Shown one piece after another: positions 1 through 64,000 of a DNA stretch of 64,000 nucleotides. Position numbers and translations under genes: made by a program. The notes under the pieces were generated by a model that saw only the letters and a program-made list of their open reading frames with translations, had not been told where the DNA came from and made no database searches. Within the stretch, counting starts at the first letter, position 1; the number at the start of each line of letters is the position of its first letter. Source of the stretch: Lytechinus variegatus (taxonomy: Eukaryota; Echinodermata; Echinoidea; Temnopleuroida; Toxopneustidae); contig NC_054746.1 in NCBI RefSeq assembly GCF_018143015.1, positions 23,016,464 to 23,080,463 of the forward strand, read 5' to 3'.

Positions 1-202
1 GGGTTTGAAAAAGGCAAGTAATAATTCTTTTCCCTGAAAATGCACAGAATAATAATCCTCATCAAGATGTTCAAACTTTAGCGAATGCTATTCGAAATTA
101 ATGAGACACACATTTGGCTTGCAACAAACCATGTGTTCATAAGGTTCTGTATATAAGTTTACAAAAAAAATTATGAAACAGTCCCCTGGAGGCAGTACTT
201 AC

Positions 203-3200
203 AAATCCTTGTTCTGAGGTGTAGATGACAATTTCAAATAATGGAGGACCAGCTTGCTGTAGGAAGTATTCTACTCCAGGTCTCTTCTTAAATCTCCAAC
301 CATTTGCATACTGAATTAAGAAAAAAATAAAAATAAAAGACGTTTCCTTTTTTTAAATATATACAGTGGGTCCCAAAATGAACGAAATCGAGATTTAGCG
401 ATGATTTATCATAACTTAATCATAAATACAGTAGACAAAATCATTGTAAAGCTTAGAGTCCCCTCATCTGGTATATCATAGAAGATTTCTCATTCATGCA
501 TGAGTAAAAATAATTTGAAGAAAGGTTACCAAAAAGTAACTTGGCAGGTGGTATCTGGGTTTCAAAAAGAAAATCACATTTTTAAAATGTTCAATATCTG
601 CTCCTTAGTTTGATACCTCAATTACAGAAAATGGATGAGAAATAACAAAGTCCTGTTTTTTTTTAAATAAGGCTTGAAATTAAATGATTTCATTAAATGA
701 AGGTTTTACAGGCTAGCTTTCAGATTTACTCAACATTACGTTTTGTTGATGATCAGCCATGCATAATGTTTTTTGTTCACCATGTGATAGCTTTGGTGGG
801 AAACTGGTGAAAACATGTTTGTTTAATGAGGCAAACTTCTATACTTTCTGTGAATTTCTTTAATGAATTCAACATTGTGAATAACATGATTACAAAATTT
901 AAGTATAAGTTCAGAAATACTAGTCATTATAGTGATAACAAGTTATGAGATCATGTACAGGTACCAAGTAGATTTGTATTTTGAGATCATAGCCTAAAGT
1001 GATTTTCTACAAAATAGATTAATAGGAGTATGTAAAACTGACCGTCCATTCTGGATGAACTAGGACGTCTTTCATCTCTAGAACGAGAGTGTATGGTGGC
1101 TGATAATATGGTTCTACAAGAGGATCTGGAAGGAGTTTCTCAGCTGATGGTTCTGCAATCATCTGGACAAAGTGAGAAATGAAAAAAGGGGGGGGGGGCA
1201 TTATTCAATGTTTCCTAATTGCTTACCAAATATGAAATAGTAAATGACATATAGCATTTCATGTAGAATTTATCAAAACGAAAATCTACACTTCCTTTTT
1301 TTCCGAATGAGTGCATGAAATATAATTTCAATAAACCATAGCAAATTTCAAAATAACAATCTTCCAAGAAGAAGGCTAAGACAATATAGCCAAAATATTT
1401 TTCATAACTTACCGTATAAAATTAAACCATTTAATTATGTACAGAAGTTGTGAATGACAAAAAAATAAAAGTCATTTGTATAATTTATTTGAAGTGCTGA
1501 TTGAAAAAAGGCATTATCGTAATCTGCCAAAATTCATAGACACAATGGACAATTCTTCTATAATAATTCCTAGTACACAATTTCAAACAATACTTACTGT
1601 TCTGTAGGTGTTCATTTCTTTATATGCCCTCTTCAAATAGGCCAAGACGATGAAATCATTCTCAAACTCATCAACTATCTGGTTACAACAAATCAAATGA
1701 AAATGAAGTAAAAGAAATGCTATCCAGGAATTGGCAATGTAAACAACTCTGGTGATGATGTGAAATAAAACTGCATCAGTTTAATTCCTGCTCAAAATGA
1801 TAAAAAAAATCCTGAGATTCTCAGGGTGTTTGTCCTTCCTTTTTAGCATTTATAGGCAATTATACATGTAATATACATTTTATTCACATCATATTTACAA
1901 CATACAGTTCATGTTTTTTCCTTTATTCTATTTTAATAGCTTGTATGATAGTAAGATGTTGATATTTCAATGTCAAAATCACATTTGTACAAAACTGTAA
2001 GTGGTCAAGATTTGTTAGGAAATATAACTTTTATAACAGAGAGATACCTTGTAGCTCACTGGCATTTCTTTTAGAAGAAAAAGGAAAGAATAAGTATATA
2101 CAAATCGATTCATATGAATGAAGGAAAAAAAAGATATTTGGAACCTTACCACTTTTCCATGGTCATCTAGCTGAGGTTGGCCTGCCAAACAAGAAATAAG
2201 AGGAATTGTTGAAGTAGATAATCAATATTAACAAGTATCTTTTACTGTACCGTGATTATTATTGGGTGGTTCTACATGTATAGAAATTTATTCTACCATG
2301 TACACGCCCTGAAATAATCTGTTTTTATTCTCATTCATATCAAATGGGTAAAAATGAATATCCAAACCCAGTCCAGCAGCATCTTTCCTTTTCATCTGAT
2401 GAGGCAATAATCCCTTCAGTGAATTAAGCAACAAACTAAAAAAAAAGGAAATATATAATGCCTCATCTACCAAACAGTCACATAAAATGTTGCAAGGTTT
2501 GACTTTAAAAATAAAGAGTTAACCTGCTTGACTATGAAATTTCTGTTACATTTAGAAAATAAATACCCATGGACCTTCTGTACAAAACTGATACAAAAGA
2601 ATTATACCAATAAAGATGAAGGCATTATTGGTACTATGGTCATCATAGAATTGTCAATCAAGAGCCATCACTACTGTAGTAGTACAGTTGATAAAGGTGG
2701 AATCATTTAAGAGACCATTCACATCATTCATTCAATATTTTCAATACAATTTAGAACATGACTGCACAGGCAACATTTAGAGACCACTTTTTTTTTGGGG
2801 GGGGGGGTTAATATTTGCTTCAAAGTGATTACCCTTGCAGCAAACAGCAATATGACAAGAAGTGAACCCGTCACCCACACATAAAATAAATGAGCAACTG
2901 AGAAGTTCAGAGTCTTCTGACCTCAGTGAAACAAAATTGCCTTGTTTAGTGGTTGTTGTTCATTTGCAAAGGAAGTCTCCAATGAATATGTAAGATTGTC
3001 ATCATTGTCTCCAATATTGACTTTGGCCGATGTCTAGGTGGTATACCCAGATGTTGTGTGTCCAGATCATCAATTTTAGAATGTCATTTGGAAAAATTTA
3101 CAAGCAAAGTTTCATAAATTTTCAGTACAAAATGTTAGGAAATATTATAAAGAACAAAATAGATGATTACAAATATTGAATTCATATTTTTAGTATAATC

Positions 3201-4327
3201 CAAAGACAAAAAAGAAGGCTTCAAAAATAAAAAATGTCCGGACACCCGACCCCCATCTTACTGAACTTCTTAATTTTTTTTAATTGAATAACATCATCAC
3301 CATCAATATCTAATCGATCAGAAATAAGTTATAATATGGTCACCCATATTAGATATCATCTACCTTACTTTACTCAAAGGGAAGTTCACCCTCAAAAAAA
3401 AAATTGTTGTAAAAACAAAATTTAAAATGACAACTCATTGATGATATGTAGGAAAGCTGCTTGCATGCCAAATGACGTCACAAATAAAATAATTAAAAAT
3501 TCAAATAGATCCAAGTTGTTTATTCTTTGTTTTTCCTCAAACCTTCACCAATATTATCCTGATTTGTTTTTCATCAAAATTCGCTATTTTTTAGCATATT
3601 TTTCGGAAGAGGTAAGCTGATTGTATTCAATGTAAATTTATCTAGTTTAATCATTTCTTCCTTTTTTTTCCTCCATCAAAAAAGCCGACTTTAGGAGTAA
3701 TAGAGGGTGCAAAATCACACCCTTTTCTCCATTGGCGCTGTAGTTAAGGCATTGGTGGAGCTCCACCATTACTAGCCCAATGGCCGTCATCCATCTGTGT
3801 AGGACAAAAAAATCAGAAAATGTTGAAAAACTCCTCCGAAATAGCACATTTATAACTGGTTAACTTAATTAGGAGTAAGACTGGTTAACTTAATTCGGAG
3901 TAAGAAAAGTAAAGATTAACAAGAACAAGGGGAGTGCCGGAATACCTAATTCATAAACAGTCAATAATGATGCTCCAACAAGCATTCCCCCCGTGATGCG
4001 CATTGCCCACTTCTGGATGCGTGCCGTTCTCTTTTTTCGCTCCTCCTTCTTTTTCCGGTCATCCTCTGTTTCTCGTTTCGCCTTCTCCTCGGCCTCACGG
4101 AGCATTGCCACCAATGGCATCGCACTTTCCGTCGGCTGATTAGACTGTTTTTCCTCATTTCTGAGCAATGTAGTCACTGATAATGGGCGAACTAATAGCC
4201 TGGCATGATTATTTGAAGACGGTAATGTTCTACGGTGAGTGCTATGATCCACAGTCCTTGTTCTTGCTGCATTCGAACCCAAAAATCGTAACCATTGCCT
4301 CACACACGTTCCACTGAGCGCTGCCAT
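203..4327 (-). CDS. TIMM50: TIMM50, inner-membrane import translocase subunit TIM50 (5' five coding exons; 3' part off the left edge)
   Basis: Receptor-like subunit of the TIM23 presequence translocase in the mitochondrial inner membrane. Coding exons read on the minus strand: 3946-4327, 2150-2181, 1598-1678, 1043-1162 and 203-310. All have GT-AG borders and the phases agree (exon 1 ends in phase 1, the rest join in frame). Exon 1 starts at the first Met and gives a basic, serine-rich presequence ([17 protein letters not shown]), a charged Glu/Lys/Arg stretch and one membrane segment ([20 protein letters not shown]). The following exons match the family closely: [40 protein letters not shown], then [16 protein letters not shown] and [12 protein letters not shown]. 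The last two belong to the FCP1/NIF-like phosphatase fold. The DxDx catalytic pair is replaced (VLEMKDVL), as in animal TIM50, so it is not expected to be a phosphatase. The remaining exons lie beyond base 1. Confidence 0.95.
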
Positions 4328-4440
4328 TTTGTCAACTTCATATTACGGTAACTCTAGAGGGCGACAAAGCGATCTTGTGTAACCGAAATTGTGTGCAATG
4401 CCGATGCTGTCAGCTGAACCTGAGATAAACTTCTGAAAAG
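4328..4440. promoter_or_regulatory. Probable shared (bidirectional) promoter of TIMM50 and the MKKS unit
   Basis: The TIMM50 start codon (minus, ending at 4327) and the plus-strand MKKS unit face away from each other. The roughly 110 bases upstream of TIMM50 are richer in CG dinucleotides than the surrounding DNA and have no TATA box. A donor-like site (AAAAGGCAAGTACG near 4438-4446, either a GC-type donor or a shifted GT donor) could end a non-coding first exon of the MKKS leader. The layout is visible; the promoter function and the transcription starts are inferred. Confidence 0.4.
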
Positions 4441-5338
4441 GCAAGTACGAGATCTAGATCTAAGTTATTTATGTTTCTACCAATGGAATAGGAACACTAT
4501 ATGGATATCTTTAATATTGCACAATCATGTAGTGATTTCAATCTAGGCCTACGGTAAATAGTATTGGTCTTTGGTCCCATTGGATCTTCCAAGAAGTTCC
4601 CATATCAAGTTCACATTTTGTTCGGTCCCACATACTGATATTCATGTGACCAGTAAGTAAGGAGAGAGAAGCAGGGGGGGAGCTACCTCAAAATGGACGG
4701 ATGATGTAACATTGATTTATTTGATATTCCTAATCCTGTCAACAATATGGCTTTTACTCCCAGCTGCCGTATTTGCAAGACCAAGTGCAAGTCCGTGATT
4801 TTTTGTCAGTTTTCGACATGCATGGTCGGTCATGTGAATTCATTATCACCATTCCATCTTTGTTATCGATTTACAACTGAAAATAAAATGTATCGTGCTG
4901 GATTCAAACCGTGCCAATTATGCAATACAATAATGCAGCATAAAGCTTGTACCTGAAACAATCTACTAGTTTAACCACTCAAACATGAGCAATTGACAGC
5001 AGAAACTGTTCTAAAATATTTATTATAAAAATTTTCACCATATCACTCTATTGATATCGTAGGTAGACTTCTTGCCAATTGAGGATTGCTGGGTATAGTG
5101 TGCTTATTCAGCCCTTAATTTGATTCTGTAGAGTACTTTTTTCATGACTTGGTGGATGGAAATTTTATTCGGCTTATTTTGGTGGAGGACCTTGAAGGCT
5201 TGGTGCGAGGTTAGATAGCTAAAATAACCTCGCACACCTGACCATGTTTGGGTTGTCAGACCTGACAACTTTCCTTGATTTTGCTGAGAAGCACTGTTAC
5301 TATGGTAACTGTTGGAAGAAATAGGACTTAGTAAATAC

Positions 5339-5440
5339 AGAGGCTAAGTTAGTAGGAGGTAATAATAATTTGTGAACAAATTTTCGGCATTATTCCTATG
5401 TGTTTAAGATCAAATTCTCGATCTGTAATGAAATTTGGAT
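5339..5440. repeat. Single arm of a dispersed palindromic repeat also present near 56.5 kb
   Basis: The stretch with AGTAGGAGGTAATAATAATT, a near copy of ACAAATTTTCGGCATTA, TCCTATGTGTTTAAGATC and CTCGATCTGTAATGAAA recurs, in both orientations, at about 56.49-56.69 kb. Here only one arm is seen, inside the leader intron of MKKS. The rest of the intron (4447-5709) shows nothing else that I can support. Confidence 0.6.
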
Positions 5441-5756
5441 AAAATGTCCGACAAGTCCTTTCATGAAACGCTCTCCAGAAGTCAGATCCACCTGATATGA
5501 TTGCTGCTTTGAGTACGAGGACTCACTCTCATTTTATCAGGACATGATTTATCTTAGACTTGGTTAATGAATGATGAATTGAAGATATATATTTTTTTCT
5601 ATTTCTGATAACTTGAACTTGATGTACTCCATGTTTGAATAAGATTAAGATCTGAGGTTCCATCTAAAGTTATTGACTAATCTTGATTTATTTTACCCTT
5701 TCATTTTAGTCTGTTGCATTTGAGTTCTGAAAGAGGAAGGAAACGTTTCCTGCATC

Positions 5757-5969
5757 ATGAATCCACCAAAGAAGAACTTTTTTGTTCGTAACAGAGTACT
5801 CTTTGTAGGATTAATAAGTATTACACTCATTCATGTTGGATGGTTCCACATTGCCAATGATCCTGTCTTCAATAAAGAAGCTGGACATTCAAAGAAGAAA
5901 GTTTCAGATCGTCTTCCATCTTATATCAAATCAAAGGCTTTGAAGTCACCAGCTGAGAAGTCCAATTAG
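5757..5969 (+). CDS. Leader ORF 1 of the MKKS transcript (70 aa, single hydrophobic segment)
   Basis: A 70-codon ORF in an exon bounded by TTCATTTTAG (exon from 5710) and a TT|GTAAGTAT donor (exon to 5971). No ATG precedes it in this exon, and the start has A at -3. The product has a basic N-terminus (NPPKKNFFVRNR), one hydrophobic segment at about residues 14-30 (VLFVGLISITLIHVGWF) and a long Lys/Ser-rich tail. That shape fits a small mitochondrial membrane protein. In vertebrates the MKKS mRNA leader is known to encode short mitochondrial peptides (uMKKS1, uMKKS2). Position, size and number match here, but homology at the residue level was not tested. It could also be an independent short gene. 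Confidence 0.68.
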   Translation: MNPPKKNFFVRNRVLFVGLISITLIHVGWFHIANDPVFNKEAGHSKKKVSDRLPSYIKSKALKSPAEKSN

Positions 5970-6925
5970 TTGTAAGTATAGTTTTGTAGTAAGAAACTGT
6001 TAAATTAATTTGATGTTAATGTAAAGCATTGATATGTATAAGAAAAAATGCTTGCAGAGCCCATGTGTTCAGTAATATATTTTTATGTTTGACAGCAAAG
6101 GGGAGAGTCCTCCAATGAGCTTAATCACACAGTAGGCATCCTGTCAAATGCATACATACTTTATAGAGTGTCTTTATAATATCCTTTTTAAAAACAGTTG
6201 AAAATGTATTGTGACTTTTGATTTAAACTTAATGGCAGGAATGCTCAGAAGCTAACTTTGATCCCAGTACCTTTGTCAATTTTGTTGGTGTGAATGTTGA
6301 AAAGAGAAGCAGAAATTATTCCTTCTAGTAGGGATATATTATAAGACTACACAATCAAGATTTTGCATGGGTAAGGACCCAGCAATAATAAAGTACTATC
6401 TTTTTTATCTAGATGCTGCAGGAAACATTGTCCATCCTTGTAGTGAGATGTTGAGCTATAAGAGTAATATAGTAAGACATCACTTGAATACATAAGAGTT
6501 TATTGGTGTATATTATCTTTTTCTGGGGTTCTGGATGATAACGAACTAACTGCCTATGTCATTTTGTTTCTAGAAACTGATATAATGAATAATGAAATGA
6601 TAGAAAATTACTAAGGTTTCTGGGTCTATTCAGGAGAAAGATGTGACTAGTAATGGAGTTGTCCAAGTGAACAAGGTTGGAATGGATTATATAGTTTAGG
6701 ATTTGAGTAGATCTATGCTCTTCAAAGTGACTGTGGACTTTGGCTCTAAATGTCTATTTTTGGTCTTCCTTTTAAAAGACATTTCAAAGACTGACTGATG
6801 TACATGAATTCTTCTTGTCTTCTTTTTTTGCAGATCACTGGAGTACCAATACCTGTGCAATCAGTGGAGAATTTAGGACATACCATAGACTTTTGAAATT
6901 TAATATCTCTGAAGGACATATTACC

Positions 6926-7096
6926 ATGGGTCTCAAAAAGATTATAATGGAACACAAGTTCATGAGTGTTGGAATTGCTTTGGTCACGACCCACCTTTTG
7001 ATCTACAATGTTCAGAAGATTGCAAAAACTTCAGCTAGGATTGAGGATAGGAAAGAGCAAGATACTGTACTGGTTATTGGGAAAGATGAGAAGTAA
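6926..7096 (+). CDS. Leader ORF 2 of the MKKS transcript (56 aa, single hydrophobic segment)
   Basis: The exon 6834-7126 begins after TTTTTTTGCAG and ends at AAG|GTAAAG. The first ATG in it is at 6926, in a strong context (ACCATGG). The ORF could be opened further upstream, but only by using an ATG in the preceding intron, so this start is preferred. The product is MGLKKIIMEHKF, then a hydrophobic segment (MSVGIALVTTHLLIYNV) and a charged tail. After splicing it starts 94 nt after the stop of leader ORF 1 and stops 30 nt before the MKKS start codon, with no ATG in between. This is the expected place of vertebrate uMKKS2; a mitochondrial location is inferred. Confidence 0.68.
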   Translation: MGLKKIIMEHKFMSVGIALVTTHLLIYNVQKIAKTSARIEDRKEQDTVLVIGKDEK

Positions 7097-7544
7097 ATCA
7101 TCTAGCTAAGCAGACCATTGATCAAGGTAAAGTATTATTGTAATTTTCCTGTTTTATGGAAAAAAAGGGATGTTTTTTTTTTCAATGTTTCGAGACATGA
7201 AATAGGCAGACTAACTATCAAAATGTAGGAGTTGGAAAAAATGAATTACTTGATATAGTTGATTTATTTTTGATTTACTTTGAATAATGATTGTGGAAGT
7301 ACAACCTATTAGAAAGCATTTGTTCTTAAAATCATTGTAGTTACAAGATTATGATTAACATGTGATTTTTTTTTATAGTTTAATAAATCATGCACATGAC
7401 AAGTGCTAAAATTCAGTTCTACTGTGCATTCTATTTACGTTAGAACTGTATCGGGTTTTTTTTGGGGGGGATCAATAAACAGTGTTATCATTCTAATTCT
7501 GGTTTCAGGTGATTTTATTCTTTTGGAAAAAAAAAATATTTTAA

Positions 7545-7818
7545 TGTATAATAATGATAATTATAATATATAGCACTTTTGGCATGTGGATACAAATCTC
7601 TATTATTATTGCCCCGGCTTTAGCTGCACTGCCTATATCGGCGCTCAAGCATTCAAGCAATTTCTTTCTACAGGATACCCATTCACCTCACCTTGGTTGA
7701 GTGCAGCACAATGTGGGTAAATTTCTTGCAGAAGAAAAACATGCCATGGCTGGGAATTAAACCCATGCCGCTCAGATTGAAAGAAGAGAATCATAATCAA
7801 ATGACCACAACGCCCCAC
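7545..7818 (-). repeat. tRNA-derived SINE, antisense in the MKKS leader intron
   Basis: Read on the minus strand, it opens with a tRNA-like head: an A-box-like GTGGTCATTTGATT and a B-box-like GGGTTTAATTCCC. A body follows (CTGCAAGAAATTTACCCACA, then TGCACTCAACC), and it ends in an ATT/ATA-rich microsatellite tail near 7545-7620. The cloverleaf does not close as a working tRNA. Bodies of this kind are typical of marine invertebrate SINEs. The ends are approximate. Confidence 0.7.
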
Positions 7819-7945
7819 ATTAGATTTATTTTCATTCAGAGGATGACAGTTTGATGCCAACTAGTTTTATGAGTACAGGTCCTCTATCCAATGATTAAAG
7901 TTACTGGTAACTTTAATTTAGAAATGTTTTCTGTTCTGATTCCAG

Positions 7946-10900
7946 ATGTCTGCTGTGTCCCCAGGAACAAGTATGGCCTATCAAACTCCAAAGGAACAAT
8001 CTCGCATCAGCTCTTATGACCAGCAACATCCATCCAACATCCGTGCTCTCCAAGCCTTCAAATCCATCATCAAATCATGCTACGGACCGCAAGGGCACTT
8101 GAAAATGATTCAGAACCAGTGTGGAGGCCATGTTACCCTGACTTCCTCCAGCCAGAGACTACTGTCAACCCTTTCCTTATCCAAACCACTGCTGAAGATG
8201 ATATCTACAGCAGTGGAGGGACATCTCAAGGTGTATTCAGATGGAGGTCTTCATGCTGCTCTTCTGGCATGCTCACTCATCCAAGGTTGCTGGGAGACAG
8301 GACTACATCCTATGATGTGTGTAGCTGTCAATGAAGTAATGCAGGACATATGCAAGAAAACTATGTTGTCCAGTGAAAGCTGTAGGATACCTATCAATGT
8401 GGCGTCCATGGAGACACTCTTGTCTCTTGTTCACCCAGTGATTGCTTCAAAGCCAGGGTGTGGCCTGGTCAAGCGGGACCTTTGCTTGGTAGCAAGATTA
8501 ATCGTACAATCCTTTATATCCTCCATTCCCAGTGTAGACCACGGTCAGCCACTGACCATTCCTGAGGTCCAACTCATCGGAGTAGAGGGAGAGATGCCTT
8601 CAGAATCACATATTGTAGAAGGTATATTGATAGAAGCTCCAGATATTCCTGCTTTCTTTACTAAGGATTTACAAGTGCCTAAGGTAGAGATTGGACCTGA
8701 TGCTGGGTGTGTTAGAGTGGTGCTGTTCAACATATCTCTGTCAGGGGATAGTGAAGAATACACCGATGTTCGGTAAGACATGTTTTTTACTGGAATATTA
8801 CAGGCAAATGCATTGAGTTTTTGAAGAATGAAAATTGTTAGAGATTGATTTATAGCATTCATTACAAAAACATTAGGCTATGTATAATTCTCAGGTTTTA
8901 TGCAGCCAAGATCAAAAGCACAATGATTCTCTAGTACTCTAAAATTGTTTTCTTTATGTGATATTCAAAAGTGCAAGTTATTACACCTATGTTTCATGCC
9001 TGCATTGTCTTACCTATGTGTACACCTTTGGATCTGAAAAATTAACATAAGGACACAGCTTGTACAAGCAATATGTTTATAAATGTTTCTATTTGTCATT
9101 TCAGTTTTGAGCTGGCCCCAGGAGTGACAGCTGAAGCTAGTAATCTGAAAGCCATGAGGGATCTGGTTGATCAGCTTGTGGACATGAGAGTTGGATTAAT
9201 AGCATGTCAAAAGGTCATACATCCATCCATCAAAAGCTACCTCAGACAGAAGGGGATTTTAGCCATGGATCGTCTGTCCATTCGTCATATTGGAGCAGTA
9301 CAGCAGATCACTGGTAAATACTATTATTTACCTACAGCGATGCTGGGTTAATGATACTGATGAAATAGATTATTCAATCATTGAATTGGAAAATTAAGTT
9401 ATTGAGGATTCCTTGCATTAAATTTTGTCATAGTTTTAAACATACCAAATAAAATATAGAATTTTTTGACAGATTTCACATTTTAAACCTTTGTATTTGG
9501 AACTGCTAGGTCTCTGCACAAATTCTAGGGAAAATCAAAATTCACTTTCAGGTTCAGTTTTCTGAAGCAGAGAAAATAGGTTCAATATACTTTATTGATA
9601 TGAATATTAATTGTAAAGGCTCTTTGATATTGGTTGGCGAAGTGTCAGATCAAATGTAGCCCAGAGGAGCTTAACAGTTACCATGGATTGACTTACCAGT
9701 AAGTTTCACTTGTCTACTTTAAGCTAAAAATTGACCGTAGGCAATGACTTCATCATAAATCATTTCCCATTTTTAGGTGCAGAAGTTCTTGGTTCTTTCA
9801 ACTGTGCAGTCCCATCGTCAAGTTTAGGCAAGGTGTCGGATGTCAAACACCTTGTCATGTTTGGTAGGAGCTATCTCCATCTCCAGAACAATTCTTCATC
9901 ACTTTGTACACTGGTATTATGCAATCACACTGAGCAGAGTCTGGAGGAAATGAAGGTAATTGTTAATCCATGCTATATACACGGGCTTGTAACCACTTGT
10001 TCTTCTTGTAGATAGTTTAAATCTCAGATTGTCTAACACCATTGTTCGGTTCAGACATCACTTGGTTTACTTGGTTTAGTGCCCAGATGGTCTAATGCCC
10101 ACTTCCTCTACTTACCTTTTTTGCACATTTTAAAATTATTATTAATACATCATTTAGGTTTATGTACAGTGGTGCTCAAAAGTTAGCGAACCCCATAACA
10201 AAATGCACCCCTTCATCCTGAGTGCATGTCGAATGTTGACAACACTACAATGCTTGGCAAGCCCAGAGAAACAGATTTTATTGAATGTAATATTTTATCA
10301 CCCAACTTTACAATTAAATATCTAAAACATGGTAGAAATCAAACGCTCTAAATATGTTGATTTTCTGTTGGGGTTCACTAACTTTGAGCGCCACTTTATA
10401 AAGTGATGTCAAGTGGATCTAAATATTGTCTTTATACATCCTGTCCAGTGAATCCTTAATCACTGAGTTAAGCAGTTTTAAATGCTTAGTGTGAAAAAGA
10501 TAGGAATGCAATTACATTTTTCAGCACTCACTCAGTGTGGCTATATCTTGAATAGTTCAATTCCATTTACAGTATTGTAGAACTTTACCTTTCCTTACAC
10601 ATATTACTTATACAGTCAAGTATATTTCTTTTCTCCCCTTGTACAAGCAGCATGTATGTAATGTAGCTCATCATACCCTGGCCTTGACCTTGAGTGATCC
10701 CACTGCTGTACCTGGAGCTGGCTGTCTCCATGTTATCCTGGCTCATCATATTAGAGAACAGGTCAGAATCAAATCCCTCTCACACCCTTCACATGTGATT
10801 TCTCTTGATTATTAAGTAATTGTATTAGTATTAAGATGACAAATGCCTGCAAAAATTATACTTGATGATGTTGGATTATGTAAATTACTTTTATATATGA

Positions 10901-11669
10901 ATAGGTTTTATGTTCACTACTTTGTCTTATTCAGAATAAGAATGTTACCAGCTATAAGACATGCCAATAATAGCCTTTGGACCATTTTAGGGGCTATTTA
11001 CATTGCTTTTAACTAATTTTAAGTAGTTACTGACAATTTGATGATTATCTTTTTTATTGTTATGTTCTGTATTACATAATCAATGTACAGGTAATGCACA
11101 TGGATGAAAGCACATGGAGAGATGCAGGGTGCTCCAAAAGCCAGTTTCTGAAATTAGCTGATACCTTTGCATCCAGCTTAGAGGAAGTCGCCGTGGCAAC
11201 TTCGTGTACAAATACCAGCCATCTTGTTACGGACTCCACATCTCATCACAGCTGGTCCATCCCAAGGGAGGCCATGGAGGATCCTGATTGGCTGCAGAGA
11301 ATGGGTGGGTGTGGCTGTGGCATGAAGCTAGCCAATCAGATGAGGCAAAGCTCTTGGGGCATTGTGGGAAATCTCAAGTATGGAGAGTACAGGATGGAAG
11401 AGGAAGCTACAACAGATGCAAGCAGGACTACAATTGACACTGCTTATGGAGAGAAAACTGAAACTAGGAATGATGATGATCCCATTAGCACAGATCGGAC
11501 TGCAATGCATGATGGGATGTGTGGTCAGAAGCCTTCTATGGGTCTAGATAGAGACAAGACTTGCCTGATCTTGGACTCCTTTGCTGTGAGGTTCAATTCA
11601 TTTTGTGTGGCTGTGGACATTGTTAATGTGGTGTTGAGGATTGGACATACTGTAGAAGATATCAATTGA
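7946..11669 (+). CDS. MKKS: MKKS/BBS6, chaperonin-like protein (five coding exons, 634 aa)
   Basis: Group II chaperonin-like subunit that, with BBS10, BBS12 and CCT, helps assemble the BBSome at the ciliary base and centrosome. Exons: 7946-8772, 9105-9313, 9777-9955, 10651-10761 and 11091-11669. All are GT-AG, their phases agree, and the total is 1905 nt. The ATG directly follows the acceptor CCAG. Recognisable stretches are GPQGHLKMIQNQCGGHVTLT (equatorial), VYSDGGLHAALLACSL (in place of the chaperonin GDGTT ATPase loop), GVEGEMPSESHIVEGILIEA (apical), DRLSIRHIGAVQQITG, LCNHTEQSLEEMK, GAGCLHVILAHHIREQ, and a C-terminal LDSFAVRFNSFCVAVDIVN. The missing GDGTT fits a non-ATPase chaperonin. The last exon has an insertion of about 100 residues, rich in Asp, Glu, Thr and Met, which makes the protein longer than the 570-aa human form. 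Confidence 0.95.
10167..10396. mobile_element. Mariner/Tc1-like MITE with TA duplication
   Basis: About 230 bp in an MKKS intron. The left end is CAGTGGTGCTCAAAAGTTAG and the right end, read in reverse, is AAGTGGCGCTCAAAGTTAG. The inverted repeats run on to GCGAACCCC / GTGAACCCC. TA lies on both sides (10165-10166 and 10397-10398). It has no coding capacity. Confidence 0.8.
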
Positions 11670-11844
11670 TATCATTACCTTAAATGGACAATTTGCAATT
11701 GGTTCACCTATCATAATTTCTAAAGGTGAAGTTCATCATTATATATTTTGTGAAATCCAGAATTCAATACCACTGTTGACTCATGTTTTTATCAATGTTA
11801 TCATGATATAGCAATTTTGTTGTTCCTTTTCTCCTACAAATGAG

Positions 11845-12305
11845 CAGGGTTGGGCTCAATTGCAAGGTAATTGATCAATTATGTAATTAATTACATTTTT
11901 TTGAGTAATTGTTATTGTAATTTAAGTTGAAAGAAAGTAATTAAAATTTTTAAAAAATGTAAATGACTTCAATTACTTTTAATTACATTCAATTATTTTA
12001 CAATAAACTTACTTAATTTGTGATTTAATTTCTTGGCCTTGTTCATGTCAACTGCTTCAGCATCAAAGAGATTAACAGGCAGACCTTCATCTTTTTTCAG
12101 TTTCTCTGAAACTTAAACTTATGTTGAAATAGGTGGTAATATATTAAAAATAAAAATTGGTGTCATGACATTTCTAGAAAGTAATTGAAGTTGTAATTTG
12201 TAATTGACAAAAGTAATTGGTCAATTATAATTTAAAAGTTATTGTAATCGAACATTTCTCCAATTACGTATTTGTAATTGAAGAAATTAATTTAGCCCAA
12301 CCCTG
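11845..12305. mobile_element. hAT-like MITE downstream of MKKS
   Basis: 461 bp beginning CAGGGTTGGGCTCAATTGCA and ending in the inverted form TTTAGCCCAACCCTG. The interior is AT-rich with repeated AATTAC/GTAATT words. The flanking 8-bp direct repeats are CAAATGAG (11837-11844) and CGAATGAG (12306-12313), one mismatch. A CAGGG terminus with an 8-bp duplication is the hAT signature. It probably lies in or just after the MKKS 3' UTR. Confidence 0.82.
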
Positions 12306-12313
12306 CGAATGAG

Positions 12314-14544
12314 TGATCTCATTATAAATTCTTGACATTCTCCATACTGTTTTCATTTTTTATTTCAAGAAAATTCACCCAATAGGCAATAGTCTAGAAT
12401 CAGCTTTTCATTTTCTAGTTGCCTCAAGCTGATCAATGAAGAGCTTAACAATAAAATATTTGCAAGTAGGTCAGTCTTCCATCGGTACATGGAAATGCTT
12501 AACCTTTTGGATCAAACTTTACATAATTCTTTGTATTTTCATTTTAGATTTAATATTTCTGTGCAACTGCTTCAAAACATGCTATTTGATATTACTCTTC
12601 AAAATTTCTTTACCTTTGTGTGTGTTGTACTCTAACCTGAACAAGTTCTGAAGCTGTGGATTCTAAATTATCAAATGAAATGTGCAATTTTTATCATGCT
12701 CAGTTGCCTCTATGTTTAACTGTAGTTATAAGAAGTGTTTTTCTTCAGTATTTTTTGAGAATATTAAATGCTGGTAATTTTTTGTATAATTATTTACCCA
12801 TAGCCACTTTTAAGAACAAATATTTCTCTCAATATGTCTGATGTATCATTTCCCTGAATTAAATTTTCTCAGTTTTAAAACTTTTTGGTGTAAACTCGTA
12901 GACATATTTTCATTTATGATCTTTTAAATGTAACTACAAAGAATAAATTGTCAACATGATAAATCAGATGTGGTTGCCAATTTGAACATGGGAGAAATTG
13001 TCTCAAAGTGATTCTAAAAGGCTGTTAATATTGTATTTTTAACAATATTTTTTTTTGTTCCAATAGCTATCATGTTTTCATGAGTTCTGTTATAATTCAA
13101 GCCAGTCAGAGGAGAAATAATGAATGCTAGCAGAGAAATGATAATACTAAAATTTTACAAATGTGCTTAAGCACCTGTCCTAACTGTAGCTTTGAAAATG
13201 AGCAGTATACTCACGGATGTCAACACTAATTTCTATAATTACACAACAAATTTTAATCTATTAGAATAATTTGCTACCTAATTATACTGAGGTCATTATC
13301 ATGCATTCTGTTTGAGCCAATTTTATGATTACCTCAACCAGAATTTTTCTGTAATTAAGATTAATTAAATCCTCACTTTTAATGATTTGTTTACAATTGT
13401 ATGTGTGTGTGTGTGTGTTCACTCCTCGCTACTATGATTAAAAGAGTAATGCAAATAAACATTACAATTGTTTGGATGGTTGAAAATCATCTGCTAATTA
13501 TCGAAAGTTCAGACTACCATTCCTCAAGGATGAAAACTGGAGTCAATAAATGACAGTCTTTACAGAGTCAGAAGAAGGTGCTGATAATTTAGAGTTCAAT
13601 TCAGTTCAAGTGTCTTTATTTCTCACGTGTCAAATGTTAAAGGTAACAATATAACAAAAATGATGCATAAGGATTGCGACAAATTGGCAATAAATCTTAG
13701 ATACAAATACAAAATCAATAGTTTGATTACACATGATGTAGAAAACATGAGAAACAAGACACTAAAAAAAGAAGCAGAGCCTGACAAAATTTAGTACCTC
13801 TGAGATTAAATACGATTTGTAAGTCATATAGTCGAAATAAGACTATATATGAAAGTATTGACCATTATACATTGCCGCCTTAGAAAACGAAAAAACATCA
13901 TTGTTAAAAGAGGTTATTAGAGGTTACGTCTTTGAGCCTCCAAAAATGATGCCATCATTATTTTTTCTGATTCAAACTGATTTTTGCAAGATGTTTCCTA
14001 TTTCATGTATTACTTTGATTCAAGAGGGTTTTTTTTCAAATATAAATACTGTTGAATATGATAATAGAGTATCAACATAAATAATGCACTGATGTCCATG
14101 AGTAGATGTGATTGCATGGTATGCATTGTAATCTGAAATCTAATAAGATCTATAAAAAAATAGTATGACACAAAAATAATTTGTGCATGACTTATCTATA
14201 ACACGAGACAGCATTTAAAGAAGATGAATCGAAAGGTCAATTATGTATGTTGTAATTGAGCATGATAATAAAGAAAATGATTTAATAATGCTTTTCAGAC
14301 AGGCTCATATTTTCTTTAATGTCTGATTATCATCTGTTGTCATCTTTTATATTTGTAGGTAAAGATGTAATACACGTATGTATAACATAAAGTAAGTACG
14401 TTTCATTGGACGAAAGTACTAGTATTTCCTTTCCGCTTTGTTCGCATGTATTAGTCAGCTAAACAAGTTGAGAGAAAACCTTACCATTCACTTTCCAGTG
14501 CTACTGCACAGTGTTAATGTCACTTTAAAAAATCAAGATCAAAG
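12314..14544. other. Gene-free AT-rich stretch
   Basis: No ORF here has recognisable protein content. It contains a short GT run near 13399-13418 and several AATAAA words. Part of it may be MKKS 3' UTR or flank. Confidence 0.5.
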
Positions 14545-14994
14545 AATTGCTGATGTGGTTTACGGTACACCATGTGGAGTGTTATAGGAACAGTGGATAG
14601 AAGAAGAGAAGAAGTGGACAGGCGAGAAAGTGGAGATTTGAAGAGTATTCTTTCTTGAAAATAGTCCTGAAAAGGACTGTAAACCAGAAGGAATGTTGAG
14701 TGAGAACAGCTTGAGTAGTAGAGCTGATGAGGAGATGCTGGCTTGAGTCGGCGAGTAGAGATGATGAGTAGTAGAGAGACTCGACGTTTCGGACAGGCTG
14801 ACTGTCCGTCCTTAAGCTGTTCTCTCTCAACTCAAGCTGTTCTCACTCAACATTCCTGGTTTACAGTCCTTTTCAGGACTATTTTCAAGAAAGAATACTC
14901 TCAAATCTCCACTTTCTTGCCTATGCACTTCTCTTCTTCTATCCAATGTTTTTATAACACTCCACATGGTGTACCGTAAACCACATCAGCAATT
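14545..14994. mobile_element. Foldback element with inverted arms of about 165 bp
   Basis: The arm starting AATTGCTGATGTGGTTTACG (14545 onward) is repeated inverted, ending at about 14994, with a few small gaps and substitutions. Shared internal landmarks are ACCATGTGGAGTGTTATA, GAGTATTCTTTCTTGAAAAT and GAATGTTGAGTGAGAACAGC. The spacer of about 100 bp contains GACTCGACGTTTCGGACAGG. No protein is encoded. AAGATCAAAGAA occurs just left of the element and again about 30-45 bp to its right; this may be a diverged target duplication or chance. Confidence 0.72.
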
Positions 14995-16090
14995 TTACAT
15001 GCCACCATGCAAACCTTCAAACAACAAGATCAAAGAAGTTGTACATACAGGGTAGACAGAGTAGTTGAAAGAGAGAGGAATGCAGAGAAAGGGAGTCAGA
15101 GGCAAAGAGGGGGGGGGGAGCATAGTGTGTGTGTGTGGGGGGGGTAGCATGTGTGTGTGAGGGGGTGTGTGAGTGTGTGAAAGAGATAAATACATTTATA
15201 GCTGAACATTTTGAATGGTCTATGAATATGAGGCACTTATATTGATTTAAATTAGAAGAAAAACATGAAGAAGATAACCAGCCAGGAAAGTACTGTTACA
15301 AAGACTTTATTTCTGATACATAATGATAAGACTCATCTTCATCAGATAAGAAAGGAAGTGTCCAAAGCGTTAAAGCGGGTCTAAAAGGCCTGTTCATGGT
15401 TAGTAAATCACCAAACAACATTTTGAAGACAGTTTATTTCTTGTCTATGAATCTTGAAAAAAAGCATGAACAAACTAGTGTCATATGCAATTGGTTGCCG
15501 AGGTTGTTCGTATTACTTATTATACCAACATGATAAATAAATTGAATGAGTTCTATGTTTATGTGTTCCAAAGGCTTTTCCTCTCCTCTAATTGCATCTA
15601 AAACTGACCTTAAAACATAAATATAATACCCGCAAAGCTTTGACATATTGTCAGAAATAATTTTTCAAAGAATATGCTATCTCAAACCATCTTAAGAATC
15701 CATTCTCCGTTAATAGCTTTAAACATTCCTTTCGATTATTTCTTATTAAATTTGAAGCCTGTAATTTAATTAAATATACATAATAAGAGCTTATTTAAAC
15801 TTTCATTTCTCTTCACTTTTTATTTTATCACCCCCCCCCCCCTTCGTGTATTGCGGGTCAAAGTAAGAAGGTTAATTGCTCTTGTTGAACCCTCATTCGA
15901 CATAAATTATTTTCTTTCTTTATTAATGCTTTATGTAATAAACATTAGGCCTACATTAGAATAAATTCTAATACTTTACAAAATAATAGTTTTTTGTTTT
16001 TATATATTCATTAAATGCCTTTCTTTTGTGATTATAAGCCCAAATATGCCATGAATATATTGATGATGAAAACAGGAAAAAGAAGTATGC
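14995..16090. other. Gene-free stretch with purine/GT simple repeats
   Basis: GT- and G-rich low-complexity sequence at about 15100-15185 and a C run near 15830. I see nothing else. Confidence 0.5.
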
Positions 16091-16542
16091 TTGAATAAGG
16101 AGCCCTATTATATAGTCAGCTCGGAGCCCCGATAGGAGCTGCTGTTATGTTTTCTTTCGCTCTACAACCAAGGAGATATCTCCTATACAACCCAGTACAA
16201 GTGCTTCTGACGACGCCACGCGGGCGTGCGTTCTTTGTCCTGGCCTGGATAACCTTTAACCCCCCTTATCGTCAACAGTACCCGAGCTGTATATACCGTC
16301 TAGATGTTCACCGTTTCGTTTGCGACTAAGGAGTGCGATTTGTATGCAAGTCTAGATCTAATGTGATCAACAATGTTTCTAAGATTTCCTGTGAACATCT
16401 AAGAGAAATATTTAGGAAATAAGACCTTAATAAGAAGCTACTGACTAAAACGGTCTCCCTATCATAACTCCAGACTAGAGACCTATTGTAGCATCTTGAA
16501 TTCACATGCTGTGTTTACATGTAGAAAGAGGACATAATTATC

Positions 16543-16986
16543 ATGGGACTCGTTCACTACGTCGCTGTTCTGGTCGGGTTTTTATTCATCTTCGCAGGTC
16601 TCCTGAAGCTCACACCGATCGAGCTTGGCAATGGATTTAGCCAGTCAGAGATGAAAGCGATGTTCAAACGTTATCTCTCCGTCCTTCCTGTACACCACAT
16701 CTTCGGAGTGACGATCACGACGACCATTTACAGGTCGGCTGTCGGATTTGCCGAGACTGTATTCGGGAGCATGCTTGCATTCGGACGCACGTTTTGGAGG
16801 GTGACTGGCGCTTTTTATCTTCTTATTATCATGATTGGAGCATTCCTGACGCATCAGAAGATTGGTGATCCCATCGCAATGGCTTCTCCTCCGTTGTTCC
16901 TTGGTATTGTACTCTTGATTATTCTGGTAAATAGACGTGATCTAAATACCACCTATACAAGGACTGTCAAGACGAAAAGTGACTGA
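16543..16986 (+). CDS. TMEM35-like: TMEM35 (NACHO)-like membrane protein, copy 1 (147 aa, intronless)
   Basis: Four-span DoxX-like protein of the TMEM35 family. In vertebrates TMEM35A/NACHO is an ER chaperone for nicotinic acetylcholine receptor assembly. Matching features, in order, are a first membrane segment followed by KLTP (GFLFIFAGLLKLTP), an amphipathic SEMKAMFKRYLSVLP, a second segment with YRSAVGFAETVFGSMLAFGR, a third segment, HQKIGDP (vertebrate HQLVGDP), and a fourth segment with a basic tail ending KTKSD. The whole ORF is in one exon. The start is the first Met, just ahead of the first membrane segment. A weak TATA-like TTATATAG lies near 16109-16116, about 430 bp upstream. It is paralogous to the gene at 20144. 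Confidence 0.85.
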   Translation: MGLVHYVAVLVGFLFIFAGLLKLTPIELGNGFSQSEMKAMFKRYLSVLPVHHIFGVTITTTIYRSAVGFAETVFGSMLAFGRTFWRVTGAFYLLIIMIGAFLTHQKIGDPIAMASPPLFLGIVLLIILVNRRDLNTTYTRTVKTKSD

Positions 16987-17842
16987 GATCATATTTTAAT
17001 GTCAACATCAACGAAGCTGACGACCTAGCTGCCAAAATATTACTAGTATCCGAGATCCAAAGTTGTAACACCTATCCTTCGATCTATTGTAATATTTCAT
17101 GTTTTTATTTTGTATATATATTTTTCTTATTGTAGCAATCCACTGCAGCTTGTGATTATTCATATTCAGGGGGCGCCTAAGGGAGGGGGGTGGGGGTAAT
17201 TGGGGTGCAATGAGGCGAAAGGTTCCTATTCTAAAAAATTAAGTGAAAAAATATATAAATGAAAAAAAAGACAAAAATGGGACGAAAAGAGAAGCAAGAA
17301 GAGAAGAGCATCAATGAGAGCTTTGGGACATTTACTTTTATAATTATGTGAGAAAATATAGTTACCTTTAGGTCTTCAACTTTCTCCCCTCCCCCGGCAG
17401 GAAATATTGTGGTGCCCCTTGGCATGTTTACATATTTGTACACATTCGTTGTTATCTAGTGATCAATTAGAAATCTGATTAAGTTTTAACTTTAAACAAA
17501 TTGTTTGAATTGTGCGAAACTGAGATGGTCCGCGGTCCATGAAAATGGTTTATTTAAATACTGCAAATTTTTCAATAATTCAATTATAGTACTCGAACGT
17601 AACGTATAATACATTTGTTCCAAATTATTCTGTGTGGTCAGTGTGACTTTTTCTCTATTTTTTCAAATTTTATTTTATTTTCATTGCTTTCAAAATAATA
17701 AACAATAATAGCCTTTATGATCCTTGTTACAATAATATTTTGTTTGAGATACGGATTCTCTTCATGAATTTAGAAACAAAAAAAGTCCATAAACACTGTC
17801 CCCTTTTCAGGTCAGTTTTTCAAAGTATAATAATTATGTGCA

Positions 17843-17883
<41 letters not shown>

Positions 17884-20050
17884 AATTTGATGCCAATCTT
17901 TACGAAAAGTGCTTAGACTAGAGTATCATGATTTCAGAAATACATGTACATCTCCAAAAGTTACAATGATGTTAATGAATAAATATTAGCAGCTGAATGA
18001 ATATCAACTGGGTGAATATTCTGTCTTTGATATCTTAATTACTTCGGTATTGTTATGCATTTCCTTATTATGGCCCTAATCTATGCAAAGGTTGATAATG
18101 ATTGCAATTAGAGCATGAAAGAACAAACACTGATTAAGAAGTGTAATAGTGGGTTAAGTAATACTAAGTCAGAATACGTTTTTTTAACCTACATTGTTTG
18201 TGAATATGTCCGGAACATTTAAACAAACTTAATTATATTTCATGGACGTTCTTTCCATTGTGACCATGAAAAACTATTCTGTTTTATAAATGTGTTTCTT
18301 ATTAATTGACCTCAAAATGTCACGTTAAGGTCATAGAAAACCAATTAACTCTATTAAGCTAAACAAAATCAATCTCTAGCCATTTTTTATTATGTAAATT
18401 GGGATCATGTGTACAAGAATTTTTTTTTCAAAACTTTTTATGAAACCACCATATTTCCATTGTAATCATCTTGTTTGTTCTGAAATTTTTTCCTTTGCAT
18501 TTTCTTGATTATATTATTTGTTATTGCTTCATATTTATATTGATTTATTGAAGATGACTTTTGTTTTCAAGGGCACTATCGGAAAGTGATGGAAAAAAAT
18601 GACTTGCATAAAGAGCATGTATCCAAACACGTTATTGTTTTGAATAAAAAAAAAACGAAAGACAAACTTCTCCAATAGTCCTGAGTCAATTTTGTCAAAC
18701 CATGGAATTGTTTTAGTGAGGTTGTACATCCATGAATTAGGCCTACATAATTATGGGAAGATAGTAACATCAGCAGCAAAAGAGCGAAGAGAGAATGGGG
18801 GGGGGGGGTGAGACAGAAGGAAGAGTGGGATGGGGAGGATGTGTGAAAACTTTTTGAGAGGGGAAGAGAGTGGTAAAAAGGAGAGCGGTGATGAAAGAGG
18901 GAGCTGAAGGGAGAGAGGGGAAGGGAAAGGGACTGAGAGATGGAGATCGAAAGAGAGAAATGAAAGTTGCAGACAAATCGAGAGATCATTTTGGTAACGG
19001 CATAGGCATATCAGGAAAACAACTTAACGAAATAAGCCGAAAATAAGCAGTTGCCTTGCTCCGGGTTCTGCTTATATCATGCAGGTTATAACAAAACTCA
19101 TTTCATTTACGCTTTATCAAAACACCAAGTGCATCTTTCACCCGTTTGCCTTGAATGTGAAAGGTCAAGTCTACCCCCCCCAAAAAAAATTAGTTGTGTA
19201 CATGGGACCTTAACAAGTTCAATATTACTACCCGTATTGGGCATGTAAATGCTTTTCAGCGTTTTATTTTTATTCAAATAAACTTTTTTGCTGAGCGTAA
19301 GTTTGGCGTCCGAGAAAGAACATAAAATCATATGCAGGCACTACATATTCTCATTTTGCCATACCTGCGCAGAGAGCATACCAGAGAGACAAAGAAAGAA
19401 GACCATAATATTTGGAACCCTTGAATTACGATTTCCCTTTCTTTATCAATTAGTTTAGTTCATCAATGCAATAAAACAATATCTAAAAATGTGATTCAAA
19501 GTTTCTGAATAAAATAATCGTGAACCAGTATAAAAGGGGAATACTTTGAACCTTATACGTGGAAAAGCTATATCTTACATAGTTATGGTTGTATTATTAT
19601 ATGAATGAAAAATCTGCTTAATATTGTTTTTTTTTTTAGTAAAATGATGAAATGCAGTGCCAATGTAGACTTATTGCAGGGATTATTGGGATAATTCACA
19701 AATTTATTGGACTCGACTGCGTTCTTAATTCCCCGGGCCTCATCACTGACCTGAAATGATACAGATCAGTGGACTTCAGAGACACAAACTTTCCGTGCCG
19801 TCAACACAAAAGCGGACAATAATATTACCGATCGAGTTCCTGACCAACCATTGACAGTATTGAGGCGTGTATACAACAAGGCACTGAAAAGGTGTACAGT
19901 ATACTGTACACATGTTGGTTACATTTTATACTTCTTAGCAGGAAAACGAAACATCTGTGAATTTTTACGATTATTAATAGATCACGTTTATTCTTAATCT
20001 TCTTGACCTTTGAGTCTGACTAGAGGAGGCGTATAGCAGTATATCTCACC
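16987..20050. other. Intergenic DNA between the two TMEM35-like genes
   Basis: AT-rich. It contains a (TA)n microsatellite at about 17845-17877 and a long purine-rich tract at about 18778-18962. No exon is supported. Confidence 0.5.
17845..17877. repeat. (TA)n microsatellite
   Basis: Uninterrupted TA dinucleotides over about 33 bases. Confidence 0.95.
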
Positions 20051-20056
20051 TGAAGT

Positions 20057-20066
20057 TTTATATAAA
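20057..20066 (+). promoter_or_regulatory. TATA box of the second TMEM35-like gene
   Basis: TTTATATAAA lies about 80 bases upstream of the start codon at 20144. A start of transcription near 20090 would leave a short, ATG-free leader. Sequence match only. Confidence 0.5.
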
Positions 20067-20143
20067 ATAAACAAATCATACGAGTGAGTCATTATCGACA
20101 CAGATAATTCTTCTTACTGCGTAGCTCCTGCAACAAAGTTACA

Positions 20144-20578
20144 ATGGCTACCAGTCACTATATCGCCTTCGTCTTCGGAGTGCTCTTCATACTCGCAGGG
20201 CTCGTCAAAGTCCTACCCCTCGACAAGGATCAGGTAGGACATGGACTTCCTGAAATGTATGATGGATTCGAACAATTCATAAAAGTTTTGCCACTGAGGG
20301 ACTTCTTAGGCATCAAGACTGCCACTATGTATATCTCACTGGTTGGTGCTGCAGAATTGCTGTTGGGAGCTCTACTTGCATTCGGGAGACCTGCTTACAG
20401 GGTGTTCGCTGCCGTGCCTCTTCTTGGCATCATGATTGGAGCCATCTACACACTCTTGATGGTAGGAGAACCCCCATCTCATACTATACCCGCCACTGTA
20501 TTTGGATCTGCTTTGATTTATATTTTGTTGAATCAAAGAGGACTCGATGTTGGGAATATCAAAACGAAGAGCAGTTAA
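20144..20578 (+). CDS. TMEM35-like: TMEM35 (NACHO)-like membrane protein, copy 2 (144 aa, intronless)
   Basis: Same family and layout as the gene at 16543. It has ATSHYIAFVFGVLFILAGL then VKVLPLD, a PEMYDGFEQFIKVLPL helix, a second segment with ISLVGAAELLLGALLAFGRP, a third segment, GEPPSHT where copy 1 has GDP, and a fourth segment with a tail ending IKTKSS. Both copies share HY.A...G.LFI.AGL.K at the start and KTKS at the end, so they are duplicates, but they differ at most other positions and are not recent. The start is the first Met, with A at -3. Like copy 1 it has no coding intron. The likely role is ER chaperone or assembly factor for membrane receptors, inferred from the family. Confidence 0.85.
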   Translation: MATSHYIAFVFGVLFILAGLVKVLPLDKDQVGHGLPEMYDGFEQFIKVLPLRDFLGIKTATMYISLVGAAELLLGALLAFGRPAYRVFAAVPLLGIMIGAIYTLLMVGEPPSHTIPATVFGSALIYILLNQRGLDVGNIKTKSS

Positions 20579-22069
20579 CTTAATCAGCTGACAGCTTCAT
20601 AACGATACAACCCGGGATCACCTTGACGCCCTTTATGATGATTTTAAACTCCCAAAACTTGACAGGAAACTTAGTGAAGAAAGTAACTCTATTGGGCTGC
20701 TAATCCAATCTCTCGATCTTGAGATGCTGGGAGATCATGAATAGCCTTTGAATTGTCCGATGAATGGATCTATTGGATGACGATCAATGTAACGATTTTC
20801 ACTATTTTTATGACGATAATCAAGCAACTAAGCCTATATCATCTTCAGCCCCCGTTTTTGAAAGCCCTTGGGCCAACGCAGCTGAATATCATGACGGCTA
20901 TGAGTTTTAATTTCCAAATGCATCCATGGTGGGGAGTGGATTGTGTTCAAGAAAAGAGTCATTTGTGGTCAAGAATTGTTTAACTTACTTTTTGTCTTCA
21001 TTGTTTGTATAATTTCACATTTATAGTGAGCTTGTAATTAGTTTACAATCCTCAATCATCGCATGGTATAATTGTAACATTTGAAAACGCATTGGAATTG
21101 TTTTCTAAATGGTTTTCAAGAACATTAGAAAATATTAATGTATCATTATATTCATCATGTTAAACTTTTTATCAAGATGATACAAACATTTCTAATAAGT
21201 TTTCATGTTTCCAAATGTATCATAACGTTTTCAGGAGAGCAAAAAATAACAAATAAATAAATTAAAAAATCCGACTTTCGAAAATGAATTCATCTACAAT
21301 GTTGGTTAAAAAAACAGTGCCTTATTCCATCAAGTCTCAAATGAGTTTGATACAAAGGCGTAATGCTTGAAAAGTAAGACAATGGAAATACCCTACGTTA
21401 TTATTATTATTACTATATGTTTTGAGAGTAGTTTTGTTTATTTTGACAATTGAACTAATTCAGTCCATCCCGTGACCTGCGTCCATCTTCTGAAATGTAA
21501 GTGTACGAGTGAGCGTATCGAGCGAGGAAAATATAATGACCAATTTCGTGTTAGAAATCAAAATGTACCATTGTCAATCATCGCATTTGCTCAACCATCT
21601 TTGCGTGAGCTTGATTTGAATAAGCGCCTTTTTCGTGCTAAAAAAAACACAATTATTTCTGATAAACATCGCATGCCGTGTTTATTTTGTTTGAATATTT
21701 GAGTGATTAATTAGCATTTATTTTGGTAGCAAAATCCTGTTGGCATATATCGCCTTGTAATATTTTTTTTCCACCTAGTCTGCCAAAAGCACTGGCTCTT
21801 CGTTATAATTATAATACACGAAATATAACAACGCACTGAAATTATTTTCACGGAAGAAGTGTTATTTCGTGATTACCATGATGCAGTAAAGCCATATTTC
21901 ATAAGATATTCATGTTTTACTTTGGATCATAATGTGCCTTATTATCGTGACTCCCATTTGGGTACCTTGCTCTATGCCTGAAACCATTTGTGTCTACGAG
22001 CAAGCGAACAAGGACAAAATATACTTTCTTTAAATGTAATTATTATAACAAATAATAAACACTCTTAAA

Positions 22070-22298
22070 AAATACTGGGCAACATACTGTCCACACAACA
22101 ATAATTGGTTAAAACTTTATCCAATATCTGGGTATAGTTTTAAACCAATAATGTGTGCTTTTGGTTAAAACAACACCGTATTTGGTTGAAAAAAACTCGT
22201 TAATGTAAGTGCCCCCCCGGGAAACTACCCAGAGTTGGATAAATTTTTAACCAATAAATTATTGTATGGACAGTATGTTGCCCAACATTTTAAGAGTG
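22070..22298. mobile_element. CACTC-ended inverted-repeat MITE
   Basis: 229 bp. The left end CACTCTTAAAAAATACTGGG and the right end, read in reverse, CACTCTTAAAATGTTGGG continue as inverted repeats through CAACATACTGTCCA and ATTGGTTAAAA to TTATCCAA. The arms are about 70-75 bp. The ends and short flanking AA repeats are compatible with a CACTA-like element, but the family is not certain. Confidence 0.72.
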
Positions 22299-25200
22299 AA
22301 GATGGTATCTAGAACACCGGTCGTCCATTTCATGACTATCACTTGGTATAGATGGGGACATGGGGGTGGGGCCCTTCCATGCAGGGGGGGATTGCAATGC
22401 TCGTCTTCCACCTCTCGCTGCTAGATATAGCAGGTAGCTTCTTGCATCAACAGACCTGTTTATTTATGTGCGAGTGTAGTAAGCGAGAAAAACAGCGAAA
22501 ACATCTAATTATGGTGCCCATTTCATACAGATTTACAATTATTGCAACTTTGCCATTATTGCAATTACCTTGGACATCTTAACTGTGATTGGCTGTTGAG
22601 CCCTGTAACATAACTGCAATCTTACAAAGTCCTTTATTAAACGAAGTCCTGAGGCATCGTTTTTTCTAACACTGTAAAACGCTGTTTAAAATTCGTTCAA
22701 GCCTGTCACTCCAACAAATATTGTTTTAACTCTTTAAACAACTTTTTTTTAAATATGAAATGCGTTGGGCCGCAAGAGGGGGTAGAGACGGTCCCTCCCC
22801 ATGATTCTACTAGGAGTGAAAAGAGAGGGGGACAGGGAGAAATTTGAATCAAGAAGAAAATAAAAAGGAAATGTTTGGGCCGTTTAATTATTATGACGTC
22901 ATACCCGGGCGTCATACTTATTTAAGTAGTCATTCCCATCTCTCAATCGAAATATCCTGGTGCTGCCCCTGGTCTCATACTAAGAAAAAACTTTTCTTTT
23001 GCATGGGGGAGGGGGGGGGTGTGGGTGTTCGACATCTTTCGTTGTTGTAGTGATTCAATGAAAATAGGGTTATATCAGTGGTCCCATTCTGTTATCTCCC
23101 GAAATTCCGTCTCTCTTAGGCCATCTTACTACTCGTTTCCGGTCTTGTTTCCTTTAAGATACATAAAGACACATGATCAGACCAAATTCCGTTCGAACAC
23201 ATGTCTGTTTCTTAGCAATCTTCTGTCTGCTTTTTCTTCCCCTATTATTCTCTCCATTTCATTTCGTTATTCCCCCCCCCCGCCGTCTTTTTCTTTCTCT
23301 CTCTCTCTCTTCTTTTGGCATGCTGTGTGGGCGAATTTAGTGCAGGGCTGTCAAATATCACTTCATTTACCTACGCAAAATAGACGCACTTTGTTTTTAG
23401 AACAAAGGAGTATCATTGCGGTATAATTAGTATATACCACCATGCATTCGTGGAACATCATCGTCCCGGAATATGTTACAATTCCCAGTGTTTTACTTGC
23501 GTGCTAAACACATTGAACATAATGAAAAATCCTTTTTAAGAATGAATGGCATGAAAAGAAAATCAACACCTATTCTGATCTCATGAATTCAAAATTTGAT
23601 CTTATTTCAATGATAACAATGTTGAGCTTTCAAAAACACTTATTTTGGTGAATCGATAAAACATTTAAGCAACGGTTATAAAAGAGTTGCACTCATAGTT
23701 TGCCTGTTCAATGTGCAGTGGAAGAGAACCACCTGTTAGTTACACGCTCATAAAAAAGAGATTTGTTAACATATCAATTTCAAAACTTGGTTAAAAGAAA
23801 TTTGCATACCAACGAATTGAGATTTTCTCAACCAACAGTTGGTAAATTCACTAGATTTACTTTCTAGTAACGGAAGTAGCATGATTATTGATTTCAATAA
23901 CAACAAAAAAACCACGATATTTGGGCGTCGTTTTTAACACACATCGTATATTTTGGGCAATACGATAACTAAACAACAATTAATCTTAGCCCATTTTAAT
24001 TCCACATGCAGGGAGGGAGAAATAAATTCATGTTTTCATTTATAAACAAAAAAAATCCACATCTTTGATATTGGCATAAAGCCTCTTCCTCCTCCTCATC
24101 ATCCTACTAATCTTACGAAGATGAAATGAGTATGGCCAGTTTGTCAAATTTCAGCTTTGAAGGCCTATGTTAAACATGGATAACTTTATAGCTTATCACA
24201 ATAGGTATTACTAATGAAGATGATGAGGAACACGAGGCGGAGGAAGGAAGAATAAATAAAACTTGTCAATGACAATTTAAGCTTAAAGTTGTCAAAGAGA
24301 AAAGTAGACAAAATACCCTTTGCATTGTCATATTTCTTGTGAAGTTATTTGCTTATGGCTCTTTGCCCCTTTCCAGTGTTGAACACTCAACTGACAAACT
24401 TCAAAGTGAACAGCATGATCATCATCATCATCATTACCAATGTCATCATTCCCCTCATCTCCATCACCATCTTCACTAAAATACATCATCCCAGTCAGTG
24501 TTACATTTTTTTCATCATCACCATCAACACCAAGCAGCAAAGTCAGCATCTTCATCAACTCAGATAATTCACTTATACTTTTCCAAACATATTCAAAAGA
24601 AACAATGTTTATAGTCATTCAAATTCACATTTATTGCTACACTTGCATAATGAAAATATGCCAGGGAGGCTGAATAAAAGATATCAAAATAACAACCTAC
24701 TTGAAACAAACAAAGAAACAAAATACATAATAATCTTTTCAAATAAATTACTTTCGAGGTTTACCATGAACTCATTTGGAAGCGATTTGTTTTTACATAG
24801 TCTGACATATAAATATCACTGCCAATTTGCTGCATGCTTTATCTAATAAAAAAAAAACATTAACCATAAATAAAATGACCCTATAATACTAATCATACAA
24901 AAAATTGTAGTCTTGTGTAAATACAAAATGGGTCAGCAAGTCAAAAATGAAGACCAAGATTGGAATTGGCTTGTATAGAATTTTAATTCCTGGGTAAAGT
25001 ACATTATATATACTTGTACATTATGATAAACTATCAACACAGCACCCATATGTTAGGAAAAATATTTTACACAAGCTTGTAGTTTAAGAAATATACTCAA
25101 ATACAAACATTGTACTGTATTATGGAGGGTGCTTAAAAGAAAGTACTTTTTTAAAACCATTTATCAAATTGCTTCGCTGCAGCATATATGTTCTAGAGAT

Positions 25201-26709
25201 AACAAATCTCGGGAATAGAGATACAGGTACTTTTGTTGCTGCACAAGTGCATTTTAATATAATATTGTTTGCTATGGAAAAGGATAAATTTTCACCATTG
25301 TATACCGCATTGCTGTCACTTCAGCTCTTGATGTGTATATTTTATGAACAAAAAATAATAAATTACAGAATGTAAGCTAAGGATATAGTAGAGCAATGGG
25401 TATACATATCAATTTATATTCCAGATTTTATATATATCTACATATGCCTGATTATGAGAATGATATACGGAATTGATTCTGCATCAAGCATTGATAGGTT
25501 ATTGTTTTTTCAATGAGAAGAAATCTTGCATTACACCATACTCTCAAACATGGGTCATATTATTTAAACCCATCTATGTAATTTTGAAATTCCCTTAACA
25601 ATGTTATTTTCATTTTTATTTTACATCATATTTTAAGTGGGGAATTAACCAAGTATTCAGCATACCACAAGCTCTCATTTTCCTTTGAATTTATCTCAAT
25701 ATAATAAGTTGAAACAAATTATCATGGCCTCTTTCACCCATTTTACCACAAGAATCCAAATGAATTAAGTAAAACAAGAATTTAGTTTTACTATATCCAA
25801 GTTAAGAAACCATTGTCTGAAGAAACAGATTAGAAATGACTGATACATGCATATCAGCAAGGATGACAACCACAAAACCTAACAAGATTTCTAAAAAGAA
25901 CTAATTTTAACTACACTTCTCTTTGATAATAGAATGTGTCTTTTTTTAAACTAAAGTCTACTCATAGGTTATTTATGTTACAAACTAGATACATATCTCT
26001 ATGTACACCTGTCTTTTTCATCAAACTATACAATATCTCATTTGTAAACCTGTATATGTTATTTCTACAGAACATAATTTGTGTGAAAAGGAATGTAAGA
26101 TTTACAGGTAATCCATATTTACATTACATGACAGTATAATAATAGTAATAGAAATAATAATGATTGAAATATATTATATGTAATTCTTTGTCTTGCCTGT
26201 TTTGTTTTATAATTGCACCTGGCAATTAATCTTCATTGAAAAATCTAATTAAGTTGTTTCTTGTATCTAATTTCGTTTCATGTTTGTTTCAGTTTACACA
26301 TAAAAAGGAATCAAAATAAAAAAAAATGAAAATAAATGCAACAAAACAAAGATATCCCAATTAACATGAAATATGTAAATAAATATATGGCACTGGATAC
26401 ATATAAACAATAATTAATCACATAATAGTAAATAAAAGTGAAAATCAAGTCTACTCAAAAGACTTTATAAAGCTTTCCCAATCTTTAAATTAGCACACAT
26501 TTAAATCTAATCTAATCACACATTGACAACTCTGGAAAATGCAAAATCCAGAGAAGGGATAAATGTTTAAACTCTATAATTAACCCAATTTATTGATTTT
26601 AAAAGCTGATTAGTATCCCCACCTGACAAAGATTGAAACTTAAAAATTCCTTAGAATAAAAATAGACTGATATTGTGTTTTGTATTTCCATAAATTAGAA
26701 TGTGATAAG

Positions 26710-26826
26710 CAGTGGCGGACCGTGACCCCGATGAGACAAAGTATTGGGGGGCACGGCATTGTTCACAAACAATGCAGTGCCCCCCCCCCCAATGCTTTGT
26801 CTCCTCCGGGTCACGGTCCGCTACTG
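26710..26826. mobile_element. Tiny hAT-like palindromic MITE with perfect 8-bp duplication
   Basis: 117 bp from CAGTGGCGGACCGTGACCCC to the inverted GGGTCACGGTCCGCTACTG. Almost the whole element is one hairpin. GTGATAAG occurs exactly at 26702-26709 and 26827-26834. It may fall in the neurexin 3' UTR. Confidence 0.88.
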
Positions 26827-28794
26827 GTGATAAGCATAATCATGTCATTCATACAAGCAAATACACAACTTCAATAGCAGTATATTTAGTACTGTGCTTA
26901 ATTTCTTTGAATTTCAGTTTCTTTAGTTTGTTCTTTCAAAGGACAAAACCAAAGCTGTCACATAATTTGAATTTCTATGCTTTTTGATTGAAAGTGAATC
27001 AAATTTCAGTACATACATTATGATTGCATCTTGTTAAGTGTTAGTGGATTGCCAATTTGCCATTCTTGCTAAAGCCCCACTCAGATATGGATTGACAAAA
27101 CTCAGCAAAAAAAGTTAAGCAATATTTTTGCGTACAAGTCAACAAGAATCATGGCATCAAAAAAGGTCAAGAGACTTTGCAAGGAGACAAAATAAAAATC
27201 TGTACCAATCATTAAAAAAATTATCTGTCCAGGGTTGCATGAACAAGCTCATGATGTCATAACAAAATATTAATGACACTGCATAACATGAATGATGATA
27301 TCACTTACAATGTCACCAGATTATCCATGCAACTTTGGACCCTTTTAGCCTTGAAGTGTAAGATATATGTTTATTATTAGTATATAAAGTAGGGTGATAA
27401 AAAATACTGAGGTTTGTCAAATCATATCTGAATGAGGCTTGAGTTTGAGTCTTGTTGGAAGATGATCATTAAGCACGTAATCATGTTTTATTGGTGGATA
27501 ATCATATACATGTAATCGAGCAATCACAGAAGTTTCACCAATAAATTACAATGAGTTGTATTCACGAAGTGGTCACAAGTAATCTATACAGCACAACAAA
27601 ATGCAGTGAAAAATGAGAAAAAAAAAAGAAAAACTATATGGACAAGCATATATCACTTTGCTTGTAGCACCTAATCAAATGTTTGTCGGTAAAATCATAT
27701 TGCAAAAAAAAAAAAAAAACTGACATCTGAAGCTTCTTTTCAGACTTTCACATGAAATATTGTGACATCTGACTTTGTTAATTTAGACAGCCAATGACAA
27801 CCACTTTGTCTTTTTGACATGAAAAATTGAATCAAGGGTTGTAAAATGGTCTGTTTGTTAAAAAAAAAAACTTAGACCATTGCTTATAGCTTGATGAACA
27901 TTTACTGATTCAAATACTATTCAATGAAGCAATACCTAGCATCAATCCATGCTCTATTCTTCTTTCAATAAAATCACAAGACTATGATATAGTCTGGTCT
28001 TTCACAATGCTTTATCATTCTTTGTTTCCATAGCAACATTAATGAAAAGAGCATTTACAGTTTAATCCCTTATTGTCACAAGACATGATGAAAGTCTGAA
28101 TTCCAATACAACATGCTTGAAACCTTTTCCAGATTCTAAAATATAACAACAAAATTCACACATTTGAATTAATTGTACTTATACAAGCAGAGAATATTAC
28201 ATACAAGACCAAAACACTTCTTGGAAGATATACAAAAAATGATGTGATATCACGCTTCTCATTCAACGGTAGTCTGGTGAATGTTAAGTACACAAACCAA
28301 CACTGAGACTTAAATTGCAACAGAGACAACATTTTCAGTGCTTTCTAATGAGAGAGGGTTCATTAATCTCAAAAGAGATTCAACATCAAGTTTGAATCAG
28401 GACATAGGCTTTGTATTATAATTTGGATAAAATAAACTTTCATTATCTGAAGAAGAAGAAAAAAACTATCACCAAACTCTGTAAGTGATAGTCAATTGAT
28501 TGAGGTCCATAAACTGGGTATCACTTGCATGCTATTCACCTTAACTAATCTGGCAAGATCTTTAAAAACATCTTCAAAAATAACCGCTGGAGCATCCACC
28601 ATAGTGCTTCAAATGTTCATAATTGCATATCAAATTAGCATAGGACATTGCTTTTTTTTTGTATATACACACACTGGTAGAATAATTTTGATTGAAATAC
28701 TATATAATATATGTGTTTTCTTTTCTCTTCAAATATACAAAAAGAAGACAAAGCTACATATGTGCTATATATCTATCTATGTCTATAACTACTG

Positions 28795-29351
28795 CTAGAC
28801 ATACCATTCTTTTGTCGCATACTCTGGCGGTAATGAAGGTTTAGGTTTTGACGGTAAGGTGCCATTAGTGGCCGTGGCAGGTAAGAGGGAGGTGCGCGTC
28901 GCCTCGTAGTCATAATTCCGACTCTCGTTAATCTGGTACGAGCCTTCATTTCGATTCTTGAACTTATAGATGGCAAGGATGACAAGGATAAAGATTACAG
29001 CTGCTGCGGATACCGCGCCCACCACCAGCCCAGCTTCGCCAAGGAAATCAAACCCATTGTTACCCTGGCTGGCTCCGGATTGAGGGGTGGATCCAGCAGT
29101 TATCACGGTAGCCCCTCCACCAACCGGGGTGAAAGTGAAGTCTTTGGTTGGGCTGGGTTTGGTGCCTGAGGTTTCTCCTGAAGCAGTCATACAATCCTCG
29201 TCATCATCGTCACATCCTGATCCTGGCTCCGTGCTGGATGGGGGAAGGGGTTGGGGAGACATGGGAGAGGCTGATTCCGTGGTTGCTGGGGCACCAGGCT
29301 TCTCTGGAGGGGGTGTACTCATTGTCTCTCCAGGTACAAAAATATCCTCAC
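28795..29351 (-). CDS. NRXN: Neurexin last exon: stalk, membrane segment, cytoplasmic tail
   Basis: Pro/Ser/Thr-rich juxtamembrane stalk with an acidic CDDDDEDC, then the membrane segment (AGLVVGAVSAAAVIFILVIL). The tail follows: YKFKNRNEGSYQINESRNY, the protein 4.1 binding region (vertebrate YKYRNRDEGSYHVDESRNY), and a C-terminal KEWYV, the PDZ ligand (vertebrate KEYYV). The stop is at 28795-28797. Confidence 0.97.
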
Positions 29352-32300
29352 CTAATGAAAGAAATATAGACATAGTAATGATTAATATGTGAATAAAAAA
29401 ACTCTTGAAACAAATCTGACAAGAAAGAAAATTACTTTTGTATTAGAAAAGAATCATTTAATTTGTTTTTATTATCAATAGCATTTGAAACAAATTTGTA
29501 TGAGTTGGAGCAGGAATTTACATATCTATGTAACTTCAACATATAGGGAAGTATTCTGTTGCCATTCAAACTCAACAAAGGCTAATATGTTTATTGTTAT
29601 CAGACATACACAATAAAATAGGTTTCCTTTGATAAATTGTGTAATACCTGTGGTAAGATCTGACTGACTCCCCATTCATCGTATGGATAATATTGCCTTG
29701 CTTCAAATATATCAATAATGCAACTGCTGACAAAATCAAATGTTTCCAATATATATATATTCTTCAATGTAGCGAAATAATTTTTACTGGGGGAATGAGG
29801 TCTGGGTTGTTTGGATATGAAGCATAATACATTGTTTAGTGCAAATACTGCAAATATTATGTAACAGTCAAGGGGCTCTTATGTTAACTTTACCATCCAA
29901 TGGTAACTACCATGGTAACAGTTTGCAACAGCCAATCAAAAATAAGGATTCCATAGGAGTTATCATTAGATGACAAAGTTACCATAATAATATATTTTCT
30001 ATATTACATGGTCCAGGGGCCGTATTCTGAGGTCATTTTATCTTTAAAATATTTTATTTTATCTCTTAAAATGAAATTGGTATTCTGAGATGACATTTTA
30101 TCTCTGAGATAAAATTTTCAATTTTATCTTGCGTATAAATTTTATCTTGCGTAACAATAGATGATACGCAACAGAACAGTGCTTGCGTAGACATACCCAT
30201 CGCGTATCTTGGTATTGCAACGCGGATGATGTGCTTGCGCTCATGTTACTTTGAGGAAAAAAATAAACTTAAAAGAGGGTAGGGGCTATTTTATCTCCGC
30301 GACGTTGATTTCACCAATATTTCTAGGTGAATTAACCCCAAATTTTGACATGAAAATGAAGAAAAAATATATATTTATTGAGAATAACACCTTAACGTTA
30401 TTCCTATACAATCAGAAAGTATTTCATAGGATATATCTTGACTAATGTCTTTGAAATGATGCTTGAAAAGATGCGATGGAGACTTCGAAAAAAGATGAGA
30501 GTATTGTCCTTTTTGTTAAAAAGAAATCTCTGTAAAGACGCGCAAGCGTATAGTGCAAGCGTATTTTAAGTCAATAAATTGACGCAATCTGTCCCCTTTG
30601 ACACACCTCCTAGCGGAATGGATTTCAATTGGTTGAGTGACACGAGAGAGCTATAAAAGCGCGTTTCTAATTGGATATTGATTAAAAAGTAGGTGTGTCT
30701 TACAGAGATAAAATGAAGATAAAATTGTTCTCAGAATACCAATTCGGAGAGATTTTAAGGGTATTTTATCTCACTGATTTTAACGGAGATAAAATATTTT
30801 ATTTTATCTGAGATAAAATGGATCTCAGAATACCACCCCAGGTGACTAAAATTAGGGAGTCAAGAAAGTGCATTTAATGGGAAAATCAACAAATCAAGAC
30901 AAAACACTATTAATGTTTTAATATTAAATATATAAAAGATATCAATTAAACAACTAACAGAAAGATTTAGGACTAGAGTGTTATCAAGAATGGAAGATTT
31001 AGTAAAATCTATATGGCCTATACCGTGAACGCCAGTCCAACTCAAAATAAGGTAAAAATCAGGTACCTGCTACATTCAGATATACAATCAAATTTACAAA
31101 CAATTTAAACTTTTTGTCCCCAATATAATATAGCTTTACAGTTACGATTAAGAGTAACGTTACAATGCCCAGATGTTAGATGTATCAGTTCTGATGATAC
31201 TGAAAGAAACAAACTATCTGAAAGTGAGACTGAGAATGTATTTTTTGACCAATAAAGTACAAAATTTGAATTCTATTAAACATAAACATAGTTCCATAAA
31301 TTTTGTATCATTTTTTTTATTCATGTTAAATCAAGTAAAATGTTAATCTAATCCAAGTTTTTATGTAAGTGCATTTCAGAATAGGACAAATATAGTTGGA
31401 CCAACCGTATATACCAGACAATCTGAAGGAAAAAATGTAAAAAGGAAAATGTCCCAAATCAATAAATTAATGTGACCAAAAAGGGAAGGGATGCTTTTCT
31501 AAAACTGTTACCACATATATTTGTCAAATAAGAAGCATGCAAGGAGAAATTGAGAATGAGATTAGATATAATATTCAAACTAGAAGGAAAAAAAAGACCC
31601 TTAAGATGCCATATTTTTCCCTAAGGAAACAAAATATTCACAAAATAAGTCTTGTAATAGTTGAGGGTGTGATTTGGGACAGGATTATATGACAGTGCAC
31701 ATAATTATCAACAGGGTGAAACACTAATCAAATTATCTTCAAACCACATAAAATAAAATTTATAGGGGGTGGAATAGCTGTGTTTAATATGTGTTTTTCT
31801 CTTCAATTTTGTCAACTTGGGTGGAAGGGAGAAAGGAAGAATAAGTGAAAAAATAAAATCATGCTATGAAATCAATTTGAGTCAGAGGGAAAGATATAGG
31901 AAGAAAAGGGAATATCAATAAAGATATACCTGTACTTATTTTTAGAAGAGTGGAAATAAAATCAATATATTAGCTGAAATAATAAAATAATGTTTACCTC
32001 TGGGAGTAACTGTAAAGAAATAGATGATGCAACAAAATAATGAATGATTTCATGAATGAATGATCAATATTGTGGCAAGATTTAAAAAAGTGGATGTAAC
32101 TGAGTCATTAAAGAGCAACAATAATAAATAATAAAGGAAAATAATCAAGTCTATAAAAAAAGAAGTTTAAAATTTAATAGTAAAATTAAAGAAAATATAG
32201 CTAATTCTCACATTACTGGGGCCTGTTGCATAAAACTTTTTACCTGAGAAATCTCAGGTATTTTTTACCTGAGTTTTTGCCCTGTGTTAAAGTCAATGGC

Positions 32301-35300
32301 AGAAATCAGACTAACCTTAGTTTTCAGTTTTTACCGGAGTTTTCTCAGGTAAAAAGTTTTATGCAACAGGCTGCTGGTCTTCTTAACTGCATATAAGAAT
32401 TCAAATTTTCTAAGAAACCAATCATTTTAATTGGTAGCACATGCATGTTAGAAATATGATTTCTAAAATGGAGATTGTGATATAGTATATCCCTTCATCT
32501 GCAAAAATAAAATAAAGAATTTTTCAAACTGTTGGATATATATATATTGTGAATATGAAAAAAAAATATGGCTGATAATAAAATATAATTATGCATTTCT
32601 GCAGGAAGCAGCGAATAAGCAACTGATTCCAAATTTGAAATCAATTGCAAAATATAAGATTGACTTTGGTTTCCAAAATACCAATGCAAGTAATTTTTTC
32701 AGTGGACCCTATCAATATCACTTACATGTAGGTACATTAGCTTTTCATTCAGTTTATATTCAAAAGCATGATTGTGACCTTGTTTTATAGGCTAACAATT
32801 GGTAACACCAATACATTTTACACGTTCATAGAGATGATCAATTTCAACCATATTTTCGGTGGTCATCCGAAACTTTTGTGGTTGAGAGTTTCCCTGTACA
32901 AAAACACCATAGGGGATACAGCAACCCTAACCACGATGTCAATGCGTGCGATCAGTCAAAACATAGTATCGCTTTTTCACATGCAAAGTCAACGCAGAGC
33001 CGATACAACGGTTTGACTGACCGCACATTTGCATATTAAGTAAGCGCAGCTAATGTTTGATTTACTACAGTGCACGTTTACTATGGGATTGTGCATTTTA
33101 TCAACAATTTGCATGGCATCGCTGTTAAAATCTCAAAATAACTCAGAAACTAAAATAAATTGCTGCCTAGAAATTTAGTTATTTTGGGGGACCAAAATTG
33201 ACTAATACCACAATTCGGATGAACGCCGATGATATGTATGTCTTGACTGTGGGCAAAGGGGTCATATGTTCCACTTTTTTGAGGACACACCCAAGTATAC
33301 GTCATCATATCTGTTACCTGCAGCTTGTGGAGTACAGTCCTCTGGTACATCAGACAAACATCCAGATCCAGTCACAAATATAATATCTTGATCATCAGGT
33401 GTGTATTCACCATCGGATGTAGGTGCTATTGACATTGTAATCTATTCAAGATGAAATATGCATAAATTGAGATGTTTTAATTTGTTAATTGGCATAAATA
33501 TCCAAAAAACAAAATCTCTATATAATGCAATTCCTTAATAACAAACTTCCATCAACACTAATGAGAATATTATTAATATTTTACGTTCCAAATAAAAGAC
33601 CATTTGTTTATAGTTCAAATTAAGCCACTCGGGGATTGAATATTATTGCGCATTATCTTCATGCACAACCTGAAATCTACTTCAAATACCTCTTTTGGAA
33701 CTTTGAAAAAACACTGTTTTATTCTGCTTTTATTCAATGGAACCTTTATCATATGATAGGTATATAATCTCATCGCCTATAAAACCATTCAATGATGTGA
33801 ATCCTTGCTATCCTCTGGTGAATAAAATAAATTACTTGTGATTACCTTTGTTGGAGATGTGAGATCTGAATTTGCTGTACTTGATATATTGAGTATTGGT
33901 GGTAATACCGGTGTCTTCCTGGTGGTGGTGATGCGGTAGATAGTGCTCTCATCTGAGGTTGTTGGTATCGGTGATCCATAGATGTAATTCTCTGGATTCT
34001 GGAGTTCACCTACATTCCCGCTGAGTACGATGCGTGGGTCATCTGACGCTGCTATATCAAGCACTCTCATGTCATTGTATGATAGACCCGACATCATGCC
34101 TTCAAACTGAGATGAGGAAGGCGCTCTTCTTCTCCTCTTCCGTTGGCTTTCACTGATATCACCACGTCCACCAAGGTTTATCATCGCCTGGTCATCAAAG
34201 AATGTAGACTGCTTGCCTGTCAAATAATGGATTAATCAATTCATTATTTTTTTGAACCACCAGGGAAAATTTGTTTGTGAAATTTCTTGTAGAAATTTTG
34301 TTAGTAAAAATATGGAGAGTATCATGAAGAACCAAATAAATAATTTAGACCAGGAAGTTTCTGATGTGTTTATTTCATTGTGATTATTACACCCATCCAT
34401 ACAAATTTTCTGCATAGCAATTTACATTTATGTAACCTATGTGAAAAAAGGGTCTAGAACTTAAATCAAAACAACTGTCTAAACCATAGTATGATGTTAC
34501 CATCCAGCATTTTGCAGGTTTATTTCTTCTTTCTCATCTCAAAATACTAGTTTCAAGAGAGCATAAGCAACATGGCAGTAACAAGAACAACATGGTGTTA
34601 TTACTCTCATTGTATATTCTACCTTTCGGTGTCTTGTAAACTCGAGCATACTGATCTATCTGCAGAGAAGCGTTGGCCCCGGTCCTTGAGAAATGAATCA
34701 CGTGATATGCCCCATCGTTGATGCGATTGATGTCATCACTGATCATGTGGTCAGCTGATCCAAAGTTGTACATGGTCCAGAGATAACCATTTACCTTAAA
34801 AGAGTAAGTGATTAGAACACGATTGTATCAATTATTCTACAAATAGTGTATATCAGTCATAGCAGTGATATTCATAACCATGCTTGCACCGTTTATATGG
34901 TATATGTAAATCAGTACAACATACTCCTTAAGAACAACATTATTTTAATGTTACCAGTGACCAATTTTTAAGTTTTAACAGTACTATTACCAATTGCACA
35001 AAAAACCTCCTAGTGATTTCCATTACATTACAACTTTGGATTGATTCCGAATTTGTAGGATATTTCAATTCATACCCCCAAAAAATATTATCTTGAATTT
35101 GTCTGTAACTTTCTGGTACTGAATGAAAAAAAAAGATACAATTAATTTTTTAGAAGATTAATTTATTACTCACATAATGAACAATCAAAAGAAATCTGCA
35201 TAACTAAACACTGCCTTTAATTCCACAAATAAGTTTCAAATTCAATTTGTTAATTTTAGTGTATTGCGAATTTTTGATATTTTCAAGCGGTTCATACTAT

Positions 35301-38300
35301 TTGCTTTCTTGTGATATACATGTATCTTAGAAAATCTCATAAGATTATGATTATTTACCAGTTCCATTTCAATGTAGTCATCAGAAGTAGCACTGTCGAT
35401 GCGGGCTATGATGGCATTAGCCGACCTGGTAGCCACACCCATACTGAGATCATCATGGTCTGTCCGTAACCATCGAGATTCAGGTATCTCCAATGAGATG
35501 AGACCACCACCAGTACCAAAACCAAAGGATGTACTCACTGAGAGAGAAGAAGAAGCATAATTTTACTTTTCATATAAGTCTACTTACCTTCTTCAGAAAC
35601 ATTTAATGCAATACAAAATCATAAACTATTCAAACATACCCAAACATCATATCCAAGCTACAATTTCTCATATACCTTGAAGTTGGAATTTTGATGTAAA
35701 TGGAAGTATCATAGTTCTGTTTATTAAAAAAAAAGGGCAGGAAGATATAAAACGACGATTCGTTCTCATGTCATTCACTGTATCTTTTTGACAGAATATT
35801 CCCAAAGTGCAATCAATGACTTTGATAAAATTACGGCACACAACTTTTAAATATCCACTATTTCTAGCAATCTTTACAATCATTGAAAGATTAGAATTAA
35901 ATTCAGGTATTTTTTAAAATTTTATGTCACTATTCATCATGTCAAACATATGATATTACTGCTTTTCAATCAGACTTGTACTATCTCAGCAAAAAAAAAT
36001 GGGTGTACCTTGCAGAATTTTTTTTTGTTGGTAAGTTTGAATTTCCTTTCATATGAGTTCTGCCAATATAAAACAGTGATGGCAAATCTCTTTCTGATTA
36101 CTGATAAGGGTCCAAGTTACCAAGACAGGTATTATCTAGAATAATAAATAATTCACCTTCAGAGCAATTGATTCCTGAGAAGCTGGTCATCCGGCAATCA
36201 CAACTATATCCATTCCAACCTGGTATACATAGGCCTCCATTAGCACATACATCAGCTAGGCAAAGATCACCATTATCTAGTTAAAGATGAGAAAGAAGAA
36301 AGAAATGAAGATAAAGTGCTTATCATTCACTAGATTTAGAATTAAGTGCTCTACAATAATGAATCTTAATGACCCAGGCTTTAGCAGAGCAAATTGTATT
36401 ATAGACTTATTCTGAGCTAAGAAAACCTTCATGTAAATTAAATATATTATTAATATATTTATTGTTTATAAGAACAAAATACAAATCTTGCTAAAAGTAA
36501 ATTTAAAGTACAACTTGTCTACTCACAAATGCAGGAAAATTATGTGTTAAACAATTACAATTTGAGTGCCACCTGACTTTGTGGAACCTAGCACTGTAGA
36601 ATACATCATCATTAATTATCATTCTTACTATAGTTTTTGTAATGTGTATCCACTGTCTCATTTTTTTTTAAATTAGGAATTGTTCCTTCAACAAACTTAT
36701 TTATCAACTTGTGGTAATCATGTTTGAATATCTATAAATAAAAAAATCTTTAATATCAGAGCAAATAAAAATTGCCAAGCTTCAAGTAGCAGAAATTTTC
36801 AATCTTGAAATCAAACTGACTTCTGGAAAATCTATAAAAAGATATCTACAAGGTGGCAGGATTTTGGGGAAACAATGGAGATTCATTTTGAGAATCAATA
36901 TGGATAATACAACTCCAATATGAAATCAATAAGACAGCATAACTATCATGATTAAGCTACTGTTTATTCAGGAGCAAACAAGGATATTTAGATAGACAGA
37001 GAATCATCAATATTCTGTGGGACAGACTATTGATTCATAACATCATTTGGCCTCTTACTCATCTTTGAAATAATAAAAAAAAATTCTATTGTCAGTGAGC
37101 AATAAAAAAAATTGTAATATAAAGGGAGCTCTGATTCCATGAAAGAAGGGATGCAAAAATATCAAGATTTTTGTGTTGTTCTTTTGCAGCACACAACACA
37201 TTACACTCAAGGGTAGGGTTAGGTGGGGGCAGGGGCTTGCTTTCCAATGTAAATTAGGAGAAAATAATGAGAAAGGCACATGATAAAAATGCTCTTATCT
37301 TAATAAACCATGGTTTTAATTAATAAAGTTTTTGTAACCATACACGATGCTATTCAACTTTGGATGGTCATTTGTATTTAAGCAGGGAACTGATGATATC
37401 TACTTCTCACTATATGAAGACGTTTTCAACTAAACTACAGAAGTTACAATTGTGAAGATTTAATATATTCAAGAGGATGTCAAACCCTGTATTACATTAT
37501 TGGAGGAAAAAATAAAAATTGAATATTTCATTGTTATCACATATCTGATACTGTTGACATTCTCTTTGCATTATACTTGTTTCATTTTTTCCTATTTTTC
37601 TTCAACTCAACTTATTGATGGGATGGACTTGGCTTCCAAACCTTGGTTGAACTCCAAACACAGTTGAACATATAGGACTTATGCTATATCTTAGGGGATG
37701 AAACAAATTTCTCCAGAATATTCTCTTCCTGGAAAACTTGTGTAGTTCTTGATATTTCAAAGATGAGGAACTTCTCTCATGTCACTATACAAGTGTATTG
37801 ATACAACTGTCATTTGAAGGACATACTCTACTCTGAAACAACAGTTCTCTGTTTTGCCTACTCATTCTACTCCTAATTACACATCTCTCTGAAACTGATT
37901 TTCCTTCTTGATTCCAATGATCATATAAAAAAAACAATACTCATAGAAAAATATTAATAAAGTGTAATCCATACCTTGAGTCACTTTTTTTTACAGATGA
38001 TAGAAAGAATAAACTATTGGTTTCATACCACATTGTGTGATACAAAGAATAATGGAAGGAGCTTTATAGTCGTCATCTAACAATAGTTGCATTTTTGGCA
38101 AAACTGAAGGCAATACTTCATCCCAAAAAAGAATGAAAATCAATTCGAGAACAATCAGAAACATTATGGTTACATACTCCTTAGAAATTTCTTGAGAGAT
38201 ATTTTTAAGACTTCTTGCTACTTGTGTTGTCAGTAATGACAGATTGCTGTGGTGTATGGTGCCATCTGGTGATGTTACTTTCTTGGTGTTGTGGCTTAAT

Positions 38301-41300
38301 AAATCAGACTTAGATGTGATCACAGAAGTACCTCTTGTGTTGGTTTACTTAGTTCAGTAATGACACAGTGGCATCGGTGGGATACATATTCATTATAAGT
38401 GACATTCTCAACCGGACAAAACACAACTTGCAATGGTTCGGATACTAGTGACGTAAATTAAAATGAAGTATCGAGTCAGTGATTTTGTAACGTAGAAATC
38501 TGGTCTTCTTTTATACCTCAAGAGCAAAATATGTGAATACCAACACCAGATAGTGCTATACATAATAGCAGTGATCAGAGTCATTTCTAACAACAAAAGT
38601 GACATTGGATTGGTTTTCAGGGGGAGGGAAAGGAAAATGCTTCTGCAATAATTTGTTTTACTCTAAAAATGGGCAATGGGAATATTATACATACCTTCAC
38701 AGCCACGTTTCAGGTTGGACTTATCCATCTCGATGCTGATAGCTGAGTCCTCTAGATCCTGTTTCCTGCCATTGACTTCTAGAGATGCAAAGCATCCCTG
38801 GAAGCCTACCCTGGCCTCCACTCCACTCTGTAGGTCCTCGTACATATCTGTAGCGACTCCACCAACGTAAAGATTCTCGGTCAGGTCTAGATGTCTTGCC
38901 TTGGATGACGGCTGAGCAATACTCATTGAGTTATCCACCTGCAGGACATGTCGACCTACGCTGTTCTTTGAGATGGACACCTCGTGCCATTTGTTGTCGT
39001 TGAGCTTGTGGGGTGTGTTGGCATGGATCTTGACAGGTCCGGCCCCCATGTTGAAGGCATACTGTATCTGTCCTGCCACCAGTCCAACTGAGATGAAGTC
39101 AGTGCGGCCACCACTGCTGTAGAGCAGCAGACCATTGGGCTCTGTCGTCTTGAAGTGGAAGAAAAGCGTCAGGGCTGGATACGAGTCTGGTGTCTCCAGC
39201 TGAACAAAGACTTCTTTCGTTCTGAAGGTGAATGGGTTGACCTTTGGCCTCTGGCTCATCTTCTCACCAAAGGTTGCATTTAATCTGATGTAATCAAGTT
39301 CTCGTGCCTTGGCCATGTCAAAGTAAGGTTGGTTGTTGTACAGGAACTGCTCCATATGACCAACAAAGTTGACAGGGTTATCTGGCATGCTGTCACGATT
39401 GGCAGCCCCTCCAACCTCGATGTAATGATAATCAAGGATACCACTCTGGAAATTCTCACTCACTGTGTGATCAAAATGTAGAGTTAATGTCACCAATAGG
39501 AAAACAAACGATAAGCATCGAAAAAAGAGTTATGAAACTGTATGAGTGTGTGCTTGTGTGCTACTATTGTCATATTGGTTAATTTTTGCTTGTGCTTCAC
39601 TATCATGTATTACTACGACAATTTTTACAACTCCAAGTGCCGATAAATCAAAATGATATGATTTCAATTATGACAGCCTCATGTGACTACTGAAATTGTG
39701 AGGTGTTTGAAGTGAGCTAACAAAGAGAGAAAATGATGTTGAATGTTATGCATGCACAATGTTTGGCGAGCATGTTTAATGATTGAGAGATTATGGCAAG
39801 TGCGTACACAAAGAACAATGTTATTGTCACATTTATTGACATAATTATGTAGTTATGATAGGATGCATTGTAAAATGTATATCTTTAAAGCAAAAAATAA
39901 ATTGTCTTCTTTTTCAAGGACAAAGCTTCATAACATAATGCTTTTGAATGGCCAATGTTTTATCGGCTTTCAAAAATGCGAGTAGAATGTCAAAAGGCAA
40001 AAGGAATTTCTTCCTAAAAGAACATAACAGCGATAAAAGAACAATTAGAACAGACAAGAAATATCATAGTATAAGAGAACAAGTAATTGAGAGAAAGCAA
40101 GTAGCATTACAGGAAATCGGAGACAGAAAGTTAGTGGAAAAGAGAGTGAAATAGAAATAGTAGAGAGAGAGAAAAGAGAGAGAAAATAAACATAAGAAAT
40201 GAGGAGAGACAACAAAAAGTGATGAGAGATGAGAAATGGCAAAGAAGATGGGGGAAAATGAAGAGTCATTCCAGAAATAGGGATAGAGGCTTGAGGAAGC
40301 CCTAAGATGCATATAGCAAGGCAAAGATAAAGAATGGTATCATGAAAGACAGGCATACAGTCGTCCAGCAGAAAAACCCATACTCACCTCCATACGTTAT
40401 GTTAAATGCTGGGAGAAGAGAAGTTTGCCGTGACACATACACGGAAGAGATTTAGAGCGTGCCAAGAGGGTTCAAAGTTCATAGGTCAGAAAAGGATGTG
40501 TGGAGGTGAAAAGTGAGTGGAAGATTCCAAGATGTGAGAAGAGATTTTGTTTGAAGATAAAGAGGTCAAAGGTCAAGTAAGGTCATGATGAAGTAGCAGG
40601 CAGGAATGCATGGTGGAAAGAGAAAACATGAGTGCAAATATGAGAGAGAAAAAATGTTGGTGTAAGAATAAGGTTCCTTCTGTCAGGTCAAAGGTCACCC
40701 TGAATGGATGAACTTTACACCTTTCCGCTTTTAAAATATTCTCTTGTATTAATGATACAGTTTTAAAAACCAATATCTTGAAACTAATAACATAACTTTG
40801 TAACTAAAACGGAATTAGTAAGCTCCCCTTTTCATGAAGTCTTCCATACTATGATCAAGAACTTTCTCAACAATGAGTAATGATCCTTGGATTTTGTTGT
40901 ATTTTTGTTTAGTTGATGTGCAGACTAACCATAAGCCATCACTCATGGAGAAAATGATATCCAAACGATGAAATGAATTTTTCAACCTATGTACTCATGT
41001 AATTGATTTTAAGTAAAGTACAGGTGGAATTCACTTTTTGTATCAATAGAAGCCATTACCATTAACCAAGCCATTAACCTATTTGAAATGGTTAATTTGG
41101 AAAAAAAATGTCATGGAAGTCATAGTCAGCAACATATTCTTGAGTCTATGTGTATGTTCAAAATATGAAAACTTCTGTCTTTTTAATAAAAAAAAAAACC
41201 CAAAATGTCTTTTAAAAATAATTCAAAGTTTTTTAAAGAGATTCAGGCTTTATTTCCCAAATTATCGAAAAGAAAAACTTCAATTACCAACTGAGGTTTA

Positions 41301-41710
41301 CCATAGGTATCAGTTGTCATGGAATAAACCATGTCTCATATTTCCAAAATAATGTTTGTAATTCATAATGCATTCAGACAATAGGAGTTTCATTAAACTA
41401 TTTTTTTAAAGGGTATTTGTGTGATGAAGGTAAGATTGAGACCTCTTTTATTCAAGATAGCATGTCTATTGACATAGGATGTCTATAGTACTTCCAGAGA
41501 CAGAAAAGGGAAGATTAGATGCAACTTTATAATTAAAAAAAAATTATATCTGTCATAAACAGACCTTTATTTGTCTAAATAAATGAGTAACCAAGAATAA
41601 ACTTTGGAAAAAAACCCTTCCATTTATTCTATTTGCAATGGTTGCTTCACAATGGTAGAAAAAGATGGCCCAGTCATAATATTCATCCTAGCATTCAAGT
41701 GGGCTCTTTA

Positions 41711-41748
<38 letters not shown>

Positions 41749-44700
41749 TATAATACTGAATTCATAATCATAATAATTTATTATAGACTAATTTTGATAA
41801 AATTCAAAGTGAGCCTCAATTTCAAAAGTTCTCCATATATTTCAATTTCAAACTTTGCATCAAAACATAAGACCATCAATGTCATTGTGTGCAATGGATG
41901 ATGACTCATATATATATTTTTATTAAACATCAGTATATCAGAGGCCATTCCATGACATAAATGATTCTGGAACAAGGAATTCAACCGTGTATCTTTCTTT
42001 ATTATTTACTTAGCATTGAGGTGACCTGACACAAGGAACCATAGCATAAACAAGAAAAATGATATCTAGCATATTCCAGCTTATCTTTTCAGAAAGAAAT
42101 GTAGTAAGAATTAGAAAAGAGGTTGAAAGTTGGTTTCTCAACCATTCTATATAAAAGTTCAAGAAGGAAGCAGCTTTTCAATGTTTTGGAAGGCAGCATC
42201 CATTCTGGTTGAATCGAAGAAAAGAGGAAAATTTTACAGAAATTCTTTTCAAGAAAGATACATCTACAAATAAAACTTCTTTCCCCACTTAATTTTGTCT
42301 TTCCCTATCAATTTCTTCATTTCCCACTTATACCTAATAAAAAGGCTCATTTCTAACTTGTATTGCACTAAATAGGATATGGAATTTAGATCTTCCTGTT
42401 TGAACATTCAAAGTCCTCTTCATAAAAAAATCTTAAATAACAACATTGTAATTTACAATGAGTTAATATTGATATATTTATTTGTTTTCAAATCAAAATA
42501 AAAACAAAAACTAGTTTCAATATTTCCAGAATTAAGTGACACAATATAGTCAATTGAATTTCAAAGTTAGCATGCTAATACTATATCAACAAAGTTGAAT
42601 ATATATACACAATATTAGACATCAATTGTCCAGGCTGTGTTAGTTGTGTTAGTAGAATAATAATAGTAAGTTTGAATAAGCATGCTTCATGCCCTGTTCA
42701 AATTGATTATATCCGTCAAAATATGAAATTACAGTTCAAAAGATTAATAAGTCACAAACAGAGAAAGAAGAGAATGCAAACAGCATACGCTCACTACAGA
42801 TGCAAAATGATGTTTTAATTGCAAGCGTTGATCCATCTATATGTGCCATGCAAGGTTCATGCTTGAAAATCATGCAGAGATTTTGTGCTGTGTTGTTATC
42901 TAATGTGAGAATTGTGATTAAGGTGCACTTGTGTCGGTTTGTGTTATTCATTCTCTTTAAAAAAGAATAAAACAGTCTGAAATATAACTCAGACTGCGTG
43001 TAAAATTCAAAATAAAACTTGGAAATCACTGATCACATTTGATCTGTTCGTGACTCGACATTCCTCGTACGTACTCAGAGAAGAAATAAAAATTGAAGGA
43101 AAGGTCAAAATTGTCAGAATATCATGCCTCATCAGTAAATTAATTGAACAAAGAAGAAACTTCATTCCAAATAGTTCCAAGCAGACTATCAAAGTCTTTG
43201 AGATTGTTCTTTAAATGATCTCACCATCAGGACGAGGAGGCACATTATCTGTTTTAAAGATTTATCATTGTTTTAGCAATGGGAGAAAAACAAAAAATAA
43301 ACATGATATGACACCTTGACAAAACTTAATTTACATTATTTATCTTTACCAAATCTACCTTGAAGCAAGAAAGCTCAAAATCTTTTATCTTTATTTTTTT
43401 AATTTTCAAATTTCAATATCGATTCATGAAAATAAAGGTGCTAAAGTCAACACCTGACCACTAATTAATCCAAATATATAAGAAAACATATAACAAATAA
43501 TATCTTTAGAAATAAGCATTCCATTCTGAAAGAGGAAAACATTAAACCTAACAAAAATCCCTTCAATTTAATTGTCAATTTTCTCCTTTCTGATTAAGAA
43601 ACAAATGCAACAGGCCTACTAATTCCAAAGAGAGGCAGAGGGACAAGAATACTAAGATATATATAGAAAATATATAATTAGATGTGAAAGCATTTTCAGA
43701 TTAATAACATGTTAATATTCTTTTTTGTGTGCTCTCATTCCTGCTTCTCAGTGGGAGTAAAGATAAATAAACTAGATTGTTAGTATTTGAACAAATTCAT
43801 TTACATATAAATGTTAGTACATCGACATAAAGAAACATAAGCTTTTAACTGAAGTGTTTAATCAAATGAAAACAAAAATGTTTCAATGTTGATTGCTCAG
43901 TTCCATCAAACAAATAATGACATCATAAGAAACTGCAGTTTAAATCAATCATATACAATAAATTTAACTTGAACCCAAGTATTTATTGAATAAAGTCTTG
44001 AAATAAAAGCAAACTTAATACTGAACACACAAAACATTAATGAGCATATTTTGTAATGACATATTTTGTTTCAGGTCATATGTATCTTTGTATTTATTGG
44101 CAGCCAACTGAGCAATGAATTCATTTTTTTTACGGTTCAAAATGTTTATGATTGAATTGAGAAAATATATGAAAAGCAAACACTGAGAAAAAGTAATTCG
44201 GAATGCATTGGGGAACCACTACATGTACAGGGAGTCTATAGATACATGACTAACATGACATGATGCATATGGGACTATCGGGATAAAACTTCTGATATAT
44301 ATATATGTAAAGTGATTAAATAACAGAACAGATGATATTGGAAACACACAGGAATAATGATTACAATCATATAAAAAGACGATTGTCCCATTATGTATAT
44401 ATATTTGATGATGGCATGAAAGAAGAAAACTTTATATCTGGTAAAAAGAAATTGACAGTTAATGATATATTTACTATATTGGAAAAAAAGAAACAAAATG
44501 GCAAATGTATGAGGGTGAAAGAGAAGATAGATAGGGATATGACTAAGAGATTATGCATATGAAAGAAGAACCTGTAAAGCATTTAGATGAGCCATAATAA
44601 AATAGTTATATTCATCTTTCACTTTTGGATCATGCATAAGACAATCTATCCAAGTATATCAATTGACAATGAGAAATAACCATGAGATGGTTTATTGACT

Positions 44701-47700
44701 TGTCACATTTGTTGGATGGAAGACTTTCCTAATAGTAACTTTTGGTACGCTGATGATATAAAGTTCCTCTTTGTTAGTGTTTAAACAGAATTTTCTGTTC
44801 AATCAAACTAGACCATCTTGTAGAGGAATATATAGAATTAAATAATTCAAGAAATTTTTAGATGTACTATATGAGTACTTTCTATATAAGGTACTAGAAA
44901 TTTGATGGAAACAAAGGGTTAAGGAAGATTCAGGCTTAATACAACATTATAATGTAATTCATAATCACAATCATGTTTTCTCATTTTGCTCTGAATTCCT
45001 ACTTTAACTTGTGTACAATATATGATACCAATTTGTGACTGTTATTTATTAAGAATTAAAATCTTGTATCAGAACTACCTGTCAACTACTAAATTTTAAT
45101 TATATGAAAAAAAACCCTCAAAATGTTTGTTGAAAGAAAGAGAAGAGTAAAGAAAAGCTCACAAAGACAGATATATAAATAACTGAGATCATCATTCAGT
45201 AGCAGGTATAATCACATGGATATTTACAGAAACATTCTCTTTTTGTCATCCTTATAATCCATTATACTGAAATGAATGAAATGTCTTGAATAATGATAAA
45301 AAACACACAATATATTTGTATATGAGAGAGAGAGAGAATCCAGCCAAATTGAATGCATATCATAGCATTTTGTACAAATGTAGGAGTTTCCAGATAAACA
45401 ATACATAACTAGAAATGGATACAATATAAGTACAGTGCAGCACAGAAAGTGGCCCTTACCTTCGGCTCTGTCAGTATTATCCACAGTGACCATAAGACGA
45501 TCATCCCGCCGCTGGACATGAACAGCATGCCATCGATTATCATCCAGCCCGTGTCCTGCAGTGATGACCGTCTGACCAATACCATAGTTGGTGATCACCC
45601 GTATCAATCCTTGCTTCAGCTCCACCATCAGCATATCAATCACGTTATCAGAGGAAGTAGCCACCAGGAGGCCGTCTGGGAAGCGAGTGCGGAACCTGAG
45701 GAAGATGTCTTCAACCTTGCTGCGCGAGTTTGCCGATACTGTGATGCGCATGTACTGGTTACCATTGAAGGACAGTCGTGCTACCTCTGTAAAGAAGAAG
45801 AGATTCAACAAAGAGAGAATGGTCGTAATGGTCATATCACCAGTGTCTTACAGAATCGAAAATAAACCCTGTTCAAAAATCAAAACACTTTTGCCTAAAA
45901 TTAATGCATTGTGGGATTTTCTTAATCTACACTAAAATCAAAGAGCTTCTTGTGTCAATAAATGATGAAGAAAATCAAAGTACATGTTTTATCCATTGAC
46001 TCTCTGACCTCGATGTGAGCAAGAACATAATTCTAAACTGATGAAAGCCTCCACTTCCAGTGGAAAATGTATAAGATTTTCCTTGCCTGAATAATTGAAT
46101 CAATTAAAATTCTGTATCAGATTTTACTCTTATAATTCCTGTGACTTTCATCTCTAATTCCAACATGGAAATAAAAGGTTCCCCAATTTCTCTACTGAAG
46201 TGAATAAATTCTTTATCCCTTCGGTTGAACACATGACAGTCGTCCACGGCATTTCCCTGGTTAAACTATAAACGTAGCACCACCTACCAATAAAACCTCA
46301 TCAATAATGCAAAGGGGCAATCAGTTGCTTGACTGCACATTAGGTCTTCAATCATAATTGTAATGGTTATATCAGGACACATAAAACCCCTGACCAGAAT
46401 TGTAATTGAAATCATGAAATGATTAACCCTTTGCCTGTGGGAGTAGCGTGGTGCTTTGAATTCCAAGGGTTAAGAATAGAATCATGGAATCAATGCAAGA
46501 ACGCCCTCAACAGAATAGCAGCTCATATTCAATATTTCCTGTTGAAATATTCACGTACTTGGCACAATGCGCAAAGGAGTTTCTACAAAATAGTGCAATA
46601 GAAATAACAAAATAATCCAAAATACAAACTAAAAAATTGAAGTTTCTATCAGATGAAGTCTTATTTCCCTTTAAGGAGAACAAATTTTAAAGACTTGCAG
46701 AAATAGTGACATATAGATGATAAAAAACATATACAAATTGAAGTGTAATAGAAAGATGAACTGGCATAGGTATGAGTAGCAAACCTATTGTTCAAGGGGG
46801 GATGGATGGATAAATTTGTAATTTTCTAACTTCTAAAGGATGCTATTTCAAGATGCATGCACATTCACGATAGGTAAGAAATCTGTAATTCTATCCTACA
46901 TTTCTACAATCAACACAATCATCTCTTTTCTGTTTCATTATCCATTTCAATTATTATTAATATGTAATGAAATATCTTTAGTCCTCCAAACTTTTACCCG
47001 TGTTAGTACCGCACTCACCTCCTTCCTCGGTGAACACTGATGAAAAGCAGACAGAGCAAGTAACAGAGCAGGTTAGGATTTTTCGTGAGAAAGTGATGCG
47101 GCAATGGAGGGGAAGATTGTTGAGAGGATGATCGGAGAGGAGGAGGAGGATTCAAATTTTTGGAAGAGTAGGAGCAAGCAGAGAATTGTTAGAAGATTTT
47201 ATTTCAGCAAATTTTGGATGGACGGTAGTGACTAAAAGGAGATTCTATTCCTAGTACTTTACTGGAAGATCTCAAAAACAAAATGAGAGAAATCTAAGGA
47301 CAGATAGACAGAAGGAGAAGAAATAATTTTTTCCATAGGATTCTAGGTGCCTTGATTAGTTAATGAACTAGTAACAAAGGTCAATGTAATATTTTTTTTT
47401 AGTTACCAAATATTTCATAGTAGCATTGGAGATAATATTTAAGAAATTTGTTCAAAGGGCCATTTTCTTAACTAAAAGGAGATCTTCCAGTAAAATATCT
47501 ACCAGATAAGCAGAGAGGAGAAACAGTTATGCTGTTAGATGAGAGAGAGGTTAGATTTCACAGACGAGGCCTGCAAAAGATTAGTCAAGATGCACAAACT
47601 AAGAAGATAATGTCTCAAAAGGTACATATGTGAACAGCTGAACACACTGTGTTAGTCACAAAACACACAATAATGTCTTTCCAACTGACTTTGTTTCATG

Positions 47701-50700
47701 TAATTTAATTCCAAGTCAAGATCATTTTGCATCATCAATGTTCCTTCTTTTGAACATAAACACATATCATGATAAGAGAAAGATTGAGCTGTGCCAATTT
47801 CTTAAAAGCCATCTATATTTTGATGGGGCAATCTATTTCATGAATAGTTCTTTGATTGTCTCAAAACGATATCAAAATGATCCATTTATTCCCATTTCCC
47901 TTATTTTATGGAATTTAGGAATATCGCATTTTGACATCCATACAAAAATCAAGCATATAACTTCATGTTCCATGAATAATGCCCATTTCACATATAAGCT
48001 CATGTATGCTTAAATGAGAGTTATGTTAAGTGAATGAGCAGTATCAGAAATGGAAATGGAAACAAAATATATTAGTTGGAAAGTTAGTTGGAAAGCATGC
48101 AAGCAGTTCTTGTTAGAAGACAGATGAGAAATGTCAATGGAAAGGGTGTCATCATTTGCCTAAGGCTTGCAATTTCAATAACATTTTCAGATTAAAATAA
48201 CAATGGATTCTTATATCTGCAAATACAGCCCTCAGGAAGAAAATGCAATTAATTGAATTTAATTGACAGTTTATAAAGATAAATATCTTATCACTCACAC
48301 GGTGATGAGATAATGGATACAGTCAGTTCACATCCAAAATACAGCATTTAATTTTGGTGGTTTCTTTAAAAAGGGGAACTACAAAAACATTTCGACCAAT
48401 TTCATTGACTTTATATTCAATCAAACTGTCAAATTGTGCATATAAGCTTTTATTAGATTACAAATTGATCTTACAAAATCACAACAGGCACATAATATGA
48501 CACCCTTTGCTAACAACATACTAATCTAAGTAGAAATCACCAACTTATCAACACTTATCCCCTTTGAGCAGTTCTCAGTTTATACTAAAACCAATACTTT
48601 GATGTGCATTTGTTAAGCATGCAAGTGCTATTGCTCAAAGGATTAAGATAGAGAACAGATAAAGAAAATGCAATTTGGAGTGAAAGTTGGTGCATCTATG
48701 CAATTTTGAGAATCCAAATGATGGCATATGCTTTTAGGTTATAAGTAAATTTTGGATGAATAATTTCAAAGTACTTGCTGCACTTTTATATAGGCCTAAT
48801 GAATATTTAAAAAAATAAATTTTACACCAGCTGTTTTTCTTCTTAAATATAAAAAACACTTCTTTATGAGCATTTTATTCATTATGATCTTTTCTTTATT
48901 TCTCCTGCATAAATATAATGTTCAATTTCTTTTTTCTTTAATCATGTTTTAGACTTGGCTTCTTGGATATAAGTAACCTAGGTACATTTTCCTTCAGTGG
49001 CCATATCAAATGAATCATGAGGTGGGTTAATAGCAGTGATCTTCAAGAAACTTTGCAAAACACTACAAACTTCATTCTACATGCCATGCAAAGATGTTCT
49101 GTCCTGTTAACAAACATCCATGGTAACAAACTCAGTGCAAAAAATGTTAACTTTCATATTGCAAAAAGGAAAATATATGAAAATATCAATGCAAGAGCAG
49201 AGCAAGCAAGAAACCTTTGATAAAACAAGGATTTTCTGTCATCAATATTGTCAGAGTCTATGGCTAGATGCAAGGATAGAGTTTCTTATAAAGGATTCCC
49301 TCCAATGTGCAGTTTCAGTATTGCTATTTCAGTGTTGTTAATTTTATAGGTGGAACAATTAATGTGTTTTGAAAAAAGGAATCAATTTGATTTAATCATC
49401 CATATAGATTAACTTGATTTTTTTTATAAATGAATGTTTGAAAGAAAAAAAAAGATATTTAAACATAAAGTAGTTTGAGGAATATCATAAGTTTGATTAA
49501 AAAAGGAAAGAGCCTTACACATGAGACTTCATTTGCATTTTGTAGCTGCAAATAAGCTGATGTAAAGTACATGTGAGAGTGGCATATTCCGGATACAAGG
49601 CAAGTTTGCCAGATCTAGATGTATATCTTTCAGTGGTTTTGAATAAGACTTTATCCAACTTATCAGCACACAGAATCTCCCTTTCTAATAAGAACGTTTC
49701 TGGGTCTAGACAGATTTTGCACCTCAGTAACAAACACTCCCAGACTGCTAATAAAAGCTACAGGCGGTGCGTTTAAGAGTGATGCAAGTGAGAAACATGC
49801 CAGCCAAAGTGAATGGTGGAATGTACTTGGTTGCTATGGTAACCTACCTTCGTCACATGTCTTTCCAGTATAGCCAGTTATACGACAATCACAGATGAAC
49901 CTGTTCCAGCCCTCCGTGCAAGTTCCTTCATGATTACAGGGTGTGCTAGAGCACTGCCCTTCTTCTTCCCTACATCATCAAAAGATCAGAAAGACAAGGT
50001 TATAAGATATTCAACAAAAATTCAAGAGAAGACACCTATCCCTTTATCATTATCATTTTCCTGGTTGCAAATGCACTATTTCTGAGCATTTCAAATGATA
50101 TTTTGAAAAAATGAGGGCCAAGGTATTTGCTCACCACCATTTAAATTCCTTTTCTTTTAATTATCACACAATAGCAAAAGAAAACAAACACTAAAATGTT
50201 CTAAGTGCCAGTAAACAGAAATAATAGGGACTGCTACTCTTCAAACAAAATCACAATGAACAATCAAAGCACATGAAATAAAGTTTATTGTCCCCCAAAA
50301 TGGAAGGGAAAAAAAACGATGGATCATTGAATATATTTGAGACAAGATGTGGTAGCTTCTCACACTGTTCAACATGAATTTACAATAATCCACCTTTTTA
50401 CACATTACAACTCTGAAATATAATAGTCATGGGTCCTGGTGCAGAGAGTTGCAATTACCCCCAAACTCTAAATCCAATTGGACATGCATTTGATTTTGTA
50501 GTTTATGTAAAACCTACACTCTTCTACAGCAGACTATACAAGATTTGTATCAGTTCCAAGATGTAAGTATAGACCTACCGACAGTAGACTCCAATGTCGT
50601 TCCCATTAGATTGTTCAATAGCATAAGTTGGAAGATCAATAGTTGTCCCTTGTAGGACCAGGTTCTTGAGGCAGCCCACATAACCCCTCCGTAGTGCCCC

Positions 50701-51541
50701 GCTGTACAGGTCCATTGGTAAGAAGTTTGAATCATTCTCAAAATCAATTCCTCCAAGCACCAGATGATCCACAAGATTGAGATGCTTACTTGTACCTCCA
50801 ACGTTGAACTTGCCCGGGTCTCGATTATCGATCTGGGAATAGCAAAAAGGATTTGTAAAAAAAAAATTTGAGGCAAAACAATATCTTATCATGATATCCA
50901 CCTGATGACACACATTAATATATCACTTTTTGTCAATGTTTTCTCCTCTCCAATGCAGAATTTTTGTCAAGATAAATCCTCTGTCCAATGATTCAGATAC
51001 CAATTTGGGTAATATCATATGACAGAACTAACAGGAATGTCCAAGGCTTAACCACATGCAGAATTTTATGAAGCTTTCCAGATTTATCTTCAGATCCAGG
51101 AATTGGAGAATTGGCAGGAAAAAATTGTTGAGTGGAAAAACGACATAGCTAGATGGGGCTCACACTTTTGACAAGTAACCTAACACATCACATTTACCTA
51201 AATCATTAGTCTCTTCTAATTAAGCAAGTTCATGATTCTGGTAGTCATTGGTGGATCATATGGACAAATAAGGCATTACTTGAAACCAATTACAAGTTTA
51301 CCTGTAATGTTCCTCTATTATGATGTCTGTAGAGCAGAACAGAATGCCAGAGACCATCATTGAGCGGAAGGGAATCGGCCCTATAGCGGATAGCTCCGGA
51401 CCCTAGATCTAGAACCAGGTACAAGTGGCCATCCAACAACTCCAGAGCAAAGAAGTCTGTGATGTGATCGGCACCTCGGTTGTACATGATCACCCCTGAT
51501 GGCTCGTTGGTACGGAAGCTAAGTGAGAGAGTGCCTTCAGT
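28795..51541 (-). CDS. NRXN: Neurexin, alpha-type (3' half: LNS3 to C-terminus)
   Basis: Presynaptic adhesion receptor whose LNS (laminin G) domains bind neuroligins, LRRTMs, cerebellins and dystroglycan. Its tail binds CASK/Mint PDZ domains and protein 4.1. Constitutive exons on the minus strand: 51302-51541, 50579-50832, 49848-49969, 45460-45786, 38695-39462, 36157-36276, 35359-35537, 34623-34794, 33846-34216, 33318-33441 and 28795-29351. All have GT-AG borders and every junction keeps the frame. Domain order is LNS3, EGF, LNS4, LNS5, EGF, LNS6, Ser/Thr-rich stalk, membrane segment, short tail. LNS1, the first EGF and LNS2 are not in the window, so the first exon here is internal. Four further symmetric microexons are listed separately. 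One neurexin gene is usual in invertebrates, so NRXN without a number is used. Confidence 0.97.
30016..30839. mobile_element. Inverted-repeat element of about 0.82 kb in the last neurexin intron
   Basis: The left end is GGGGCCGTATTCTGAGGTCA and the right end, read in reverse, is GGGGTGGTATTCTGAGATCC. Both ends continue with many copies of TTTTATCT/AGATAAAA. The interior is more GC-rich, with repeated GCGTA words. No ORF of note. It looks like a non-autonomous DNA element of unknown family. Confidence 0.65.
31998..32009 (-). CDS. NRXN: Candidate neurexin microexon, 12 nt (VTPR), in the stalk
   Basis: Acceptor TATTTCTTTACAG, donor CAGAG|GTAAAC, phase-1 symmetric, in the large intron between the stalk exon and the membrane exon. 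It would add VTPR between PQAA and GEDIF. Very short exons arise by chance more easily, so this is the weakest of the four. Confidence 0.48.
32219..32372. mobile_element. Short palindromic MITE
   Basis: GGCCTGTTGCATAAAACTTT with TTTACCTGAGA at the left is repeated inverted at the right (CTCAGGTAAAAAGTTTTATG, CAACAGGC). About 154 bp, inside the last neurexin intron and close to the 12-nt microexon. Confidence 0.75.
33318..33441 (-). CDS. NRXN: Neurexin exon: stalk
   Basis: Begins ITMSIAPTSDGEYTPDDQ and has GSGCLSDVPEDC, a cysteine pair like the one in the vertebrate stalk (AECPSDDEDIDPC). Ends in phase 1 before the last intron. Confidence 0.9.
33846..34216 (-). CDS. NRXN: Neurexin exon: end of LNS6 and start of the stalk
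   Basis: KQSTFFDDQAMINLGG aligns with vertebrate RQLTIFNSQATIIIGG. An insertion with RGD (34158-34166) and RKRRRR (34124-34141) follows. LNS6 then closes with FEGMMSGLSYNDMRVLDIAA and IVLSGNVGELQ, and a Ser/Thr/Pro-rich stalk begins. Phase 1 in, phase 0 out. Confidence 0.94.
34623..34794 (-). CDS. NRXN: Neurexin exon: LNS6, second part, ending at the splice-site-4 position
   Basis: VNGYLWTMYNFGSADHMI, INDGAYHVIHFSRTGANASL, QIDQYARVYKTPKG (vertebrate: [20 protein letters not shown]). The 3' border falls exactly where vertebrate splice site 4 lies. The 400-bp intron that follows shows no usable cassette exon. Confidence 0.95.
35359..35537 (-). CDS. NRXN: Neurexin exon: LNS6, first part
   Basis: STSFGFGTGGGLISLEIPES, then NAIIARIDSATSDDYIEMEL, the opening strands of LNS6 (vertebrate: VLVRVDSSSGLGDYLELHI). 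Enters in phase 1, leaves in phase 0. Confidence 0.93.
36157..36276 (-). CDS. NRXN: Neurexin exon: third EGF-like domain
   Basis: CLADVCANGGLCIPGWNGYS then CDCRMTSFSGINC, matching vertebrate EGF-C (CDCSMTSFSGPLC). Phase 1 in and out. Confidence 0.96.
38695..39462 (-). CDS. NRXN: Neurexin exon: end of LNS4 and all of LNS5
   Basis: 768 nt. It begins VSENFQSGILDYHYIEVGG and continues NFVGHMEQFLYNNQPYFDM (end of LNS4). LNS5 follows: FTFRTKEVFVQLETP, ALTLFFHFKTTEPNGLLLYS, LNDNKWHEVSISK, LDLTENLYVGGV, GFQGCFASLEVNGRKQDL and a closing KRGCE. The acceptor is CACACAG; the next downstream AG would break the frame. Phase 1 at both ends. Confidence 0.96.
40388..40408 (-). CDS. NRXN: Candidate neurexin microexon, 21 nt (AFNITYG), in LNS4
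   Basis: Acceptor CTTCTCTTCTCCCAG, donor GGAG|GTGAGTATGG, both strong. It lies in the same split of LNS4 as the 24-nt microexon and has the same symmetric phase. It adds AFNITYG, which contains an N-glycosylation sequon (NIT). The intron downstream of it is strikingly pyrimidine-rich on the transcribed sense strand (plus strand about 40130-40250 is purine-rich). Confidence 0.68.
41715..41745. repeat. (TA)n microsatellite
   Basis: Uninterrupted AT dinucleotides in the neurexin intron between the two LNS4 microexons. Confidence 0.95.
43225..43248 (-). CDS. NRXN: Candidate neurexin microexon, 24 nt (DNVPPRPD), in LNS4
   Basis: Acceptor CTTTAAAACAG, donor GATG|GTGAGATC. It is phase-1 symmetric and lies in the intron that splits LNS4 after VTVDNTDRAE. 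Its inclusion adds DNVPPRPD in frame. The acceptor tract is short. Its use is inferred. Confidence 0.6.
45460..45786 (-). CDS. NRXN: Neurexin exon: LNS4, main part
   Basis: Contains VARLSFNGNQYMRI, EDIFLRFRTRFPDGLLVATS, LMVELKQGLIRVITN, LDDNRWHAVHVQRRDDRL and VTVDNTDRAE. The vertebrate splice site 3 position falls inside this exon, so that cassette cannot exist here in the vertebrate form. Phase 1 at both ends. Confidence 0.96.
47019..47036 (-). CDS. NRXN: Candidate neurexin microexon, 18 nt (VFTEEG), between EGF and LNS4
   Basis: Bounded by CTGCTTTTCATCAG and GGAG|GTGAGTGC, both near consensus. It sits in the phase-1 intron between 49848 and 45786. Inserting it keeps the frame and adds VFTEEG ahead of VARLSFNG. 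A TGC lies in the pyrimidine tract just before the AG, a setting used by neural microexons regulated by SRRM4. Its use in mRNA is inferred. Confidence 0.6.
49848..49969 (-). CDS. NRXN: Neurexin exon: second EGF-like domain
   Basis: Six cysteines in EGF spacing: CSSTPCNHEGTC, then WNRFICDC and GYTGKTC. The WNRFICDC core matches vertebrate EGF-B (WNRYVCDC). Enters in phase 2 and leaves in phase 1. Confidence 0.95.
50579..50832 (-). CDS. NRXN: Neurexin exon: LNS3, second part
   Basis: Starts IDNRDPGKF and continues LNLVDHLVLGGIDFEND and RRGYVGCLKNLVLQG, the end of LNS3, then GNDIGVYCR. It ends in phase 2, and the EGF exon supplies the last base of the Arg codon. Confidence 0.95.
51302..51541 (-). 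CDS. NRXN: Neurexin exon: LNS3, first part
   Basis: 80 codons, phase 0 at both ends. It contains LSLSFRTNEPSGVIMYNRG, DFFALELLDGHLYLVLDLGS and LPLNDGLWHSV, the core strands of LNS3 (vertebrate: ISFDFRTTEPNGLILFSHG, AIEMLDGHLYLLLDMGS). The acceptor is CACCCCCACAG. Confidence 0.95.
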
Positions 51542-52640
51542 CTGTGGGGGTGAATTACATAGGAATGGGGTTACATAACAACTAGTGGGAGGAGTACCCC
51601 TCTCACTAAACCATAATGTTGAGGGAGTAGAAAACCAACATATTTCAAACATGAAATAAAGAGAACGTTAGTATGTATGAACAAGAGGGATATGTCCAAA
51701 GCAAAAGATAGCATTGTGTCTACAACTGATTATCCTCAAATATTACAACCTAAGAGCAACATCGGAAGTATCTTTGATGTAGTATCTTTGATGTTATCAG
51801 AAAATATCTGCAAAAATTACATGTGCTGCTTCAACACAAGATGGATTTCAAAGTTTTCAGAGCAGATTTATGATCCAGTATTGTATTATCTCTGCAGGAA
51901 TCGGAGGATTGAAGGAGAAAATGAAAAGTGGGGTTCTAGATAAAAAAAGCCACGGCTAAAAATGGCACCAACAGTTGTTAAGGTGCTTGTAAGGCAGTAA
52001 GGAAAGAAATCATGATTTCACTTATGTATACTGTGAAATAAAAGAATTAACCGACTGAACCACAGAATGTTCCAGATCCAGTCATCACATTCTAACTTAC
52101 AGTATGAAGTTCTCTCCTTCTGTTAGCTAAACAATAGACAAGGAATGCAAAATAATTTCACAATATTGCAAACCCCAGAATGAAGTAAAGAACCTAAGAA
52201 AAATTCTATACTATAAATATTTTAAGTTGGTTTCATGCAATTAATCATGCCAATTATGAATAAATATTCATAAAGTTAAAGCGAGATATGAACTGAAAGT
52301 TAAGTCATTGAAATTGAAAGTGTACGTATTCATACAGAACTATGCAGATATGTGAAGTACAAAAAATCAATGTAAGTAAAATCCTATGAAATGTGGGAGA
52401 AAATTACAGAAAATATGAATTTTTAGACATTTTTTAAATAACAGGGCTTGAATCAATTAAGTGTAATCATGCAATAAATGGAAATAACATCCATAGAAAT
52501 CACATTTATGGTGATAGAACATCACTGTAAAGCACTACATGATATATAAATTCTAAATTCCTGAGAAGTACATTTTAAAACAAACTTTACATTTTCATAA
52601 TTAAATGAATAAATTCTGCTTGTTATTCTTTAAAGATAAT
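51542..52640. other. Neurexin intron, no feature seen
   Basis: AT-rich sequence upstream (in transcript order) of the first LNS3 exon. No further LNS2/LNS3 exon was recognised here or out to 60 kb, so the next exon is probably beyond the window. Confidence 0.5.
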
Positions 52641-52647
52641 GTTGAAT

Positions 52648-54040
52648 CAGGGAAGTGTTATGTAGAAGGAAATGAAACTCGAAAAGTAAGATTTTATTGC
52701 CCCCTTCAGGTAAATCCGAAGTGAAATTGAGAGGGGACACCCTGCTGATAATTGCTGATAAGTCTCTCACCAGCCCCCAAATTACCCCCGCAGGCCGCGA
52801 TGATTACGCAACTAAGGCTTACTTTTATCGCTTTCCCTGCCTCGCTCTCTAATCTCCGCTCTCCTAGCCAAACGACTTAGTCTTTTGATCTCACTACCTC
52901 GGAGCCGCTAACATGACGTCATTTACATGATTTCTGAATAGCAGAGTTCAGAGTGAAAAGTTATATGTACACGTTTTGGCTGCGCACTACCCTGTTGATT
53001 GCTGGAGACATGCGCAGTTATCACATTCGCACCCAGTGTATTCTAACGATTCAGCCGGTATTTCATTCATCAAATTCACCCTTCGTATACCGGAGTAACA
53101 AGGTTTGTTATCTATTTGTTTACATTTTTGTATATAATATGATATATAGATTTCATTGTATGACCCGCTAATCTTGGCTAATCTTCTGTTATATGTAATT
53201 GAAGAGGAATAAAAAATCTTTCTGATGGTAGTTGTCTCATTGGCGTGTTCTCGCGTGCCTAAAAGTTATGGTACTTCAAAGTTGGTTGAAATCTCCAGTT
53301 TGGCCGACGATCGACTTGATTCGAGCGCCAAGCGTGCATGGAAAGCGACTTTCGTGCAGCTGAATAATAGTAAAGGATTGCATGGAAATGACCATGATTT
53401 ATTTATTTCAGTTTATGTTCCATTATTTATAAATCATTAAATGCTGTGTTTGGTGGACTTTGGGAAGTTTCATTTTAAGTTCAGTTTCGATGGGAACTAC
53501 CGTTTTTTGCGTGCGGCTCAGGCTGCACAGCTACCTTCTTCTACATTCTTCTCCTACTACCTGATCCCTGTGACTCTCGGCCGGCGAGTCAGTCGACGAT
53601 GAGGCTAGATCTACACCTGGCTTGGTTAAGCCTACTCCGAGTCCGACACATTGCCGGTGAAACCAAGCAATTGGACAGCTTGGTCCGCGACATTGAATTA
53701 AATTTTCCGTAGACGGAATGTCACATGTACAAACGGTGGACCCCAAGTCGCTGACTTCCCAAACAGAGGGCTCCAACAGCAATTCTTCGTCGGGAATATT
53801 GTCAATGTCACTGTGTTTATGTTCGGCGTCCATCTTAGCAAATAAGCCTATCCCATATTGCACTGCGCGGGTCCTGTACTTCCCCCAGCTGTCGCGACCG
53901 TGAGCGGACTTTACGACCGACCGGAGGGGATCATTTTACGAGCTTTGAGATTAAGACAATTGTGGAGAATAACATCGGCTCCGCGCATGCTACAAAGGGA
54001 ACTTTTCGAGTTTCATTTCCTTCTACATAACACTTCCCTG
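52648..54040. mobile_element. DNA element with perfect 40-bp terminal inverted repeats, carrying a PHD-finger exon
   Basis: The left end 52648-52687 begins CAGGGAAGTGTTATGTAGAA and is repeated without mismatch, inverted, at 54001-54040. GTTGAAT is duplicated exactly on both sides (52641-52647 and 54041-54047). The interior is clearly more GC-rich than the surrounding intron and includes the minus-strand PHD ORF at 53531-53863. No transposase is seen, so this is a non-autonomous or internally deleted copy. CAGGG ends recall hAT, but the duplication reads as 7 bp, not 8. The identical ends suggest a recent insertion. Confidence 0.85.
53531..53863 (-). CDS. PHD-finger ORF/exon inside the inverted-repeat element (110 aa, incomplete finger)
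   Basis: The ORF reads MQYGIGLFAK and then a second likely start, MDAEHKHSDIDNIPDEELLL. The PHD-type zinc-binding start follows: CTC, then C with four residues to the next C, and WFHRQC (pattern C-x-C...C-x4-C...H-x2-C), then VGLGVGLTKP. The last Cys pair of a C4HC3 finger is absent. After TKP there is a donor-like G|GTGTAG, so the finger was probably completed by a following exon that is not found in this element. PHD fingers bind histone tails; here the domain travels inside a mobile element, and its role is unknown. It lies near the right end and is transcribed leftwards. Confidence 0.6.
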   Translation of the reverse strand: MQYGIGLFAKMDAEHKHSDIDNIPDEELLLEPSVWEVSDLGSTVCTCDIPSTENLIQCRGPSCPIAWFHRQCVGLGVGLTKPGVDLASSSTDSPAESHRDQVVGEECRRR

Positions 54041-54047
54041 GTTGAAT

Positions 54048-56249
54048 TATACACAGAATAAGTCAACTTAGTGGTTACTGCATCATTTTAGATATCATGA
54101 TTTTCATATACATGGAATACAAATGGCATTATATTTTACCAAGATACCCTGTTTGATTAACAGCTATGATTTTTCACTTTTACATCACTCAAAGTTAAAA
54201 TATCACTTGATCCTTAATATTTACCATAATGATATACTACCTCTTCTGAGATAACATGATATATATCTAAAGATTTATATGCAAATATGAAAAAATCAGA
54301 ACCTTTACAGTGAGCACCTTGTGCAATAAAGATGTATCAAGAACATTTATTGAAAGCAATTGCAATCTGTAAGGCATTCTGTCTATCTGCAGACTTTGGC
54401 ATTATGGTCCAAGATCAAGATCGTAATGTGAGTCTAATCCTGAAAAGGGCCACTGTTTGATGCATGTCTCTACATACTGGCAACATGATCTGGAAGTTAG
54501 AACTTTTACCTGAGGCACCCTGTATATCTCAAGGGGGTGGTTGATCTTCAAGTAATATATCACTGACTACAGGAATCAGGAAGACACTACCTAGAGATAA
54601 ACCTTAGAAGCCATTACTTGGTGTGGACAGTGGTGGCATGTTTCTGATAGGACCACTCCTTGATCATAGTCTTTCACAAATTGCTTACCATATCAGACTG
54701 AACAAACTCTATACAACATCACATGTTATGTTTTAAGGTGATGCTGTAATTAGCCAGCAAAGCTTGAACTTGCAAAGCTTTTCTGAGATGGCAGAGAACT
54801 ATATAATAAATTAATATTCCACACATGGCTGGCTATCTTTACACAATCAAACTGCATCAGTGGCATATTCAGACAGTGGGGCATTTCCATCTGATACCCT
54901 TCCCTTACAGCCCCTAAAATATTCACTGTGAGTGTGACCTCTCATTCATAGATCAATTGCAGAGGAGGTTCTAGCCTTCACCTTCCATTACTTCTTAAAC
55001 ACATCTTCATACTCCGTACAAAGAGGGCAGGCTTTGCCAACACCCTGGCACAATTAACGTAAGTTACAGCGACCCACTATAAGGACATTGATAGCTGCCG
55101 GTTGACAATGCTGTCATGTTCCATATACTGCTGAATTTTTCTAAAAAGAGGCCATGTTTCAGGAGTAGAGTAAGTTGAAAGAAATGGATGTTTAACAGTC
55201 AAGCCCTTTGAGGAAGAGTGAATAATACACTACCACCCAACCAATCCCTAGAAAGGTGATTTATTTCAAACTAAATTGGTTAGTATTTCTTGAAGGGATG
55301 ATCATTCTAAAAAGGAAGTCAAATATTTGCAATTAGCAAAAGTTAATTCAAATTCAAGCATATCAGTGGGAATGGTATCAAGATTGAACTGTTATAAAAT
55401 TCTTGATGCATCCACATCATAGGATATGGTACAATCAAATCACAGATAAGTAAATCAAAATTCTTCATTGACAGAATTTGGTCCCTGTTTGCAATGACAA
55501 AATGCGTTCCACATTCCACAATTCATGTTCAAAACTTTCAATACTGTCTGTTATATCTCTGAATTATCTATATCAGATATTAAACTACTCACCTTTTGGT
55601 TCTTTTTATTATTTTACCTTGTAGGGTCAATTTGTCCATAGCCTCAATGACCATTAAGCTTTGAATTTCTATTCATCTTTCAAAGGTAGTTATATACTAT
55701 TCTTGTCACGACCATACTTCATTTTATTCCACCCTTCATCTCCTCTTTCTCCCTTAATCCCAAATGGTTTGAAATTCTGACCACCATTTTGTGTTCCAAT
55801 TTCCAGTCATCTCAGCTAAGCTAACCGAGCGGAGTCCCACAGGGATCAATGTTGGGATAAATCCACTGAATGTTTAATGACATGGGCAATTTTTATGGTC
55901 AGCCCTTCATCAAATATACACCAGGCTTTTTATGCATCGCTGGTTAATACCAGATTGTGAATCATAGTGGGAATACGAAACATAGAAAACTGGCACAGGT
56001 CAAAATAACAGACTAAACAGTAGTTTCCTTCCAAATATTTGAGGAAAATTTCTTAAATCCAGTGAATTTTCTTTATTTTTAATGTCCATTCCAAACTATT
56101 ACTTGATCAGCATTTTTAGTCACATTAATGACTTATAATGGACCCCGAATTATAGATATTTATTTTAAAAAAATGAGGAAAAATCCATAATTTATTGTTT
56201 GAAATAGACATGAATTGAGATACTCCAAACATTTGCTTTGCCCAATTTA
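54048..56249. other. Gene-free stretch, probable neurexin intron
   Basis: No exon recognised. Sequence complexity and GC rise modestly at about 54960-55130, which might be a conserved non-coding segment. Confidence 0.4.
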
Positions 56250-56432
56250 TTGTGGGCCTGGCAGCCACTGTGCAGCGCCAGATCAATGAGGCTTTACCCC
56301 TTTAATCGTTGAACGTTAAACAGGGTAGCAGCAACTCCCATCTTTTAACGTCTTTTGGTCTGACGTGGCCGGGGTTTGAACCATGACCTCCCGATTGTGA
56401 GACGGATGCACTACCAACTGGGTCAACACACT
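56250..56432 (-). repeat. tRNA-derived SINE
   Basis: Read on the minus strand, it opens TGTGTTGACCCAGTTGGTAG (A-box region), then GGTTCAAACCCC (B box), then a body with GACGTTAAAAGATGGGAGTT and GTGGCTGCCAGGCCC. The two polymerase III boxes are in the usual order. It differs from the SINE at 7.5 kb, so two families are present. The ends are approximate. Confidence 0.75.
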
Positions 56433-56489
56433 AGTACATCAATATATCTGTATATCGGTATATCTGTTCTGTGAATGAAGAAGTGTTGG

Positions 56490-56690
56490 TAATAATATTA
56501 ATGTATTTGTAAACAAATTTTTGGCATTACTCCTATGTGTTTAAGATCGCATGCTCGATCTGTAATGAAAATCATAAGTCAGAAAAAATTGGAACATAGA
56601 AAGATTTTCATTACAAATCGAGCATATGATCTTAAACGCATAGGAGTACTGCCGAAAATTTGTTTACAAATTACAATTTCCTCCTATTAA
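56490..56690. repeat. Palindromic repeat, two arms, related to the arm at 5.4 kb
   Basis: The left arm about 56503-56571 and the right arm about 56604-56670 are inverted copies (TTTGTAAACAAATTTT, CTCCTATG.GTTTAAGATC, TGCTCGAT.TGTAATGAAA) around a spacer of about 35 bp. It is a MITE-like family with at least two members in this window. Confidence 0.75.
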
Positions 56691-56699
56691 AAAGCCTCT

Positions 56700-59600
56700 T
56701 TATTTACAATATTAATGATTGTGTCCTGAATATAAAGATAATATCAGTGAGAAGTAACTGTTTTCCCAAAATATCTTAAGCTGTAATTTTATGTCCACAC
56801 AGGCAAAAATCAAGTTCAGAGGCAGAGTATATTGCAACTGAAATAGTTCACAGTTGCTGGAGTCAGTGTCCAACCTACTTTTAATGTGTTCAAGATTCTA
56901 GAGAGCACCAAGAAAAATGAAAAAAATCAGAGCAGAGTTGAATGCTAAATAGGATAATGGCTGTATGATTAATGATCGTCACAGTGAATCTACAGTGCAT
57001 AGAGCATATCTAATGTTGGGAGCTCAAGTGCCAATCTCTAAAACATGGCATAATCCGCTTTAAAATCCAATTGTAATCACAGTATTCCCTACAAAGAATT
57101 CATTGTGTCATCTTATAATTGTAAAACTTTCAAAATTTATTGTTAAAAGTGCAAAAATATGAATATCAACTTTTTTTACTGTCTAGAAAACTTCAATTTC
57201 ACAACATATATAAGAGACCATCTAAAGCAATAACAAGTGGTATTACATTTTAATATGACAAAATGCTGGAAATATCAAATATTACAAATAATAAATAACT
57301 AAAATGAATGAATGTACAGAAAATAAAACTGAAGAATTACTGAAAGCTGAACTTCTTAGTAATTACTGCCCAAGAGTTGAAGCAGTTTTGGATAAGATTT
57401 TATGGATATTTTTTTTTATATCACTTGAATGTAATTAAGAAAAACTCAATGGTATTCTTGTACCTTCATTTACAAAACTGTTTCCTAAGGTCAAAACCAA
57501 AATGGAGATATTGCAAGGCTTTATCGCATGTTGATTCTCATTAATTTGATCAAACAAAATAATGTCTGACCTCTGTCTTCTAATACATATCTCTTCAACT
57601 GTAAATAAATTTCAGTCATTTCAGCTGGGAGATGGATATCAGAAGTCTAGATTTAAGGCATTCATCCATACATCAGACAATATCAACACACAGAGACTCT
57701 CAATTATTAACTGATATTGGAGAACTGCAAAAGCATGTGTGACCTGTAAATTATGCATCAGCCGCATCAATTATTCAAAAATTAGTTTAAGAGGCCGAAG
57801 ATCCGCTCCTCGTTTTCTCTTGCTCATCGTGCTCCGAATTGCTAATGGGGTGTTTTTTAGTACGGGGATTTCTATGTGATGACACTGTAGTTCAGACAGA
57901 TTGGGTTTGATATGGCGATTGAAAGAACAGGACAAATCAGAGAGGGATTTTTTTTTGTTGTTTCATTGTCAGCATTTTAACAAAGTGTCCAAAGTCAACA
58001 TTAATAAAACACACACAAAAAAAAATTCAAGTAATTTTTGAACTAGCAGTCTGTCTCAATTTCTGAGATAATGCTCTACAAACACACTATCAAAAATTAA
58101 ATTCAACTACACTTTTAACCTTCTAAAGTAGCATTTAAATGTGATTATTTCAAAATTTTCCTAGATCTGCTAAAAGCCTCTAGTGATGGTTTGAGGACAA
58201 GGTGATGATACATTTGGTGGCAGCAGTGGGATAACACACATCATCTGGTGACTGGGGAAAAATGACTCTGTCAAGTCCATTGCATTTTTTTGTGAAAATA
58301 TCATGTTCACATCTAGGATGTGGCACTACAAAAGAAAAATACCATTTCACAAGTGAAATATGACACAAGAGTAGACAAAAGTCATATTATCACCTACATG
58401 TCGACTTGTCATCAAGACCTAGCTGTTAAAAATCTCTACAATGCTGTAAACATGACGTCAGAATGGTATTATTATGATTACACAACTGTTATACTGATCA
58501 CACTAGCCAAAGATGGAAATATACTCCTTGATATTTTCTTACTCCTTGCAGATTTGAGATGGCACATGACATTCACAATGATCAAAGTGTTGTGGTCCTG
58601 AAATAGACATAGAAATCTTTGACCAGAAGTCATGTTTCCAGTCATATTTCATCAATCAAGGCATTTGTTCGGGACATGCGATATGCTTCCAATTGTTGGC
58701 ATGTAGACGGATCTGGCCGCTGATTGCGATAGTGCAGTGAACTGCTACTACTGCTTTGCATGGATTTGGTTTGTTGAGTTATTTAGAGGGTTGGTAGCTC
58801 CGAATGTAGAGGAGTTGAAGGATATAGCATTCATGATTGTTCACACCAACATGGGTTAAACATCTAATATGGTATCATGATGAATAACGGATGGGGGTGG
58901 GGGTAATGGAGCAGTTGCAGCCAGATGTAATTGAGTACTGAAATATGACATCATGATTTTCCACATTTCATTGTTTTTTCATATCCTATTTTGGAGGAGA
59001 CATCAAATTGCCTAGAACCAGGTCAATAATACATTGACTTTCAATGGGGCTAATAAGGTATTTATATGATCATATCTCAGGCCCCACTAACTACCAAATT
59101 TGGGCTGTAAATGTTTTTCATTAAGCTACTCCAAGAAAATATATAAAAAGTGAAAAATTGCAAAAAAAGTAGAGTAATCACAAAGGCCTGTATTCTGAAG
59201 TCAGGTTTAACTTAGACTCTGGTCTAACTCTGTGATAAAATTATGGAGAGCCAAAAACTAAAAAATTCTGGTTACATTGTGGTTTATGGTTTATGAAGAA
59301 AAAATTCAATCTGTAAAGAACAAACAATTGAACCGGAAATTAGACATATTTTGTCTAAATTAAATCACACTTTGAATTGTACTTTATCAAAATAAATTTT
59401 GAACCTGAATGAAACATCAAACCATGTCTCTTTGTGTGATTATTGACTTTTGCCAGCTCTATCTTAACTTGCAAAAGAACCATAAAATTATCAGTAGTAA
59501 TCATAATTATCTTCATGAAATATCTGCATTATTTTCCTAGCAAATATTCAAGAAAAAGCTACACCAGTAATCCTTTTGATGTTTGTACTGGAAAATAAAT

Positions 59601-60081
59601 ATCCAGGAAAATACAATAAATTCAACTTGAATTTAAGTATAAAAATTTCCCTTGACAAATTGTAAATCCTACTCAAAACAACTCTTTAAAAGTTTGCTTA
59701 AATTCTTTTGACTAACCACATTAAATTGCTTTGGTCTAGTTTGATTCATAATACACTCAGTTATTTCATAAATCTGAAATGCTTGTATAATATCTCTGTC
59801 AATAATATTCCATAGATATATAAGCTTTCATAACCCTGGACATTGCTACTCATTGCTTTATATAACAATGCAAATTTAGTGTGCTAACTTCAGTTTTGGT
59901 TTCATGTCCCAAATCTACGTAGCTTACAAAGGCCTATCCCTCTTTCTATGCAAAGAAACTAATGCTATTTCTTAAATAATTATCATCAAAATAATTTCTC
60001 AACTCAATTATTTCTTTCCGTTCTCCTTGTCATTGACAAGTATAACACAATGAATTTTATACCATTTTTTTAAACAAGTCT
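56700..60081. other. Gene-free stretch, probable neurexin intron or upstream DNA
   Basis: No exon recognised. A compact, GC-raised block at about 57755-57900 stands out from AT-rich surroundings. GGCCTGTATTCTGAAGTCAG near 59187 looks like one end of a short inverted-repeat element whose partner is not seen. Confidence 0.4.
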
Positions 60082-60466
60082 TGTCGCGTTCTGTTATCTA
60101 TACAGCGACCTCACAATATGCAAAATTTATGCAAATGAACATTTAACCACGTGAACCTGAAGGTTTTCTTCACTTTCATTTTTACATTTTAGATAATTGG
60201 TTCAGAAAACCTTTTAAAACAATATCTAAGCACACTTACTTCTTTGGCAGGAACTACGAACTTTGTTTACACAATACTATTTGGACAAGCTTCATCCTAG
60301 CCGGAATCTGCTACTTTTAGGAGAAATTTCAGGCCCTCGGTCGAAACTTGTTGCTCGATGTTTTATGACATGTTTCGAAGCTGAAATTTTAGGCCGAAAC
60401 CGATTTTTACCTTTAAACATATATTATGGTATCTGCAACAAATAAATAGTTTCGATCATCGAAACA
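60082..60466 (-). repeat. Putative 3' LTR of the BEL/Pao element
   Basis: About 385 bp. On the minus strand it opens TGTTTCGATG directly after a purine-rich tract (60467-60481, GGTGGGGCGGGAGGA) and closes in CGCGACA, giving TG...CA ends. It lies about 145 bp after the polyprotein stop. The limits are inferred, because the partner LTR is outside the window. Confidence 0.55.
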
Positions 60467-60624
60467 TCCTCCCGCCCCACCGGATGAGGAGACTTTTTGA
60501 AAACTTGAAATTTCTCAAACAAATATCTATCACATGACATACAAATGAATAAATACATGTATAACATATCAATGATTTTCAATGAATTGAGCTCAAATGA
60601 AAGTTCAGTCTCAAAGTCTTTAAT

Positions 60625-63600
60625 TTAGTCACTATAACCTTCTGTTGGGTAGATAACCGCTAGTTTTGTAATGGGTCTACGATACTCTCCGGAAACAGTT
60701 TTTAGCTTCACATTTCGAACTTTACCATCAGGTCCCGGATAAACCTGAATGATTCTTGCTATAGTCCACTTTCCACGGATTGCATTGCTCTCTGCAGTCA
60801 TTACAACGTCACCAACTCTAACGTTCCTTCGATCTGTGTTCCACTTTCTACATGGTACTAACAGTGGTAGGACGTTTTGAGACCACTGCTTCCAAAAAGA
60901 ATCCACTATTAGCTGAACGAATTCTACGCGATCGCGAGGATTCTTGGTTTGCTTAAATGGACCCTGTGGGATATTTCTAGAAGACCTGCCTAACAACATA
61001 TCATTTGGACACAAATAATTTCCATCATCTGGGTCATTGCATTTCCGTCCTATCGGTCTCTCATTCATAAGGTTAGCTACTTCAAGAAAGCATGTATACA
61101 ACTCAAATGGTGTGAGCACTTGCTCACCAATTGCTTTCTTGATTGATATTTTGGCACTTTTAACAAGAGATTCAGCGCACCCATTTTGGTGGGGTGCATT
61201 AGGGGTGATGAACTTCCACTGTATCCCCTTATCTGCACAGAAATCTTTGAGCTCATCTTCACTCCATCCCGATATCATCTCGCGAAGTTCGCGTTGAGCT
61301 CCCACAAATTGCGTTCCATTGTCGCTAAGGATCTGAGCTGGTCGTCCCCTCACTGATAAGAATCTCCTTAGGACTTGGAGAAATTCCATTGTTGAACAGT
61401 CAGTTGCCATTTCCAGATGAACGGCACGCGTATTTAGACATGTAAAGATTACACCATAATGCTTGGCCCTCTTATTACGACCAACCTTTACTTGAAAGGG
61501 GCCAAAATAGTCACAGGAGGTGTAATGAAATGGTGGAGTGTGAGGTGCGACACGATTACTAGGTAAATCAGCCATCTTCTGGGTCTCACGCTTGCATTCT
61601 GTTGACCTGCATTTGACACAGCGATGCTTGACGGTTTTTGCCAAACGATGTCCTTGTATGATCCAAAACTTGCGTCTCGCCTTGGCGGTTGTCGTTTCAA
61701 CACCTGGGTGTCCAATCTCATGAATGTGACGTGTGAAAAGTAGAGCTATGTGATGGGAACCTGGGAGTAGAGCTGGATGTCTAGATTCATATGATGTCAC
61801 TAAGTTCTCAACTCTTCCTCCTACTCTGATTACTCCTTCGTTATCAATGAAAGGAGTAAGGGTTCTGAACTCTCCTCTCTCAAATCTGCTTTTCAGACCC
61901 TTTTGCGCTTCCTTTGTCCAATATAGCTCAGCTTTCTCCAACTCTGCTGGGGCTAATGTCACATCAGCTTCTGGCATGGATTCTTTCTTGAGCTTTGACT
62001 TGAGAATCCGTACAAATCTGAGAACATAGGCAGTCACTCTGACTAACTTTCGCCAACTTGAGAAATGTTCAGATTCGATGGGGGCAATTGATGTGCTGTT
62101 GACAACTAACACTGTCTGACTAATCTTTCGTCTCTCTAGATTCTCAAGACTCTGGTCGATATTCACCTTGTCTACTGGCCACTCTGTTTCGTCGAGATGC
62201 AGGAATCTAGGACCGCACTTCCATACTTTCATAAGGTCGTTTACTGCGATTCCTCTTGACACTTTGTCTGCTGTGTTATCTTCACCAGGTATATGTTTCC
62301 AGCTTGAGGGGTCAGTGAGAGTCTGAATCTCCCCTATTCTGCTTGACACAAAAGGCTTATATATCCTGGCCGAAGACTTGATCCACTGTAGAGTTATCAT
62401 GCTGTCCGTGAAGAACATTACTTTCTCAACTTCTAATCTCATCTCTTCAGTGATCGACTTGTACAGTCTGGCAGCTAACACGGCAGCCTGTAGCTCCAAT
62501 CTGGGTATTGTCAATGTCTTTAACGGTGCTACCTTTGACTTGGATGCAACAAAGCGAGTCTCGAACTTGCCATCTCCGGTTTGCCACCTTAGATACGCAC
62601 ATGCACCATAAGCATTTTCTGATGCATCAGAGAAAATGCACAACACTGGTTTACCTTGAGCTTCAGGAGGTGTTAGACATCTTTCGAGAGATACTTCATT
62701 CAATCCTTTCATTTCCTCGAACAGAAGCCTCCAGTCCGCATCTTCTTCTTCAGTAAGAGGATCGTCCCAGTTGTAGCCTCTTTGCCACAATTTCTGCATC
62801 CCTATCTTGGCTCTTACAATCACTGGGGCAGCAAATCCTAGGGGGTCATATATGTGGGCGATTTGACCTAGGATTTTCCTCTTGGTTAATCTTTCTTGAC
62901 TCTCTCCATCTAATCTTGAATTCAGTACACTGTCTCTCAGCTTTACTTTGTAAGAGAAGGTGTCATTTTCTCTGTCCCAAACTACTCCTAGGACCTTCTC
63001 CTCAGCTATGTCATCTAGTAATTTCATCTTTCCTTGGGTGAGGTCTCCCACATCAGATTCATTGGAAATCCACCCTTTGACTTTGAAGCCTCCGTCATTT
63101 AACACTTCATCTATCTCAGCACTAAGTTTCCTGGCTTCATCTACAGTCTGTACAGAGTCGCATATGTCATCCATATACACATTCCTTTTCAAAACAGAAG
63201 CAGCATGAGGATGTGTACACTCTCCTTGTTCTGCTGTAAGCTTCAGAGCAATCTGGGCGATTGCAGGGGCTGGTTTGTCACCGAAAGTGACAACCTTCAT
63301 CATGTAGACATCAGGTTCTCTGTTTCCATCCATGTCTCTCCATAAGAACCTATGGACATGTTGATCTCTCTCAGGGATTGACACACGATGGTACATCTTG
63401 GAGATATCCCCACACAAGGCCACTTCATTTTCCCTGAATCTCAAGAGCACTCCGACCATACTGTTCAAGAGATCGGGACCTTTCATCCAGTATTCATTTA
63501 ACCGATGACCTTGGTAAGATGCAGAAGAATTAAAAACAATCCTGATAGGGGTGCTCTGTTTTTCTGGTCTTACAACAGCATGATGTGATATGTAATGAAC

Positions 63601-64000
63601 TGGTCCTTCATACTTCTCGATGTCTGCTGCTGTGAGTTTCTTAGCAAACCCCATTTCTTCCAGTTCATGGATTTGCTTGTTGTACGCTTTCGCGTGCTCT
63701 GGGTTTCTATATAGTCTCTTTTCAGTTGACTCAAGGATTTTTACTGCTTGACTCTTATTATCTGGGAGATCATTAGGATCCCTTTGCCATGGATAGCCAA
63801 TTTCCCACTGCTTTCCTTTCTTCTGTGAAGAAGCTCTGATGATCTCTTCCTCTTTCTGTTCATCAATGGTTAACTTAGTCTCTTGGCACTGACAACTTAC
63901 ACCTTGAGATTCCATTCGCCAAAACTCTGACAAGTCTGGACTCTGAACTGCTACATGAAGGACATTGACACATGTGGTTCGCTTCTCTGTGCCACCAAAG
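60625..64000 (-). CDS. BEL/Pao polyprotein (RT, RNase H, integrase; N-terminal part off the edge)
   Basis: An open frame of more than 1,100 codons, running to the window edge. In order: reverse transcriptase of the Pao type (RIVFNSSASYQGHRLN, ALCGDISKMYHRV, the YMDDICDS active-site box), RNase H (FSDASENAYGACAYL, FFTDSMITLQWI), an integrase with an HHCC-like zinc region (HIHEIGHPG ... CVKC) and a DDE core (CDYFGPF, ILSDNGTQF, HQNGCAESLVKSAK), and a C-terminal DUF5641-like domain (VRVGDVVMTAE, GKWTIARI). The order and the DUF5641-like end are specific to BEL/Pao elements. The part in view looks whole. Confidence 0.95.
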   Translation of the reverse strand, partial: FGGTEKRTTCVNVLHVAVQSPDLSEFWRMESQGVSCQCQETKLTIDEQKEEEIIRASSQKKGKQWEIGYPWQRDPNDLPDNKSQAVKILESTEKRLYRNPEHAKAYNKQIHELEEMGFAKKLTAADIEKYEGPVHYISHHAVVRPEKQSTPIRIVFNSSASYQGHRLNEYWMKGPDLLNSMVGVLLRFRENEVALCGDISKMYHRVSIPERDQHVHRFLWRDMDGNREPDVYMMKVVTFGDKPAPAIAQIALKLTAEQGECTHPHAASVLKRNVYMDDICDSVQTVDEARKLSAEIDEVLNDGGFKVKGWISNESDVGDLTQGKMKLLDDIAEEKVLGVVWDRENDTFSYKVKLRDSVLNSRLDGESQERLTKRKILGQIAHIYDPLGFAAPVIVRAKIGMQKLWQRGYNWDDPLTEEEDADWRLLFEEMKGLNEVSLERCLTPPEAQGKPVLCIFSDASENAYGACAYLRWQTGDGKFETRFVASKSKVAPLKTLTIPRLELQAAVLAARLYKSITEEMRLEVEKVMFFTDSMITLQWIKSSARIYKPFVSSRIGEIQTLTDPSSWKHIPGEDNTADKVSRGIAVNDLMKVWKCGPRFLHLDETEWPVDKVNIDQSLENLERRKISQTVLVVNSTSIAPIESEHFSSWRKLVRVTAYVLRFVRILKSKLKKESMPEADVTLAPAELEKAELYWTKEAQKGLKSRFERGEFRTLTPFIDNEGVIRVGGRVENLVTSYESRHPALLPGSHHIALLFTRHIHEIGHPGVETTTAKARRKFWIIQGHRLAKTVKHRCVKCRSTECKRETQKMADLPSNRVAPHTPPFHYTSCDYFGPFQVKVGRNKRAKHYGVIFTCLNTRAVHLEMATDCSTMEFLQVLRRFLSVRGRPAQILSDNGTQFVGAQRELREMISGWSEDELKDFCADKGIQWKFITPNAPHQNGCAESLVKSAKISIKKAIGEQVLTPFELYTCFLEVANLMNERPIGRKCNDPDDGNYLCPNDMLLGRSSRNIPQGPFKQTKNPRDRVEFVQLIVDSFWKQWSQNVLPLLVPCRKWNTDRRNVRVGDVVMTAESNAIRGKWTIARIIQVYPGPDGKVRNVKLKTVSGEYRRPITKLAVIYPTEGYSD

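Follow-up and report, generated by a model that had tools for sequence, protein, structure and literature searches.

The gene at this locus is an echinoderm neurexin, probably of a sea urchin, with at least one, and probably two, well-formed candidates for tiny exons in or beside LNS4, at places not known to host a splice switch in vertebrates. Thirteen exons from LNS1 to LNS6 could be joined without a stop codon, and a Pfam search of the spliced product found six laminin G stretches (PF02210), the number of a six-LNS alpha-neurexin, with a single EGF stretch above threshold. In tblastn alignments with pieces of human neurexin-1, LNS1-EGF1, LNS2-LNS3-EGF2 and LNS4-LNS5-EGF3-LNS6 matched in that order, giving three LNS-EGF-LNS repeats. 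Outside the joined model, the ORF 29442-28795 encodes a hydrophobic stretch, a possible transmembrane segment, and a C terminus, ...PPEYATKEWYV, both judged by eye; the ...KEWYV ending resembles the vertebrate KEYYV and may be a PDZ ligand. The following features around LNS4 and LNS6 all lie in the window, i.e., the whole stretch of 64,000 nucleotides.

49848..49969, minus strand: EGF2 exon, ending in phase 1 (...GKTCDE G/)
47039..47231, minus strand: AG-free tract upstream of ME3 (193 nt; 3.5 AG expected by composition, 0 seen)
47019..47036, minus strand: ME3, 18-nt microexon candidate in the EGF2-LNS4 linker, VFTEEG (acceptor 8.9 bits, donor 12.5 bits)
45460..45786, minus strand: constitutive exon for the first half of LNS4 (EVARLSF...VTVDNTDRAE), unbroken across the vertebrate splice site 3 position
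43225..43248, minus strand: ME1, 24-nt microexon candidate, DNVPPRPD (acceptor very weak, -1.9 bits; donor 8.9 bits)
40411..40676, minus strand: pyrimidine-rich AG-free tract upstream of ME2 (266 nt; 4.7 AG expected by composition, 0 seen)
40388..40408, minus strand: ME2, 21-nt microexon candidate, AFNITYG, with the sequon N-I-T (acceptor 11.9 bits, donor 12.5 bits)
40016..40289, minus strand: CU-rich AG-free tract downstream of ME2, partly simple sequence (274 nt), with an orphan acceptor-like site at its end, 40013
38695..39462, minus strand: constitutive exon for LNS5 and the remainder of LNS4, with the acceptor cacacag/TGAG
34217..34622, minus strand: 406-nt intron of phase 1 in LNS6, where vertebrates have splice site 4 (YKTPK G/KQSTFF), without a convincing alternative exon

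LNS4 is split by a phase-1 intron of 5997 nt, which follows the ...VTVDNTDRAE exon at the donor GAAG/gtaagg (45460, minus strand). The earlier note had described ME1 and ME2 in this intron, and when the sequence was re-read their coordinates, frames, phase 1 and the N-I-T sequon were as it gave them. Its proposal that zero, one or both exons could be used agrees with the reading frames, as the four combinations (none, ME1, ME2 or both) are all open in phase 1. Alignment also bore out the position that it had assigned to them, in the LNS4 loop that joins the strand pair, beta10 and beta11, between which splice site 4 lies in LNS6. As the note had further argued, this is not splice site 3, whose vertebrate position falls inside the unbroken exon 45786-45460. 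Without the inserts, LNS4 aligned ungapped at the junction with the LNS4 domain of mammalian neurexin-1 (3qcw); therefore, the inserts would only add to a domain that is already complete. None of the six canonical vertebrate neurexin splice positions (1 to 6) matches the insertion site in LNS4, where for splice site 5 we relied on its presumed place. Published work locates splice site 6 between L5 and L6 (PMC13212319, a review), splice site 1 in the EGF1-LNS2 linker (PMC3084293) and splice site 2 in LNS2 (PMC6856630).

Splice sites were scored over 164 kb on both strands (328 kb of strand), in a set of 7048 open, in-phase microexon-like elements and a control set of 16571 frame-shifting elements. 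Two matrices were used, a generic metazoan one and one built from the 12 introns of the neurexin gene itself; the null for the LNS4 intron consisted of 300 dinucleotide shuffles of its 5997-nt sequence. ME2, bordered by tctcccag/...GGAG/gtgagt (minus strand), exceeds chance under the generic matrix: it ranks first of 7048, no second element in the 328 kb of strand is as good, and none of the 300 shuffled introns contained its equal. The own-gene matrix places it 16th of 7048. ME3, in the phase-1 intron ahead of LNS4, comes second of 7048 with the generic matrix and seventh with the own-gene matrix, under which the elements outranking ME2 or ME3 are no known exons. When every frame is counted, 162 elements have 100 or more AG-free bases ahead of them, and of these ME3 and ME2 are the top two by both matrices; with a cut-off of 60 AG-free bases, five other elements outscore ME3 under the own-gene matrix. 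The 40 nt upstream of ME3 contain three TGC and a CTAAC. This element, absent from the earlier note, is stronger than ME1.

The AG-free zones of the gene's 12 constitutive acceptors range from 26 to 102 nt, compared with 266 nt for ME2 and 193 nt for ME3. Only the ME2 and ME3 runs, among the 12 longest AG-free runs of the minus strand, have a donor of at least 12 bits in the 160 nt that follow; for the remaining 10, the donors reach 7.9 bits at best, or none exceeds 4. Other AG-free tracts end at acceptors without a donor (40013, 39716 and 109181). CU motifs abound around ME2 (14 upstream versus a mean of 1.8, and 29 downstream versus 2.5). However, they are not specific to it, because their counts are also elevated next to the LNS4a exon, which is constitutive (10 downstream, 8 upstream, versus 1.8). 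CU tracts can be simple sequence, and a weak tandem array is present at 40137-40186. No UGC occurs in the final 50 nt ahead of the ME2 3′ site. For ME1 and ME2, whose regions are single copy in the genome, a repeat origin was rejected.

A scan of the 12 introns for alternative exons no longer than 150 nt and bordered by good splice sites revealed none that was convincing at the positions of splice sites 1, 2 and 4. The splice site 1 intron holds an open 18-nt element at 98166 that scores 17.4 (seventh of 7048); its AG-free zone, 31 nt, is ordinary. Three elements of the splice site 2 intron passed the site thresholds and were discarded, each being either frame-shifting or not open, and no element of the splice site 4 intron passed them. 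A search of the genome with SRRM_C (PF15230) returned two matches, none above the cut-off (best E value, 0.144), in an exon-by-exon reading that can miss split genes; nothing convincing emerged for an SRRM/eMIC gene.

The claim of two microexons in series was upheld in part, for ME2 under the generic matrix but not for ME1 on splice-site strength. ME1, whose borders read aaaacag/...GATG/gtgaga (minus strand), ranks fourth of 67 within its own intron and 262nd of 7048 under the own-gene matrix, and elements as good as ME1 number about 4.5 per shuffled intron and 9.8 per 6 kb of real sequence, so that its sites are not above chance in strength. The only other ME1 acceptor over the thresholds, at 43358, was rejected, as it would create a frame-shifting exon of 134 nt. 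ME1 is thus a candidate microexon that may possibly be used in RNA. Use of the full set, ME1 included, would provide an LNS4 loop with 0, 7, 8 or 15 extra residues, and we hold this to be a serious possibility that falls short of probable. ME1 is open and in phase, its weak 3′ site and the single TGC overlapping CTAAAA some 30 nt upstream are reminiscent of eMIC-type exons, and a joint filter (open, with donor and AG-free zone at least equal to those of ME1) keeps only ME1, ME2 and ME3 out of 7048. However, the thresholds of that filter were taken post hoc from ME1, and the controls that pass it (5/16571) imply about two per 7048. The AG-free zone of ME1, 64 nt, is ordinary for acceptors of this gene, which together with its rank of 262nd argues against its use.

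Alternatively, ME2 (and ME3) might be real yet constitutive, such that loop and linker are simply longer in this lineage and no switch exists. The 12.5-bit donors of both elements exceed the best constitutive donor of the gene (11.5), and only one constitutive acceptor (12.4) surpasses that of ME2. Splice sites of this strength would also suit constitutive use, which speaks against a switch. Nevertheless, we consider constitutive inclusion unlikely, given that both AG-free zones are beyond the range of the constitutive acceptors, that the exon-less frame is intact with an LNS4 of standard length, and that very short exons are seldom fully included unaided. Chance resemblance to splice sites in pyrimidine-rich intron sequence, with the elements never spliced in, is quite improbable: although ME1 is not above chance, ME2 is 16th on the own-gene matrix and several long AG-free tracts of the gene end at orphan acceptors, ME2 and ME3 lead both the generic-matrix list and, on both matrices, the group preceded by 100 or more AG-free bases, they are open, symmetric and in the right phase, and ME2 was equaled in 0/300 shuffles.

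We therefore favor, with moderate confidence, the reading that ME2 is a real cassette exon and ME3 very probably a second one, both alternative, mainly neural and modulating LNS4, with ME1 as a possible third. Frames, phases, splice signals, long AG-free 3′ regions and the standard length of the skipped LNS4 were read from the DNA; alternative and mainly neural use is what we infer. ME2 and ME3 would be too short for ordinary exon definition, and their splicing would rely on the long pyrimidine tracts and a distant branch point. Outside neurons, PTB-like binding to the pyrimidine tracts may hold them off. Inclusion of ME2 would lengthen the loop by seven residues and place an N-glycan there. 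Partners in contact with this rim of LNS4 might then bind less well or not at all, or packing against a neighboring domain or a neuroligin dimer might change, as with the splice site 4 insert in LNS6. Inclusion of ME3 would add six residues (VFTEEG) to the EGF2-LNS4 hinge, comparable to splice site 1 in the EGF1-LNS2 linker.

The LNS4 microexons are best read as a familiar type of switch in a new place, i.e., neural alternative exons that would act by bulk and a glycan. If they are real, splicing has gained access to the same loop of the fold in another domain, LNS4 would be pointed to as a regulated binding surface, and a simple question arises, whether a seven-residue glycan-bearing loop alters binding by LNS4. 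More tentatively, the splicing code of this gene may have been reorganized to center on LNS4 and not on LNS6, with two or three microexons setting hinge length, loop size and glycosylation and the splice site 4 position devoid of an alternative exon.

Among the closest parallels is splice site 4, which lies in the corresponding loop between strands of the same fold, where this gene also has a phase-1 intron; its insert is likewise an addition that could gate ligands. The differences are the domain, LNS4 and not LNS6, an insertion point that the alignment puts about five residues closer to the preceding strand, the sequon of ME2, and a length of 7 or 8 residues rather than the 30 given for the LNS6 insert in a passage of PMC13373219. 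Splice site 3 (9 extra residues in the alignment) shares the domain and a similar insert size but occupies a different loop. ME3 sits in the linker of the next repeat (EGF2-LNS4) equivalent to that of splice site 1, as one 18-nt exon here versus 19 inserted residues in the construct described in PMC3084293.

According to PMC8797185, long AG exclusion zones, UGC motifs, UCUC tracts and strong branch points are features of microexons in both flies and mammals; fly eMIC exons have very weak 3′ sites; PTBP1 represses many neural microexons; and alternative exons recur in orthologous genes at differing positions. Neural microexons are given a length range of 3 to 27 nt in the abstract of PMC7935315, and ME1, ME2 and ME3 (24, 21 and 18 nt) are within it, symmetric and open. 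With an eMIC-type program the candidates have in common that they are very short and in frame, with long AG exclusion zones (ME2 and ME3, not ME1) and CU tracts. They differ in that the 3′ sites of ME2 and ME3 are strong, only that of ME1 being weak, and in that ME2 is without a nearby UGC.

Like this gene, honeybee neurexin I is an invertebrate neurexin with splice variants of its own lineage in LNS domains; the consulted text of PMC2570956 names no microexon in this LNS4 loop. A counterpart of the proposed glycan is found in splice insert B of neuroligin-1, which according to PMC3084293 is nine residues long and was modelled carrying a bulky N-linked sugar; alpha-neurexin binds only the neuroligin-1 forms that lack it. 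Like insert B, ME2 would be a short, alternatively spliced loop insert with an N-linked sugar in a synaptic adhesion protein, its glycan being predicted from the sequon; insert B is carried by the partner protein, whereas ME2 would place its glycan on neurexin itself.

The neurexin gene lies on the minus strand of the window. Across the window and 100 kb of neighbouring sequence, LNS1 to LNS6 are encoded by 13 exons that join without a stop, and Pfam recognizes six laminin G stretches in the spliced product. A search of the 869.6-Mb, 33-contig animal assembly with a 76-residue LNS4 query matched a single genomic location. The assembly's mitochondrial COX1 has no internal stop when translated with the echinoderm mitochondrial code, the one code applied, and the protein resembles that of a sea urchin. 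On the plus strand of the window, the open frames 16525-16986 and 20108-20578, separated by roughly 3 kb, both encode hydrophobic, membrane-protein-like sequence and are alike by eye; they are perhaps a tandem gene pair.

The earlier note proposed that two microexons in the intron splitting LNS4 form a new neurexin splice site. These elements and a further candidate are as follows.

Window 43248-43225, minus strand: ME1, 24 nt, DNVPPRPD, in the intron splitting LNS4
Window 40408-40388, minus strand: ME2, 21 nt, AFNITYG, in the same intron
Window 47036-47019, minus strand: ME3, candidate microexon, 18 nt, VFTEEG, in the phase-1 intron of the EGF2-LNS4 linker

ME1 and ME2 have the claimed positions and lengths, AG and GT borders and phase 1, and all four combinations of use are open. 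As also proposed, their location is not splice site 3 (SS3), since by alignment the vertebrate SS3 place falls inside the unbroken exon 45786-45460. Alignment of the LNS domains further bears out that their loop is the inter-strand loop carrying splice site 4 (SS4) in LNS6, with insertion points about 5 residues apart; we take the strands to be beta10 and beta11. With both inserts left out, the alignment of LNS4 to mammalian neurexin-1 LNS4 (3qcw) runs ungapped through the junction, and the inserts would therefore be pure additions to a standard domain.

We scanned both strands of the 164 kb for every symmetric AG-[3 to 30 nt]-GT element open in phase 1 (n = 7048). Under a generic metazoan matrix, ME2 ranked first with 24.3 bits (acceptor 11.9, donor 12.5), a score never reached when its intron was dinucleotide-shuffled 300 times, and ME3 ranked second. 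ME1 scored 7.0 bits, fourth of 67 elements in its own intron; as its equals number 4.5 per shuffled intron and 9.8 per 6 kb of real sequence, its splice sites are uninformative taken alone. A matrix built from 12 introns of the gene itself was harsher, ranking ME3 7th, ME2 16th and ME1 262nd of the 7048, and it penalizes GTG donors because 11 of its only 12 sites have GTA donors.

The two AG-free runs flanking ME2, 266 nt before it and 274 nt beyond it (40289-40016, minus strand), are the longest on the minus strand of the window and rank second and third on that of the 164 kb; the tract behind ME2 is partly simple sequence, which counts against its weight. The AG-free zone of ME3 is 193 nt, and those of the gene's 12 constitutive acceptors are 26 to 102 nt. 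No AG occurs in these tracts upstream of ME2 and ME3, versus 4.7 and 3.5, respectively, expected from composition. Of the 162 elements, in whatever frame, that follow at least 100 AG-free bases, ME3 and ME2 scored highest with the gene's own matrix, and both are open; with a cut-off of 60, ME3 was 6th of 857 and ME2 fell outside the best 6. CU motifs of the PTB type number 14 upstream of ME2 (background mean, 1.8) and 29 downstream (2.5), and YCAY occurs 12 times upstream (4.3). The flanks of the constitutive exon encoding the first half of LNS4 are likewise CU-raised (10 and 8), arguing against CU motifs as a mark of ME2.

Two good but orphan acceptor-like sites lie downstream of ME2, at window 40013 and 39716 (minus strand), after 274 and 164 AG-free bases; the 160 nt beyond each contain no donor scoring more than 4 bits. 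In the 164 kb, the minus strand has its longest AG-free run in a neurexin intron at L003 8800-9116 (317 nt, 83% pyrimidine), and the 160 nt past its end also lack a donor of more than 4 bits.

When elements had to equal or exceed ME1 in donor strength and AG-free length, only ME1, ME2 and ME3 of the 7048 remained, with thresholds derived from ME1 itself; in a frame-shifting control 5 of 16571 elements passed, i.e., about 2 expected per 7048. ME1 resembles fly eMIC exons (PMC8797185) in having a weak 3′ site preceded by TGC and CTAAAA motifs. We regard ME1 as a real exon only tentatively, at somewhat below even chances. The claim of two exons in the LNS4 intron holds as a sequence observation; as a predicted exon ME2 is well supported, and ME1 is not.

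By its sequence, ME3 is a third candidate exon near ME1 and ME2, and a better one than ME1. Three TGC motifs and one CTAAC lie within 40 nt upstream. Its inclusion would lengthen the EGF2-LNS4 hinge. As splice site 1 (SS1) sits between EGF1 and LNS2 (PMC3084293), ME3 would occupy the equivalent linker of the next repeat.

Between the LNS6 and transmembrane exons, at window 31998-32009 (minus strand), is another open microexon-like element, 12 nt long (TTACTCCCAGAG; phase-1 reading VTPR). Its AG-free zone is 88 nt, and it outscores ME2 and ME3 under the gene's own matrix. It falls in the stalk region, which in vertebrates contains splice site 5 (SS5).

PTBP1 represses many neural microexons outside neurons (PMC8797185), and repression of this type would fit ME2, with its CU-rich flanks and the long AG-free stretch ahead of it. 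When included, ME2 would make the LNS4 loop seven residues longer and give it an N-X-T sequon. SS2 and SS4 inserts act in opposite directions on how strongly LNS2 and neurexin-1 beta bind ligands (PMC6856630). Insert B of neuroligin-1, modelled with a bulky N-linked sugar, excludes alpha-neurexin (PMC3084293), and in models from a neurexin-2 paper neuroligin insert A contacts LNS4 and its SS3 insert (PMC3622022). Mammalian LNS4 co-precipitates with neurexophilin-4 (PMC6763262); invertebrates are said to be without neurexophilins (PMC12665717).

A 406-nt intron occupies the SS4 position of this gene, and it contains no element above the site thresholds; by eye, none of the 12 open AG-GT stretches of 15 to 150 nt listed for it, which were unscored, looks good. 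LNS6 (window 34010-34216, minus strand) carries a long basic stretch, GRGDISESQRKRRRRAPSSSQF, a few residues past the SS4 loop, where the human sequence has a short turn, GGKEQGQPF.

As predicted from sequence, the LNS4-loop inserts are neurexin splice inserts outside all six canonical positions; the SS3 and SS4 places were compared here, SS5 lies in the stalk region, and those of SS1, SS2 and SS6 come from PMC3084293, PMC6856630 and PMC13212319, respectively. Among the matches listed in a literature search of titles and abstract openings, none concerned echinoderm neurexin splicing or an insert in this loop of LNS4. Lineage-specific neurexin splicing is not new per se, since neurexin I of the honeybee has its own set of 12 splice sites (PMC2570956). 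In eMIC programmes, exons recur within the same genes at different positions (PMC8797185).
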